DNA of 64,000 nt, from the NCBI GenBank assembly GCA_945865295.1, contig CAMBDE010000001.1, positions 23,572-87,571 of the forward strand, read 5' to 3'. Positions 1 to 64,000 of the stretch are shown one piece after another (the first letter of the stretch is position 1; each line of letters begins with the position of its first letter). Source of the DNA: Chitinophaga pinensis (GTDB taxonomy: Bacteria; Bacteroidota; Bacteroidia; Chitinophagales; Chitinophagaceae). The notes under the pieces were generated by a model, which saw nothing but the letters and a program-made list of their open reading frames with translations, was not told the origin of the DNA and did not search any database. Position numbers and translations under genes: made by a program.

Positions 1-1
1 T

Positions 2-829
2 GTAGATGTAAGTATTACGCAAGACGATTTCCAAACAATTAGTGATAAAACGCCGGTCTTAGCAGACTTTAAACCGTCTGGAAAATATTTAATGCAGGAC
101 TTGCATCAATATGGCGGTGTACCAGCAGTCATGAAATACATGTTGGCGCAAGGATGGTTGCATGGAGATTGTTTAACTGTTACTGGGAAAACCCTTGCCG
201 AAAATTTAGCGACTGTTCCTGATTTAGATTTTGATCAACAAAAAATTATTCTTCCAAAAGAAAATCCAATCAAAGCAACGGGTCATTTACAAATTATGTA
301 TGGCAATTTAGCAACGGGGGGGAGTGTGGCAAAAATTTCTGGAAAAGAAGGCGATTTATTTGAAGGACCGGCACGCGTATTTGATGGAGAGCAATCCTTG
401 ATTGAAGGCATCAATACAGGAAAAATTAAAGAAGGGGATGTGGTGGTGATTAAAAATGTAGGACCTGTTGGTGCACCAGGTATGCCCGAGATGTTAAAAC
501 CAACTTCGGCCATCATTGGTGCGGGCTTAGGAAAATCAGTGGCACTTATCACAGACGGAAGATTCAGTGGAGGCACACATGGCTTTGTGGTAGGACATAT
601 CACACCTGAAGCTTATAAAGGAGGATTGATTGCATTGGTGCAAGACAATGACATCATTGAATTGAGTGTGCAAAAACATACCATGACTTTAAAAGTAGCC
701 GAAGCAATTATTGAACAAAGAAGAGCGGCTTATCAACAACCTGCATTAAAAGCAACAAAAGGGATATTATTTAAATACGCAAGATTGGTCAAGGACGCAA
801 GTGAAGGATGTGTAACTGACCAGGATTAA
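2..829 (+). CDS. ilvD: Dihydroxy-acid dehydratase, C-terminal part (5' end outside window)
   Basis: Frame is open from base 2 through the listed ORF ([39 protein letters not shown]...). Motifs [12 protein letters not shown] and [20 protein letters not shown] are typical of IlvD; followed by ilvB. Confidence 0.95.
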
Positions 830-836
830 AAATTGT

Positions 837-2537
837 ATGATGGAAACAAAACAACTTACAGGATCAAAAGCATTACTAGAAGCATGTATTGCAGAAGGCG
901 TAGATACCATATTTGGTTATCCGGGTGGAGCGATCATGCCTATTTATGATGCATTGTATGATTATACAGAAAAATTAAAGCATGTACTTGTAAGACATGA
1001 GCAAGGCGGGATTCATGCTGGACAAGGTTATGCAAGAACATCGAGTAAAGTGGGTGTGGTGTTTGCAACAAGCGGACCAGGTGCAACCAATTTAGTGACT
1101 GGACTAGCAGATGCAATGATTGATAGCACACCATTGGTTTGTATTACTGGACAAGTGTTCGCACATTTATTAGGAACAGATGCATTTCAGGAAACAGATA
1201 TCATCAATATCACGATGCCTGTGACAAAATGGAATTATCAAATCACAGATGCGACAGAGATCCCACATATATTAGCCAAAGCTTTTTATTTAGCAAAAAC
1301 TGGAAGACCAGGACCCGTATTAATTGATATCACTAAGAATGCACAATTTCAATCCTTCGATTATCAAGGGTACACTGTGTGCAATCATGTAAGATCTTAC
1401 CGACCAAAACCCATCATCCGAAAAGAATATATCAATGAAGCAGTGCAACTTATTAATGAAGCAAAAAAACCATTGGTAATTTTTGGACAGGGTGTGATTT
1501 TAGGAAATGCAGAAAATGAGTTTAAGGAATTTATAGAAAAATCTGGTATGCCAGCGGCATGGACCATTTTAGCATTGAGTGCAATGCCAACAGATCATCC
1601 GCAAAACGTAGGTATGCTTGGGATGCATGGCAACTATGGTCCAAATGTATTGACTAATGAATGTGATGTATTGATTGCAGTGGGGATGCGTTTTGACGAT
1701 CGTGTGACAGGAAGATTGGATAAGTACGCGAAGCAAGCAAAAATTATTCATCTAGATATTGATCCATCCGAGATTGATAAAAATTTATTGGCCCATGTGG
1801 GTGTATGGGGTGACTGTAAAGAAACCCTACCCTTATTAACTGAGGGCATCGAACAAAAAGATAGAAGCGAGTGGTTACAAGTTTTTGCTGGATATGCAAA
1901 AGAAGAATACGAGCAATGCATCAAAGACGAGATGCATCCTAGCAGTGAAGAAATGACGATGGCCGAAGTGATTCATGCGGTGAATGAAATTACAAAAGGA
2001 GATGCCGTGATGGTGACCGACGTGGGACAACATCAGATGGTGACTTGTAGGTATGCAAAATTTAATCAAACAAGAAGCAATGTGACATCGGGTGGATTGG
2101 GTACCATGGGATTTGGATTGCCAGCAGCCATTGGTGCCAAGTTTGGCGCACCAGAAAGAACAGTCATTGCAGTCATTGGAGATGGCGGCATACAAATGAC
2201 TTTACAAGAATTTGGTACCATCATGCAAACGGGCATCAATGTGAAAGTGATGATTTTAAACAATCAATTTTTAGGGATGGTGCGTCAGTGGCAGCAATTG
2301 TTCATGGACAAGCGCTACAGTTTTGTGGATATAGAAAGCCCTGATTATGTGATGCTCGCTAATTCCTATAAGATAGCAGCAGCAAAAGTTAGCAAGCGTG
2401 AAGACCTAGTGTCTGCAGTCACAAAGATGTTAGCACATCCAGGGTCTTATGTATTAGAGGTGATGGTGGGTAAGGAAAACAATGTATTCCCAATGGTACC
2501 ACAGGGGTGCTCGGTCTCTGAAATCAGATTGAAGTAA
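837..2537 (+). CDS. ilvB: Acetolactate synthase large subunit
   Basis: ThDP enzyme motifs: GYPGGAIMPIYDALYD, RHEQGGIHAGQGYAR, GDGGIQMTLQEFGTIMQ; sits between ilvD and ilvN. Confidence 0.96.
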   Translation: MMETKQLTGSKALLEACIAEGVDTIFGYPGGAIMPIYDALYDYTEKLKHVLVRHEQGGIHAGQGYARTSSKVGVVFATSGPGATNLVTGLADAMIDSTPLVCITGQVFAHLLGTDAFQETDIINITMPVTKWNYQITDATEIPHILAKAFYLAKTGRPGPVLIDITKNAQFQSFDYQGYTVCNHVRSYRPKPIIRKEYINEAVQLINEAKKPLVIFGQGVILGNAENEFKEFIEKSGMPAAWTILALSAMPTDHPQNVGMLGMHGNYGPNVLTNECDVLIAVGMRFDDRVTGRLDKYAKQAKIIHLDIDPSEIDKNLLAHVGVWGDCKETLPLLTEGIEQKDRSEWLQVFAGYAKEEYEQCIKDEMHPSSEEMTMAEVIHAVNEITKGDAVMVTDVGQHQMVTCRYAKFNQTRSNVTSGGLGTMGFGLPAAIGAKFGAPERTVIAVIGDGGIQMTLQEFGTIMQTGINVKVMILNNQFLGMVRQWQQLFMDKRYSFVDIESPDYVMLANSYKIAAAKVSKREDLVSAVTKMLAHPGSYVLEVMVGKENNVFPMVPQGCSVSEIRLK

Positions 2538-2538
2538 A

Positions 2539-2609
2539 ATTCGACCGAATAAAATGAGGTCAAATATTATGACTACAACATTCGACCGAATAAAATGAGA
2601 TCAAATATT
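2539..2609. repeat. 30-bp direct repeat (two copies, one mismatch) in the ilvB-ilvN intergenic gap
   Basis: attcgaccgaataaaatgaggtcaaatatt at 2539-2568 and attcgaccgaataaaatgagatcaaatatt at 2580-2609; 41-bp period. Confidence 0.9.
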
Positions 2610-2625
2610 TTTATAAAGTAAAATT

Positions 2626-3222
2626 ATGGAAAACGAAAAACAAGAATTTACAATCACGGTGTATACCGAAAACCAAGTTGGTTTATTAAATCGTATTGCC
2701 ATTATTTTTTCGAGAAGAAAAATAAATGTGGAGAGTTTAAATACCTCTCCTTCGGAAGTGCAAGGCATACACCGCTTTACCATCGTCGTGGTAGAGTCCA
2801 GAGATGTGGTGCTTAAAATTGTGCGACAAATTGAAAAGCAGGTAGAAGTTTTAAAAGCCTACTATAATACCAACGATGAAATTGTATGGCAGGAATTGGC
2901 ATTGTATAAAGTTTTATCGGATGAGATCACAGAGAAAGTAAAAGTAGAAAGATTGTTGAGAGAGTTTGGCGCAAGAGCGGTGGCCATTAGAAAAGACTTT
3001 ATTGTTTTTGAAACGACAGGGCATAGAGAGGAAACCAATAAATTAATGGAAGCATTGGTACCATTTGGTTTGGTAGAATTTGTAAGAAGCGCTAGAGTGG
3101 CCATTATTAAAGAAAGTGCAGGCTTTCACGAAAAACTAAAAGACTTTGAAAAAAGAGAACCAGGAGACGAATTGGCAGAAAACGAATACTTAGGAAAAAG
3201 CGCGACAGTATTTACGATGTAA
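2626..3222 (+). CDS. ilvN: Acetolactate synthase small subunit (ACT domain)
   Basis: FTITVYTENQVGLLNRIAIIFSRRKINVESL ACT domain; directly downstream of ilvB. Confidence 0.93.
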   Translation: MENEKQEFTITVYTENQVGLLNRIAIIFSRRKINVESLNTSPSEVQGIHRFTIVVVESRDVVLKIVRQIEKQVEVLKAYYNTNDEIVWQELALYKVLSDEITEKVKVERLLREFGARAVAIRKDFIVFETTGHREETNKLMEALVPFGLVEFVRSARVAIIKESAGFHEKLKDFEKREPGDELAENEYLGKSATVFTM

Positions 3223-3349
3223 AATTTTAAAAATTAATAAGCATTCATTAATGTATAAATGTACAAACATATAAACATATAAACATACAATTATACAAAA
3301 ACACAAATAAATAAATAAACAAATATTCAATTCATAAATTAAACAAATC

Positions 3350-4405
3350 ATGGCAAAATTAAATTTCGGAGGAACCGAAGAAAATGTGGTCACACGCGAA
3401 GAGTTTCCATTAACAAAAGCACAAGAAGTATTAAAGAACGAAGTAGTTGCTGTGATTGGATATGGTGTGCAAGGACCAGGCCAAGCTATGAACCAAAAAG
3501 AAAATGGGGTAAATGTCATTGTTGGTCAAAGAAAAAATTCAAAATCATGGGATAAGGCCATTGCGGATGGATTTGTTCCAGGTCAAACCTTATTTGAAAT
3601 AGAGGAAGCATTGGAGAAAGGCACCATTATTTGTTATTTATTGAGCGACGCTGCGCAAATCGCTATGTGGCCAACAGTTAAGAAACACTTAACGCCTGGT
3701 AAGGCATTGTATTTCTCTCATGGCTTCGGCATCACTTATAAAGAGCAAACAGGTATCATACCTCCCACAGATGTGGATGTGATTTTGGTGGCACCAAAGG
3801 GATCAGGTACTTCTTTAAGAAGAATGTTTTTACAAGGACGTGGCTTGAATTCAAGTTACGCGATCTTCCAAGACGCCACTGGAAAAGCACATGACAGAGT
3901 CATTGCATTGGGTATTGCAGTTGGGTCTGGTTACTTATTTGAAACCAATTTCAAAAAAGAAGTGTATTCGGATTTAACTGGAGAGCGTGGCACATTGATG
4001 GGCGCGATTCAAGGTATTTTTGCAGCACAATACGAAGTGTTAAGAAAGAACGGACATAGTCCCTCTGAATCTTTCAATGAAACAGTAGAAGAATTAACAC
4101 AATCTTTAATGCCACTCGTTGCAGAAAACGGAATGGATTGGATGTATGCCAACTGTTCAACAACAGCACAAAGAGGTGCATTGGATTGGTGGAAAAAATT
4201 TCGTGACGCTACTTTACCAGTGTTCACCGAATTATATGATAGCGTTGCTGCAGGAAAAGAGTCTGCACGTTCGATTGACTCTAATAGCAAATCAGATTAC
4301 CGTGAGAAATTAGAAGTGGAATTAGCAGAATTACATAATAGTGAAATGTGGCAGGCAGGAAAAACTGTAAGAAGTTTACGTCCAGAGAATCAGCCAGGAA
4401 AATAA
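3350..4405 (+). CDS. ilvC: Ketol-acid reductoisomerase
   Basis: VVAVIGYGVQGPGQAMNQKENGVNVIVGQR nucleotide-binding motif; APKGSGTSLRRMF; operon context. Confidence 0.95.
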   Translation: MAKLNFGGTEENVVTREEFPLTKAQEVLKNEVVAVIGYGVQGPGQAMNQKENGVNVIVGQRKNSKSWDKAIADGFVPGQTLFEIEEALEKGTIICYLLSDAAQIAMWPTVKKHLTPGKALYFSHGFGITYKEQTGIIPPTDVDVILVAPKGSGTSLRRMFLQGRGLNSSYAIFQDATGKAHDRVIALGIAVGSGYLFETNFKKEVYSDLTGERGTLMGAIQGIFAAQYEVLRKNGHSPSESFNETVEELTQSLMPLVAENGMDWMYANCSTTAQRGALDWWKKFRDATLPVFTELYDSVAAGKESARSIDSNSKSDYREKLEVELAELHNSEMWQAGKTVRSLRPENQPGK

Positions 4406-4422
4406 ATGCTGAAAAACAAGAA

Positions 4423-5448
4423 ATGAACGAAACTAAATTTGTAAACGATTCTGCGCTAGATATAGATGGAGCAATGCAAAGACTCAAGTCGGTGGTAACG
4501 CATACCCCATTAGAGTTCAATGCAAATCTATCCAGAAAATATCAGTGCAAAGTTTATTTGAAAAGGGAAGACCTGCAAATTGTACGTTCTTATAAATTAA
4601 GAGGCGCTTACAATATGATGTGTCAACTTGCTCTGGAACAATTGGCAAAAGGGGTGGTGTGTGCTAGCGCAGGCAACCATGCACAAGGCTTTGCTTATAG
4701 CTGTAAACTTTTGCGAGTAAAAGGGGTGGTGTTTATGCCAATTTCAACACCAAAACTAAAGGTTGCACAAACAAAAATGTTTGGAGAAAATTTTGTTGAG
4801 GTAAAATTAGTGGGGAACTCATTTGATGAGACAGCAGTGGTAGCAAAAGCCTACACCACAGAATATGATTTGACGTTTATTCCACCATTTGATCATCCAG
4901 CTATTATTTCGGGACAAGCCACAGTTGGCGTTGAAATTTTAGAAGACCTTCCACAGTTCACCAAGGATGCATTGGATTATCTATTCTTACCAATTGGAGG
5001 AGGCGGATTGAGCGCAGGCGTAGGTGCTTATTTTAAATCAACATCACCCAATACAAAGATCATTGGGATAGAGCCAGCAGGTGCGCCAAGTATGCATGCT
5101 GCAATGCAAGCAGGCCGTCCGGTTGAGTTAGATAATATAGATTATTTTGTAGATGGTGCTTCTGTAAAGCGTGTTGGTGATTATACTTTCGCCATCTGTA
5201 AAAATGTGTTGGATGAAGTACACTTGGTACCAGTAGGTAAAATTTGCTCTACCATTTTAGAGATGTACAATGAGGAAGCAATGATTGTGGAGCCCGCAGG
5301 CGCCATGTCTCTTGCGGTACTAGATGCTTATGCAGATCAGATTAAAGGAAAGCAAGTATTGTGCATTGTGAGTGGAGGCAATAATGATATCGCAAGAATA
5401 CAAGAAATACAAGAGCGTTCTTTCATTTATGAAGGCTTGAAAAACTAA
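4423..5448 (+). CDS. ilvA: Threonine ammonia-lyase (threonine dehydratase)
   Basis: PLP enzyme: LKREDLQIVRSYKLRGAYNMM, ASAGNHAQGFAY, LPIGGGGLSAGVG. Start at internal ATG 4423 (MNETKF) avoids overlap with ilvC. Confidence 0.93.
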   Translation: MNETKFVNDSALDIDGAMQRLKSVVTHTPLEFNANLSRKYQCKVYLKREDLQIVRSYKLRGAYNMMCQLALEQLAKGVVCASAGNHAQGFAYSCKLLRVKGVVFMPISTPKLKVAQTKMFGENFVEVKLVGNSFDETAVVAKAYTTEYDLTFIPPFDHPAIISGQATVGVEILEDLPQFTKDALDYLFLPIGGGGLSAGVGAYFKSTSPNTKIIGIEPAGAPSMHAAMQAGRPVELDNIDYFVDGASVKRVGDYTFAICKNVLDEVHLVPVGKICSTILEMYNEEAMIVEPAGAMSLAVLDAYADQIKGKQVLCIVSGGNNDIARIQEIQERSFIYEGLKN

Positions 5449-5465
5449 TATATGACTTAACTTTG
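5437..5465 (+). promoter_or_regulatory. Candidate Bacteroidota-type promoter upstream of thrA
   Basis: TTG (5437-5439), 18-nt spacer, TAACTTTG (5458-5465), matching the TTG / TAnnTTTG Bacteroidetes consensus about 35 nt before the thrA ATG. Confidence 0.5.
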
Positions 5466-5499
5466 TGGTCATTTTATAGTACAAAGGAAAATAAATTAT

Positions 5500-7965
5500 A
5501 TGCAGGTTTTAAAATTTGGAGGAAGTTCAGTAGGTAAACCAGATGCCATCACAAAAGTGATTGCAATTGTAAAAAAGCTTGTACAAGCCAAGCCTGCTAT
5601 TGTAGTGGTGTCGGCGATGAGTGGTGTAACGGATCAGTTGATTTTACTTGCACAGAGTGCTTCACAGGGAAATGAAGCCTATAAGACAATCATTCAAAAT
5701 TTAGAACAAAAACATTTAGATGCCGTACGTGCACTGTTGCCAATACAACAACAATCAGGTACATTGAGCATGGTCAAACAATTGATCAACGAAATTGAAT
5801 CCAATTGCGAAGGTTTATTTATGCTTAGAGAATTGACTATGCGCATGCAGGATCGTTTAATTAGTTATGGAGAAATTTTATCTTCAAAAATTATTGCTGC
5901 AGCTTTTGAGGCTGAGGGCGTCGATCAGGTTTGGGTGGATTCAAGGGCATTGATTAAAACCAATAGTAAATATTTTAGTGCAGTAGTAGATAAAGCATTA
6001 ACGAATCAAACCATTCAAGCTTATTTTGTATCATCATCTAATCAACATGCATTGTATATCGCACCTGGCTTTATTGCATCAGATGCAGAAGGTAATACGA
6101 CCACATTAGGAAGAGGTGGATCAGATTATACAGGAGCAATTTATGCCGCAGCATTAAAAGCATCGGTTTTAGAAATTTGGACGGACGTCAGTGGTATGAT
6201 GACTGCAGATCCAAGAATGGTGCAAAATGCAAAAGAGATTCCAAAAATTTCTTACCAAGAAGCTATGGAGTTATCGCATTTTGGTGCTAAAATCATTTAT
6301 CCGCCAACGATTCAACCAGTGATGTACGAAAATATTCCTGTGCGAATCAAAAATACTTTTGAGCCGGAGCATCCAGGCACTTTGATTGAAAACGAATCAC
6401 CTAAAGATGATAATTTTATTCGTGGTATCTCTAGCATCAAAGACATTTGCTTATTAAGCTTAGAGGGCGCGGGTATGGTTGGTATTCCAGGCTTTTCAAA
6501 AAGATTGTTTGACGCCCTGGCGAAAAATAAAATTAATGTTATTTTAATTACGCAGAGTTCTTCGGAGCATTCTATCTGCGTTGGTGTGAATGTACAGGAT
6601 ACACATTTAGCAAAAATTGCTGTGGATGCAGAGTTTGAACAGGAGATTAATACACAAGTGGTAGAGCCATTAATTATAGAAAAGGATTTATCTATAATTG
6701 CATTGGTGGGAGAGCAAATGCGAAACCATCCAGGTGTCAGTGGTAAAATGTTTGGAGTGCTGGGACGTAATGGGATCAATGTGCGCGCGATCGCACAGGG
6801 GTCATCAGAAAAAAACATAACGGCAGTGATTGCATCACAAGATGTACGTAAGGCCATCAATGTATTGCATGAAGAATTTTTTGAAACATCTTATAAGCAA
6901 GTTAATGTGTATGTGGCTGGTGCAGGGAATGTAGGGGGCAAGTTAATAGAACAAATTAAAAAACAGGTACCTTATTTGCAATCTACATTAAGACTACAAA
7001 TTAAAATTGTTGGCATTGCCAATAGTAAAAAACAATTGATCAATTCAGAAGGTATAGATTTAAGTAATTGGAGAGCGCAATTGAGTGCTGCACCCAACGG
7101 TACCATCACAGATTATGTAGCTGCAATCCTAGATAATAATTTACGTAACTCAATTTTTGTAGATGTTACTGCCCATGCGACTGTTGCAGACACTTATGCG
7201 CAATTATTGAGCAAGGCAATATCGGTGGTGGCTTGTAATAAAATTGCATGTTCATCTCCTTATGTTCATTATGCTAAATTAAAAACATTAGCAAGAACTT
7301 ATAGTGCAGCCTTTCTTTTTGAAACCAATGTTGGTGCAAGTTTACCCATCATTGGCACATTAAATGATTTAATTCGTAGTGGAGATAAAGTCAATAAAAT
7401 AGAAGCGGTATTGTCGGGCACATTGAATTTTGTATTTAACAATTATGATGGTACAACATCTTTTGCAAAGGTTGTAAAGCAAGCACAGGATGAAGGTTAT
7501 ACAGAGCCAGACCCTAGATTGGATTTAGGTGGAACAGACGTGATGCGAAAAGTGATGATCTTGGCGCGTGAAGCGGGACATCCATTAGAAATTGAAGACA
7601 TAGCAAACGAATCATTCTTACCAGCAGCATGCTTTAACGGATCAGTTGCAGATTTCTATATAGAAATGGAAAAGCAAGAAGCACATTTTAAAAAATTATA
7701 TGATGCAGCCGAAGCGGCAGCATGTAAATTAAAATTTGTAGCAAAGTTCGAAAGAGATGCAAATGGACAAGTTGCAGCAAAAGTGGGATTGCGACATATT
7801 CAGCCAAGTTCAGATTTTTATCATTTATATGGGAAGGACAATTTAGTCTTATTCTATTCTGATCGATATCCTGAATTACCATTGGTGATTAAAGGCGCAG
7901 GCGCAGGTGCGGATGTAACAGCATCGGGTGTATTTGCAGATATTATTAGAGCAGCAAGGGTATAG
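5500..7965 (+). CDS. thrA: Bifunctional aspartate kinase / homoserine dehydrogenase
   Basis: N-terminal KFGGSSVGKPDAI kinase motif, ACT repeats (RNGINVRAIAQGSSEKNI), C-terminal HSD (LSGTLNFVFNNYDG, EGYTEPDPRLDLGGTDVMRK). Confidence 0.95.
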   Translation: MQVLKFGGSSVGKPDAITKVIAIVKKLVQAKPAIVVVSAMSGVTDQLILLAQSASQGNEAYKTIIQNLEQKHLDAVRALLPIQQQSGTLSMVKQLINEIESNCEGLFMLRELTMRMQDRLISYGEILSSKIIAAAFEAEGVDQVWVDSRALIKTNSKYFSAVVDKALTNQTIQAYFVSSSNQHALYIAPGFIASDAEGNTTTLGRGGSDYTGAIYAAALKASVLEIWTDVSGMMTADPRMVQNAKEIPKISYQEAMELSHFGAKIIYPPTIQPVMYENIPVRIKNTFEPEHPGTLIENESPKDDNFIRGISSIKDICLLSLEGAGMVGIPGFSKRLFDALAKNKINVILITQSSSEHSICVGVNVQDTHLAKIAVDAEFEQEINTQVVEPLIIEKDLSIIALVGEQMRNHPGVSGKMFGVLGRNGINVRAIAQGSSEKNITAVIASQDVRKAINVLHEEFFETSYKQVNVYVAGAGNVGGKLIEQIKKQVPYLQSTLRLQIKIVGIANSKKQLINSEGIDLSNWRAQLSAAPNGTITDYVAAILDNNLRNSIFVDVTAHATVADTYAQLLSKAISVVACNKIACSSPYVHYAKLKTLARTYSAAFLFETNVGASLPIIGTLNDLIRSGDKVNKIEAVLSGTLNFVFNNYDGTTSFAKVVKQAQDEGYTEPDPRLDLGGTDVMRKVMILAREAGHPLEIEDIANESFLPAACFNGSVADFYIEMEKQEAHFKKLYDAAEAAACKLKFVAKFERDANGQVAAKVGLRHIQPSSDFYHLYGKDNLVLFYSDRYPELPLVIKGAGAGADVTASGVFADIIRAARV

Positions 7966-7987
7966 CATTTTTAAAAAAAGGTATACA

Positions 7988-9007
7988 ATGTTTGAAATCA
8001 ATCAATGGATAAAAATAAAGGCTCCGGCCACTGTAGCCAATATGGTGTGCGGTTTTGATATATTGGGTTTTGCCGTAAACAATCCTTATGATGAAATGGA
8101 AATGCGAAGAGTAGAAAGTAGTATAAGCACTTCCACTGAAACTGCTGCAAGTTCTATTGCTGCAGCGATTAAGATTATTAATATCGATGATTATAATTTA
8201 CCAACCGATCCCGAAAAGAATGTTGCTGGTGTGGCCTTGATCGCATTGATTGAAGCCTACGAAGAACAAGTGCAATTAGGTCATCCAAAAGCAACTATAC
8301 CCATTGGACAACTAGCTTTTGAAGTTAAAATTAATAAATTAATCAAACCCGGTTCTGGTGTTGGATCCAGTGCAGCAAGTTCTGCAGGAGCGGTAGTAGG
8401 GGCAAATTATTTATTAGGGGACCTTTTTTCAAAAGACGATTTGGTTAGGTTTGCAATGCATGGAGAAAAATTGGCATCTGGTGTAAAACATGCAGACAAT
8501 ATTGCACCATGTATATTTGGTGGCGTGACCTTGGTTAGAAGTATTTTTCCGCTAGAAGTGATTGCGCTTCCCTCGCCTATTTTACATGTAACTATTGTAC
8601 ATCCACAAATAGAAGTGAAGACCTCGGATGCAAGAAGTATCTTAAAACAAAATATACAATTAAAAGACGCGATTAAGCAATGGGGGAACATAGCGGCCTT
8701 GGTAGCAGGTTTGATGAAAGAAGATTATGATTTAATTGGTAGATCCTTGGAAGATGTAATTATTGAACCAGTTAGGTCTATTTTAATTCCAGGATTTGAT
8801 GAACTGAAGTTAGCTTGTAAAGCAGCTGGTGCATTGGGAGGCGGCATATCAGGATCAGGCCCATCCATCTTTTTTTTAAGTAAGGAACAATCCACCGCTT
8901 TAGCAGTAGAGCAAGAAATGAAAAAATTATATACCCGTATAGGTTTACCGCATCATACCTATGTGACTTCAATTAATGCTGCGGGTGTTGAAGTAAATCC
9001 ATCCTAA
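7988..9007 (+). CDS. thrB: Homoserine kinase
   Basis: GHMP kinase motif PGSGVGSSAASSAGA and C-terminal GGGISGSGPSIF; start MFEINQW at 7988 rather than the ORF start at 7928, which overlaps thrA. Confidence 0.93.
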   Translation: MFEINQWIKIKAPATVANMVCGFDILGFAVNNPYDEMEMRRVESSISTSTETAASSIAAAIKIINIDDYNLPTDPEKNVAGVALIALIEAYEEQVQLGHPKATIPIGQLAFEVKINKLIKPGSGVGSSAASSAGAVVGANYLLGDLFSKDDLVRFAMHGEKLASGVKHADNIAPCIFGGVTLVRSIFPLEVIALPSPILHVTIVHPQIEVKTSDARSILKQNIQLKDAIKQWGNIAALVAGLMKEDYDLIGRSLEDVIIEPVRSILIPGFDELKLACKAAGALGGGISGSGPSIFFLSKEQSTALAVEQEMKKLYTRIGLPHHTYVTSINAAGVEVNPS

Positions 9008-10359
9008 TGCAATATTATAGTTTAGGAAAACAATCACCGAATGTGGCTTTTAAAACTGCAGCAATAACTGGACAAGCGCCAGATAAGGGATTGTATTTTC
9101 CAACTTCGATACCGCAGTTGACTCCTGAACAAATAGAAAGATTCAAAACCTTGGATAAAGCGAGTTTAGCATTCGAAGTGATGCGTCCCTATATTGGAGG
9201 CACAATAGACGATGTAAGCTTGCAAAAAATATGTAAAGAGACCATTGATTTTGATTTTCCTTTAGTACCTATCACAAAAAATATCCAATCACTTGAATTA
9301 TTTCATGGACCTACTCTAGCATTTAAGGATGTAGGTGCAAGATTCATGAGTAGGTGTTTGGGCTATTTTGCAAATGCAGAAAAAAAAAGTAGTTACGATA
9401 CAACGAAACTAGCAAGTGATTTAACAAGCTTACAAAATAGCAATACCATACTCGTAGCTACCTCTGGAGATACAGGTGGTGCAGTGGCCAATGGTTTTTT
9501 AGGTGTAGAAGGTGTACAGGTCATTATTTTGTATCCAAAAGGCAAAGTGAGTCTAATACAGGAATTACAATTGACTACCTGCGGACAAAATATTACTGCC
9601 TTAGAAGTTGACGGAAGTTTTGACGATTGCCAGGCGATCGTAAAAGAAGCTTTTATGGATGTGGACTTAAATGCAACTTTTCACTTAACTTCTGCTAATT
9701 CAATTAATGTAGCTAGGTGGTTGCCTCAGCAATTGTATTATTTTTTTTCATGGCAACAATGGGTGGCACAATATGGAGATAATACACCTATGCACATCGT
9801 AGTGCCTAGTGGCAACTTTGGAAATATTTGTGCAGGCATGATAGCAAAAGCAAGCGGCTTGCCATTGGGGCATTTGGTAGCAGCATGCAATGCCAATAAT
9901 GTGGTAACAAGGTATTTGAAAACCGGAAATTACGAAGTGAAAAAATCGGTAGAGACTATTTCAAATGCGATGGATGTAGGCAATCCAAGTAATTTTGTGC
10001 GTATCCTTGAAATCATGCAACATAATTTTGATCAATTAAAAAATGGCTTGAGTAGTTATAGCTATGACGATGAAGCCACTAAATCAGCCATCACAAGGGT
10101 TTACAATGATTATGGCTATATCTTAGATCCACACGGTGCAGTTGCATTTTTAGCAGCAGAAGCCTTGATTCAAGAAAAAGGATATGCCGTTATTTTAGAA
10201 ACAGCACATCCTGTAAAATTTCCCGAAGTAGTTGAAGCGGCTATTGGAAAAAAATTAAATATTCCTGCATCTGTACAATACTTATTGGATAAACCTAAGC
10301 AATCCAAACCACTTGAAGCGAATTACGCATCGTTTAAAAATTGGATGTTAGGTCAATAA
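9007..10359 (+). CDS. thrC: Threonine synthase
   Basis: LFHGPTLAFKDVGARFMSR, ATSGDTGGAVANGF; overlaps the thrB stop. Confidence 0.95.
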   Translation: MQYYSLGKQSPNVAFKTAAITGQAPDKGLYFPTSIPQLTPEQIERFKTLDKASLAFEVMRPYIGGTIDDVSLQKICKETIDFDFPLVPITKNIQSLELFHGPTLAFKDVGARFMSRCLGYFANAEKKSSYDTTKLASDLTSLQNSNTILVATSGDTGGAVANGFLGVEGVQVIILYPKGKVSLIQELQLTTCGQNITALEVDGSFDDCQAIVKEAFMDVDLNATFHLTSANSINVARWLPQQLYYFFSWQQWVAQYGDNTPMHIVVPSGNFGNICAGMIAKASGLPLGHLVAACNANNVVTRYLKTGNYEVKKSVETISNAMDVGNPSNFVRILEIMQHNFDQLKNGLSSYSYDDEATKSAITRVYNDYGYILDPHGAVAFLAAEALIQEKGYAVILETAHPVKFPEVVEAAIGKKLNIPASVQYLLDKPKQSKPLEANYASFKNWMLGQ

Positions 10360-10390
10360 AAAAGGCCTCTAAATTAGGAGCCTTTTTTAT
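10357..10390 (+). terminator. Rho-independent terminator after thrC
   Basis: aaaaaaggcctctaaattaggagccttttttatt: stem-loop followed by T-tract. Confidence 0.75.
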
Positions 10391-10435
10391 TAGATGTATT
10401 GATTATAAAAAATTGAATATATTTTGAATTTAGGT

Positions 10436-12853
10436 TTATTTTCCCTTCAAGTATTTATCCAACCAACGACCTTGCTCATACAATAAGTGCAATACATTTT
10501 CTTTTCCTCTGTATCCATGCGCTTCATAAGGTAAGTATACAAAACGCACTGTACCTCCATGACCTTTGATGGCTGCATATAAACGCTCACTATTGATTGG
10601 GAAAGTACCTGTGTTATCATCCATCTCACCGTGCGTTAATAAAATAGGCGTCTTGATTTTATTAGCATGTGCAAAAGGACTCATGTCTAAATACAATTGA
10701 GGTGCTTGCCAGAAAGTTCTGTCTTCGTTTTGAAATCCAAAAGGCGTCAAGGTTCTGTTATAAGCCCCACTGCGCGCAATACCTGCTTTGAATAAATTAC
10801 TATGCGCTAATACGTTCGCTGTCATGAATGCACCATAACTATGTCCACCAATTCCAAATTTATTACGATCACTCACGCCCATGCCCACTAATTTATCAAT
10901 TGCTGCATTTGCATTTAAAATTAATTGATTAACAAAAACATCGTTTGGTTTCTTGTCAGGAGAAGTAGCTACAATCGGCATTTCTGCATTGTCTAAGATC
11001 GCATAACCTTGTGTCACATAAAAGACAGGAGAACCCCAACTTAATGTAGTAAACTTATGTTGGTTCCCTCTAATCTGACTTGCATCGGCAGCACTTGTAA
11101 ATTCTCTAGGATAAGCCCAAAGTAAAGTAGGCAAAGGGCCATCTTTTTCTTTGTTATAGCCCTTAGGTAAATACAAGTCGCCTGTTAAATCTACACCGTC
11201 GGCTCTTTTATATTTAATTTTTTCTTTTGTTACCCCTTCCATGCTCGCATAAGGATTGCTAAAATTCGTCAATGAAACAGAAGTATTGGCTTGTAAGGCT
11301 TTTAAATAATAATTAGGCACTTCTTTTTCTGTTTCTCTACGCGTGATGATTTTTAAAGTAGCAGCATCTAATACATCTACTACATATTCAAAACAATCTT
11401 CTTTACTGCGCCAAACAATCTCGTTTGTTTTAGTATCTAAGTTGTAGATAGATAAATAAGGAAGATCTCCTTTATCAGAAGCACCAGTGGTGTTGTTCAT
11501 TAACACACTACGAGCATTGTTCACTGTGGCAATGACATCTTTACCGAATTTATTTTTATGCGTAACAGGATTACCCAAATTGGTATAGGCGTCTGTTAAG
11601 CTTCTTTCATATAAAGTGGTTAAGCTATGTGCAGCGTGATTGTATATGCTGACTTTATAACGTTGTTTGGTTCTTAGCACTTCGGTCACTAAAGCGAGTG
11701 TTTCATCACCCCAGCTGATATTTGAAAAACGTGTAGCTGTTTTAAATAATTCTTTAGGCGCTTCGTTAAATGGTGCAGTCATCGCCATCACGGCATCATG
11801 AAAAGGTATAGCTTTTTTAATCAATCCACTATCTAAAGGCATCGCATACACAATGGTAGCCGCTTCGTCATCCTTCCACTCAAAACCACGAGGTGCATTT
11901 TGTACGTTGTCATAACCACTCGCAGTACCTTCTGCAGAAGGCAATTGCGCAATTGTTTTTACCAAGGCACCAGCCTTATCCAATACTTGCATAGAAGATG
12001 CAAAACCATAAGCTGTTACTAAATAAGAGAAAGGTTTATTTAAAGTACGTGTAAGGATATAATTTTTATCAGGAGAGATACTAAAGCTATTGGTCAATGC
12101 AGGTGCACCAATTTTAGTTTCCACGCCATTTTTATTTTTAACCAATTGACTCTTCGCTAAAAACTCAAATACATATTCATCAAAAGGAGATTTGATCAAG
12201 TCTTGATAAGTGACACTAGGAGCCGCTTTGCCTAAGTTCTCTTGAATAGTTGGGCCTTTAGGTGTGATAGGTCTTTGAGCTAAAGCAGATGCGGTGTTCA
12301 CATTCACTTTATACATTAGGGTAGCGTCATCTAACCAAACTAAGCTTGCGCCTAAAATTAAATTAGCAGCAGTTTTATTTATTTTTTGACAAGTCAAAGA
12401 TGATAAATCAATCACGTATACGTCTACCGCATTTGCAGACACATTGTAAAAAGCAATTTTATTTTCTGCAGGATTCCATGTTGGACTCAATGCAGCAATG
12501 GTTGCAGGCATGCCTTTAATTACTAAAGCTTTATTTGTAGCAATCACTTTAATGGTCATGCCCTTGATATAATTCTGACGGGTAGGCGAAAAATTGTTTG
12601 GATTTAAACGAAGACCAGCAATTTTAAATTCAGCTTGCCCAAGCTCTTCTACTAAAGGATAAGAAGGACGCTCCATTACAAGCATATGTTTTGCATTTCC
12701 ATCTACACTAATAGATGGTGTAGGCGCTGCTAACAATAAGTCAGCAATTTCTTTTGGTGGAACTTGATAAGCAGTTGCATCTTGTGCAAAACTATTGATG
12801 CTCAATAAGGCTAGCATTAAAAAGCCAGTAACAGATCCTATGATTTTTTTCAT
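10436..12853 (-). CDS. S9 family (prolyl oligopeptidase-like) peptidase, secreted
   Basis: Signal peptide MKKIIGSVTGFLMLALLSINSFAQ; C-terminal alpha/beta-hydrolase with GIGGHSYGAFM nucleophile motif and late LPYEAHGY His. Confidence 0.9.
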   Translation of the reverse strand: MKKIIGSVTGFLMLALLSINSFAQDATAYQVPPKEIADLLLAAPTPSISVDGNAKHMLVMERPSYPLVEELGQAEFKIAGLRLNPNNFSPTRQNYIKGMTIKVIATNKALVIKGMPATIAALSPTWNPAENKIAFYNVSANAVDVYVIDLSSLTCQKINKTAANLILGASLVWLDDATLMYKVNVNTASALAQRPITPKGPTIQENLGKAAPSVTYQDLIKSPFDEYVFEFLAKSQLVKNKNGVETKIGAPALTNSFSISPDKNYILTRTLNKPFSYLVTAYGFASSMQVLDKAGALVKTIAQLPSAEGTASGYDNVQNAPRGFEWKDDEAATIVYAMPLDSGLIKKAIPFHDAVMAMTAPFNEAPKELFKTATRFSNISWGDETLALVTEVLRTKQRYKVSIYNHAAHSLTTLYERSLTDAYTNLGNPVTHKNKFGKDVIATVNNARSVLMNNTTGASDKGDLPYLSIYNLDTKTNEIVWRSKEDCFEYVVDVLDAATLKIITRRETEKEVPNYYLKALQANTSVSLTNFSNPYASMEGVTKEKIKYKRADGVDLTGDLYLPKGYNKEKDGPLPTLLWAYPREFTSAADASQIRGNQHKFTTLSWGSPVFYVTQGYAILDNAEMPIVATSPDKKPNDVFVNQLILNANAAIDKLVGMGVSDRNKFGIGGHSYGAFMTANVLAHSNLFKAGIARSGAYNRTLTPFGFQNEDRTFWQAPQLYLDMSPFAHANKIKTPILLTHGEMDDNTGTFPINSERLYAAIKGHGGTVRFVYLPYEAHGYRGKENVLHLLYEQGRWLDKYLKGK

Positions 12854-12968
12854 ACAATTGATTTTACCTAAATTAAGATAAAAATCTACATCCAAGCATA
12901 CCTTCTATCAAAAAATCTCCCAATTGATTCTTAAATAATCCACGCATTTGGGTTAAAAATAGGCGTTT

Positions 12969-13000
12969 AAAAAAACGGCCCCTAAAATAGGAGCCGTCTC
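12969..13000 (-). terminator. Rho-independent terminator downstream of the nitroreductase gene
   Basis: On the minus strand: gacggctcctattttaggggccgttttttta, stem plus T-tract. Confidence 0.65.
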
Positions 13001-13060
13001 AATTCAAAAGTATAGTTAACAGCTGGTAATATTTTTTAAATAACTGCTAGCTAGTTTTAA

Positions 13061-13690
13061 TTATTTTCTGATGATCAATTTTTCAGGTGCTCTTCTTACT
13101 TTCTTAGCCCCTGATAAATAATCATTTGCAGCATCTCTGTAACCTAAAGTCACGGCTACTGCACTGTGTAAGCCTAATGCTGTTAAACCTAATATTTCAT
13201 CGACTGCGTCTGGCTTAAATCCTTCCATTGGTGTTGCATCAATCTCCTCAGCAGCAGCAGCAACCAATGCAAATCCTAAAGCAAGATAAGCTTGCTTGTC
13301 TGCCCATACTCTTGCTTGTTCAGGCGTCTTGTTTTTGAATGAACCATTAATGGCACCAGAAAAATCATTTAAAGTATCTACTGCTACACCTCTTTCCGCT
13401 GCAATTTCTTGCATGTACTCTGCTATTTCTTTCTCAGAAATAGTATTCCAAGCTGCAAAAACAATGACAGCCGACCCGTCCACCACTTGTGCTTGATTGT
13501 AAAATGCAGGAAGTAATTTTTTTCTTGTTTCTTCATCTTCTACTACAATAATAGAATAAGGCGTTAAACCAAAGCCACTAGGTGCTAAGCGAGTCGCTTC
13601 AATGATGGTATCTAATTTTTCTGCAGGAATTTTAGTTCCGTTCATTTTCTTTACTGCGTAGCGCCATTTAAGGCTGTCTAATAAACTCAT
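13061..13690 (-). CDS. Nitroreductase family NAD(P)H-dependent oxidoreductase
   Basis: SLLDSLKWRYAVKKMNGTKIPAEKLDTIIEATRLAPSGFGLTPYSIIVVED is a typical nitroreductase N-terminus; WADKQAYLALGFALVAAAAEEIDATPMEGF. Confidence 0.9.
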   Translation of the reverse strand: MSLLDSLKWRYAVKKMNGTKIPAEKLDTIIEATRLAPSGFGLTPYSIIVVEDEETRKKLLPAFYNQAQVVDGSAVIVFAAWNTISEKEIAEYMQEIAAERGVAVDTLNDFSGAINGSFKNKTPEQARVWADKQAYLALGFALVAAAAEEIDATPMEGFKPDAVDEILGLTALGLHSAVAVTLGYRDAANDYLSGAKKVRRAPEKLIIRK

Positions 13691-13805
13691 TGTATGTTGT
13701 TTTATATTTATTTCAATGTTTGAACATCAAAGTTAAACTAATTAAGTGATCCTGCCTAATAAACAATCGCAATATGAAATAGTTTAAAACGAGTAACTTT
13801 ATCGT

Positions 13806-14153
13806 ATGCTATTTAATAAAACCTTTAAGCAGTTTCTTGCACTAGCTATGCTAGTGGTTTTTGCATTTAGCATCACGCCACAAAAATCGATTCACGATTT
13901 AGTTGCGGAACATATGGATCCAACCAGTTGTTCAGTGCATAAGGATTTGCCCATTGAGCAAATTGAAAACGCAGCACTGCATTGTAGTTTTGATTTTCAG
14001 TTAGCCACGACGCCTTTTGTGGACTACGATTTTAGTATAGAAATTGCAATACCTATTGTAGCAAAAGCGCGTAATATAAATTATGCTGCAGCGCCTATTG
14101 AGCAATACGCTATCATCTCTGACTCTCGTGGTCCCCCATCTTTTATTTGTTAG
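13806..14153 (+). CDS. Small secreted Cys/His-containing protein of unknown function, C-terminus ...SRGPPSFIC
   Basis: N-terminal signal-like helix; H/C residues (SIHDLVAEHMDPTSCSVHKD, ALHCSF); located immediately upstream of a TonB receptor. Confidence 0.6.
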   Translation: MLFNKTFKQFLALAMLVVFAFSITPQKSIHDLVAEHMDPTSCSVHKDLPIEQIENAALHCSFDFQLATTPFVDYDFSIEIAIPIVAKARNINYAAAPIEQYAIISDSRGPPSFIC

Positions 14154-14256
14154 AAATATAATTGACTTATGAGTAAGTTGATTACGTATGAATAGGCATC
14201 CCTCTATTTACGGATAGTAGATGCAGATTGTGTTTGAATAACAAATAATAATAGTC

Positions 14257-16686
14257 ATGAAAAAATATTTATATGCTGCACTCTTAATGAGTATAGGATT
14301 GGTTTTTACAAGCTTAGCAATAGCGCAACAATTTACATTAACAGGAAAAGTTTTTGATAAAGCCACAGGTAAAATATTACCAGGTGCAAGTGTCTATCTT
14401 CCAGAAATTAAAAAAGGCATCCTTGCAAATAAAGAGGGTGTTTTCATAATCAATATCGAAAAAGGCTCGCATGTGTTGGAGATTAGTTATGTGGGCTATG
14501 CCACCGATGTAGAAAACATCAAACTGCAAAATAACTTAGAGCAAAATTTTTATCTAAATAGTTCGGTATTAGAAGGAGGCAATGTGATTGTCACTAGTTT
14601 TTTAAGAGCCACATCTACAAGACGCACGCCCACGCCAGTGACCATTATTAAAAAGGAAGAATTATTCCGAGGTGTGTCTAGTAATTTAATTGACGCCTTA
14701 TCTAAAGTACCCGGTGTGTCGCAGATTTCAACAGGGCCAGCAATTTCAAAACCAATCATTCGTGGATTGGGTTACAACCGTGTGGTGGTGATGAACGACG
14801 GGATTAGACAAGAGGGACAACAATGGGGTGATGAGCATGGTATTGAAGTTGATGAATACAATGTTAGCCGAACAGAAGTATTGAAAGTGCCTGCATCCTT
14901 GATTTACGGGTCGGATGCCTTAGCGGGTGTCATCAATATTATTTCCAATGTCCCAGTGAGTGAAGGGGTGCTTAAAGGAAATGTATTTTCCAATTATCAA
15001 ACCAATAATCGAATGATGGGGAATCATTTTGACATTGCAGGTAATAAAAATGGATTTATTTGGGGGGTTAATTATAGTGCAAAAAACGTAGGCGATTATA
15101 AAAATAAATATGACGGATCTGTTTTTAATTCAAGATTTTTAGAACGCAATGGTGGTGGCTATATTGGTATTGAAAAAGACTGGGGGTATTTACAATTGTC
15201 TTTCAGTAATTTTTACCAACACCTAGGTATTATAGAAGGTGATCGCGCTGCAAATGGTCGGTTTATGATGCTGAAGGATTTGGGTGGTATTGCAGAGGAA
15301 GTGATTGTAGATGCTGCAGAGGAAAAAAGATTTACACCTCGTGTGCCAATGCAAAAAATCCAACACACTAAATACACTTTAGATAATAATGTTAAAATTG
15401 GCAATGACCGATTGAAAGCCACATTTGGATTACAAAGAAACCAAAGAATGGAATTTGGCAATGCATTAGACTTAGATGAAAAAGAATTGTTTTTTGATTT
15501 AAATACATTCAATTACTCGGTACAATATTTACAAGCAGAAAAAAATAATTGGAAAAATACATTTGGTGTAAATGGTATGCGTCAAACCAATACCAATAGA
15601 GGTGAGGAAGCCTTGGTGCCAGATTATACTAGTTTTGATATTGGTGCATTTTACTATACTCAAAAAAGAACAGACAAAACAAGTTGGAGTGGAGGGTTAC
15701 GCTATGACCAAAAGTATATGAACTATATTGATCCTGCACAATTTGTATGTCCTCCAGGCTTAGCATGTATTGCGTTGTATGACCCTAAAGAGAGTAATAA
15801 ACAATTCAATAATTTTTCGGGAGCAATAGGTGTAGCGCATGATTTGAGTGATCAGCTCACTTTGAAATTTAATATCGCACGAGGATTCCGCGCACCGAAT
15901 ATGGCGGAGTTGGCTTCTTATGGCGCGCACGAAGGCACTAATAGATTCGAGTATGGTAATGAATTATTAAAATCTGAAAAGAGCTTACAATTTGATGCTG
16001 CAGTAGAATGGAGCAATGAACATATCAGTGTTGCAGGGAATGTATTTTATAATACGGTGAGCGATTATATCTTTTATCAAAAATTATCTGCAGTTGGTGG
16101 AGGAGATTCAATCATCATGGACTATGCACATAGTTTAGATGGAGATAAATTGTATGCTTTTGCATTTAGACAAAAAGATGCACACTTGTATGGTGCAGAA
16201 TTCAATATCGATATTCATCCACACCCATTAGATTGGTTGCATGTAGAGAATAGTGTGAGTTTGATTCGTGGACAATTTAAAGAAGCATTAGATGACTCCA
16301 AAAATTTACCAGGTATTCCAAGTGCAAGATGGTTGTCTGAAATTAGGATCGAACTATTCAAAAAATCAAAAGCGATCAAGAATAGTTTTATCAATGTACA
16401 ATTAGACAATGTGTTTGCACAAAACAATCCTTTTACTGGATACAATACAGAAACACAAACACCAGCTTACACTTTATTGAATATTGGCTATAGCACGCAG
16501 ATACAACATCGCAATAAAACATTATTCAGTCTGTCATTGGTGGGACAAAATATTACGGATGTGGCGTATCAACATCACTTGAATCGTCTAAAGTATGGTC
16601 CAGTGAATGAGGCCACCGGCCGCATGGGTGTATTTAATATGGGCCGCAATTTTAGTTTCAAAGTGAATATTCCGATTGGGAATTAA
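14257..16686 (+). CDS. TonB-dependent outer-membrane receptor with N-terminal carboxypeptidase-like domain
   Basis: Signal peptide; FTLTGKVFDKATGKILPGASVYL CarboxypepD_reg-like domain; plug motif SKPIIRGLGYNRVVVMNDGIRQEGQQWGDEHG; C-terminal beta-strand ending FSFKVNIPIGN. Confidence 0.92.
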   Translation: MKKYLYAALLMSIGLVFTSLAIAQQFTLTGKVFDKATGKILPGASVYLPEIKKGILANKEGVFIINIEKGSHVLEISYVGYATDVENIKLQNNLEQNFYLNSSVLEGGNVIVTSFLRATSTRRTPTPVTIIKKEELFRGVSSNLIDALSKVPGVSQISTGPAISKPIIRGLGYNRVVVMNDGIRQEGQQWGDEHGIEVDEYNVSRTEVLKVPASLIYGSDALAGVINIISNVPVSEGVLKGNVFSNYQTNNRMMGNHFDIAGNKNGFIWGVNYSAKNVGDYKNKYDGSVFNSRFLERNGGGYIGIEKDWGYLQLSFSNFYQHLGIIEGDRAANGRFMMLKDLGGIAEEVIVDAAEEKRFTPRVPMQKIQHTKYTLDNNVKIGNDRLKATFGLQRNQRMEFGNALDLDEKELFFDLNTFNYSVQYLQAEKNNWKNTFGVNGMRQTNTNRGEEALVPDYTSFDIGAFYYTQKRTDKTSWSGGLRYDQKYMNYIDPAQFVCPPGLACIALYDPKESNKQFNNFSGAIGVAHDLSDQLTLKFNIARGFRAPNMAELASYGAHEGTNRFEYGNELLKSEKSLQFDAAVEWSNEHISVAGNVFYNTVSDYIFYQKLSAVGGGDSIIMDYAHSLDGDKLYAFAFRQKDAHLYGAEFNIDIHPHPLDWLHVENSVSLIRGQFKEALDDSKNLPGIPSARWLSEIRIELFKKSKAIKNSFINVQLDNVFAQNNPFTGYNTETQTPAYTLLNIGYSTQIQHRNKTLFSLSLVGQNITDVAYQHHLNRLKYGPVNEATGRMGVFNMGRNFSFKVNIPIGN

Positions 16687-16700
16687 TATTAATTGTGAAA

Positions 16701-16736
16701 TAACTCAATGGGTTGATTTTTTTACCCATTGAGTTA
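16701..16736. terminator. Perfect 13-bp inverted repeat between convergent genes (bidirectional terminator-like)
   Basis: taactcaatgggt-tgattttttt-acccattgagtta. Confidence 0.65.
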
Positions 16737-16749
16737 CTTCATTATACAA

Positions 16750-17013
16750 TTAAATCAGTTGCATAGTAAGATAGATAAAACCCAAATTCGCAATAGTTCT
16801 AAAGTAAAGCCAATTTTTAGTAGACTTTTCTATAGTTTCTTTGTCTTTTATTATTTTATAAATTAAATATATAATGAGACTTAGATTTATCGCCCATGCA
16901 ATTGCTAATATGATAACAAGTGTTTGATTTAGATATAAGCGTTTACTAATTGAGTAAAAGATATATAATAGAAGCGTATTAAAACTTGTTAAATCATTTA
17001 AAGATTCTTTCAT
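16750..17013 (-). CDS. Small membrane protein of unknown function
   Basis: 87-aa ORF with hydrophobic helices (TLVIILAIAWAINLSLIIYLIYKII). Confidence 0.5.
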   Translation of the reverse strand: MKESLNDLTSFNTLLLYIFYSISKRLYLNQTLVIILAIAWAINLSLIIYLIYKIIKDKETIEKSTKNWLYFRTIANLGFIYLTMQLI

Positions 17014-17085
17014 AAATTTTCTTTCTTATACAATTTAATCCAGGACTTTCATAAAAAGATCGAACTTAGAATAGACTCTAAGCAT

Positions 17086-17541
17086 TTATTTTTCATTAGC
17101 AATTTCTAGTGCTTTAATAATCAAAGCATCACTAATTCTAAAATTAGTAGTTTGTATTTTTTCTAAATAATATTTTACTGAATGAATGAAACCGAGTCTC
17201 TTTGCAGTTATTAAAATACCAACACTGCCAGTAAATCTTAAACTTAATGTAGTTGCAATTTTTCGTGCCTTTAAATCGTCAATTATTAAGAATCCATCAT
17301 TTTCTAATGCATTCATGATAATACTAGATTCTCCTGGCCCTAAATTAAAGTTCTTTAAAAAGGATTGCTCAAAATTATAAGCTGGCTCAATGATTATCCA
17401 AGAAGGTAAAGTTTCATTCCACTCTGCATTAATAAAGTTTGTAATAAAAACATTACCATAAATCTTATTTAAAAGGTCTATGGCTTCGATTTTATTTAGA
17501 ATGATAAGTGTGCTTGTATCAACGTATACTTTCTCTTGCAT
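17086..17541 (-). CDS. DUF3368-type PIN-domain protein (putative toxin)
   Basis: YVDTSTLIILNKIEAIDLL N-terminal acidic PIN motif; GPGESSIIMNALE and LIIDDLKARKIATTLSL typical of the DUF3368 PIN family. Confidence 0.8.
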   Translation of the reverse strand: MQEKVYVDTSTLIILNKIEAIDLLNKIYGNVFITNFINAEWNETLPSWIIIEPAYNFEQSFLKNFNLGPGESSIIMNALENDGFLIIDDLKARKIATTLSLRFTGSVGILITAKRLGFIHSVKYYLEKIQTTNFRISDALIIKALEIANEK

Positions 17542-17761
17542 TGCTTACATCTGATTCTAAATCAGATGCAGGATGATTGATAACAGACACATTGTAATTT
17601 TTTAGTAAATCCATAAATTCTGAGATAGTGTAACCGGCACTTCTTGCAGCTTGACTCATAGTAAGTCTCCCAGCTTCAAAAAGCTTGGCAGCTAAAAAAG
17701 TTTTTAATTCTTGATTATCTGCTTTTAGCTCGTCAGGTAATTCCAATTCTATGGTTTTCAT
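17519..17761 (-). CDS. UPF0175 family protein (putative antitoxin)
   Basis: IELELPDELKADNQELKTFLAAKLFEAGRLTMSQAARSAGYTISEFMDLLKNYNVSVIN matches the UPF0175 pattern; overlaps the PIN gene by 23 nt. Confidence 0.8.
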   Translation of the reverse strand: MKTIELELPDELKADNQELKTFLAAKLFEAGRLTMSQAARSAGYTISEFMDLLKNYNVSVINHPASDLESDVSNARESIR

Positions 17762-17933
17762 TTTACTAAATTAATACTTATATCTTTTAAACAATCAATT
17801 TGTTTCCTGCATTTGATCGGGTGATAAATATGCCTGAAATTCAATTTTATTATAATGCACATTTAAAGTATTTCTACTTTAAATTTTTACTAACTTGTAC
17901 CTACTTATTAGACTATTTTCTAAAACATCCACT

Positions 17934-19256
17934 ATGAAAAAAACATCCTTAATTCTTTTATCCATTCTCATTGCCATGACAAGTATTGCGCAGCAAGTGA
18001 AAACGCCTGCAGCTGCTGTATCCAAAGGTTTAACTAAAGAGGAACAGCAAGTGATGGCTTGGATTGATGCGCATATGCCCCAGGCAATTGAGATGCTTAA
18101 GGAGTCGGTGAATATCAATAGTGGGACTTTAAATATAGAGGGTGTAAAAAAAGTAGGTGCCTTGTTTGCGAAGGAATTTGAAAAAGCAGGATTTGCGACT
18201 GAGTGGGTTGCGATGCCGGACTCTATCAAACGTGCGGGGCATTTAGTGGCGAGTCGTAAGTCAGGTAAAAGAAAACGCCTCTTCCTCATCGGACATTTAG
18301 ATACGGTCTTTGAACCAGACATGCCAGCCAATCCGTTTACCATGTTGAACGATTCTACTGCAACGGGTCAAGGGGTGAACGATATGAAAGGTGGCGACGT
18401 GGTGGTGATTATGGCATTGCAAGCATTGGAGCAAGCGGGCTTATTAAAAAACACCGACATCACTGCTTATTTTACAGGTGACGAGGAGCATGCGGGTTAT
18501 CCAAGAGAAGTGACAAGAGGCGATTTTATCAATCGAGCCAAGCAGGCAGATATTGCTTTGGCATTTGAAGGGGCGAATGGATTGAACTCCGTGGCCACCG
18601 GAAGAAGGGGCGCGAGTGGATGGAAACTAGATGTGATCGGAAAAACAGGACATAGTTCGGGGGTATTCACGCCAGGCGCGGGTTATGGCGCTATTTATGA
18701 AGCTGCAAGAATCTTGAATCAGTTTAGAGAAACCCTTAGTAAAGAAAAATACTTGACTTTTAATCCCGGCATTATCATAGGTGGATCAGACATAGAATAC
18801 AATGACGCCACTTCAAAAGGCGCGGCCATTGCCAAAACCAATATTATTTCACCGGCGGTGACGGTGACTGGGGACTTAAGGTTCTTGACCGAAGACCAAA
18901 AAGACCGCGCCAGGGTCAAAATGAAGGAAATTGTAGCGCAAAACCTAGCTCAAACCAGTGCCAAAATCAGTTTTGTGGACGGGATACCAAGTATGGCGCC
19001 GACCGAGGGCAATAACCAAGTTTTAAGTGTAATCAATTCAATATCAATGGATATGGGTGTTGGCGCCACTGTGGCGGGCGACCCAGGATCCCGCGGCGCA
19101 GGGGATATTTCCTATGTAGCGGCTTATGTGGATTGTATTGATGGATTGGGGGCATCGGGACGCGGCGCGCACGCGCCGGGCGAAACCATCCACTTAAATC
19201 AACTCCCATTTTTGATTAAAAGAGCGGCGTTGACGATTTATAGATTGAGTAGATAG
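17934..19256 (+). CDS. M20 family metallopeptidase (glutamate carboxypeptidase-like), secreted
   Basis: Signal peptide MKKTSLILLSILIAMTSIAQQ; LIGHLDTVFEP, GVNDMKGGDVV, TGDEEHAG metal-ligand/catalytic motifs; C-terminal GRGAHAPGETIHL. Confidence 0.9.
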   Translation: MKKTSLILLSILIAMTSIAQQVKTPAAAVSKGLTKEEQQVMAWIDAHMPQAIEMLKESVNINSGTLNIEGVKKVGALFAKEFEKAGFATEWVAMPDSIKRAGHLVASRKSGKRKRLFLIGHLDTVFEPDMPANPFTMLNDSTATGQGVNDMKGGDVVVIMALQALEQAGLLKNTDITAYFTGDEEHAGYPREVTRGDFINRAKQADIALAFEGANGLNSVATGRRGASGWKLDVIGKTGHSSGVFTPGAGYGAIYEAARILNQFRETLSKEKYLTFNPGIIIGGSDIEYNDATSKGAAIAKTNIISPAVTVTGDLRFLTEDQKDRARVKMKEIVAQNLAQTSAKISFVDGIPSMAPTEGNNQVLSVINSISMDMGVGATVAGDPGSRGAGDISYVAAYVDCIDGLGASGRGAHAPGETIHLNQLPFLIKRAALTIYRLSR

Positions 19257-19416
19257 AATAAGTTGAAGGAGGGATTCAAAATAGAAGGTCAAAAATGCGC
19301 TACAATTGTGAGCAAGCATTGTGCCATTTTTTATTTATACTAATTAAATTAGTTGAACCATTAACTGAATTATTTATGAAAAGTATGTTCAATTAATTTA
19401 AATCAAACTTAATTTT

Positions 19417-20439
19417 TTAATGCGTCGCTAAGTATTTTATTTCACTAAAACTTAGGGCTCTACTGTAAACTCTTACTTCATCAATTGCTCCTTTAAAAAA
19501 CGAGGGATCATTTGGTGCAGAGCATTTTCCAATTTTTAATGGGCCGCCTTCTTTAGTATTCACTTTTAAAGTTAAATCATATTCTGCAAGTCTGCTTATT
19601 AGTAGGACTGCATCCTGATAAATTTTTATATTGTTTACTTTTGGATTATCAGTATCTATTAAGTAAACATAATGATGCCAGCTATTATCATTTATTTTAA
19701 AAGGTGTTTGGTAGGTAATGGCACTTGCTCCAATATTTGAAGTTGGACCTATTGCATCAAAATTAAAATAACCATCAAATCTGTGACCATCAGTAGCAGG
19801 GCCCCAAGATACAGCAGCCATAGGGCTTTTATAATTATTTGATAAATCTAATCTTGCCCAAAAAGCTAAAGTACGTTTTGAAGTACCTAATACACCTTGA
19901 TAATTTGTTTGAATATAGTCAGATTTTCCATTAAATAAATAGGCTGAATTTAGTTCATTAAATCGATCGGTTGTTAGAGTTGCTCCAATAATTGTTGAAG
20001 TATATTTTGAACTAGTAAAATTATTTGCATTATTATTAAATGGGTAATAAACTTCAAGCGATGAAGATAATGTACCAGGAGAATTTGTCATTTCAAAAAA
20101 TAATAAATTGATTGCTTCTAATACTAAATTGTATTGCTCAATCAATGAATCTAGTTTTTTAGTAATAAATGCAACATCTGCATCTGGAGCATTAAGTTCA
20201 CTCATTAAACCATTAACTTGAAGTTGAATGATATTAAGTTGGTTATTTAAAGAATCAATTTTATTTGAAATTTTAGATATGGCTCCAATATTTAAAGCAA
20301 TTGCCTTAGATAAAGAATCTGTTTTTTTAATAAAAAAAAGAATCTCATCATTTGTTTTCTTTTTGTCTACAGTTGCACTTACTTGTTTCTCACAAGAACT
20401 TAATAGTATTAAAACAATTAAAGAAAGTAGAATGGATTT
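19417..20439 (-). CDS. Lipoprotein with coiled-coil region and LamG (concanavalin-like) domain
   Basis: Lipobox MKSILLSLIVLILLSSCEK; heptad-rich segment; LEVYYPFNNNANNFTSSKYT ... FKGAIDEVRVYSRALSFSEI is a LamG signature. Confidence 0.85.
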   Translation of the reverse strand, partial: KSILLSLIVLILLSSCEKQVSATVDKKKTNDEILFFIKKTDSLSKAIALNIGAISKISNKIDSLNNQLNIIQLQVNGLMSELNAPDADVAFITKKLDSLIEQYNLVLEAINLLFFEMTNSPGTLSSSLEVYYPFNNNANNFTSSKYTSTIIGATLTTDRFNELNSAYLFNGKSDYIQTNYQGVLGTSKRTLAFWARLDLSNNYKSPMAAVSWGPATDGHRFDGYFNFDAIGPTSNIGASAITYQTPFKINDNSWHHYVYLIDTDNPKVNNIKIYQDAVLLISRLAEYDLTLKVNTKEGGPLKIGKCSAPNDPSFFKGAIDEVRVYSRALSFSEIKYLATH

Positions 20440-20781
20440 CATATTAGTAAAAGTAGATAAAATTTGCAAAAAAAGTAACAGCTTATATTAGTGATTTGAC
20501 ATTATATAAAATATTGATTATCAATAATATATGATAAATTGAATTATAACTTAAGAACATAGTTTATTTCAATTGTTTTTTAGAAAATGGGTGAAGAACG
20601 ACTAACAAAACAAAGTTAAAATCTTGAAAAAAATCTAAACGTAAATAAACCCTATAAGGGTATTTTAATATGAAAAATCTATTTCATATGAGTAGTTTAT
20701 ATATGAAAAAAAATTAGTATAATCTATGTCATCTGTCTATCTTTACAAGGTATTAAATGATTAAGATGAAACTGTGTTTAT

Positions 20782-21627
20782 ATGAATTCAAATAAAAATT
20801 TAGTAGTTGTAACTTGGAATGGCGGGGATGAAATACCTTATTCTCATGTGCATTTTGATGTAAATAAAAATTTCGACCTTTTATTGTTTAATAATTCAGG
20901 TAAATCAGGTGATATTGAAAAATATAATGTACCATATGAACATTATATAACCGAGAAAACAGAGAATAAGGGTGAGATTTTTCATCATTTAACCAAATAT
21001 TTATCGAGTCAACAATTGGAATACAACTATGTTGGAGTGATTGACGATGATATCATCTTTAAAGTTTCTGACTTTAATTATATGTTACACATTGCAGAAA
21101 TACATCAATTGGATGTTTTCCAGCCTTCAATTTCTAAGGATAGCTTTTTTAGCCATAGAAAGTTTGTAAATAGATCTGATTTATTAGTCTCTATGATAGA
21201 TTGGGTGGAAATTATGGCACCATTCTATAGACAAAATTTATTGTTGGCATGTGAACCCTATTTTTTGAAAACCATTTCTGGACAAGGAGTAGACTGCTAT
21301 TTGATGCCAGTGCTTCAAATAATTCATAATCAAACAGCAACAGGTATTATTCATGCTATTCAAATAAAGCATGCTAGACCAATTAGGAGTCATCAAAGAA
21401 TTTATGGAAATGGTTTGAATAATGAACAAGAGATAGAAATAATTAGACAAGCTTCAATTTCATTAATTAATTTAAACGAAAATAAAAATCTGTTTAATAA
21501 AGATTTTAGAAGATTAATTTTAAAAGAAGGGAATGCAACTTTAATTGAAATAGAAATCAATTATAAAAAAGTTCGCAATTCAATTAAAAACTTAATTACC
21601 TTAATTAAGGAATTATCTCATTACTAG
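20782..21627 (+). CDS. Putative glycosyltransferase (DUF707-like), first gene of polysaccharide cluster
   Basis: YNYVGVIDDDIIFKVSDFNYML acidic motif; SGQGVDCYLMPV, IIHAIQIKHARPIRS; cluster context. Confidence 0.55.
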   Translation: MNSNKNLVVVTWNGGDEIPYSHVHFDVNKNFDLLLFNNSGKSGDIEKYNVPYEHYITEKTENKGEIFHHLTKYLSSQQLEYNYVGVIDDDIIFKVSDFNYMLHIAEIHQLDVFQPSISKDSFFSHRKFVNRSDLLVSMIDWVEIMAPFYRQNLLLACEPYFLKTISGQGVDCYLMPVLQIIHNQTATGIIHAIQIKHARPIRSHQRIYGNGLNNEQEIEIIRQASISLINLNENKNLFNKDFRRLILKEGNATLIEIEINYKKVRNSIKNLITLIKELSHY

Positions 21628-21640
21628 AAAAAAGAATTAA

Positions 21641-22261
21641 ATGAAAATAAATTCAATATTTGAAGCTGAAATTGCGGGCGTGAAGCTTATTCAATTTGAA
21701 AGATTTTTAGATAAACGTGGATATTTCTCCGAAACATTCAGGGATTCAGATTTTCTTGAAAAAAATCTTGGAATATTTCCTAATAGTATATTGCAAACAA
21801 ATGAAAGTTATTCAAGAAGAAATGTTCTAAGAGGTTTGCACTTTCAATGGAACCAACCAATGGGCAAGTTGGTTAGAACAATTACTGGTCATATGGTTGA
21901 TTTGATATTAGATTTAAGAATTGGCTCGTCTACACAAGGCAAAATAATGGCATTCAACATGCCAATTGCTCCACATGATACAACCTCAAATTGGATATGG
22001 GTTCCAGAAGGATGCGCCCACGGTAATTTCTTTTTAGAAGATTCATATATAGAATACTATTGCTCTGCTTCATATAATGGCAATTGTGAGTCTGGGGTAT
22101 CTCCATTTGCTTCAGATATAGACTGGAGTATTTGTGACTCCAAATTAAAGAATTTGTTCTTTGATATGAAAGACAGTTTCATTACTACAAGTAAAGATTT
22201 GAATGGTCATAGTGTAGAAAGTTGGATGAGCTCTTCAGACGCAGAAAATTTTAAATTCTAA
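21641..22261 (+). CDS. dTDP-4-dehydrorhamnose 3,5-epimerase-like (RmlC family)
   Basis: RFLDKRGYFSETFRDSDF, QTNESYSRRNVLRGLHFQ, WVPEGCAHGNFFLED cupin-epimerase motifs. Confidence 0.88.
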   Translation: MKINSIFEAEIAGVKLIQFERFLDKRGYFSETFRDSDFLEKNLGIFPNSILQTNESYSRRNVLRGLHFQWNQPMGKLVRTITGHMVDLILDLRIGSSTQGKIMAFNMPIAPHDTTSNWIWVPEGCAHGNFFLEDSYIEYYCSASYNGNCESGVSPFASDIDWSICDSKLKNLFFDMKDSFITTSKDLNGHSVESWMSSSDAENFKF

Positions 22262-22264
22262 GCA

Positions 22265-22972
22265 ATGAGGCATATTCTTATTACAGGTGGAACAGGCAAG
22301 CTTGGAACTGCACTGACAAATATTATGGAAGGTGTTCATATTGGTACAAGACAAAATTTTGACTTTACGAATCATGCAATGATGTTGAATTTTTTAAATT
22401 GTAATTCTGATATCAATACAATAGTCCATTGTGGTGCAATGGTTTCTCCACCTAAAGTGAATGAACAAGTTGATAAAGCTATTCATGATAATATTCTAGG
22501 TACTGCTTTATTAAGTTCAATCTGTTTTCAAAGAAATATTCGACTAATCTATATATCTACTGACTATGTTTTTTCTGGCGAGAAAGGAAACTATAATGAA
22601 TTAGATGAACTCATGCCGCAGAATAAATATGCATGGTCTAAATTAGGTGGAGAATGTGCTGTTCAAATGTTACATGATTTTGTAATCATTAGAATGTCTT
22701 TTGGTCCAGATATTTTCCCATATCCAGCTGCATTCATAGATCAATTTACTTCAAGAGAATCAGCATCAGAAATAGTAAAAAAAATAAAAAATATTGTATT
22801 ATCCACTTTTAAGGGTGTTATTCATATTGGTGGTTCAAGAAAAAGCGTTTATGATTATGCATTGAGTATAGGAGCAAAGAACATTAATGCAATTAGTATA
22901 AATGACATGAATGTAAAAATGCCTAAGGATACTTCACTAAATACAGACTTATATAAAAATACTTTTAAATAA
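22265..22972 (+). CDS. RmlD-like sugar-nucleotide reductase/SDR
   Basis: ILITGGTGKLGTAL, IYISTDYVFSGEKGNYNELDELMPQNKYAWSKLGGE. Confidence 0.82.
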   Translation: MRHILITGGTGKLGTALTNIMEGVHIGTRQNFDFTNHAMMLNFLNCNSDINTIVHCGAMVSPPKVNEQVDKAIHDNILGTALLSSICFQRNIRLIYISTDYVFSGEKGNYNELDELMPQNKYAWSKLGGECAVQMLHDFVIIRMSFGPDIFPYPAAFIDQFTSRESASEIVKKIKNIVLSTFKGVIHIGGSRKSVYDYALSIGAKNINAISINDMNVKMPKDTSLNTDLYKNTFK

Positions 22973-23935
22973 ATGAAAAATATATTACTAGCTGGTGGCG
23001 CAGGTTACATTGGCACAGAATTATGTAAAAGATTATTAAGATTAGACTATCAAATTACTGTCATAGATGACCTGTGGTTTGGTAATAATTTAGATCCTGC
23101 AATTAAATTGATTCAAAAAGATATTTTCAAAGTTAACTACAAGGATTTAGAGGGCTTTGATATTGTAATTTTTTTAGCTGGTGTTTCTAATGATCCTATG
23201 GCTGAATTTAGTCCATCCGAAAATTTCATACAAAATGCAGCATGTCCTGCCTATTTATCATATGAAAGTAAACGTGCTGGCGTAAAGCGCTTTATCTATG
23301 GATCTTCTTGTTCGGTATATGGTTACACTGTTGATGAATTATACGACGAAAATTCTCCAACAACATGTGCCTATCCTTATGGAATATCAAAATTGCAAGG
23401 TGAGAATGGTGTGATGCAATTAGCAGATGAACAATTTTCTGTGATTTCTTTAAGACAAGGTACCGTTTGTGGATATAGCGATAGAATGAGGTTTGATTTA
23501 GTTATAAATACGATGTTTAAAAATGCTTTGATGCATGGGGAAATTACTGTGAACAACCCATCTATCTGGCGTCCAATTTTTCATATTCAAGATGCATGTA
23601 CTGCTTATATCAGGGCTATTCAAGCGCCTGACAATATATCTGGGGTATTTAATGTGGCTTCGGACAATTATACATTGGGTCAAATTGGCGATGTTGTTAG
23701 TGTAGAAATGTCTAAGCTGTTAAACAAAGAAATAAAAGTGCATATAAATGATGTAAAGGACTTTAGAAATTATAAAGTATCGATACAGCATGCAAAGCTT
23801 ACACTAGGTTTTACTCCAATTTATACAGTTAAGGACATTATTCATGACCTCTTTCAAAAGACCTCAAATATTACAAATTTAGAGGATGAAAAATTTTATA
23901 ATATCAAAGTTTTTAAAAGTTTAGGTAAAATTTAA
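22973..23935 (+). CDS. NAD-dependent epimerase/dehydratase (extended SDR)
   Basis: ILLAGGAGYIGTELCKRLL, YGSSCSVYG, YPYGISKLQGE. Confidence 0.88.
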   Translation: MKNILLAGGAGYIGTELCKRLLRLDYQITVIDDLWFGNNLDPAIKLIQKDIFKVNYKDLEGFDIVIFLAGVSNDPMAEFSPSENFIQNAACPAYLSYESKRAGVKRFIYGSSCSVYGYTVDELYDENSPTTCAYPYGISKLQGENGVMQLADEQFSVISLRQGTVCGYSDRMRFDLVINTMFKNALMHGEITVNNPSIWRPIFHIQDACTAYIRAIQAPDNISGVFNVASDNYTLGQIGDVVSVEMSKLLNKEIKVHINDVKDFRNYKVSIQHAKLTLGFTPIYTVKDIIHDLFQKTSNITNLEDEKFYNIKVFKSLGKI

Positions 23936-23939
23936 TTCA

Positions 23940-24788
23940 ATGAAAATATTTTTACAAATCATATTCTTTTCCTTGTTGAGTATTACAGTAATTGCGCAAC
24001 ATGATACTTTAAAAATTGGACAGTTTTTAATTAGTAAGTCTCAATCTAACTTGAATAAGAGTTGGGAGCAAATCATTAGAAATAGAGACTTAAAAGCTGT
24101 AAAGGTTGTTTATGAAAAAAACAAAGATTTAGAATATAAACAATTTGAAACAAGTTGGTTTGCTTTTGATCTAGCACTTGTAAACTACCTTGATGAAACA
24201 AAATACCTAGAGAATAAGCCATTAAGTAATCCGACGATTGGTGAACCAATGTCAAAATTAAAAATGCAACTAAACAATGGTAAATCAACCAATGTTAACA
24301 TTTGGATAGTTCAACAAAAGTATAGATTTAAAGACCCATCATTTTATTTAAAATATGGTTTAGGTGTTGAGATGTTTAATTTTAGGCATGAGTATAGTAT
24401 AAATTATAGAAAGCACGATGCGATGTTTATTTATTTGAGTAAAGATAATTTTGAAAAAAATAAATTGTTTACAAGTTATATTTCTGCTCCAATACAATTA
24501 GGGTATGATTTTAAATTAAAAAATAATAAATTAATTGGATTAAGTGGAGGATTCATAACAGGTTATTTATATAAATCTTATAACAAACAAATAAGTCGAG
24601 AACTAGGAAAAGAAAAGTATCATGGAAATTATAGTTTAAGAGATATTAGACTAGCTGGTGTATTTGAAATCAGGATCGATCAGATAAAGTTCTTTGGAAC
24701 AGCATCATTGCAAAATATGTTAGATAAGATGAATACGAATCAGTCATTGTATCCATATAGCTTTGGACTAAGATTTAGTAAATTATAA
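23940..24788 (+). CDS. Secreted protein of unknown function within polysaccharide cluster
   Basis: Signal peptide MKIFLQIIFFSLLSITVIAQ; tight gene spacing; C-terminal aromatic beta-like segment YPYSFGLRFSKL. Confidence 0.6.
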   Translation: MKIFLQIIFFSLLSITVIAQHDTLKIGQFLISKSQSNLNKSWEQIIRNRDLKAVKVVYEKNKDLEYKQFETSWFAFDLALVNYLDETKYLENKPLSNPTIGEPMSKLKMQLNNGKSTNVNIWIVQQKYRFKDPSFYLKYGLGVEMFNFRHEYSINYRKHDAMFIYLSKDNFEKNKLFTSYISAPIQLGYDFKLKNNKLIGLSGGFITGYLYKSYNKQISRELGKEKYHGNYSLRDIRLAGVFEIRIDQIKFFGTASLQNMLDKMNTNQSLYPYSFGLRFSKL

Positions 24789-24820
24789 GCTGGTATTTAC
24801 GACTTTGAAATTAAAACAGA

Positions 24821-26401
24821 ATGATGATTTTTAGGAATAGATTTTTTTTAGTGCTTATAAGTATGCTTATTTTAGGTAAAGCATATACTCAGTCTATTCC
24901 TGTTGGTACAGTTGGCGATGAATATTTTAGAATCTTACAATTACAGGGTAAAATTGATCCTAAATACTCATTTTCTTCTAGACCAAATTTTTTAACTAAT
25001 AAGTTTCCTGTCGATAGTTTTTATCAATTGATAGATTCGAATTTGAATACGAATATTGCATTAAAGACTAGGTTTGTAGAATTTAGGCCATTGCTTGCAC
25101 AGATAAGGTCACAATACAATTCATTACATCCTCATGGTTGGAATGATGAAGGTATGATCAAGGCAAAGGGAATTCAAACCATGGCAAGAATTGGTGTTTA
25201 TACCAGAATTGGTCCATTGCATATTCAGTTTATGCCAGAGCATGTCAATGCAGAAAATCCTCCATATGAAATTAGTGATGAGTTTGGTACAATCACAAAA
25301 GATAGGTACGAACAAAACTTTATTGGACAGTCAAGCGTAAGATTAAATTTAAGTGCTGTATCAATAGGTTTTTCTAATGAAAATATTTACTGGGGACCTG
25401 GACAATATGGCGCTCTAATTATGAGCAATAATGCCCCAGGGTTTGCACATTATACCTTTAATACAATTAGACCAATTAAAACATTTTTAGGAAGTTTTGA
25501 GTTTCAATTGGTTACTGGAAGATTAGAACAAAATCCTATGGCTCCTTTTGAAACGATATCTCTTAAAAATAATCCGGTCTGGAAAGAACCTAGAATTTTT
25601 AATGGATTAAACATGGTCTTTCAACCCAAATTTTTCCCTAATTTATTTATTGGTATCAATCGTGCATACCAATATTCTGAATTAAATATAGAGCAACAAG
25701 GCAATGGTTTTGTAGATAAATATTTGCCCGTCTTTTCAAAAGTGTTTAAATCTTCTGTTGGCGGTACTGATGAAGATAAAATTGAAAGGGATCAACAATT
25801 GAGTTTTTATACAAGATGGTTATTTCCAAAATCAAATGCCGAAATGTATTTTGAATATGGCTGGAATGACCACAAAGATAATTTTAGGGATTTTTGGATA
25901 GATCCAGAACATGCAGCTACTTACCTAATTGGATTCAAAAAATTAAAACCATTATCTAAGAATCGTTGGCTTGAATTAAATGCTGAAATTATTCAAACTG
26001 CACAAACAATAGATTATTTAGTTAGAACCGCAGGAGACTGGTATATATATCCTAATGGCGGTTATAATCATTTTAACCAAATTTTAGGTGCTGGTACTGG
26101 ACGAGGAAATAATGTTCAAACTTTGAATGTAAATATACTCAAAGGGCTATCTAAATTAGGGATGAAATTACAACGTATTCAGCACCAGCCAACACCAGCA
26201 AATAATAGCTACGCGTTTGAGTCTCTAGGATTAAGGCCATTAAGATGGACTGATATTGGTATAGGCTTTAATGCACAAAAGCGTTGGAAAAATCTAATTA
26301 TTGCGCCAGAAGTGAATTTTATTAATTCAATGAATTATGCCTGGACATTTAGATCAAATTTTAATTTATTCGCACAACTCAATGTAACCTACCTATGGTA
26401 A
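24821..26401 (+). CDS. Capsule assembly Wzi family-like outer-membrane protein (copy 1)
   Basis: Motifs shared with the next gene: FIGQSSVRLNL..VSIGFSNENIYWGPGQYGALIMSNNAPGFAHYTFNT; LHIQFMPEHVNAEN. Confidence 0.78.
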   Translation: MMIFRNRFFLVLISMLILGKAYTQSIPVGTVGDEYFRILQLQGKIDPKYSFSSRPNFLTNKFPVDSFYQLIDSNLNTNIALKTRFVEFRPLLAQIRSQYNSLHPHGWNDEGMIKAKGIQTMARIGVYTRIGPLHIQFMPEHVNAENPPYEISDEFGTITKDRYEQNFIGQSSVRLNLSAVSIGFSNENIYWGPGQYGALIMSNNAPGFAHYTFNTIRPIKTFLGSFEFQLVTGRLEQNPMAPFETISLKNNPVWKEPRIFNGLNMVFQPKFFPNLFIGINRAYQYSELNIEQQGNGFVDKYLPVFSKVFKSSVGGTDEDKIERDQQLSFYTRWLFPKSNAEMYFEYGWNDHKDNFRDFWIDPEHAATYLIGFKKLKPLSKNRWLELNAEIIQTAQTIDYLVRTAGDWYIYPNGGYNHFNQILGAGTGRGNNVQTLNVNILKGLSKLGMKLQRIQHQPTPANNSYAFESLGLRPLRWTDIGIGFNAQKRWKNLIIAPEVNFINSMNYAWTFRSNFNLFAQLNVTYLW

Positions 26402-28077
26402 ATAAAAGTACAAAGTTGTTAGTGCGACTTTCGTTATTACTAGCTACATTATTATGGAGTCAATTACAAGCACAGCAAATTGATTTAAATAATATTGCGC
26501 TGATGGATGTAAATAGGGTATCGTCATTACTTGACACTTCATCTAGCTCAAATTCATACACAATACGAAATAGTTCTGTAGTATTTAATGCAAATGTAAA
26601 GAGTTGGAAAAAAGTATTTGTAAATCATTTTTCCGCAATGAGTCATTTGCAAGAAAATTCTAATCTTCCATTTGGTTTCAATGATGGATCGATGATTCCT
26701 TCTGTTGGGAAACAGCATTTTTATAACTTTCAAGTAGGAGTGCAGTGGGGAAATTTTACTTTACAATTTGCACCTGAAAAAGTGAATGCAGAAAATTTCG
26801 CTGTCCAAGGTTTAGGGAATGATTTTGACGGGTCTGCTAATGGAAATCCTGGAAACTTTTGGAGAAGATATTATGAAATCTCAGAAAATATAATAGAAGC
26901 CCCTAATACACATTTTAACAAAAAAAGTGATGAGAATTTCATTGGACAAACAAGTATTAAGTATCACACAAAAAATGTCAGCTTTGGTATTTCAACCGAA
27001 AACCTATGGTGGGGCCCAGGTATACATTATTCACTCGTTTTAACTAATAATGCACCTGGATTTTTGCATTACAGTATCAATACAAATAAACCAATTCATA
27101 CGTTTATAGGAAATATTGAAGTGCAGTTTATCGGCGGAAGTTTACAAAATGGGTTTTTAAAACCTTCTGAAAATAATAATCCATATGCGGCGCAATGGTA
27201 TACTCCTAAGGATCCTAATGAGCGATATATCACTGGGATGATTTTAACTATAAATCCCAAATGGACAAAAAATTTGTTTTTAGGCTTAAGTAATATGGCA
27301 TATATCTATCAAAGAGATATGAATGGCCTAGAAGATGCAACAGCTCTAAGTAATTTTTCTAAATATACTAGTTTAAAGAAAAGACCAGCTTTGGGAGCAG
27401 TTTTTTTAAGGTATGCATTACCGAAAGACCATGCAGAAGTTTTTTTTGAATATGGAAGAAATGATAGAGGAGCCACACCAATCAACATATTATATGATAG
27501 TGTAGCAACAGGTTACGTAGCTGGAGTAAGAAAGTTGTTTCCTTTATCAAGCAACTCAAAATATGGGGCTATATCATTAAATATTGAAATTGTTCAACTA
27601 AAGATGCCTCAGGCTAATTTAATTTGGGATGCTAACCTAATGTCAAAACAATCAAGCTGGTATACCAATAAGCAAGTAAGGCAAGGCTATACCAATAAGG
27701 GACAAATTCTTGGATCTTACGTAGGTCCGGGCGGAAGTGGTCAGATTATGCAGCTTGCTTGGGTAAAAGGGATGAATAAAATAGGTGCTGGTATCGAAAG
27801 AGTCAGTCACAATAAGGATTTTTATTACTATAATTATTTTAATGGACTTACCTATCCAGGCCCAAATTTTAAATATTGGTCAGATTTTATATATTCCTTC
27901 TATATGAGAGTTAAAGTTGGTAATTTTATCTTGGCTTCAGAAGTAAAGAAATCGGAATCTTATAATTATTTATGGACAAAAACAGGTAATGGAGGATTGT
28001 ATGGACCTTCAGACACAGATAGAACAAACACTCAATTTAATATTTCTTTGAGGTATCTTTTTAACAGAAAATTTTAA
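26395..28077 (+). CDS. Capsule assembly Wzi family-like outer-membrane protein (copy 2)
   Basis: FTLQFAPEKVNAENF, FIGQTSIKYHTKNVSFGISTENLWWGPGIHYSLVLTNNAPGFLHYSINT parallel copy 1. Confidence 0.78.
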   Translation: MVNKSTKLLVRLSLLLATLLWSQLQAQQIDLNNIALMDVNRVSSLLDTSSSSNSYTIRNSSVVFNANVKSWKKVFVNHFSAMSHLQENSNLPFGFNDGSMIPSVGKQHFYNFQVGVQWGNFTLQFAPEKVNAENFAVQGLGNDFDGSANGNPGNFWRRYYEISENIIEAPNTHFNKKSDENFIGQTSIKYHTKNVSFGISTENLWWGPGIHYSLVLTNNAPGFLHYSINTNKPIHTFIGNIEVQFIGGSLQNGFLKPSENNNPYAAQWYTPKDPNERYITGMILTINPKWTKNLFLGLSNMAYIYQRDMNGLEDATALSNFSKYTSLKKRPALGAVFLRYALPKDHAEVFFEYGRNDRGATPINILYDSVATGYVAGVRKLFPLSSNSKYGAISLNIEIVQLKMPQANLIWDANLMSKQSSWYTNKQVRQGYTNKGQILGSYVGPGGSGQIMQLAWVKGMNKIGAGIERVSHNKDFYYYNYFNGLTYPGPNFKYWSDFIYSFYMRVKVGNFILASEVKKSESYNYLWTKTGNGGLYGPSDTDRTNTQFNISLRYLFNRKF

Positions 28078-28079
28078 TT

Positions 28080-29132
28080 ATGGAACAAAATAATGCCTTA
28101 AAATTATCAGATGTTTTTTTATTGGTAAAAAAGTTTTTTAACTTATATAAGTCATTTAAAACAATTAATTATATTCTAATTATCTCTTTTACAACAGCCT
28201 GCTTATTATTTTACTTCATAGAAAAGCCAAAATACGAGGCAAATGCATCTTTTGTATTAATGGAGGGCTCTGGATCAAAAGGCGGTGGATTAGCTAGCCT
28301 AGGTTCTCAGTTTGGTATTGATATAGGTTCATTAGGTGGTCAATCAAATAGTATTTTTACCGGCGATAATATTTTTGATATTTTTAAAACAAGAAGAATT
28401 ATTGAAAATGTTTTATTAAGTGAATTTAATGACGAAATAAAAGGTGCTGAAAAGAAAACATTTGCAGACGCCTATTTAAAAATGTACCCCTCATTTATAA
28501 AAACTGTTATTTTAGGTAAACAATCAAATATTGGAACCTTTTATGGGTATGATAATAAACTATATGCCGATAGGACAAAAGATAGTATTTTAAGTAAGAT
28601 TTTTGAAAAAATGATAAAGAACAATCTAATTGTTCAACAGTCAAATAAAAAAGGCTCAATTATACAGGTTAAATTAACAACAAATAATGAATTATTTTCA
28701 AAGCTTTTCACAGAAAAATTAATCGAAGAGGTTAAAACATTTTATTTAAATATTAATAATACGAATACTCAGATTGTCTTATTGAACTTACAAAAAAAAG
28801 CAGATTCACTTCAAGGCCTACTTTATCAAAAATCATTACAATCAAACAGGTTACTTAATGCTAATAATGGGCTAACGACCTATTCAGCAACAGAAGAGAT
28901 TTCACAAAAAGATAAAACAGTTACTTATACACTTTATTCAGAAGTCATTAAAAATATTGAACTTACAAAAATGTCTCAGGCTCAACAAACTCCTATTTTT
29001 GAAATTGTTGAAACACCAAGACTGCCATTAGAAAATAATAAATTAGAGTTTTACGAACTGCTTTTATTTGGGTTAGTGGGCGGCTATATTTTAAGTTTAT
29101 TACATGCTATTATAAAATATATTTTCATCTAA
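28080..29132 (+). CDS. Wzz-type chain-length determinant protein
   Basis: N- and C-terminal TM segments; KPKYEANASFVLMEGSGSKGGGLASLGSQFGIDIG; C-terminal PRLPLENNKLEFYELLLFGLVGGYILSLL. Confidence 0.85.
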   Translation: MEQNNALKLSDVFLLVKKFFNLYKSFKTINYILIISFTTACLLFYFIEKPKYEANASFVLMEGSGSKGGGLASLGSQFGIDIGSLGGQSNSIFTGDNIFDIFKTRRIIENVLLSEFNDEIKGAEKKTFADAYLKMYPSFIKTVILGKQSNIGTFYGYDNKLYADRTKDSILSKIFEKMIKNNLIVQQSNKKGSIIQVKLTTNNELFSKLFTEKLIEEVKTFYLNINNTNTQIVLLNLQKKADSLQGLLYQKSLQSNRLLNANNGLTTYSATEEISQKDKTVTYTLYSEVIKNIELTKMSQAQQTPIFEIVETPRLPLENNKLEFYELLLFGLVGGYILSLLHAIIKYIFI

Positions 29133-29983
29133 TGCATATTTTAGCACTTAGAAGTTATGGAGATTATGTTATTTTGTTGAATTCAATAAAAAATGCTGAT
29201 TTAAAGCAAGATGTACAAATAATTGCCTCCAATCATCTGAAGCCTATACACGAAGCTCTGAATGTCAATTTTTCAACTAATTTCAATTTTATTTTTAAAG
29301 ATCTTGGCATTAAAAATGGCTTGTTGGGTTTTTTCACAAACAAACATTTTTTTAGTTTCAACACGATTCATGAAATTTTAAAACTATCAAAATCTTTAAA
29401 AAGTTTGAAAATAAATAAAGAAAAATTATTTTTAGAACATCATACAAGAAAGTTTTTACTAAGTGTTTTTTTAAGTAGAAAGCTGGATTTTTTATATAAA
29501 AGTGGAAATGTGTATGATGCACTTGGACGTTTTTTTGGATTCGAATCAATTGATAAAACATTTCAATTATCAGAAGTACATCCCAAAAACAAAGTGTTAA
29601 TTTTTCCTGATTCTCGTAAAAAGCATAAAGTAATCAACGAAGAAACAATGAGGCAATTAAGTAGCAGCTTGAATAATTTAAATGTTGAATTTAAGATTGC
29701 TAAATTTTGTCAAAAAAATAAAGAATATAGTGCTTTAAATAATCAAATCGTGTATAGAGACTTTAAAGAGTTAATTTTATTGATATCAGAATGTGATTTT
29801 GTAATTGCAAGTGATAGTGTTCCTGTACATATAGCTGAATTTCTAGAAAAACAACATATCATTTTATACAATGATAAAATTAATTATAATTGGTTAACGC
29901 CATTCGCTAAAAAGTATCATAGGTTTACTACTTTCAAAGAAACACCAATTTTTATCAACAAATATTTTAACTCAACATGTTAA
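29132..29983 (+). CDS. GT9-like glycosyltransferase
   Basis: LALRSYGDYVILLNSI start and ISECDFVIASDSVPVHIAEFLEKQHIILYN resemble the heptosyltransferase family. Confidence 0.6.
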   Translation: MHILALRSYGDYVILLNSIKNADLKQDVQIIASNHLKPIHEALNVNFSTNFNFIFKDLGIKNGLLGFFTNKHFFSFNTIHEILKLSKSLKSLKINKEKLFLEHHTRKFLLSVFLSRKLDFLYKSGNVYDALGRFFGFESIDKTFQLSEVHPKNKVLIFPDSRKKHKVINEETMRQLSSSLNNLNVEFKIAKFCQKNKEYSALNNQIVYRDFKELILLISECDFVIASDSVPVHIAEFLEKQHIILYNDKINYNWLTPFAKKYHRFTTFKETPIFINKYFNSTC

Positions 29984-30681
29984 CATATTTAGTGTCATCT
30001 AAAGACGAGTTAGAGCGTTTAACGCATATAGAAGCACTTAAAATGCTTTTTCCGGATGTAATTACTATAGAAGCAATCTATCCTAACAAGACATATATTC
30101 CATTTTATAGCCAAATCAAGTCTATTTCTAAAACCAGAACAGGAGCTGCTTTATCTGACGGTGCATTAGGATGTTTATTATCCCATAGGCTAATTTGGAG
30201 ACATTTTATAAACCAACAAGACCAAGATTTCTGCTTAATATTGGAATCTGACAGCAAAATTGACAATCTGAATATAATTCAAACCCAAAAAGAAAGTATA
30301 AGTGCGCAATATGACTTATTTTTTTGGGGTGCTTTCGACAACAGAATGAAATTATTACAATCAACTAAAATGCGTTTATCCGATCAGTATCAAATTGGAA
30401 CTCCTTTAGTTCATTCTTTATATTGCACTTATGGTTACTCTGTTAATAAAGCAAGCGCTAAATTCTTATTAGAAAGTACTAAAAAGTTCAATTATCCTGT
30501 TGATTATTGGAAATTGAGATTAAAAGACAGCTCTTTAAGGGTTGGCGGTATCTTACCCAATATTATTACAACTGTAACTACATTTAAAAGTACTATCAGT
30601 TATTCGAATGAGGGTATACTTAAAATATTATTTGATAGAATGATTAACTTTAAAAACAGCATCATTTCATTTTTTAAGTGA
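29977..30681 (+). CDS. Glycosyltransferase family 25 (LPS biosynthesis-like)
   Basis: GALGCLLSHRLIWRHFINQQDQDFCLILESDSKI; YGYSVNKASAKFLLE. Confidence 0.78.
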   Translation: MLTYLVSSKDELERLTHIEALKMLFPDVITIEAIYPNKTYIPFYSQIKSISKTRTGAALSDGALGCLLSHRLIWRHFINQQDQDFCLILESDSKIDNLNIIQTQKESISAQYDLFFWGAFDNRMKLLQSTKMRLSDQYQIGTPLVHSLYCTYGYSVNKASAKFLLESTKKFNYPVDYWKLRLKDSSLRVGGILPNIITTVTTFKSTISYSNEGILKILFDRMINFKNSIISFFK

Positions 30682-31970
30682 ATAAAATACTACAACTATA
30701 TAAAACAATTTTTATTAGCACGCTAGCTTTATACATTTATCTTGGAAAAGGTATTGCTTATGGTTATTTTGCAGAGTTTTTATTACTTATAGGAATTCTA
30801 TTATTAATAAAACATCGGAGGTCAGTTAGCCTAATAAAAGGAAGCAGCTCTTATATTTTATACTTCCTACTTTTGATTAATATATTATATCTGGCACGGG
30901 GAATAGTGCATTTTGGTTTTATAGACACAATTAGAGATAGTTTTATTCTTAATTATATTTATTTTGTCTTTATTCTTCTTTTATTTCAAGATACTATATC
31001 AGATTTATTAAAATCAATTTTTAATATATATAAATACTATCCACTTGTGTTATTTTCCTTATACATCATTTCGTTGAATGACTTTATAGGTAACATTAGT
31101 TTTTTTGGAAATGTACATTTATTGTTTTTTAAATTTGGAGATATTGCCGTACATCTTTTTGTAGCTTTTATTTTACAATTAACTAATTTAAATCGATATA
31201 AGAAACCGTTTGATTTATTAAATTACTTATGCATCTTTATTTTATTTTCAGTAGCATCTTCCTATAGCCGAAGTGGTATGCTGTCTTTTATTACTGCTTT
31301 TTTTGTTTTTTTTTATTTTCTAAATGATAAGACTGTAAAAAATCAATTAAGAAGTTTTGTAAAGTTTGTTCCAATTATCTTCGTAATTTCTTTATTGTTT
31401 TTATCAAAATTTAAAGTAGCAGATAATTTTCAAGGAAGGACAGTAGGAGTTGAACAAGTTGCGTTAAATTTTACTAGTATTTTTTCAACATCTGAGGAAG
31501 GTGGTCTAAATGACAATAAGATTTGGAGATTAATATGGTGGGGTCAAATCATTGACTATACATTTAACGGCCCATATTTTATTGCTGGTAAAGGCTTAGG
31601 TATAAGCTTGGCAGATGATGATCAAATATTAACTACGGACCTTGAGGGTGATTTGAGATCGCCACATAATTTTAGTTTATCAGTCCTAGCAAGGTATGGG
31701 GTCTTTATATTTTTTCTTTGGTTGTATTGGAACATTATGCTGTTTAAAAGCATCAAAACTATTAATCTATCTAGGCTTCAATTGGTTATCATTTGCATAC
31801 AAATAGCTTTCTTATTCAATGCTAATTTTGATGTCTTTTTAGAGGGGCCAATGGGTGCCTTTCCATTTTGGGTATTTGTTGGAATTGATTTAATTTTTAG
31901 TTACTTTAAATTATATAATTCGTCTCTAGAATATAGTTTATTCAATAATCCATTGGAATTAAATGATTAA
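30678..31970 (+). CDS. O-antigen polymerase/ligase-like membrane protein (Wzy)
   Basis: Many TM segments; SSYSRSGMLSF, GKGLGIS...LRSPHNFSLSVLARYG ligase/polymerase-like loop. GTG start. Confidence 0.75.
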   Translation: MNKILQLYKTIFISTLALYIYLGKGIAYGYFAEFLLLIGILLLIKHRRSVSLIKGSSSYILYFLLLINILYLARGIVHFGFIDTIRDSFILNYIYFVFILLLFQDTISDLLKSIFNIYKYYPLVLFSLYIISLNDFIGNISFFGNVHLLFFKFGDIAVHLFVAFILQLTNLNRYKKPFDLLNYLCIFILFSVASSYSRSGMLSFITAFFVFFYFLNDKTVKNQLRSFVKFVPIIFVISLLFLSKFKVADNFQGRTVGVEQVALNFTSIFSTSEEGGLNDNKIWRLIWWGQIIDYTFNGPYFIAGKGLGISLADDDQILTTDLEGDLRSPHNFSLSVLARYGVFIFFLWLYWNIMLFKSIKTINLSRLQLVIICIQIAFLFNANFDVFLEGPMGAFPFWVFVGIDLIFSYFKLYNSSLEYSLFNNPLELND

Positions 31971-33237
31971 TTTAAAAACATCAATACTAAATAATAAGAG
32001 ATATTTATTAAATGTTGGAGCAACATTTTTTTCTCAATTTGCGAATGCAATAACATTAATCATCCTAACTCCTTTGCTTACTCTTCATTTAGGGCTGAAT
32101 AACTTTGGAACATATGGTGTTGTAATTAATGTGATTGCTTTTTCTGTTATTTTAGATTTTGGATTAAATATAGGATTAGTTAGGTCTTTCATACATAAAA
32201 CAACTAGAATAAACGAACAATTGAATAGTATATTTATTTTTTTCCTTTCACTATTTATATTTTTATTTCCATTTTACATTTTTTTTTATTTTAATTATTT
32301 TCATACCAAAAGCTTCGATTTAATTAAGATTGCAGGACTAACATCAATCATAGTTGTACAAAATATTTTATCTGGTTATTTTGATGCATTAATACAAGCT
32401 CAAAATAAGATATATATTAGTAAAATAATTAGAGCATTTAAGTTGTTATTAGAATTGTCCATTATTTTTATTTTCTTAGAAAATATTAATCTAATCACTT
32501 TACTAACAATCATGTTATGTGTTAATTTACTTTATTTATGTACTTTATATTTTTACCTTAAAAAAAGTATAAATTTAACCATCAGTTTCATAGCTTTTAA
32601 ATTTAGCATTGTATTAGAACACTTTAAATATAGTTTTTGGTATTTTATTTCATCGTTAGCTACAGTTTTAGTTTTCAATACACAGGTTTTAATTTTAAAT
32701 TACTACAATGGACCTATTATAGCAGCAAAGTATTTAGTGATGGTTCGTTTTTTTGATATCATTAGGATTGCTTCAACAAATTTCACACAAGTTTTATTTC
32801 CTAAAATTATTGAGGTGGAGGTTTTAAATGACTGGTATCAATTAAAGCGTATGTTAATTAGCGTATATTCAAGAATTGCTATATTTACAGGGGTCATTTT
32901 CATCCTATTTTATGCATTCGGCTATCATTTATTTGTTTTTTGGAGTGGGCTGAATGATCCATCTTTAATGGTATTATTTCAGTTTTTTTTAATTTTTACC
33001 ATTTTAGTTATATTAGACAATGTGTCAGTTATATTCTTATCAGCTTTAAAAATGAATAAAGTACCAACACTATTGTCTATTCTTCAGGGTATCTTAGGAA
33101 TTTTTCTATCAATTTTACTTTTAAAGTTGATCGGATATGTTGGGATATTAATAGGTTTTTTAGTCTCTTTTATACTAACCAATCTGTTTTTCAATCCTTA
33201 TTATTTGATAAGATCCATAAATAAGAAATTAGAATAA
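31963..33237 (+). CDS. Oligosaccharide flippase (Wzx/MATE-like)
   Basis: NVGATFFSQFANAITLIILTPLLTLHLGLNNFGTYGVV polysaccharide-transporter N-terminus; about 12 TM. Confidence 0.82.
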   Translation: MINLKTSILNNKRYLLNVGATFFSQFANAITLIILTPLLTLHLGLNNFGTYGVVINVIAFSVILDFGLNIGLVRSFIHKTTRINEQLNSIFIFFLSLFIFLFPFYIFFYFNYFHTKSFDLIKIAGLTSIIVVQNILSGYFDALIQAQNKIYISKIIRAFKLLLELSIIFIFLENINLITLLTIMLCVNLLYLCTLYFYLKKSINLTISFIAFKFSIVLEHFKYSFWYFISSLATVLVFNTQVLILNYYNGPIIAAKYLVMVRFFDIIRIASTNFTQVLFPKIIEVEVLNDWYQLKRMLISVYSRIAIFTGVIFILFYAFGYHLFVFWSGLNDPSLMVLFQFFLIFTILVILDNVSVIFLSALKMNKVPTLLSILQGILGIFLSILLLKLIGYVGILIGFLVSFILTNLFFNPYYLIRSINKKLE

Positions 33238-33265
33238 AATATGATTTGAAGTAATTTTATTACTT

Positions 33266-34696
33266 TTGATAAAATCTTATTTTATTTTGATTCAACTAAA
33301 AAAGAAATATTTTTATTTATTAAGATTATTATTTGACTTATTGGCTATTTCAATTGCCTATTTTGTTGCAATATTACTTACGACTTATTTATTAAATTAT
33401 ACCCATTCATTCACCTCAATACAGCCTGTTTATTTTGCAAGTTTATTAATTTGGTATATATCAAGTAAAGTTTTCTATCTATATAATGATATCACACTAG
33501 TTTCATTCTCTCAAGAAATTGTAAGTTTAATCAAGGTTGCAATTTTTCATATTTTACTGGTTGTATTTTTATTATTCATCTTCAATTTACAAGATTTATT
33601 TAGAGGATTTATTATTATATATGGCTTTTTACTATTCTTAATAATCGTAATTGAAAAGTATTTATATAGAGTTATATATGCTAAAACTAGAAAGAATAAT
33701 GAGAATATAAAATCAACATTAGTTGTAGGCAATAAGAATATTGCAAATTTTTTAAATGGTTCAAACCTTTCTAATAATAATTTAAATTTAAATATTGTAG
33801 GAATTTTGAACGACGATGATGATGGTAAAAACGGGTATAAACTACTTGGCTCAATTCATTCAATAAATCAAATTTTACAAGAAATACCAGTCGATCAAGT
33901 ATTAGTTTGTTTACCAATTGATGAAGAAGAAAAAATTGATTTTATCGTTTCGGCTTGTGAAAAAGAAAATATATTGGTAAGTATATTAACATCTCCTACT
34001 AATCAGTTTGGAATATGTACTAAGCGTGTTATGAACTATGCCAATATACCAATATTATTTTTTAAAAATTATCCATTAGATGATTATGAAAATCAATTAT
34101 TCAAAAGAATTTTTGACATTATCTTCTCAATATTTGTTATCATATTTATTTTTTCATGGTTATTCCCAATTGTATTTATTTTAATTAAACTTACTTCCAA
34201 AGGACCTGTTTTTTTCAATCAATATAGATGGGGCATTAATAATGAAAGAATTAAATGCTATAAATTCAGAACTATGATTATTGGTAGTAATGAATTAGCG
34301 ACAGACGGAAGCTATATGCCAGCAAAAAAGGATGACCAAAGAATTACAGCTATTGGTAAATTTTTAAGAAAAACTAGTATTGATGAAATGCCACAGTTTC
34401 TCAATGTGCTTATAGGTAGCATGTCTGTTGTTGGACCTAGGCCACATCCCATCCCATTGAATATACAATCTAAAGAACAAATTCATAATTATCTTTTACG
34501 ACATTTAGTAAAACCTGGCATAAGTGGCTGGGCTCAAGTAAATGGCAATAGAGGAGAGGTTAAAGAACTTTCAGATATGCAAGACCGGGTTAATTTTGAT
34601 ATATGGTATATTGAAAACTGGACTTTATGGTTAGATATCCAAATCATATTTCAAACAATCATTAATTTAATTAAAGGAGACGAAAAGGCATTTTAA
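33266..34696 (+). CDS. Undecaprenyl-phosphate sugar phosphotransferase (WcaJ/WbaP-like)
   Basis: C-terminal KRIFDIIFSIFVIIFIF...GPVFFNQYRWGINNERIKCYKFRTM, TSIDEMPQFLNVLIGSMSVVGPRPHP, KPGISGWAQVNGNRGE. TTG start needs review. Confidence 0.92.
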   Translation: MIKSYFILIQLKKKYFYLLRLLFDLLAISIAYFVAILLTTYLLNYTHSFTSIQPVYFASLLIWYISSKVFYLYNDITLVSFSQEIVSLIKVAIFHILLVVFLLFIFNLQDLFRGFIIIYGFLLFLIIVIEKYLYRVIYAKTRKNNENIKSTLVVGNKNIANFLNGSNLSNNNLNLNIVGILNDDDDGKNGYKLLGSIHSINQILQEIPVDQVLVCLPIDEEEKIDFIVSACEKENILVSILTSPTNQFGICTKRVMNYANIPILFFKNYPLDDYENQLFKRIFDIIFSIFVIIFIFSWLFPIVFILIKLTSKGPVFFNQYRWGINNERIKCYKFRTMIIGSNELATDGSYMPAKKDDQRITAIGKFLRKTSIDEMPQFLNVLIGSMSVVGPRPHPIPLNIQSKEQIHNYLLRHLVKPGISGWAQVNGNRGEVKELSDMQDRVNFDIWYIENWTLWLDIQIIFQTIINLIKGDEKAF

Positions 34697-34710
34697 TCCA
34701 AATATTTATT

Positions 34711-36270
34711 GTGAAAAAAATAATCATTGCTTTACTATTTCTTTCTTTATTAAATACATTAAAAGCTCAACAAGTTTACGAAAGAAATAGCTTAGAAGTA
34801 CATCAATTCCTTGCGACGATGTCTCAAAAAGGTTATGTTGAATGGAATGATTTAATTTTTCCAATCACCAAAGAAAAAATACAAAAAGCATTAGTCAAAT
34901 TACAATATTTTAAAGCATTAAATCATTTAGAGCAACATGAATTAGATTTTTACTTAAAGGAATATAATAAAGAAAGAAACAAGCTGTATTATAAAACTGA
35001 TAGTAATTTTTCTATACACTTAGATCCAATTATAACTGCTAATATTGTTAGTGGAAGTATTAAAAACTATACTGAAAGAAGTGTTGGTGTTTCTGCCTGG
35101 GGAAGTATCGGAAAAAAATTTGGGTATCAATTTTCATTCCATGACATCAATCAGAATGGTTCACAATTTGATACTGTAATTAATTCTATTTTTCAAGAAG
35201 CTAACAGAGGTATTGTTACATTGAACGATCCAAATGTAAAAAGACAAGTTAATTTTACCGACCTAAGAGCAAGTTTAATGTATGCGTTTAAAAATGGCAC
35301 TATTAGTGTTGGTCAAGATGCATTGACATGGGGTTATGGAGAAAATGGGCAATTGGTTTTATCTAATAAGGCTCCATTTTATCCATATATAAGATTAGAT
35401 TATCAACCATTTAATTGGTTTACATTTAACTATACTCATGCTTTTCTTCAATCAGAAATTATAGATTCTGCAAATATCTATCCAATTCCTAGTAGGGTAT
35501 TTCCTGCTTCAAGAGAGGTTTTTATAAAAAAATACATGGCCTCTCATAGTATAGATATAAGACTAAAGAAAGGCTTGCATTTAAGTTTTGGGGAGTCCAT
35601 CATTTACAATGATCAACTACAATTAGGTTATTTATTACCAATCATGTTTTTTAAGGGTTATGACAATATGATTAACAAAGGGATTATTCAAGCCGGATCT
35701 AATGGGCAATTTTTTGGACAGTTGAACACAAAAAATTTAATTTTAAAAAAATCTCAATTCTATGCTACACTATTTATTGATGAAATTAGATTGGCCTCTA
35801 TCCTAAATCCTGAAAAATCAAGAAACCAAGTTGGATTCAATTTTGGAGTTGTTAAACAAGATTTCTTAGTTCCTAATTTAATCGCTGGTTTTGAATACAC
35901 AAGACTCAACCCATTTTTGTACCGTAATTTCCTTCCAGCACAAAATTATACGAGTAATAGGTATGTTTTAGGGGATTGGATAGGACAAAACAGTGACAAA
36001 CTTTTGGTTTTTCTTAAATATAGCCCTTTACCAAGGTTAAAAACCTATTTAAGGTATCAAAAACTTAGAAATGGGCCAGAAGGCTCTATGAATGATCAAT
36101 ATTTTGGTAAGCCTCAAATGCGTTTTATGAACTATGTTCAAATGGAACAAAATACACTTTTTTTTAAAGCAAGTTATGAGTATAAAAACAGGCTATTGTT
36201 AAACTTTAGTTTTAATGATTATGGGCTGGCTAATAAACAATACTCCATAGGCTTAAGTTATGGTTTATAA
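34711..36270 (+). CDS. Capsule assembly Wzi family-like outer-membrane protein (copy 3)
   Basis: Signal peptide; VKRQVNFTDLRASLMYAFKNGTISVGQDALTWGYGENGQLVLSNKAPFYPYIRLDYQP; C-terminal beta strand YSIGLSYGL. GTG start. Confidence 0.72.
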   Translation: MKKIIIALLFLSLLNTLKAQQVYERNSLEVHQFLATMSQKGYVEWNDLIFPITKEKIQKALVKLQYFKALNHLEQHELDFYLKEYNKERNKLYYKTDSNFSIHLDPIITANIVSGSIKNYTERSVGVSAWGSIGKKFGYQFSFHDINQNGSQFDTVINSIFQEANRGIVTLNDPNVKRQVNFTDLRASLMYAFKNGTISVGQDALTWGYGENGQLVLSNKAPFYPYIRLDYQPFNWFTFNYTHAFLQSEIIDSANIYPIPSRVFPASREVFIKKYMASHSIDIRLKKGLHLSFGESIIYNDQLQLGYLLPIMFFKGYDNMINKGIIQAGSNGQFFGQLNTKNLILKKSQFYATLFIDEIRLASILNPEKSRNQVGFNFGVVKQDFLVPNLIAGFEYTRLNPFLYRNFLPAQNYTSNRYVLGDWIGQNSDKLLVFLKYSPLPRLKTYLRYQKLRNGPEGSMNDQYFGKPQMRFMNYVQMEQNTLFFKASYEYKNRLLLNFSFNDYGLANKQYSIGLSYGL

Positions 36271-36498
36271 AGGGATGAAAATTAACTGCTTATTTAGTTT
36301 GAAAATTTACATTATTACCTATCTTCGCTTCAAATTCCCCCCAAAAATTTAAGGCAAAATTACAGCTCAAAATAAACACAGATTACACAGACTTTTATAT
36401 GTAATTTGAGATGTTGTTTTTATGTTTGCAATCATAAAACTATGTCCAATTTGGGACTTAGAGTGGCTATGCCATATTAAAAATCAAAGATTCACAAT

Positions 36499-39060
36499 AT
36501 GAATTTAATCAAAAGTGCCTTACTATGTTTTTGTTTTCTAATGTTAAACAGTTCAGTAGTGAACGCGCAAAGTGGCGCTAACTTATTGGCTGGCAAGGAC
36601 TTAACAACGTTAAAAGTAGATGCTTTGTCAGACTCAGAAATCGAAAAAATTCAAGCACAATTAAAGAAATCAGGTGCCACAATTGAAATGCTAGAATCTC
36701 AGGCCATTGCAAAGGGAATGTCGCCAGCAGAGTTTGCAAAGCTAAAAGCTAGGTTATCCAGTGGGACAGGCATCAAAAAAGCTTCTCCGCTTACAAAAAG
36801 AACCGTTAATAATTCAGATACGAAGATTAAAGATACCGCTGAACAATATAGTTTTATCACATCTTCTATTAATCCATTGATTTACGGCTATGAACTTTTT
36901 GCAAATAACCAAGGCTTTAAAAACAATGAAAATATAGCAACTCCATTAAACTACGAAGTTGGCACCAACGATGTTTTAGAATTAGTGGTTTATGGGGTAC
37001 AAGAATACAGTGCAGAACTAGATGTGAGCAAAGAGGGAACTGTTTTAATAGAAAATGTGGGACGCATTAAAGTTGCAGGATTGTCCATAGAAGCAGCTAC
37101 TACCAAAGTAAGACAGCAAATGGCCAATACGGCTTATCCAAGCTTAAGAACAGGTGAATCTAAAATGGCTTTAACCGTTGGCGATACAAGAACCATCCAA
37201 GTGACTATTATTGGCGCACAAAGAAGCGGTAATTACAATTTATCTTCTTTGTCCAATGTATTAAGTGCTCTGACTGTAGCAGGTGGTCCAAGTGATATTG
37301 GTTCATTTAGAAACATTGAGCTTATTCGTCAAAACAAAGTGATTAAAACTTTTGACCTATATGCTTTTATGCAAAATGGCGATCAGTCACAAAACATGGG
37401 CTTAAAAGACCGTGATGTGATTAAAGTACCACCTTATAAAGGGAGAATCGAAATCAAAGGACAAGTAAAACGCCCAGGTATCTTTGAATTGAATGGTACT
37501 GAAACTTTCAAACAGTTTTTGCAATATGCAGGTGGGTTTGATGACACTGCTTATACAGCTTGGGTTAAAGTGATTCAAAAGAACGATAAAGAAAAATCGG
37601 TTAAGGATTTATCTGCAAAAGAATTTACAAGTTATTTACCTCAGGGTGGCGATATTATCCAAGTGTCTAAAATTTTAGATCGTTTTCAGAACAGGGTTAA
37701 ATTAACTGGTGCTGTATTTAGACCAGATGTGTATGAATTAACACCGGGTATGCGCATTAGTGATTTAGTGCAAAGAGCAGATGGTTTAACAGAAGACGCG
37801 TTTATAGGTAGAGCGCAATTAATAAGATTAAAACCTAATTTATTAAAAGAATTAGTGACAATTAATTTATCTAAGGCATTGCAAAAAGATCCTAACGAAA
37901 ATATTCTTTTACAAAGAGAAGATGAGTTGTACATCAATTCAGTGATAGATTTAAGAGAAGTATTAACCGTAGATTTATTAGGCGAAGTTAGAAGCCAAGG
38001 TCGTTTTAACTATGTGGATAGCATGACTGTGAAGGATTTAATCTTAATGGCAGGCGGATTTACTTTTGCGGCCAACAAACAAATAGAAGTTGCTCGTTTG
38101 ATTCAGTATGGCGAAAAAATTACCGATAACCAAGTAGCCACCATTTTAAAAACAGAAGTGAATGGTGATTTAAGCTTTAATGTAGGACAAGAAAATTTTG
38201 TGTTACAACCTATGGACGTGGTGACCATTACTAAAAAAGTAGGTTATACTAACCCAGAAGTGGTAAGCATTAATGGTCAGGTTCAAAATGTAGGTAAATA
38301 TACTTTAAGCTCTCGTGTAGAAAAGGTAAGTGATATTGTTAAACGCGCAGGTGGATTAATTGGAGAAGCTTATGGCGAAGGGGCTTACATTAAAAGAAGC
38401 AGGTATCAGATAGATACTTTAAAAGCAGATGAATCAAAAACATCAATCGAGGAAGCTTATAATAGAAAGTTTAAAGCACAACAAGAAGCAGAAAAACAAA
38501 GCGTAAACGCTTTATTAAATGGTGGAAACAATAGTGCCCAATCCAATTTAGCAGGTCTTAATACACAAAAGAAATCCTTAAAGGACACTTTGGATCTTTT
38601 ATTTAAAGATTTAAATGAAGACACATACCAGATTGCGATTGACATTAATAAAATTATGCAAAAACCAGGTTCCGAAATTGACTTGGTGTTAAGAGATAAA
38701 GATGAAATTGTGATTCCTAAAACAGATAACCGTGTAAAAATTAGTGGTGGGGTGTTAAGACCAACCAATATTGTATACAGAGACGGATTAACTATTGGTG
38801 AGTGCATTAGTGCGGCTGGTGGTATTAGTGAATATGCAAAAAGAGGCAGGGCCTATGTAATTTACGCCAATGGAAAATCAGCGAGAACAAAACATTTTGG
38901 TTTGTTTAGGTTTAACCCAATCATTAAGCCAGGCGCCGAAGTGGTTTTGCCAGAAACGAATGAGAAAAAAGATAAGCCTTTAACAACATTGATTCAGTTT
39001 ACAACAGTGCTTGCACAAATTGTATCCGCTATTGCTACCGTATCCATCTTAAACAGATAA
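36499..39060 (+). CDS. SLBB-domain polysaccharide export outer-membrane protein (Wza-like)
   Basis: YEVGTNDVLELVVYG...LDVSKEGTVLIENVGRIKVAGLSIEAA plus repeated SLBB segments (IEIKGQVKRPGIFEL, VKLTGAVFRPDVYEL, VSINGQVQNVGKYTL, VKISGGVLRPTNIVY). Confidence 0.93.
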   Translation: MNLIKSALLCFCFLMLNSSVVNAQSGANLLAGKDLTTLKVDALSDSEIEKIQAQLKKSGATIEMLESQAIAKGMSPAEFAKLKARLSSGTGIKKASPLTKRTVNNSDTKIKDTAEQYSFITSSINPLIYGYELFANNQGFKNNENIATPLNYEVGTNDVLELVVYGVQEYSAELDVSKEGTVLIENVGRIKVAGLSIEAATTKVRQQMANTAYPSLRTGESKMALTVGDTRTIQVTIIGAQRSGNYNLSSLSNVLSALTVAGGPSDIGSFRNIELIRQNKVIKTFDLYAFMQNGDQSQNMGLKDRDVIKVPPYKGRIEIKGQVKRPGIFELNGTETFKQFLQYAGGFDDTAYTAWVKVIQKNDKEKSVKDLSAKEFTSYLPQGGDIIQVSKILDRFQNRVKLTGAVFRPDVYELTPGMRISDLVQRADGLTEDAFIGRAQLIRLKPNLLKELVTINLSKALQKDPNENILLQREDELYINSVIDLREVLTVDLLGEVRSQGRFNYVDSMTVKDLILMAGGFTFAANKQIEVARLIQYGEKITDNQVATILKTEVNGDLSFNVGQENFVLQPMDVVTITKKVGYTNPEVVSINGQVQNVGKYTLSSRVEKVSDIVKRAGGLIGEAYGEGAYIKRSRYQIDTLKADESKTSIEEAYNRKFKAQQEAEKQSVNALLNGGNNSAQSNLAGLNTQKKSLKDTLDLLFKDLNEDTYQIAIDINKIMQKPGSEIDLVLRDKDEIVIPKTDNRVKISGGVLRPTNIVYRDGLTIGECISAAGGISEYAKRGRAYVIYANGKSARTKHFGLFRFNPIIKPGAEVVLPETNEKKDKPLTTLIQFTTVLAQIVSAIATVSILNR

Positions 39061-39061
39061 C

Positions 39062-40137
39062 ATGACCGAACAACAACCGCAAATAGATAATGATGAAATT
39101 TCTTTAAAGGAATTGATTCAAAAAATACAAGAGTGGATTGTGTTTTTAAAAACGCAGTGGAAAATTATTCTTACCATTGCAACTTTTGGTAGCGTCATTG
39201 GTTTTGCTTACGCAAGTTTTGTTAAACCAACCTATTCAGCAACTACAACTTTTGTGTTGGAAGAGGATAAGGGTGGAAGTGGAATTGGTGGTGCCTTAGG
39301 TTTGGCAAGTAGTTTTGGTATTGATATAGGCGGTGGCGGCGGCGGTTTATTTAGTAGCACTAATATTATAGAATTAATGAAAAGCCGCTTTGTAGTAGAA
39401 AAAACTCTACTCAATCCAGTAAAAATTGCAGGCAAAGAAATTAGTTTAGCAGATTATTTATTCAAGTAAATGAATTAAAGGAAGAATGGGCTAAAAAACC
39501 AGCACTCGCAAATATTAATTTCCCAGTAAATGCTGATAGAACAAAATTTAGCTTAGAGCAAGATTCAATATTAGAAACAATCTCTGCAGAATTAAAAGAA
39601 AATAATTTAACAATTATACAGAAAGATAAAAAAATTACCATTATTAGTTTAACAGTTAAAAGCGAAAACGAATTATTTTCTAAATTTTTTTGTGAACAAT
39701 TATTAAAAGAAACTTCAGATTTTTATATTGAAACAAAAAGTAAAAAAGCTAGATTGAATGTTGATGTTTTACAAAATCAGGCTGATAGTATTAGAGCGGA
39801 ACTCAATAGTGCCATTACAGGTGTTGCTGCTGCAAATGATAATGTTTATAATTTGAATCCAGCTTTTAATGTAAAAAGTTCCCCAAGTAGAAGAAAGCAA
39901 GTAGATGTGCAAGCTAATACTGCAATATTGACTCAATTGGTAGCACAATTAGAATTGTCTAAAGTAAGTTTAAGAAAAGAAACCCCATTGGTGCAATTAA
40001 TAGATCACCCGATTTTGCCATTGGAGAAAGAAAAACCAGGCACATTAAAATCATTGATATTAGGTTGGCTCATAGCAGGTTTCTTAGCAGTGTTTTATTT
40101 GGTTTTTGGACAGTTCTACAGAAAAATGGTTGCGTAA
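39062..40137 (+). pseudogene. Second Wzz-type chain-length determinant, interrupted by a frameshift near 39464
   Basis: Frame 39062-39469 encodes a Wzz N-terminus ending LADYLFK*. Frame from 39466 continues VNELKEEWAKKPALANINFPVNADRTKFSLEQDSIL... into the 39754-40137 ORF ending with a Wzz C-terminal TM. No good start for the downstream part. Confidence 0.85.
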
Positions 40138-40307
40138 CATTTGGATTTATGTTACCCAGACCAATAAAAGGTATTTTTTTATATACGTAAATCACTAATA
40201 TATTGATTTAAAGAAAATAAATAGGTTTATATTTTTTCTCATGCAATTAATAAATATTAAAAATAAAGATGATAGGTCGCAGTTTGGTGCGCAAAATATT
40301 TAAACTT

Positions 40308-40727
40308 ATGAAAAAAAAAGCAATCATAGTAAGCGGTTATTTTAACCCAATACATAAAGGACACATTGAGTATTTTAACAACGCAAAAGCCAATGGAGAC
40401 ATGCTCATTGTTATTGTTAATAGCGACCATCAAAGAGCTTTAAAAGGCTCAAAACAATTTCAAAAAGAAGATGAACGCGTTTTTATTGTTTCCAACATTA
40501 AGAGCGTAGACCAAGTATTTTTGTCTGTAGACCAAGATAGAACAGTTTGCGAAACCATCAAATTCATTTACAAACAGTTATCAAGCGATTATCAATTGGC
40601 TTTTGCCAACGGTGGTGATCAAAACAACAATTCCATCCCAGAAGTGCCTATTTGTAAAGAATTGGGCATAGAGTTGATAGATGGACTAGGGGACAAAATA
40701 CAATCTTCAAGTTGGCTTTTAAAGTAA
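40308..40727 (+). CDS. Cytidylyltransferase-like nucleotidyltransferase
   Basis: KKAIIVSGYFNPIHKGHIEYFNNAK contains the HxGH motif (HKGH); start at ATG 40308. Confidence 0.85.
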   Translation: MKKKAIIVSGYFNPIHKGHIEYFNNAKANGDMLIVIVNSDHQRALKGSKQFQKEDERVFIVSNIKSVDQVFLSVDQDRTVCETIKFIYKQLSSDYQLAFANGGDQNNNSIPEVPICKELGIELIDGLGDKIQSSSWLLK

Positions 40728-40737
40728 TAAAAGAATT

Positions 40738-41220
40738 ATGATTTTTGAAAAAATTAGAGAAGAAATTTTATTATTAGACTTAATTATTGAATCATTTGAT
40801 TTTAATAGACCTTGGGGTGGTTTTTTTGTAATAAAGGAGGAGCAGGCTCAGGTATTTGCAAATGCTTACTTTGAAGGTTTTGATGTGGACAAACTAAGGG
40901 TAGCAGGAAAACTAAGTCCTAAGATTCTACTTGTAAAGCCAGGTGCACGATTGTCTTGGCAATACCATCACCGAAGAGCTGAAACCTGGAAAGTAATCAA
41001 TGGTCCAGTTGGTATTGTCAAAAGCATTGATGATACTGAAGGCGAAATTATAACCTATCAAAATGGCGAAATGATTGTTTTACAACAAGGGGAGCGCCAT
41101 CGATTGGTTGGTTTAGACAACTGGGGTGTGGTGGCTGAATTTTGGCAACATACAGATTTAGCAAATCCTTCCAATGAGGAAGATATTATTCGTTTACAAG
41201 ATGATTATTCTAGAAAATAG
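40738..41220 (+). CDS. Cupin protein related to mannose-6-phosphate isomerase type II C-terminal domain
   Basis: FNRPWGGFFVI, KILLVKPGARLSWQYHHRRAETWKVINGPVGI, LQQGERHRLVG. Confidence 0.75.
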   Translation: MIFEKIREEILLLDLIIESFDFNRPWGGFFVIKEEQAQVFANAYFEGFDVDKLRVAGKLSPKILLVKPGARLSWQYHHRRAETWKVINGPVGIVKSIDDTEGEIITYQNGEMIVLQQGERHRLVGLDNWGVVAEFWQHTDLANPSNEEDIIRLQDDYSRK

Positions 41221-41252
41221 CGTTACTAATATAATTAGGTTAAAAGATTATT

Positions 41253-42206
41253 ATGATTTCAAAAAATTCAAAAATATACATAGCTGGTCACAAAGGAATG
41301 GTCGGGAGCGCTATATGGCGAAATTTAACAGCTAATGGATTCACTAATTTAGTAGGAAAAACAAGTTCAGAATTAGATTTAAAGGATCAAAAAAGCGTCC
41401 TTTTTTTCTTTCATGATGAAAAACCTGAAATTGTTATTGATGCAGCTGCTAAAGTTGGTGGGATACTGGCTAATAATGATTATCCATATCAATTTTTAAT
41501 GGACAACATGTTGATCCAAAATAATCTTATTGAGTCTTCAATAAAATCAAAGGTTGAGAAGTTTATATTCCTAGGTAGTTCTTGTATTTATCCTAAGCTA
41601 GCTCCCCAGCCACTAAAGGAAAATTATTTACTAACAAACTCATTAGAACCAACTAATGAGTGGTATGCTTTAGCTAAAATCACTGGTGTCAAGGCATGTC
41701 ATGCAATTCGAAATCAATATGGAAAAGATTACGTGAGTCTAATGCCTACAAATCTCTACGGAACTCACGATAATTTTGATTTAAATACATCTCATGTTTT
41801 GCCAGCAATGATCAGAAAATTTCATGAGGCAAAATTAAATAATAATGCCACTGTTAATTTATGGGGTAGCGGAACACCATTAAGGGAGTTTTTGTTTGTA
41901 GATGATCTCGCTGAATCAGTGTTATTTGCATTAAATAACATTTTACCAGATTATCTTTACAATATTGGGACAGGTAAAGAACTAACTATTAGAGATCTAG
42001 CATTAAAAATTCAAAGTATTGTTGGTTATGAAGGAAAAGTTTGTTGGGATAATTCCAAACCAGATGGAACCCCAAGAAAGTTACTAGATGTTACAAAAAT
42101 GCATAATCTTGGTTGGAAACACAAGGTTGAATTAGAAGAAGGGATAATCAGAACATATAATTGGTTTATTAAAAACGAAAATATATACAGACAAACAAAA
42201 ATTTAA
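41253..42206 (+). CDS. fcl: GDP-L-fucose synthase
   Basis: [69 protein letters not shown]. Confidence 0.94.
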
Positions 42207-42210
42207 TAAA

Positions 42211-43281
42211 ATGAAAATTGCTTTAGTAACAGGGATCACTGGTCAAGATGGTTCGTATTTAGCTGAATTATTACTTGAAAAAGGATATTATGTTCATGGC
42301 GTAAAACGTCGTGCTTCATCATTTAACACTCAGCGTATTGATCATATTTATCAGGATCAACATGAAAATCATGTTAATTTTAAATTACACTACGGTGATT
42401 TAACAGATTCTACAAACATAATTAGAATAATTCAAGAAGTCCAACCTGATGAAATTTATAATTTAGGTGCTATGTCCCATGTTAAAGTTTCATTTGATTC
42501 GCCTGAATATGTTGCAAATGTGGATGGTATAGGTACATTGAGAATTTTAGAGGCGGTTCGTATTTTGGGTCTTGAAAAAAAGACTCGTTTTTATCAAGCA
42601 TCTACTTCTGAACTTTATGGTGGTTTAGCAGAAAATAAAAATGAAAAGGGGTTATATGACGAACAATCACCATTTTATCCAAGATCACCATATGGTGTTG
42701 CAAAAATTTATGGATTTTGGATCACAAAAAACTATCGTGAGGCGTATGGAATTTACGCTTGTAATGGTATTCTTTTTAATCATGAGTCACCAAGGCGTGG
42801 AGAAACTTTTGTAACTCGTAAAATAACCATGGCAGCTGCTGCCATAGCAAAAGGAAAACAGGACTGTTTATATTTAGGAAATTTAAATTCACAAAGAGAC
42901 TGGGGGCATGCAAAAGATTATGTAGAGGCAATGTGGAGGATCTTGCAACAAGATTTAGCAGAGGATTATGTGATTGCAACTGGTGTTACTACTTATATAA
43001 GGGATTTTGTCAGAATGGCTTTTAATGAAATAGGTATCGAGTTACTCTTTGAAGGTGAAAACGAAAATGAAACTGCAAAAGTAGTTGATTGCCTAAATCC
43101 ATTATACCAATTAGAAATAGGTAAGATAGTTGTTCGAGTTGATCCGCAATATTATCGACCTACCGAAGTGGATTTACTAATAGGAGACCCCACTAAGTCA
43201 AAAAAAATTGGTTGGGTGCCAAAATATAATTTGAAAGATTTAGTTAAAGAAATGGTATTAAATGACCTTAAATTATTATAG
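42211..43281 (+). CDS. gmd: GDP-mannose 4,6-dehydratase
   Basis: [72 protein letters not shown]. Confidence 0.96.
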
Positions 43282-43690
43282 TATTTTATATCACCATTAA
43301 ATTAACTTTAAAATTAAAAAAAGACATTGATAAATTAGTTTGGATCAATCAAATCATGTTAAATCTAATTTAATATTCATCAAACGAAATAAATTTGTAA
43401 AGCAAGGTTTGCAGTGACGATTATGAAGATTCAACTTAATTGAATCTCATTTTAAAAAATTTAAACTTTTGTTATTCCAAAATCGAACGTATTAATTTAT
43501 TACTTAGAAGACAGCTCCAAAATTTGCATCCCGCAATTGGAACACAGCAAAGAATAATATTCTATTTTAGTGTCAGTTCGTCATTAGACAAAGTCGTAAA
43601 TTTTAAAACTCTTTAGTATAAGTTAGTTAAATAATAATAATAATATTATTATTGCAGCAATGCGTTTGAACCAATAAAAAGTATAATGTA

Positions 43691-44620
43691 ATGAAAATAG
43701 CAGTAATAGGCACAGGATACGTTGGTTTAGTAACAGGAACTTGTTTCGCAGAAACAGGAAACAAAGTGACTTGTGTGGACATCGATAAATCAAAAGTTGA
43801 GAAATTAAGTGGCGGTCAAATCACGATTTACGAACCAGGCTTAGAGAAAATCTTTTTAAGAAATATCAAAGAGGAGCGTTTAAGATTTACAACGCAGTTG
43901 GAAGAAGTGGTGGAAGAAGCAGAGATCATTTTTTTAGCATTACCAACTCCTCCCGGGGCGGATGGTAGTGCGGATTTAAAATATGTGTTGGGTGTGGCGG
44001 ATTATTTAGGAAAGATTTTAAAAGGGTACAAAGTTATTGTTAACAAGAGCACGGTGCCAGTTGGTACAGCGGATAAAGTAAGTGCTGCGATTGCAAATAA
44101 TTATAGTGGTGAATTTGATGTAGTGAGTAACCCTGAGTTTTTAAGAGAGGGTGTGGCGGTGGATGATTTCATGAAACCAGATAGAGTGGTGGTGGGTACA
44201 AAATCAGAAAGAGCTAAAAAATTAATGAGTGACTTATACGCACCATTTGTGAGACAGGGTAATCCTGTGGCCATTGCAGATTTAGCGCGTAAGATGATTC
44301 GTTTATATGGCTTGATTCCAAACATTGATGTAAACATCACTTACAGCGGTTTACGCCCAGGTGAAAAACTATATGAGGAATTATTAAACGACGCAGAAAA
44401 TAGCACACAGACCTACCACGAAAAGATTTTAATTGCTCAAGTACGTGAAGTGTCTTTTGAATTGGTGAAACAAAACACTTTAGAATTGGAGACCATTTTA
44501 AGCACCACCAACGACGAAATGTTATTGGTTGCTAAAATGAAAGAGCTCGTTCCAGAATACATCAGTAACAATAGTATCTATCAGCAATTGGATACCAAGG
44601 TGATTTCGATTTCGAATTAA
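43691..44620 (+). CDS. Chimeric ORF: UDP-glucose 6-dehydrogenase N-terminal domain fused to the C-terminus of a CapD/FlaA1-type sugar-nucleotide dehydratase
   Basis: Residues 1 to about 190 are Ugd-like (MKIAVIGTGYVGLVTGTCFAETG...VNKSTVPVGTADKV...SNPEFLREGVAVDDFMKPDRVVVG). Residues from about 191 are CapD-like (VAIADLARKMIRLYG...YSGLRPGEKLYEELLNDAENSTQTYHEKILIAQVRE...LVPEYISNNS). Confidence 0.88.
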   Translation: MKIAVIGTGYVGLVTGTCFAETGNKVTCVDIDKSKVEKLSGGQITIYEPGLEKIFLRNIKEERLRFTTQLEEVVEEAEIIFLALPTPPGADGSADLKYVLGVADYLGKILKGYKVIVNKSTVPVGTADKVSAAIANNYSGEFDVVSNPEFLREGVAVDDFMKPDRVVVGTKSERAKKLMSDLYAPFVRQGNPVAIADLARKMIRLYGLIPNIDVNITYSGLRPGEKLYEELLNDAENSTQTYHEKILIAQVREVSFELVKQNTLELETILSTTNDEMLLVAKMKELVPEYISNNSIYQQLDTKVISISN

Positions 44621-44621
44621 T

Positions 44622-45380
44622 TTGTACATGCACCAGCGCGTAAATATTTTAGGTACTCAAGTAAGCTCTATTACTGCTTCGGATTTATTTTCAGATTTTA
44701 AAGCTGCGATCCAAAATAAAAAACTGATTCAAGTGGCCATTACGCCAGTGAATTCAATCTTGGCTGCGCATAAAAATCCTCAAGTGCAAGAGGCATACAA
44801 CACTTCCCACTATGTACTTTGTGACGGCATGCCAGTTAAATGGGCTGCTTCGTTTTTAAATACCCCAATTGTAGAACGCATTACTGGATTAGATTTACTC
44901 CCTAGTCTTGTTGCTTTTGCTGCCAAAGAAAACTTTAGTTTGTTTCTCTTAGGTGCTTCACCTGGTGTGGGCGAAAAATTGAAAGAAGTAATTTTACAAC
45001 AGTATCCTAATTGTTCGATAGTTGGTATTTATGTGCCTCCTTTCATGCCAGTTTTTGATGCAACTGAAAATAAAAAAATGGTAGACGCGGTGAATGCAGC
45101 TGCACCAGATATTGTATTAATTAGTTTAACCGCGCCTAAACAAGATTTATGGATCACACAAAATAAAACACAATTGCATCCTGCTTTGTATGTGGGCATT
45201 GGTGGCGCTTTCGAAGTCATGGCTGGATTAGCAAAACGCGCACCTAAGTGGATGCATGGCGCTGGCCTTGAGTGGTTGTTTCGTTTAATCCAAGAACCCA
45301 AAAGGATGTACCGCCGTTATTTAATTGAGGCACCTTTGTTTATTCCATTAATTTTAAGACAGAAATTTTCTAGAAAGTAA
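44622..45380 (+). CDS. WecG/TagA/CpsF family glycosyltransferase
   Basis: VAITPVNSILAAHKNPQVQEAYNTSHYVLCDGMPVKWAASFL, ERITGLDLLPSL, VGIGGAFEVMAGLAKRAPKWMHGAGLEWLFRLIQEPKRMYRRY. Confidence 0.94.
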   Translation: MYMHQRVNILGTQVSSITASDLFSDFKAAIQNKKLIQVAITPVNSILAAHKNPQVQEAYNTSHYVLCDGMPVKWAASFLNTPIVERITGLDLLPSLVAFAAKENFSLFLLGASPGVGEKLKEVILQQYPNCSIVGIYVPPFMPVFDATENKKMVDAVNAAAPDIVLISLTAPKQDLWITQNKTQLHPALYVGIGGAFEVMAGLAKRAPKWMHGAGLEWLFRLIQEPKRMYRRYLIEAPLFIPLILRQKFSRK

Positions 45381-45523
45381 AACCAAGACTGCCAGTACTC
45401 GCTTCGCTCGCACTGTCTTCTTCCGTATTGAACTTACTCAAACCCTCCGCAACAACCTTCGGTCATTGCTGGTTTTATTTCTGCTCATCCGCTCAATCAA
45501 GCAAGCTTGTTTAGCGTCTTTGC

Positions 45524-45560
45524 AAAAATAAAACCCCCAACACTTCGTGTTGAGGGTTTG
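45524..45560 (-). terminator. Rho-independent terminator downstream of tRNA-Arg
   Basis: Minus strand: accctcaacacgaagtgttgggggttttattttt. Confidence 0.75.
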
Positions 45561-45632
45561 TGGTCTCGCCAAGAATCGAACTTGGATCTAGTGTTTAGGA
45601 AACACCTATTCTATCCATTGAACTACGGGACC
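45561..45632 (-). tRNA. tRNA-Arg (anticodon CCT)
   Basis: Minus strand: GGTCCCGTAGTTCAATGGATAGAATAGGTGTTTCCTAAACACTAGATCCAAGTTCGATTCTTGGCGAGACCA; cloverleaf with 7-nt anticodon loop TTCCTAA and T-loop GTTCGATTC. Confidence 0.92.
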
Positions 45633-45783
45633 ATCGAATCGCAAGGATCCGAGTCTTAACTTGGTCTAAAGACCGTTTAAGGAGGACAAAAATAACTATT
45701 CTTTTTTAAGCACCCATACTTTATCCCTGCGGGTCATTATTATGCTATAATTTGGTATCTTCACAGCTCAAATCGACATCATT

Positions 45784-46440
45784 ATGGGCTTTTACAATAT
45801 CATTATCAAGTTTCGTTTTTGGTTAAGCTTAATTGCCATTTTTGGCGCGGCTACACTTCAATTAACCGATCTGGCTAATTTTTGGCCGGTTTTCCCATTG
45901 TATATGCTTGGTGTGATTGGCTTATTGAGTCATATTTTTATTGGCCCATTGCGTTTGGTTCAAGCGCCAATGGAAGCAGGTAATATAGAAGAAGTGGAGC
46001 GCATTTTAGCGACTATCTGGTTTCCTAATTTATTGTACACACCTGTAAGAAGCACTTACTATACCATTAAGGGTAATATCGCCATGGCAAAACAAGATTT
46101 TGATACGGCCGAGAAACATCTAAAAATGAGTAGTAGCCTTGGCTCAGCGATGCCTGAAGCGGAGGGTGCCAATAAATTACAATTAGGGATGATGGCGATG
46201 CAAAAAGGGGATACCAAGCAAGGTGAAGCCTACATCCGTGCCGCCATTCGTGCGGGCATTCCTGATAAAGAATCCGAAGCAGTAGCTTACTTAAGCATGT
46301 GTCAAATTTTTATGAATAAGCGCGAGTTTCGCGCAGCTAAAGATTTCTTCCGTAAAGCAAAAGCATGCAAGCCATCTACTAAGCAAGTGTTGGATCAGAT
46401 TAAAGAAATTGAGAAATACATTTCTCGTATGCCTGGATAA
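45784..46440 (+). CDS. TPR-like membrane-associated protein of unknown function
   Basis: Two hydrophobic N-terminal helices followed by TPR-like helices (GNIAMAKQDFDTAEKHLKMSSSLG...GEAYIRAAIRAGIPDKES). Confidence 0.7.
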   Translation: MGFYNIIIKFRFWLSLIAIFGAATLQLTDLANFWPVFPLYMLGVIGLLSHIFIGPLRLVQAPMEAGNIEEVERILATIWFPNLLYTPVRSTYYTIKGNIAMAKQDFDTAEKHLKMSSSLGSAMPEAEGANKLQLGMMAMQKGDTKQGEAYIRAAIRAGIPDKESEAVAYLSMCQIFMNKREFRAAKDFFRKAKACKPSTKQVLDQIKEIEKYISRMPG

Positions 46441-46446
46441 AAGATT

Positions 46447-46480
46447 TAAAAAAGGTCTCGAAAATTCGGGGCCTTTTTTA
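46447..46480. terminator. Bidirectional terminator between convergent genes
   Basis: aaaaaaggtctcgaaaattcggggcctttttta; stem flanked by A- and T-tracts. Confidence 0.75.
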
Positions 46481-47443
46481 TTGCACTAATATTTTTTCTA
46501 TCGTTGGTGCAAAATGTTGATGTTCTAATACATGAATTTTTTCTGCAACTGTTGTTGGTGTATCGCTAGCATCAACAGCACATCTTGCTTGAAAAATAAT
46601 ATCGCCTTCATCATAATGCGCATCTACCCAATGAATCGTAATACCTGTTTCTTTTTCTCCAGCAGCAACCACTGCTTCGTGCACGCGTAATCCATACATA
46701 CCCTTGCCGCCATAATTAGGTAACAATGCAGGATGAATATTTACAATACCTCGTGCAGTGTTTACTTTTCCATTCACCACACTAGCATCAATTTTCATCC
46801 CTGGTTGGTACGCATGCACCAACACCTCGGGTACTTTCCATAAAAAGCCAGCAAGTACTATAAAATGAATATCTGCATTGTGTAAGCTTTCTACATAGCC
46901 TGTGTTTGCAAATTCTTCTTTATTGATCATTAAAGTGGGGATGCCTTTGGATTTTGCAATTTCTAATACCCCAGCGCCCGGAACATTGCATACAATTAAT
47001 GAGATTTTAACGGGGGTGGACTTGTTTTCAAAGTATTCGATGATCTTTTTAGCATTGGATCCTGCCCCTGAGGCGAAAATGGCCACATGTATCGGGTTAT
47101 TGGACCCTGAATGACCAGATCCCAAATTTTCAGATCCCATCGTCGTAGCCATGTTCGAAGTCCCGCCGCTCAATCTACCCCACATCCTCCCTAAATAACC
47201 CTTAAAAAAGGTAAATTGCCCAGTTGCAAAACTGACCAAAATCACCGAAAAAGGCCATAAAATGGTCAATAATAGGGGATAAATGAGCCAATATGCTGCA
47301 TTTTTCTCCAAAAACACCAAATTTAGGATTTGCTTATTTAGGTACCCGCTCAAGCTTCCTCCCAAGGCAAATGTGGTCATGATTAACCAAAATTGTACCT
47401 GGCCAACGCCCCACTTTTGCTGTAATTTATTAATACTTTTCAT
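46478..47443 (-). CDS. purN: Fusion of N-terminal DUF6787-like membrane domain with phosphoribosylglycinamide formyltransferase
   Basis: N-term KLQQKWGVGQVQFWLIMTTFALGGSLSGYLNKQIL...LLLTILWPFSVILVSFATGQFTFFKGYLGRMWGRL (two hydrophobic helices). C-term PurN: IHVAIFASGAGSNAKKIIEYF, VLAGFLWKVPE, NIHPALLPNYGGKGMYG, GITIHWVDAHYDEGDIIFQ. Confidence 0.85.
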   Translation of the reverse strand: MKSINKLQQKWGVGQVQFWLIMTTFALGGSLSGYLNKQILNLVFLEKNAAYWLIYPLLLTILWPFSVILVSFATGQFTFFKGYLGRMWGRLSGGTSNMATTMGSENLGSGHSGSNNPIHVAIFASGAGSNAKKIIEYFENKSTPVKISLIVCNVPGAGVLEIAKSKGIPTLMINKEEFANTGYVESLHNADIHFIVLAGFLWKVPEVLVHAYQPGMKIDASVVNGKVNTARGIVNIHPALLPNYGGKGMYGLRVHEAVVAAGEKETGITIHWVDAHYDEGDIIFQARCAVDASDTPTTVAEKIHVLEHQHFAPTIEKILVQ

Positions 47444-47782
47444 AATATAATCTATCTTAACTGCGAAACTCTACCCCTCAAATCCTACAATCCTCCCTCA
47501 AACCTTTAAATCTCATCCTCAAACCCCAAAATTTCCTCAAATTCAAGGCCCCAAAGGTCCTCTTTTTTTCGAATTTCCTCCACAAGATTTTATAAAATTT
47601 ATAGCCATAAGTTGGATGCTTACAAATTTATGACATTCGTCACCTAAAATCCTCCCACACGATTGAAACTCAATTAGTAAAAAGAAAAAAAAACTTGCAA
47701 TAAACGAGCTTTTTAATGCGTTTCTTAGTTAATTTTGCGTCCGTTAAAGGATATTTTTCCACACTTGACACTGTTCGTGTAT

Positions 47783-49036
47783 ATGACAACTTTAAGAAAC
47801 CTAGCTAAGATCGTTACGATCTTCTTATTTATCACCTTTAGTGCTGCTATAGGTAATCAACTAAATGCTCAAGACGGTAAAGCACTTTTCTCTGCGAATT
47901 GTGCCTCATGTCACGCAGTAAATAAAAAGCTAACTGGTCCTGCTTTAGCTGGCGTGGAAGATCGTTGGCCTGATAAGCAAAACTTGTATTCATGGATTAA
48001 AAACTCTGCTGCATTTTTGAAAACAGGCGACCCTTATGCGACGAATTTGTACAACGAGTACAACAAAGTGGCGATGAATAATTTTCCTGGTTTATCTGAT
48101 GCCGACATTGATGCCATCTTAGCTTATATCAAAACTGTTCCTGCTCCAGGCGCAGCGCCAGCAGGCGGTGCAGCTGTAGGGGCTCCTGCTCCTGAATCAG
48201 ATAACACTTTAGTGTTTGGAATTTTAAGTTTGGTGTTAGCAGTGCTTGCAATTATTTTATTGCAAGTGAATAACAACTTAAAAAAATTAGCAGACGACAA
48301 ATTAGGTGTTGTTCCTCAAGTTCCAGTTCCCTTTTATCGCAATAAAAGATACATCGCTATCACAGCCATTTTGTTGTTTGTGTTAGGGGGTTATTATACC
48401 ACAGTGGGTGCGATGAACTTAGGTCGTTCTAAAGATTATCAACCAGAACAACCTATTTACTATTCTCATAAAGTGCACGCTGGTGTAAACCAAATTAACT
48501 GTCAATATTGTCATAGTGGTACTTACCAAGGCAAGCAAGCCACTTTACCTAGTGTGAATGTTTGTATGAACTGTCATACTGCGATCAACGAGTACAAAGG
48601 CGATCCTTTAGTTAGAGAGAATGGGGAGATTGTAGATGGTACTGCTGAGATTAAAAAATTATACAAATACGCTGGATTTACAGAAGGTCAACCTTGGGAT
48701 GCAACTAAAGCACAACCAATTGAGTGGATTCGTATCCACAACTTACCTGACCACGTTTACTTTAACCACGCGCAACACGTGAACGCTGGACAAGTTGCTT
48801 GTCAACAATGTCATGGTGAAATTCAGAACATGGGTGAAGTAAAACAGTTCTCTGACTTAAGTATGGGATGGTGTGTGAACTGTCACAGAGAAACAAAAGT
48901 GCAATTTAAAGACAATGGTTTCTATAGCATCTACGAGAAATACCACGAAGATATTCGTACTGGAAAAATCGATAGCACTAAAGGCATCACTGTAGAGAAA
49001 ATTGGTGGTACTGAGTGTCAAAAATGTCACTACTAA
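47783..49036 (+). CDS. ActA-like multiheme cytochrome c of Alternative Complex III
   Basis: Six CXXCH motifs: CASCH, CQYCH, CMNCH, CQQCH, CVNCH, CQKCH; followed by ActB-like gene. Start at ATG 47783 (MTTLRNLAK). Confidence 0.92.
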   Translation: MTTLRNLAKIVTIFLFITFSAAIGNQLNAQDGKALFSANCASCHAVNKKLTGPALAGVEDRWPDKQNLYSWIKNSAAFLKTGDPYATNLYNEYNKVAMNNFPGLSDADIDAILAYIKTVPAPGAAPAGGAAVGAPAPESDNTLVFGILSLVLAVLAIILLQVNNNLKKLADDKLGVVPQVPVPFYRNKRYIAITAILLFVLGGYYTTVGAMNLGRSKDYQPEQPIYYSHKVHAGVNQINCQYCHSGTYQGKQATLPSVNVCMNCHTAINEYKGDPLVRENGEIVDGTAEIKKLYKYAGFTEGQPWDATKAQPIEWIRIHNLPDHVYFNHAQHVNAGQVACQQCHGEIQNMGEVKQFSDLSMGWCVNCHRETKVQFKDNGFYSIYEKYHEDIRTGKIDSTKGITVEKIGGTECQKCHY

Positions 49037-49082
49037 CCAAAAGATAAAAAAAAGAGACGCGTAATATTTTATATACATTACT

Positions 49083-52000
49083 ATGGAGCAAAAAAAGCAC
49101 TGGTCAAGTTTTGGGGAATTAAATAATTCTGAAGCTTACAACAAAGAGGTGAAAGATGAATTCAATGAGGAACTTCCTTTTGTAGAAGACGAATCTGTTC
49201 TTGCAAAGAGCGGTAGTTTTTTACAAGCGAAAGCACCTCGTCGTGATTTCTTAAAATATTTAGGATTCAGCACAGCTGCAGCAGCTGCGGCAGCGAGTTG
49301 TGAAATGCCGATTAAAAAAGCGATTCCTTTTGCGAACAAGCCAGAAGATATTGTACCAGGTATTGCAGATTATTATGCAACCACTTATGTACAAGATGGC
49401 GATGTAGTGAGTGTACTTGCGAAAGTGCGTGATGGTCGTCCTATTAAATTAGAAGGAAACGATTTATCTGCTATCACGAATGGTGGAACTTCTGCAAGAG
49501 TGCAAGCTGCTGTATTAGATTTATATGATACAGCTCGTTTACGTTTTCCTTTAATCACTGGTAAAGAAGCTAGCTTCGAAGCCATTGATAAAGCCATCGC
49601 TGCTGAATTAGGCGGTAATGTAGTATTGGTTTCTAGTTCTATTACTTCTCCTTCTACTAAAAATATTATTGCGCAGTTTTTGTCTAAACATCCTGGTAGC
49701 AAACACGTTACTTATGACGCGGTTTCACACAGTGCGATGTTATTAGCAAACGAAGCTGCTTATGGTAAGCGCCTAATGCCTTCTTACCATTTTGATAAAG
49801 CAAAAGCAATTGTGTCTTTGAGTGCCGATTTTTTAGGTACTTGGTTAAGCCCTGTTGAATTTGCGAAGCAATATGCAGTAGGTAAAAAAATTGACGAGAA
49901 AAATATTTCAATGAGCAAGCATATCCACTTTGAAACAGTGGCTAGTATGACTGGTTCTAATGCGGATGAAAAATATTTATGCCGTCCTTCCGAAATGGGT
50001 GCCATTGCACTTGGTTTATTGAACGCTGTAAAAGGTGGAACAGTTACCGAAATAAATAATATAAGCGATGCTACGTTAAAAGCTGGTATCATGGCAGCTG
50101 CAAAAGCATTGACTGCACACAAAGGTGCTGCACTAGTGGTTGCTGGTAGCAACGATGTGAACGTTCAAATTTTAGTGAACGCTATTAACGATGCAGTAGG
50201 TGCAAATGGCAACACCATTAATTTTGGTACAACTTTAAATTACCGTCAAGGTATTGATAGCGATTTTGCAACATTGGTAGACGAGATGAACGCTGGTAAA
50301 GTCAACACGGTTTTATTTGTTGGCGCGAATCCTGTTTACTCTTGGCCCAACGCGGATAAAGTAAAAGCTGGTTTAGCAAAAGTTAAAACCACGATTTCTT
50401 TCAACGAAAAATTAGATGAAACAACTGCACTTTGTAAATATGTAATCCCTGCGCCGCACTTTTTAGAAAGCTGGGGTGATGCAGAACCTGCAACAGGTCA
50501 TTTCTCTTTCATCCAACCAACCATTGCTCCTTTATTTAAGACAAGAGCTTTCCAAGATAGTTTGTTGAAGTGGGCGGGCGATGTAAATGATTACACAACC
50601 TACTTAAAGAATTTCTGGTCCATTAAATTAGGTGGTGTGACTGCTTGGGATAAAACATTACAAGCAGGTGTGATCAATCCAACACCATCTGCTCCTGTTG
50701 GCGCATCTTTGAATGGTGCTGCTGTTGCTTCAGCTTCTGCTGCAGTGGCTGCAAAAAAACCATCAGCAAAGATTGAATTAGCATTATACCAAAAAGTAGG
50801 TATTGGTGCTGGTCAAGGTGCTTCTAACCCTTGGTTACAAGAATTACCTGATCCAGTAACGCGTGCTACTTGGGATAACTATATTATAGTATCACCTGCC
50901 ATGGCAAGAACATTGTTGAACATTGATTTAAACAATGCCGGTCAAGCAGACGCATACGAAGTACAACCTCCTAAAAAAGTAGTGAAAGTAACAGTAGGTA
51001 AAACGAGTATCGAATTACCTGTATTAATTATTCCTGGAACTCATCCTTCTACTATTGGTATTGCGCTTGGTTACGGACGTACAGAAACCTTAGGTAAAGC
51101 GGTGATTGGTACTGGTAAAAACGCCTATCCTTTTGCAAGCTTTAATGGTCAAACCATTTCTTTTGATCAAGCGGATGTGCAATTAACCCTTACAGATGAA
51201 ACTTATCCTGTTGCATTAATACAAACGCATTTCCGTTACGACACTGCTCAAGGTAATCGTACAGAAGTGGTGAAAGAATTGTCTTTAGCATCTTTCTTAG
51301 CGCATCCATCCGAGATCCGCGAAGAGCGTGCACACGAATTGAAAGGTCAAATTATGGGTGGCGAAAAAATGACCAACGATGAAGTGTTAGCGAACTTCGA
51401 AAAACAAGGTACCATGTACCCTGTTTATGAAAGACCAGGTATCAAGTGGGGTATGAATGTGGATTTAAACACTTGTAATGGTTGCGGTGCTTGCGTAGTG
51501 GCTTGTAATGCAGAGAACAACGTTTCTGTTGTTGGTAAGCCAGAAGTTTTACGCGGCCATGAAATGCATTGGTTACGTATCGATAAATATTTTAGTGGTG
51601 ATATGGATAACCCGAATGTGGTTTTCCAACCATTGATGTGTCAGCATTGTGACAACGCTCCTTGTGAAAACGTTTGTCCAGTAGCTGCAACTAACCATAG
51701 CTCTGAAGGTTTAAACCAAATGACTTATAACAGATGTATTGGTACACGTTATTGCGCGAACAACTGTCCTTTCAAAGTGCGTCGTTTTAACTGGGCCGAT
51801 TATACTGGTGCGGATAGTTTCCCTGATAATCAAAAAGGTGAAGTGAACGATGTGGTATTGAACATGAACGACGACTTATCAAGAATGGTATTGAATCCAG
51901 ATGTAACAGTTCGTTCTCGTGGTGTGATCGAAAAATGTTCTTTCTGTGTGCAACGTTTACAAGCTGCTAAATTAGAAGCGAAGAAAGATTCTCGTCCAAT

Positions 52001-52316
52001 GGTGGATGCAGATGTGAAAGTGGCTTGTCAACAAGCTTGTCCTACACATGCAATCAGCTTTGGTAATGCAAACGACAAAAATAGTGCAATCACCATGGTG
52101 CGTGCAGAAAATCCTAATCGCAACTTCACTGTGTTAGAGCAATTACACGTGTTACCGAATGTGACTTACTTAGCAAAAGTTAGAAATGACAATACAAAAG
52201 CAGAAGGACATAAAGCTGAAGCTGCTGGTCACGAAACAAAAGCAGCAGGACACAAAGAAGAAGGTCATGAAGCTAAAGGACACGCTGAAACTAAAAAAGC
52301 GGAAGCAGCGCACTAA
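49083..52316 (+). CDS. ActB-like molybdopterin oxidoreductase/4Fe-4S subunit of Alternative Complex III
   Basis: Tat-like [21 protein letters not shown]; C-terminal ferredoxin cysteine clusters [54 protein letters not shown]. Confidence 0.95.
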   Translation: [1077 protein letters not shown]

Positions 52317-52394
52317 AAAATAGTTGAAACTATTTCAAAAAAAATGGTTTCAAAAAAAAGAATATAGATTATAAAAATTTAGAAATAGAAGAAG

Positions 52395-53834
52395 ATGCAT
52401 ATTAAATACGAATCACAACTGCGCGAACCTCTGGTGTATGGTAATAAAGATTACCACCAAGTAACCGAAGATATTTTACGCCCGATTGAAACGAAGCCAT
52501 CACGTTTATGGTACATCGCCTTTTCTATAGCCGTTACCTTATTAATGTTTGGTGCCTATAGCGTTTACCGTGAGGTGACTTATGGTATCGGTCAGTGGAA
52601 CTTGAACAAAACCATTGGATGGGGTTGGGATATCACCAACTTCGTATGGTGGGTTGGTATCGGTCACGCAGGTACATTGATCTCTGCGGTATTGTTATTG
52701 TTCCGTCAAGGTTGGAGAACAGGTGTGAATCGTGCTGCGGAAGCAATGACCATCTTCGCTGTAATGTGTGCGGGTCAATTCCCGATCTTCCACATGGGTC
52801 GTGTTTGGATGGCTTTCTTTATAATGCCTTATCCTAACTCTCGTGGTCCATTATGGGTGAACTTTAACTCTCCTTTATTATGGGACGTATTTGCGATCTC
52901 TACTTATTTCACTGTATCCTTATTGTTCTGGTATTCTGGTTTATTACCTGACTTTGCAACAGTGCGTGATAGAGCAAAAACTGCATTAAGAAAAAAATTA
53001 TATGGTATCGCTGCATTTGGTTGGACGGGTTCTACTAAACATTGGCAACGTCATGAGAGTTTGTCTTTAGTATTAGCAGGTTTATCTACACCACTTGTAT
53101 TGTCTGTACACACCATCGTATCTTTTGACTTTGCTACTTCAGTAATTCCTGGATGGCATACGACCATCTTCCCTCCATACTTCGTTGCTGGTGCGATCTT
53201 CTCTGGATTCGCGATGGTACAAAGTTTGTTGATCATTGTTCGTAAAGTATTTGGATTAGAAGATTATATCACGATTGGTCACATCGACTTAATGAATAAA
53301 GTAATTGTATTAACAGGTTCTATCGTTGGTATCGCTTACTTAACAGAATTATTCATGGGCTGGTATTCTCAAAATAAATATGAGGGCTATACTTTCTGGT
53401 ATTCTCGTGCTTATTTATTTAGTCCTTATGGCTGGAGCTATTGGGGTATGATGGCTTGTAACGTATTGTCTCCTCAAATTTTCTGGTCTAGAAAAATGAG
53501 AAGAAACGTATTCGTTACTTTCTTCATGAGTATCATCGTAAACATTGGTATGTGGTTCGAGCGTTTTGTAATCATCGTTACCTCTTTATATCGTGACTAT
53601 TTACCATCTAGCTGGTCTGTGTACTACAGTCCTACCATTTGGGAAATTGGTTTCTATGTAGGAACATTTGGTTTGTTCTTCACTTGCTTCTTCTTATTTG
53701 CTAAATACTTCCCAGTGATTGCTGTGGCAGAAATTAAGTATGTATTAAAGAGAAGCGGTGAATCATTCAAACCAGGAATGGAAAGCATTGAGGCGCAACC
53801 TCTGGACAAATTTGTTCATGACAACGCGCACTAA
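52395..53834 (+). CDS. ActC-like NrfD-family quinol-interacting membrane subunit
   Basis: Polytopic; FVWWVGIGHAGTLISAVLLLFRQGWR; downstream of actB. Confidence 0.93.
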   Translation: MHIKYESQLREPLVYGNKDYHQVTEDILRPIETKPSRLWYIAFSIAVTLLMFGAYSVYREVTYGIGQWNLNKTIGWGWDITNFVWWVGIGHAGTLISAVLLLFRQGWRTGVNRAAEAMTIFAVMCAGQFPIFHMGRVWMAFFIMPYPNSRGPLWVNFNSPLLWDVFAISTYFTVSLLFWYSGLLPDFATVRDRAKTALRKKLYGIAAFGWTGSTKHWQRHESLSLVLAGLSTPLVLSVHTIVSFDFATSVIPGWHTTIFPPYFVAGAIFSGFAMVQSLLIIVRKVFGLEDYITIGHIDLMNKVIVLTGSIVGIAYLTELFMGWYSQNKYEGYTFWYSRAYLFSPYGWSYWGMMACNVLSPQIFWSRKMRRNVFVTFFMSIIVNIGMWFERFVIIVTSLYRDYLPSSWSVYYSPTIWEIGFYVGTFGLFFTCFFLFAKYFPVIAVAEIKYVLKRSGESFKPGMESIEAQPLDKFVHDNAH

Positions 53835-53887
53835 TCGCTTTTAAAAAAAAGAAATTATTTGGATCTGAATATTAATTGAAAATAATT

Positions 53888-54469
53888 ATGGCACAAAAGA
53901 AATTCGTAGTTGGTTGTTTTGATGACGAAGCAGTTTTATTTCCTGCAGTAAAGCAAGTGCGTACTGCTGGCTATAAAATCAAAGATGTGTACACACCATT
54001 TGCAGTGCACGGTTTAGACCATGCATTGGGTATGCGTGAAACAAGTTTGCACACTGCTGGTTTTATTTATGGTATCACTGGTACCATAACAGCAGTCAGC
54101 TCAATCAGCTGGATCTTCACAAAAGACTGGCCTTTGAATATTGGTGGTAAACCGCATTTTGCTTTGCCAGCTTGGATCCCAATTATTTTTGAGTTAACCG
54201 TATTATTTGCTGCAGTGGGTATGGTGTTGACTTTTTGTTACCTATGTCAATTGGCACCAGGTGTGAAGAAGCACCACTTCCATAAAAGAGCAACAGACGA
54301 TTTATTTGTAATGGCGATTGAGTGTACTGATAAAACAAACACCGATGATTTATTGGCTTTATTAAAAGCAAACGGTGCTGTTGAAACAGATGTGCAAGTA
54401 GCAGAAGAAGATTGGTGGTTTGGTACTTATGATAAGGATGAGCAACTTGCGGGGCAAGTTTCGATGTAA
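53888..54469 (+). CDS. ActD-like DUF3341 membrane subunit
   Basis: FVVGCFDDEAVLFPAVKQVRTAGYKIKDVYTPFAVHGLD is the DUF3341 N-terminus; start MAQKKF. Confidence 0.92.
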   Translation: MAQKKFVVGCFDDEAVLFPAVKQVRTAGYKIKDVYTPFAVHGLDHALGMRETSLHTAGFIYGITGTITAVSSISWIFTKDWPLNIGGKPHFALPAWIPIIFELTVLFAAVGMVLTFCYLCQLAPGVKKHHFHKRATDDLFVMAIECTDKTNTDDLLALLKANGAVETDVQVAEEDWWFGTYDKDEQLAGQVSM

Positions 54470-54512
54470 ATAAAAATGAACTAAGAGAATTTATAAACTG
54501 ATTAAGATATAC

Positions 54513-55127
54513 ATGATGAAGAAATATTTAATAATAAGCTTTTTAGTAGCGGTGGTTGCTTTGGTGAGCTGCTCGGAGGTAAAACGTAAGCCAGGGAAAG
54601 TGTACATGCCGGATATGGCCTACAGTCGTGCCATCGAATCTTACACCGATTTGTCTTACTTAAAAGATCAAGGCATTCACTTTGATGCAAAGCCAGTTGC
54701 TGGAACAATTGCACGTGGTAAGGAAATGCCTTTCCCTTATGCAATGGATAAAGCTGGTGATACTACTAATTATACTGCATCTAAATCTGTGGTGAATCCA
54801 ATTGATTCATTGACTGCAAAAGAATCTGCAGAAGCAGAGCGTTTATACTTAATTAATTGCGGTATCTGTCATGGTGCTAAATTAGATGGTAATGGTCCTT
54901 TATATAAAGACGGTAATGGTCCTTATGCTGCAAAGCCTGCAACATTGGTTGGAGACATTAAGTACGAGAGCATGCCTGCTGGTCAAATGTTTTATTCTGT
55001 AGCATACGGTAAGAACTTAATGGGTTCTTATGCTTCTCAATTAAACAAGCACCAACGTTGGATGATTATTAAGTATATCAAAAACAAACAAGCTGCAGCA
55101 AAGACAACTGCAACTGCCGCAAAATAA
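54513..55127 (+). CDS. ActE-like monoheme cytochrome c lipoprotein
   Basis: Lipobox-like VVALVSCSE; heme motif CGICH (LYLINCGICHGAKLDGNGP). Confidence 0.9.
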   Translation: MMKKYLIISFLVAVVALVSCSEVKRKPGKVYMPDMAYSRAIESYTDLSYLKDQGIHFDAKPVAGTIARGKEMPFPYAMDKAGDTTNYTASKSVVNPIDSLTAKESAEAERLYLINCGICHGAKLDGNGPLYKDGNGPYAAKPATLVGDIKYESMPAGQMFYSVAYGKNLMGSYASQLNKHQRWMIIKYIKNKQAAAKTTATAAK

Positions 55128-55164
55128 TAAAGCACTTATTTAAAAGATTTATAAAAGAGAAAAG

Positions 55165-56394
55165 ATGGCATCTATAAAAGAACAATTCGAAATTCCTGGT
55201 AGACTAAAAACATGGTCCTACTCCTTAATTGGTATTGGAGGCGCTGTGTTATTGTATGGTATGTTTACCAAAGGATTTAGCAGCGACGAGCATGAGCAAG
55301 TTCATTTTTGGGGTACATTAATGTACAACACAATCTTCTGGACATTGATCTGTAACGCTGCTATGTTTTTCTTAAGCTTTAGTGCCATGGCACAAGCTGC
55401 GTGGATGCAATCCTTCCGTCGTGTTCCAGAAGCCATCTCTACGATGGTACCTATTTTTGGTGGCATCACTTTGATGGTTTTATGCTACATCATCTTTGAT
55501 CACAAGCACCATATCTACCATTGGTTAGATGCAGAAGCGGTGGCAAAAGACCCTATCTTAAAAGGTAAAGTGGGTTTCTTGAATCCTACTTTCTTTGTGA
55601 TTTGGACGACTTTGACAATTACATTATGGAGTTATTTTGGATATAGAATGCGTCAGTTAAATAACCAAGCAGATGTGGCGCCAATGGATGCACCAACTGC
55701 AAAAGCATTTAACATTCAAAGCATGGTGCGTTCAGGATTTTTCTTAGTATGGTTTGGTTTAACTGTGGCATCTACTGTTCCTTGGTTGTGGATGATGAGT
55801 ATCGACGCGCATTGGTATTCTACCATGTATAGCTGGTATACTTTCGCTAGTACTTTTGTAGCGGGTATGGCATTGATTGCATTATGGGTAGTGTACCTTA
55901 AGAATAAAGGATATTTAGAATTAACAAACAATGAGCACTTACACGATATTGCTAAGTTCATGTTTGCTTTCTCTATCTTCTGGACCTATTTATGGTTCTC
56001 TCAGTACATGCTAATTTGGTATGCAAATATCCCAGAGGAAACAGTGTATTTTAAGCACCGTATTCAAGGGCCTTATAAAGGCATCTTTTACTTGAACCTA
56101 ATCATCAACTTTTTGGCTCCTTTGTTAATCTTAATGAAGCGTTCTGCTAAGCGTAATTACACATTAGTGGCGTTAATGGCAGTTGTGATTATCTTTGGGC
56201 ATTGGATTGATTTTTACCAAATGGTAATGGGTTCTTTGATGAAAGAGCATGTTGAATTAGGGGTGTTGGATTTTGGTATCCTTGCCTTCTTTGTAGGGGT
56301 GATGATTTTCTTTGTTGCAAAAGCATTGGCAAGCAAACCATTGATTGCAAAACATCATCCATTCTTAAAAGAAAGTATTATCCACCATACTTAG
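55165..56394 (+). CDS. ActF-like quinol:cytochrome c oxidoreductase membrane subunit
   Basis: Polytopic, homologous-looking layout to ActC family; FRRVPEAISTMVPIFGGITL; conserved operon position. Confidence 0.9.
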   Translation: MASIKEQFEIPGRLKTWSYSLIGIGGAVLLYGMFTKGFSSDEHEQVHFWGTLMYNTIFWTLICNAAMFFLSFSAMAQAAWMQSFRRVPEAISTMVPIFGGITLMVLCYIIFDHKHHIYHWLDAEAVAKDPILKGKVGFLNPTFFVIWTTLTITLWSYFGYRMRQLNNQADVAPMDAPTAKAFNIQSMVRSGFFLVWFGLTVASTVPWLWMMSIDAHWYSTMYSWYTFASTFVAGMALIALWVVYLKNKGYLELTNNEHLHDIAKFMFAFSIFWTYLWFSQYMLIWYANIPEETVYFKHRIQGPYKGIFYLNLIINFLAPLLILMKRSAKRNYTLVALMAVVIIFGHWIDFYQMVMGSLMKEHVELGVLDFGILAFFVGVMIFFVAKALASKPLIAKHHPFLKESIIHHT

Positions 56395-56445
56395 TAGTAA
56401 CATTTGAATAAAAATTATTTAGCGTAAGAAAATAGAAATAAGATT

Positions 56446-57534
56446 ATGAGTTTATATTTATCCATAGCAATTATTGCCCTCATCTTTATTGTGATTTTTC
56501 AAATTGCAAAAGCAAGTGAGCACGTTTCTATCCTTAAAGGGGAAGAAGTTAGCCGTAAACAAACCAACAAGATCAATGGTTTTTTAATGGTCGCGTTTAT
56601 GGTGTTAGGCTTTGTAGGCATATATGTATGTAATGAGTATCTTTTTGACAAGACTTTGTTAGCACAAGAATCGGCAAGTATCCAAGGAGAAAAAGTAGAC
56701 CAAATGATTTGGATAACTTTAGCTGTTACTGGTATTGTATTTGTTATCACACAGATTTTATTATTTTGGTTCGCATTTAAATACCAAGAAAACGACAACA
56801 GAAAAGTGTTCTTCTTTGCACATAGCACAAAGTTGGAATTAATCTGGACTGCAATCCCTGCCATCACTTTAACGGTATTGGTTATTTTTGGTTTACGTAA
56901 CTGGTTCTTCTTTACTGGTGAAGCACCTAAGAACGCCATGGTGGTAGAAGTGACTGGAAAGCAATTTGGATGGATCTTCCGTTATCCAGGAAAGGACGCC
57001 GTATTTGGTAAAAAATATTATAAGAACATTGATCCTGCTGTGAATTCAGTAGGTATTGTTTGGGATGATAAATTAGCACAAGATGATATCTTAACAGAAC
57101 AAACCATGTATGTGGTAAAAGGCACACCTGTTAAATTAATCATTGGTTCTAGAGACGTGATTCATGATGTAGGTTTATCTCATTTCCGTTTAAAGATGGA
57201 CGCCGTTCCTGGTATTCCAACAACGATGTGGTTTACACCTAAGTTCACCACTAAAGAGATGAAAGAGAAAACAGGCAACCCGAATTTTGCTTACGAGATT
57301 TCTTGTGATCAAATTTGTGGGAACGGTCACTACTCTATGAAAGGAATTGTAGAAGTGGTTACGCAGGAAGAATATGATATGTGGATGGCGAAGCAAAAAG
57401 CGCAATACTTAGTGGCTTTCCCAGAGAAAGATCCTAGTAATGTGCCTGCAGCAACAGTAGACGCGAAAAAGGAAACAATGGGTGCTAAAAAAACAACTGA
57501 CAGTACTGCAAAAACTGCAGTAGCAAAAATGTAA
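56446..57534 (+). CDS. Cytochrome c oxidase subunit II
   Basis: CuA motif CDQICGNGHYSM; KLELIWTAIPAITLTVLV; VTGKQFGWIFRYPG. Confidence 0.95.
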   Translation: MSLYLSIAIIALIFIVIFQIAKASEHVSILKGEEVSRKQTNKINGFLMVAFMVLGFVGIYVCNEYLFDKTLLAQESASIQGEKVDQMIWITLAVTGIVFVITQILLFWFAFKYQENDNRKVFFFAHSTKLELIWTAIPAITLTVLVIFGLRNWFFFTGEAPKNAMVVEVTGKQFGWIFRYPGKDAVFGKKYYKNIDPAVNSVGIVWDDKLAQDDILTEQTMYVVKGTPVKLIIGSRDVIHDVGLSHFRLKMDAVPGIPTTMWFTPKFTTKEMKEKTGNPNFAYEISCDQICGNGHYSMKGIVEVVTQEEYDMWMAKQKAQYLVAFPEKDPSNVPAATVDAKKETMGAKKTTDSTAKTAVAKM

Positions 57535-57602
57535 TTGCAGAAAAAAGAATTTGTAGAAAATTATAATAATAGAACTTAGAAAAATATTTTAAATAAAACG
57601 GT

Positions 57603-59432
57603 ATGAGTAACGAAGCAGCAATTATCGAAGACGTACATGTACACGGTGCAACAAGTCATGATGCACATGAACATGCGGATCATGGACACCACGAACACCA
57701 TGAAACATTTTTGTCTAAATATGTTTTTAGCATGGACCACAAAATGATCGCGAAGCAATTCTTGATCACGGGTATGGTTTGGGCAGTATTAGGTGGTTTA
57801 ATGAGTGTGTTATTCCGTTTGCAATTAGGTTATCCTGATGCAAGTTTTCCTTGGTTAGAATCACTTTTAGGCAAGTGGGCTAAGGGCGGTCAAATCACAC
57901 CAGAAGCTTATTATGCTTTAGTAACCACGCACGGAACTGTATTGGTATTCTTTGTATTAACAGCAGGTTTATCTGGAACCTTCGCCAACTTTTTAATTCC
58001 ATTGCAAATTGGAGCAAGAGATATGGCGTCTCCATTTTTGAATATGTTGAGCTACTGGTTCTTCTTTACAGCAAGTATTGTAATGTTGTCTTCTATGTTT
58101 GTAGAGACAGGGCCATTCAGCGGTGGATGGACTGCGTATCCTCCATTGTCTGCATTAGGAGATGCTTCTCCTGGATCTAAGACAGGTATGGACTTATGGA
58201 TTATCGCTATGTCTTTATTCATTGTGTCTTCTTTATTAGGTGGCTTGAACTATATCGCTACTATTTTGAATATGCGTACCAAGGGTATGAGCATGACGCG
58301 TTTACCTTTAACGATTTGGGCATTGTTCTTTACAGCTGTATTAGGTGTATTGTCTTTCCCAGTATTGTTGTCTGGTATGATCTTATTAATTTTTGATAGA
58401 AATTTTGGTACTTCATTCTATCTATCTGATATTTTTGTGAATGGTGTAGGTGCTTTACCGAACGAAGGTGGATCTGCTATTTTATACCAACATTTATTTT
58501 GGTTCTTAGGTCACCCAGAAGTATACATCATCTTGTTACCTGCCATGGGTATGGTCTCTGAGATTATGTCTGTGAGTTCTCGTAAACCAATCTTTGGTTA
58601 TATGGCCATGTTAGGTTCTTTGTTTGCAATCGCTGCATTGGCCTTCTTGGTTTGGGCGCACCATATGTTCGTTACAGGATTAAATCCTTTCTTGGGTTCT
58701 GTATTCGTACTATTAACTTTATTAATCGCGGTTCCTTCTGCTATCAAAGTATTCAACTGGTTGACAACTTTGTGGAGAGGTAATATCCGTTTCACACCTG
58801 GTATGTTATTCGCAATTGGTTTTGTGAGTTTATTTATCTCTGGTGGTTTAACAGGTATTTGGTTAGGAAACGCTGCTTTAGATATTCACTTGCATGATAC
58901 TTATTTCGTAATTGCGCATTTCCATATTGTAATGGGTGTGGCTTCTATGTTTGGTATGTTTGCTGGTGTGTACCACTGGTTCCCTAAAATGTATGGTCGT
59001 TTCATGAACAACACACTTGGTTATATCCACTTTTGGGTGACTATGGCTGGTGCGTATTTGATCTTCTGGCCAATGCACTACGAAGGATTAGCAGGTATGC
59101 CACGTCGTTATTTTGATTTTAGTATTTGGGAAAGTTTCAAGCAATTTGCTGAATTGAATAAGTTTATCACGATTGTTTCTATGATTGTGTTTGCTGCGCA
59201 AATTTTATTCTTGATGAACTTCTTCTATTCTATTTTCAAAGGACGTAAAGTGACTACTTTAAATCCTTGGGAAGCAAATACATTAGAGTGGACTACGCCT
59301 ATTCGTCCTGGTCACGGTAACTGGCCTGGTGAAATACCAGAAGTACACCGTTGGGCATATGATTACGGTAAGGATGGAAAAGATTTCATTCAACAAACAA
59401 CACCTGTTGGTGCGGATGAATCGACACACTAA
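57603..59432 (+). CDS. Cytochrome c oxidase subunit I
   Basis: Heme-copper oxidase motifs HLFWFLGHPEVYIILLPAMG, HDTYFVIAHFHIVMG; His-rich N-terminus. Confidence 0.97.
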   Translation: MSNEAAIIEDVHVHGATSHDAHEHADHGHHEHHETFLSKYVFSMDHKMIAKQFLITGMVWAVLGGLMSVLFRLQLGYPDASFPWLESLLGKWAKGGQITPEAYYALVTTHGTVLVFFVLTAGLSGTFANFLIPLQIGARDMASPFLNMLSYWFFFTASIVMLSSMFVETGPFSGGWTAYPPLSALGDASPGSKTGMDLWIIAMSLFIVSSLLGGLNYIATILNMRTKGMSMTRLPLTIWALFFTAVLGVLSFPVLLSGMILLIFDRNFGTSFYLSDIFVNGVGALPNEGGSAILYQHLFWFLGHPEVYIILLPAMGMVSEIMSVSSRKPIFGYMAMLGSLFAIAALAFLVWAHHMFVTGLNPFLGSVFVLLTLLIAVPSAIKVFNWLTTLWRGNIRFTPGMLFAIGFVSLFISGGLTGIWLGNAALDIHLHDTYFVIAHFHIVMGVASMFGMFAGVYHWFPKMYGRFMNNTLGYIHFWVTMAGAYLIFWPMHYEGLAGMPRRYFDFSIWESFKQFAELNKFITIVSMIVFAAQILFLMNFFYSIFKGRKVTTLNPWEANTLEWTTPIRPGHGNWPGEIPEVHRWAYDYGKDGKDFIQQTTPVGADESTH

Positions 59433-59435
59433 ACT

Positions 59436-60338
59436 GTGAAAGCAATTATAAAAGATTACGCACAGTTGATGAAGTTCACCCTAAGTTTTACGGTGGTCTT
59501 CACATGTGTAATTTGTTATCAGATTGCTCCTAATATTATAGTTTTTGATTGGTGGAATATTTTGATCTTAACTTTTGCAGGTCTTTGTATTACGGGTAGT
59601 GCCAATGCGATTAATCAGGCGGTAGAAAAAGACACAGATGCACAGATGAAGCGCACAGCGAATCGTCCTGTGGCTTCTGGTAGAATGTCTCAGCAAACTG
59701 CGTATGCATTTGCAATTGCCGCAGGTATTGTTGGCGTAGGTTTAATGGCGTATCAATTCAATACCTTGTCTGCAATATTGAGTGCGTTAAGTTTATTTTT
59801 ATATGCCTTCATCTACACGCCACTCAAAAAAGTCAATTCAATTGCAGTGTTGGTGGGTGCTTTTCCGGGTGCGATCCCTTGCTTAATTGGATGGGTTGCT
59901 GCAACCAATGAAATCAATCCGCTTGCACAATTTATTGTGGACGGAAAAACTTATTCGAATGCGGGTGGTTACGCTTTATTTTTAATTCAATTTCTTTGGC
60001 AGTTCCCACATTTTTGGGCGATTGCTTGGGTATCACATACGGATTATTCTAAAGTGGGTTTTAAATTATTGCCAGCAGACAAAGGGCCTACTAAGTTCAC
60101 TGCTTTACAAGCTGTGATGTATGCTGTGTTGATGGTTCCAATTGGTTTCTTACCAAACTATTTTAAAATTACGGGGGAGTGGAGTATGTGGGTGGTCTTG
60201 GTGGCGAATATTTTTATGGTGGTACAATGTGTGCGTTTATATCAAAATATGGGTGTGCCTGCGGCACGCCGCGTGATGTTTAGCAGCTACATTTATTTAC
60301 CAATTGTGTATTTGGCATTAATGGCGAATAAAATTTAA
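59436..60338 (+). CDS. Protoheme IX farnesyltransferase (heme O synthase)
   Basis: SANAINQAVEKDTDAQMKRTANRPVASGRMS; YTPLKKVNSIAVLVGAFPGAIPCLIGW. GTG start. Confidence 0.95.
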   Translation: MKAIIKDYAQLMKFTLSFTVVFTCVICYQIAPNIIVFDWWNILILTFAGLCITGSANAINQAVEKDTDAQMKRTANRPVASGRMSQQTAYAFAIAAGIVGVGLMAYQFNTLSAILSALSLFLYAFIYTPLKKVNSIAVLVGAFPGAIPCLIGWVAATNEINPLAQFIVDGKTYSNAGGYALFLIQFLWQFPHFWAIAWVSHTDYSKVGFKLLPADKGPTKFTALQAVMYAVLMVPIGFLPNYFKITGEWSMWVVLVANIFMVVQCVRLYQNMGVPAARRVMFSSYIYLPIVYLALMANKI

Positions 60339-60347
60339 AGAACGATT

Positions 60348-60911
60348 ATGAGTACAGAAATAAAAAAAGCACATCCTTATAAATTTATCCTTTGGGTAGG
60401 TTTGGGAAGTATCATCATGCTTTTTGCAGGGTTGACCAGCGCTTATATTGTGAAAAAAGGACAGGCCAATTGGTTGGATTTTGAATTGCCTGTGGTGTTT
60501 TGGTTCTCTACATTAGTCATTCTATTAAGTAGTGTGACCATGCAGATGGCTTTGAAGAAGTTCAAAGAGCGAGAAATGGGTCAATATCGTGGGTTCATTA
60601 CTTTAACTGTGTTACTTGGTCTTGTATTTGTGGTGACACAATTGATGGGCTTTAGCGCTTTAGAGGCCAATAGCATCGCCCTAACTGGTCCTAGAAGCAA
60701 TTCAGCGAGTTCTTTTTTATTGGTGATAGCTGGCTTACACATCCTCCACGTGGTGGGTGGGGTGATAGCCCTTGCAATCATCTTTTTAAGAGCTTATTCT
60801 GTGAAGACAAAATTTTACAATGCCTTGCCGGTGGAATTAGCATCCATTTATTGGCATTTTGTAGATATACTATGGATTTACCTTTTTGTTTTCCTACAAT
60901 TTGTAGGATAG
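60348..60911 (+). CDS. Cytochrome c oxidase subunit III-like protein (copy 1, short)
   Basis: AGLTSAYIVKKGQANWLDFELP; GLHILHVVGGVIAL; ASIYWHFVDILWIYLFVFL. Confidence 0.88.
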   Translation: MSTEIKKAHPYKFILWVGLGSIIMLFAGLTSAYIVKKGQANWLDFELPVVFWFSTLVILLSSVTMQMALKKFKEREMGQYRGFITLTVLLGLVFVVTQLMGFSALEANSIALTGPRSNSASSFLLVIAGLHILHVVGGVIALAIIFLRAYSVKTKFYNALPVELASIYWHFVDILWIYLFVFLQFVG

Positions 60912-60951
60912 ACTAAAAACCAATATTTTTGCACTGAAATTGAAACTGAAC

Positions 60952-61638
60952 ATGTCAACAACAACAACCGCTTCGCCAACTGAAGCAAAATTATGGGGTG
61001 GTGGAAAAAGCCCTTTTAGTGTAGAGTACGGAAAAGTGATGATGTGGTACTTTTTAATGAGTGACGCGTTTACTTTTGGTGCTTTCTTAATCTCTTATGG
61101 CACGGTTCGTTTTTCTACGAACGGATGGCCTGACCCAAACGTAGTTTTTAAAAGTTTCCCATTTGCGCCAGAAGGAATTAATGCGCCGTTGGTGTTTGTA
61201 TCGGTAATGACTTTTATTTTGATTGTAAGTTCTGTGACCATGGTTTTAGCAGTACATGCTGGTCATAATATGGATAAGAAAGGGGTTGTTAGAAATATGA
61301 TTTGGACCATTATTGGTGGTATCGCTTTCTTAAGCTGTCAAGCTTGGGAGTGGAATCACTTATTCCATGAAGGTGCTTGGTGGGGAAGAAATCCTTTCAT
61401 CAATGCAGATGGAACAGCTTCTTCGAGCAACTTCACCAACTTCTTCTTTACGATTACTGGTTTCCACGGCTTCCACGTATTCAGCGGGGTGTTGATTAAT
61501 ATTATTATGTTGATCATGACATTGACCAATCAATTTGAAAAAAGAGGACATTACAATATGATTGAAAAGGCTGGACTTTACTGGCACTTTGTAGATCTAG
61601 TATGGGTATTTGTATTTACTTGTTTCTACTTATTATAA
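60952..61638 (+). CDS. Cytochrome c oxidase subunit III (copy 2)
   Basis: FTITGFHGFHVFSGVLINII; KAGLYWHFVDLVWVFVFTCFYLL. Confidence 0.92.
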   Translation: MSTTTTASPTEAKLWGGGKSPFSVEYGKVMMWYFLMSDAFTFGAFLISYGTVRFSTNGWPDPNVVFKSFPFAPEGINAPLVFVSVMTFILIVSSVTMVLAVHAGHNMDKKGVVRNMIWTIIGGIAFLSCQAWEWNHLFHEGAWWGRNPFINADGTASSSNFTNFFFTITGFHGFHVFSGVLINIIMLIMTLTNQFEKRGHYNMIEKAGLYWHFVDLVWVFVFTCFYLL

Positions 61639-61690
61639 ACCTATTTCGAGCTCAATAACGAATTTGAACTAACTAACGAATTAACGAACT

Positions 61691-62209
61691 ATGTCACATA
61701 CAAATGATACACACGCAGAGCACGACGGTGGTGCTATTGCAGAAATTAAAAAAGTTACCATCATCCTTTCAGTTTTAACAATTGTTGAATTGATCTTGGG
61801 TTTCTGGATGATTGGAATGGAAAGTAAAGCCTTGGTACTTGGTGTGAAGGGTACTATCGTGATTTTGATGATGGCCAAAGCATTTTATATTGTTGCTTAC
61901 TTTATGCACTTAAAACATGAAGTAAAGAACTTGATCATGACCATTGTGGTGCCACTTTCTTTATTTTTCTGGTTCATCGTTGCTTTTTTAGCAGACGGTA
62001 ATTCATTCAGAAATTTACGCAATACCTATAATCCTTATTACAAAGAGCAATCTACGATTAAGGTAGTACAGCCAGCCCATGGAGAAGCGCAGGGCGGCGG
62101 CGAGCATGAAGCAGCAGGCGCGGCTGGTGCAGCACATACAGATTCTGCAGCGCACAAGACAGATTCTTCTGCTAAGCACGAAGACGCTAAGCACGAGACT
62201 AAGCACTAA
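61691..62209 (+). CDS. Cytochrome c oxidase subunit IV-like protein
   Basis: IKKVTIILSVLTIVELILGFWM...KAFYIVAYFMHLKHEVKNLIMTIVVPL; His/Ala-rich C-terminus. Confidence 0.87.
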   Translation: MSHTNDTHAEHDGGAIAEIKKVTIILSVLTIVELILGFWMIGMESKALVLGVKGTIVILMMAKAFYIVAYFMHLKHEVKNLIMTIVVPLSLFFWFIVAFLADGNSFRNLRNTYNPYYKEQSTIKVVQPAHGEAQGGGEHEAAGAAGAAHTDSAAHKTDSSAKHEDAKHETKH

Positions 62210-62269
62210 TCTTAAAGGATAGAGGGTATTGAAATTTCGCCTTTTCTGGCTTTATTTCTTACGATATTC

Positions 62270-62301
62270 GAAACCACTCCAACTATTTGGGGTGGTTTTT
62301 T
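62270..62301 (+). terminator. Terminator after cox subunit IV gene
   Basis: gaaaccactccaactatttggggtggttttttg: stem-loop plus T-tract. Confidence 0.7.
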
Positions 62302-62337
62302 GTTGTAACTTTACATCCTAATAACTCCATCAACAGC

Positions 62338-63150
62338 ATGTCTAAAAAGTCAATTTACGGTTTATTTATCGCACTAGTTATACCTATTGGTTGCTATCTA
62401 TGGCTTAAATCTGCAAGCGATACTGCAGTGTCTATGCCAAGACATTATTTATTGGATACGGTGGTGAGCCATGTTGAAAAAGGCAAGACCGTTGATGATA
62501 GTATTTGGCATACTACAAAAGATATTCGTTTGGTGAATCAGTTAGGGGATTCAGTGAATCTATACCAACATGCTGGTAAGATCATTATTGCTGATTTCTT
62601 TTTTACAAGTTGCGGAAGCATCTGTCCAAAGCTAACTACCAATATGGCGAAATTGCAACAGTCCTTTACAAGAGGAGGCAATAGTCGTAAAAAAGTATTG
62701 GATACGAATTTCATACAATTCATTTCTTTTTCTGTAGATCCAGAGCGTGACTCTGTTCCAGTGATTAGAGAATACGCCAATAAAATGGGCGTGTCTGCTG
62801 ACAACTGGTGGTTGTTAACTGGAAGTAGAGATTCAATTTATAAGTTTGCATTTGAGGAAATGAAGGTGGATCAATTTAGTACCGAGCCTGTCTCTCCCGA
62901 TTTTGTGCACACAAGCCGCTTTGTATTGATAGATAAAAAAATGCAAGTACGTGGTTATTACAATGGCACAGATTCTGCTTCTATGTTAAAGCTCGCAAAA
63001 GATGTAGGCTACTTAATGTTAGAAAAAGACAAAACTAAAAAGAGTAAAGTATTTCAAGATATTGTTGACTTAAGTTGGTTGTGGTTGGTGATTGCTTTAA
63101 TGGTATCTAGTTTTGTATTTTACTTTACTAAAACGAGGTTAAAAAATTAA
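62338..63150 (+). CDS. SCO1/SenC family copper chaperone
   Basis: IIADFFFTSCGSICPKLTTNMAKLQ (CxxxC), FISFSVDPERDSVPVI; start MSKKSIYG at 62338 because the ORF start lies in a terminator. Confidence 0.92.
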   Translation: MSKKSIYGLFIALVIPIGCYLWLKSASDTAVSMPRHYLLDTVVSHVEKGKTVDDSIWHTTKDIRLVNQLGDSVNLYQHAGKIIIADFFFTSCGSICPKLTTNMAKLQQSFTRGGNSRKKVLDTNFIQFISFSVDPERDSVPVIREYANKMGVSADNWWLLTGSRDSIYKFAFEEMKVDQFSTEPVSPDFVHTSRFVLIDKKMQVRGYYNGTDSASMLKLAKDVGYLMLEKDKTKKSKVFQDIVDLSWLWLVIALMVSSFVFYFTKTRLKN

Positions 63151-63160
63151 TATTCATTGT

Positions 63161-63274
63161 ATGAACTGGAATGAATTTAAAACAAAGTATAAACAAGAAA
63201 TTAGAGTTGGGTTGATTGTGTTTATTGCAACAATGGCTTACAGAATCCTGAAGGATATTTTAAATAATAAATAA
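63161..63274 (+). CDS. 37-aa single-TM small protein
   Basis: Hand-translated: MNWNEFKTKYKQEIRVGLIVFIATMAYRILKDILNNK*; fits the gap between SCO and DUF420 genes; absent from supplied ORF track because of size. Confidence 0.6.
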   Translation: MNWNEFKTKYKQEIRVGLIVFIATMAYRILKDILNNK

Positions 63275-63281
63275 AAATCTT

Positions 63282-63866
63282 ATGTTAGAACCTGTATTAA
63301 AGAAGAACGACAAATTAGCTTACATTTTAATAGGCGTGTTCTCTGCGGTAGTACTTGTAGTAGTGACATTCTTAAGTAAGTATACTCTAGAGGTAGAACT
63401 GCCTTTTGACAAACATATTTTTGCCTTGATTAACGCGGTAATTAACTCGACAGTGGCTGTTTTATTAATTGCGGGGTTGATTGCGGTTAAGCAAAAAAAT
63501 TACACTTTACATAAGTCCATTATGCTTACAGCAATGGTCCTTTCTTTGCTATTTTTAGTGACGTATATTGCGCATCATTTATTAGCTGGAGAAGCCAAAT
63601 TTGGTGATGCTAATTTTGATGGGATTGTGGACGATGCAGAAAAAGCAATATTAGGAAGTACACGACCTTTTTATTTGATTTTATTAGGAACACATATTGT
63701 TCTCGCTGCAACTAGCTTACCATTTATATTATTTACTGCATATAGGGCTTTAACAAGTGATTTTGCAGCTCATAAGGCGTTATCTAAAAAAGTATGGCCT
63801 ATCTGGTTTTATGTAGCTGTAACTGGACCAATTGTATACTTGATGATTAAGCAGTATTATAATTAA
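63282..63866 (+). CDS. DUF420 family membrane protein
   Basis: Polytopic, HIFALINAVINSTVAVLLIAGLIAVKQKNYTLHKSIMLTAMVLSLLFLVTYIAHHLLAGEAKFG; next to cox/SCO genes. Confidence 0.9.
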   Translation: MLEPVLKKNDKLAYILIGVFSAVVLVVVTFLSKYTLEVELPFDKHIFALINAVINSTVAVLLIAGLIAVKQKNYTLHKSIMLTAMVLSLLFLVTYIAHHLLAGEAKFGDANFDGIVDDAEKAILGSTRPFYLILLGTHIVLAATSLPFILFTAYRALTSDFAAHKALSKKVWPIWFYVAVTGPIVYLMIKQYYN

Positions 63867-63951
63867 GGTGCTTGATTATAATAAATAAGGTAAAATTGAA
63901 GTTGGTTTATTTAGAGCCTTAATTCCTTCGCAGGATCCCAAAATAATTTTT

Positions 63952-63990
63952 CAAAGTCCAAGACGGTTTCGTTTTGGACTTTTATTTTTT
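63952..63990 (+). terminator. Terminator-like hairpin downstream of DUF420 gene
   Basis: aaagtccaagacggtttcgttttggacttttatttttt. Confidence 0.65.
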
Positions 63991-64000
63991 CCTTAGCTAA

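Follow-up and report, generated by a model that had tools for sequence, protein, structure and literature searches.

PurN, the GAR transformylase of purine synthesis, is a textbook soluble enzyme. In animals the corresponding activity belongs to the trifunctional GARS-AIRS-GART protein, where GART sits C-terminally in a longer chain. DUF6787 (PF20584) is a family of small membrane proteins from Bacteroidia, and a literature search covering this family, PurN fusions and membrane-bound GAR transformylase found nothing relevant. Here we describe a gene that joins DUF6787 to PurN, located in a 64,000-nucleotide stretch of a Chitinophaga pinensis genome assembly (GCA_945865295.1; hereafter the window). 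The combination is a real, conserved and uncharacterised domain architecture, and it is present in many freshwater and soil Chitinophagaceae.

Results

A single open frame encodes DUF6787 and PurN

A first-pass annotation, made from the sequence alone, had proposed that a DUF6787-like domain is fused to PurN in one open reading frame (ORF), and the ORF coordinates, Pfam matches and orthologues all bear this out (Table 1); its text of the linker sequence was also correct. The frame opens with ATG and continues for 321 residues without an internal stop. Pfam PF20584 matches residues 20–92 at 33.2 bits, above its gathering cut-off of 27.5, and Formyl_trans_N (PF00551) matches C-terminally to it at 118 bits. 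The NCBIfam equivalog for PurN, TIGR00639, covers residues 119–319 at 116.9 bits, a score under the cut-off of 150.1 that probably reflects a lineage insertion and the divergence of Bacteroidota; it was nevertheless the top-scoring of all equivalogs, and the best PDB sequence matches were all PurN.

No second PurN or second DUF6787 was found in the window's genome (2.01 Mb, 101 contigs). Since purD is present there and no PurT scored above the cut-off, the fused gene is probably the sole GAR transformylase. Separately, three genomes (95–98% complete, 1.6–2.1 Mb) were observed to carry purD with PurN not found and no PurT over the cut-off, so that PurN is either missing from these draft assemblies or marks a gap in the pathway.

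Table 1. Positions of the fused gene, its parts and its divergent neighbour in the window
Feature	Position	Strand	Basis or remark
Fused gene DUF6787-PurN, 321 aa	46478..47443	-	ORF, family matches, orthologues
DUF6787 N-terminal domain, residues 1–92	47168..47443	-	Pfam PF20584, AlphaFold2 model, hydropathy, charge, dN/dS
Low-complexity linker, residues 93–117	47093..47167	-	Disordered, hypervariable, frame always kept
In-frame internal ATG, Met98	47150..47152	-	Not conserved; probably not a start
PurN (GAR transformylase) domain, residues 118–321	46481..47092	-	Pfam, NCBIfam, PDB sequence and fold matches
Lineage-specific PurN insertion, residues about 214–230	46754..46804	-	Alignment; pLDDT < 50 at 219–227
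Catalytic Asn235 and His237 (NIHP motif)	46733..46741	-	Invariant in 46 aligned fused proteins
Catalytic Asp278	46610..46612	-	Invariant in 46 aligned fused proteins
Multihaem cytochrome c, first gene of act operon, divergent	47735..49036	+	Pfam; present in 61/61 long-flank loci

Predicted membrane hairpin and intact PurN active site

An AlphaFold2 model computed from 46 fused homologues (mean pLDDT 87) places four helices in the N-terminal domain, at residues 2–11, 15–42, 49–74 and 77–91; the two middle helices form a hairpin and the last is a tail helix. The second hairpin helix is clearly hydrophobic (Kyte-Doolittle 2.09 in the window protein), and the first is weakly so (best 19-residue mean 1.17 in the window protein; family mean 1.67). 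Because the hairpin's outer flanks are both more positive in net charge than its loop in each of the 46 aligned proteins, both ends are predicted to lie inside (N-in/C-in), and PurN would accordingly be predicted at the cytoplasmic face of the inner membrane. The membrane-tethered form suggested in the first pass is the natural reading, and the predicted helical hairpin and charge pattern agree with it; the weak hydrophobicity of the first helix in the window protein counts against it.

The C-terminal part of the model adopts the PurN fold, with B. halodurans PurN (3p9x) as the best Foldseek match (E = 2e-16) and a TM score, by target, of 0.85 for the modelled domain against solved PurN structures. 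The three catalytic residues in Table 1, whose roles are known from E. coli PurN, are intact. The insertion, of about 17 residues, lies directly ahead of the strand that bears the NIHP motif and varies in length within the clade.

Distribution of the fusion

In an even draw of the family, DUF6787 and PurN share one frame in 61 of 249 Chitinophagaceae genomes, representing 31 of 104 genera. A fusion was counted when both families fell in a common open frame of at least 283 residues, and candidates were read by hand; 55 of the 61 appeared as a single match and 6 were recovered by frame length and adjoining coordinates. PurN is present in 240 genomes of this draw, and the Pfam model recognised DUF6787 in 120, a figure that possibly misses divergent copies. 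The fusion is open in at least 13 near relatives of the window's genome, in independent metagenome-assembled genomes (MAGs) at 85–93% identity and in RefSeq genomes of the cultured strains Pseudoflavitalea rhizosphaerae, Sediminibacterium ginsengisoli DSM 22335, Niastella caeni, Agriterribacter humi and Flavihumibacter fluminis. Looking for the same fusion in other genomes, as the first-pass annotation had advised, thus revealed it across the family, and recurrence in so many independent genomes makes it neither a chance event nor an assembly error. An even draw of the class outside Chitinophagaceae yielded DUF6787 in 68 genomes, always stand-alone and in no frame above 194 residues, which suggests that the fusion is confined to Chitinophagaceae.

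A free linker between two constrained domains

We examined 108 loci, comprising 89 fused, 14 split and 5 without DUF6787, a sample that favours fused genes. Across the 89 fused relatives the linker takes 37 different lengths from 12 to 90 residues, and the frame is never broken; very short linkers exist as well (GSAP in L052, GGKK in L061). In the AlphaFold2 model linker residues 94–112 are disordered (pLDDT < 50). Eleven pairs of fused genes from the window clade gave dN/dS of 0.08–0.21 for DUF6787 and 0.05–0.12 for PurN, against roughly 0.35–1.2 for the linker, the last values being rough since the linker is short. Low dN/dS in both domains beside a free linker argues that both halves are selected and that the linker serves as a tether; separate products from separate starts would not require the linker frame to be kept. 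The long linkers of five loci (L060, L103, L105, L111 and L112) were seen to be made of repeated peptides (SAISxQxSA, SNLKPQTSN, GPWSMV) resembling translated dispersed intergenic repeats absorbed into an open frame.

Locus, intermediates and direction of change

Wherever long flanks were available (61 of 61 loci), the gene lies near, and divergent from, genes for a multihaem cytochrome c and an ActB-like iron-sulphur protein; these act genes belong to alternative complex III. Within Chitinophagaceae, DUF6787 and purN occur in every state: separated, adjacent, overlapping, one stop codon apart and fused. In four loci (L145–L148) at least one opposite-strand gene separates purN from DUF6787, which follows act, and six (L012, L014, L018, L054, L063 and L071) hold DUF6787 and purN in the same frame, one stop apart. 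At L108 and L027/L154, purN stands beside act without DUF6787, and its retention there without an adjacent DUF6787 (L108 and L027, the latter from genome G010) shows that an anchor is dispensable.

In a gene tree built from 101 loci, every member of the window clade carries the fusion (29/29, support 1.0), and the five loci of its sister group are split. Parsimony on this tree requires 9 changes with a fused root, compared with a mean of 17 for shuffles, and 19 fusions if fission is forbidden. It does not separate ancestral fusion with later fissions from repeated fusion, because the deep nodes have weak support and the sampling of loci is tilted towards fused genes.

Outside Chitinophagaceae the neighbours of DUF6787 are diverse, and none of 30 loci has purN within about 1.5 kb or act beside it. 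We considered the Rosetta-stone argument, by which the fusion would mark DUF6787 as a purine protein, and found it unsupported, as purN is not nearby at any of these 30 loci; in our view the fusion should not be read as evidence for a role of DUF6787 in purine synthesis.

Close relatives share a strongly conserved intergenic stretch (47535–47735) that lies between the act cytochrome and the fused gene; it is conserved more than the 100 bases adjoining the start codon and probably contains divergent promoters. A scan of the 5' region against Rfam for a riboswitch gave a chance match only, with no fitting family, and the leader holds no tandem repeats. Elsewhere in the window, a chimeric ORF at 43691–44620 (+) begins as the NAD-binding domain of a UDP-glucose dehydrogenase (PF03721, residues 1–181) and ends as the C-terminal part of a polysaccharide-biosynthesis epimerase (PF02719, profile positions 229–292). 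The close relative L035 has an intact 640-residue epimerase at the same place (7605–9527), and the chimera reflects either a large deletion in the window's genome or a misjoin in its assembly.

Discussion

We put a probability of about 0.7 on the gene encoding a single-chain, membrane-anchored GAR transformylase that performs ordinary PurN catalysis on a tether and arose from gene adjacency. DUF6787 and purN would have been immediate neighbours, transcribed divergently from the act operon, until their frames merged through loss of the stop/start junction. Presumably made as one translation product, the protein would span the inner membrane with its DUF6787 hairpin, both ends of which would face inward, and the flexible linker would keep the whole PurN domain on the cytoplasmic side. 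The tethered enzyme, if active, would catalyse the ordinary reaction of 10-formyl-THF and GAR to FGAR. We regard anchoring as tolerated, or as mildly useful through fixed 1:1 expression.

Two alternatives concern the number of products. Protease cleavage of the disordered linker could occur, in which case the fused chain would be made and then cut, DUF6787 and soluble PurN would act apart and the fusion would be a neutral by-product of adjacency. The hypervariability of the linker, the interchange of split and fused states in the parsimony reconstruction and the lack of a link between DUF6787 and purN outside the family would all suit this account, but the linkers of fused relatives contain no visible conserved cleavage motif and certain linkers are very short; we consider it rather unlikely. 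Alternatively, full-length protein and a soluble PurN could both be made, the latter from an internal start such as the ATG at 47152, as first suggested. That codon is indeed in frame, and 38 of the 89 fused relatives have some linker ATG, but Met98 is common only to the closest kin (L033 and L034) and is missing from L003 and L035, also among the nearest relatives. Moreover, the linker lacks an ATG altogether in 51 of the 89, and in only 5 does an ATG fall within 5 codons of the PurN core, the place at which purN begins in split loci. A soluble product from an internal start is unsupported by these counts and very unlikely.

The first-pass annotation had also raised the possibility of two genes whose stop was lost. 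This holds in the evolutionary sense, as loss or bypass of a stop between neighbouring genes, and fails as a sequencing or assembly error. Relatives with two ORFs do exist, and in the close kin L012, L014 and L018 a single TAA divides two ORFs of one frame, but such loci represent evolutionary intermediates or revertants and give no evidence of error. The open fusion recurs in independent assemblies and cultured strains, which rules out a sequencing error, and the frame is kept over all 37 linker lengths; the chance that an error deleted the stop is negligible. A different proposal is that tethering itself was selected, with DUF6787 placing PurN beside a membrane partner (such as the respiratory complex encoded next to it, or further purine enzymes) for channelling or regulation. 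Maintenance of the fusion over 31 sampled genera and whole clades speaks for it, as does the position divergent from the act operon in 61 of 61 loci, but repeated splits, repeated losses of DUF6787 beside a retained purN and the absence of any DUF6787-purN or DUF6787-act link outside Chitinophagaceae make it highly improbable. A broader version, in which PurN is recruited by DUF6787 to an assembly in the membrane, possibly close to the divergently encoded alternative complex III, and the first formyl transfer of purine synthesis is membrane-docked, widespread and under selection in Chitinophagaceae, seems to us doubtful and quite unlikely.

The single-chain, membrane-anchored enzyme that we favour has consequences beyond this locus. 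As the fusion is family-wide and was repeatedly gained or lost, it supplies natural pairs of soluble and tethered PurN for testing membrane placement of a purine enzyme, and it gives a first handle on DUF6787. The loci of Chitinophagaceae also record every step of gene fusion by stop-codon loss.

Compared with known systems, the enzyme half resembles PurN (PF00551, TIGR00639) in fold, in its active-site Asn, His and Asp and in the length of its catalytic domain, and its GGKGMYG motif also occurs in split relatives; it differs from PurN in the added N-terminal membrane domain and linker and in its score under the TIGR00639 cut-off. The other half shares with stand-alone DUF6787 a full-length domain and the GQFxFF motif after the second helix, but stand-alone members are about 90–130 residues long and have other neighbours, whereas the window copy is fused to an enzyme. 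As in animal GARS-AIRS-GART, the transformylase forms the C-terminal part of a longer chain; the partners of GART in that protein are other soluble purine enzymes, whereas in the window protein the partner is a membrane domain.
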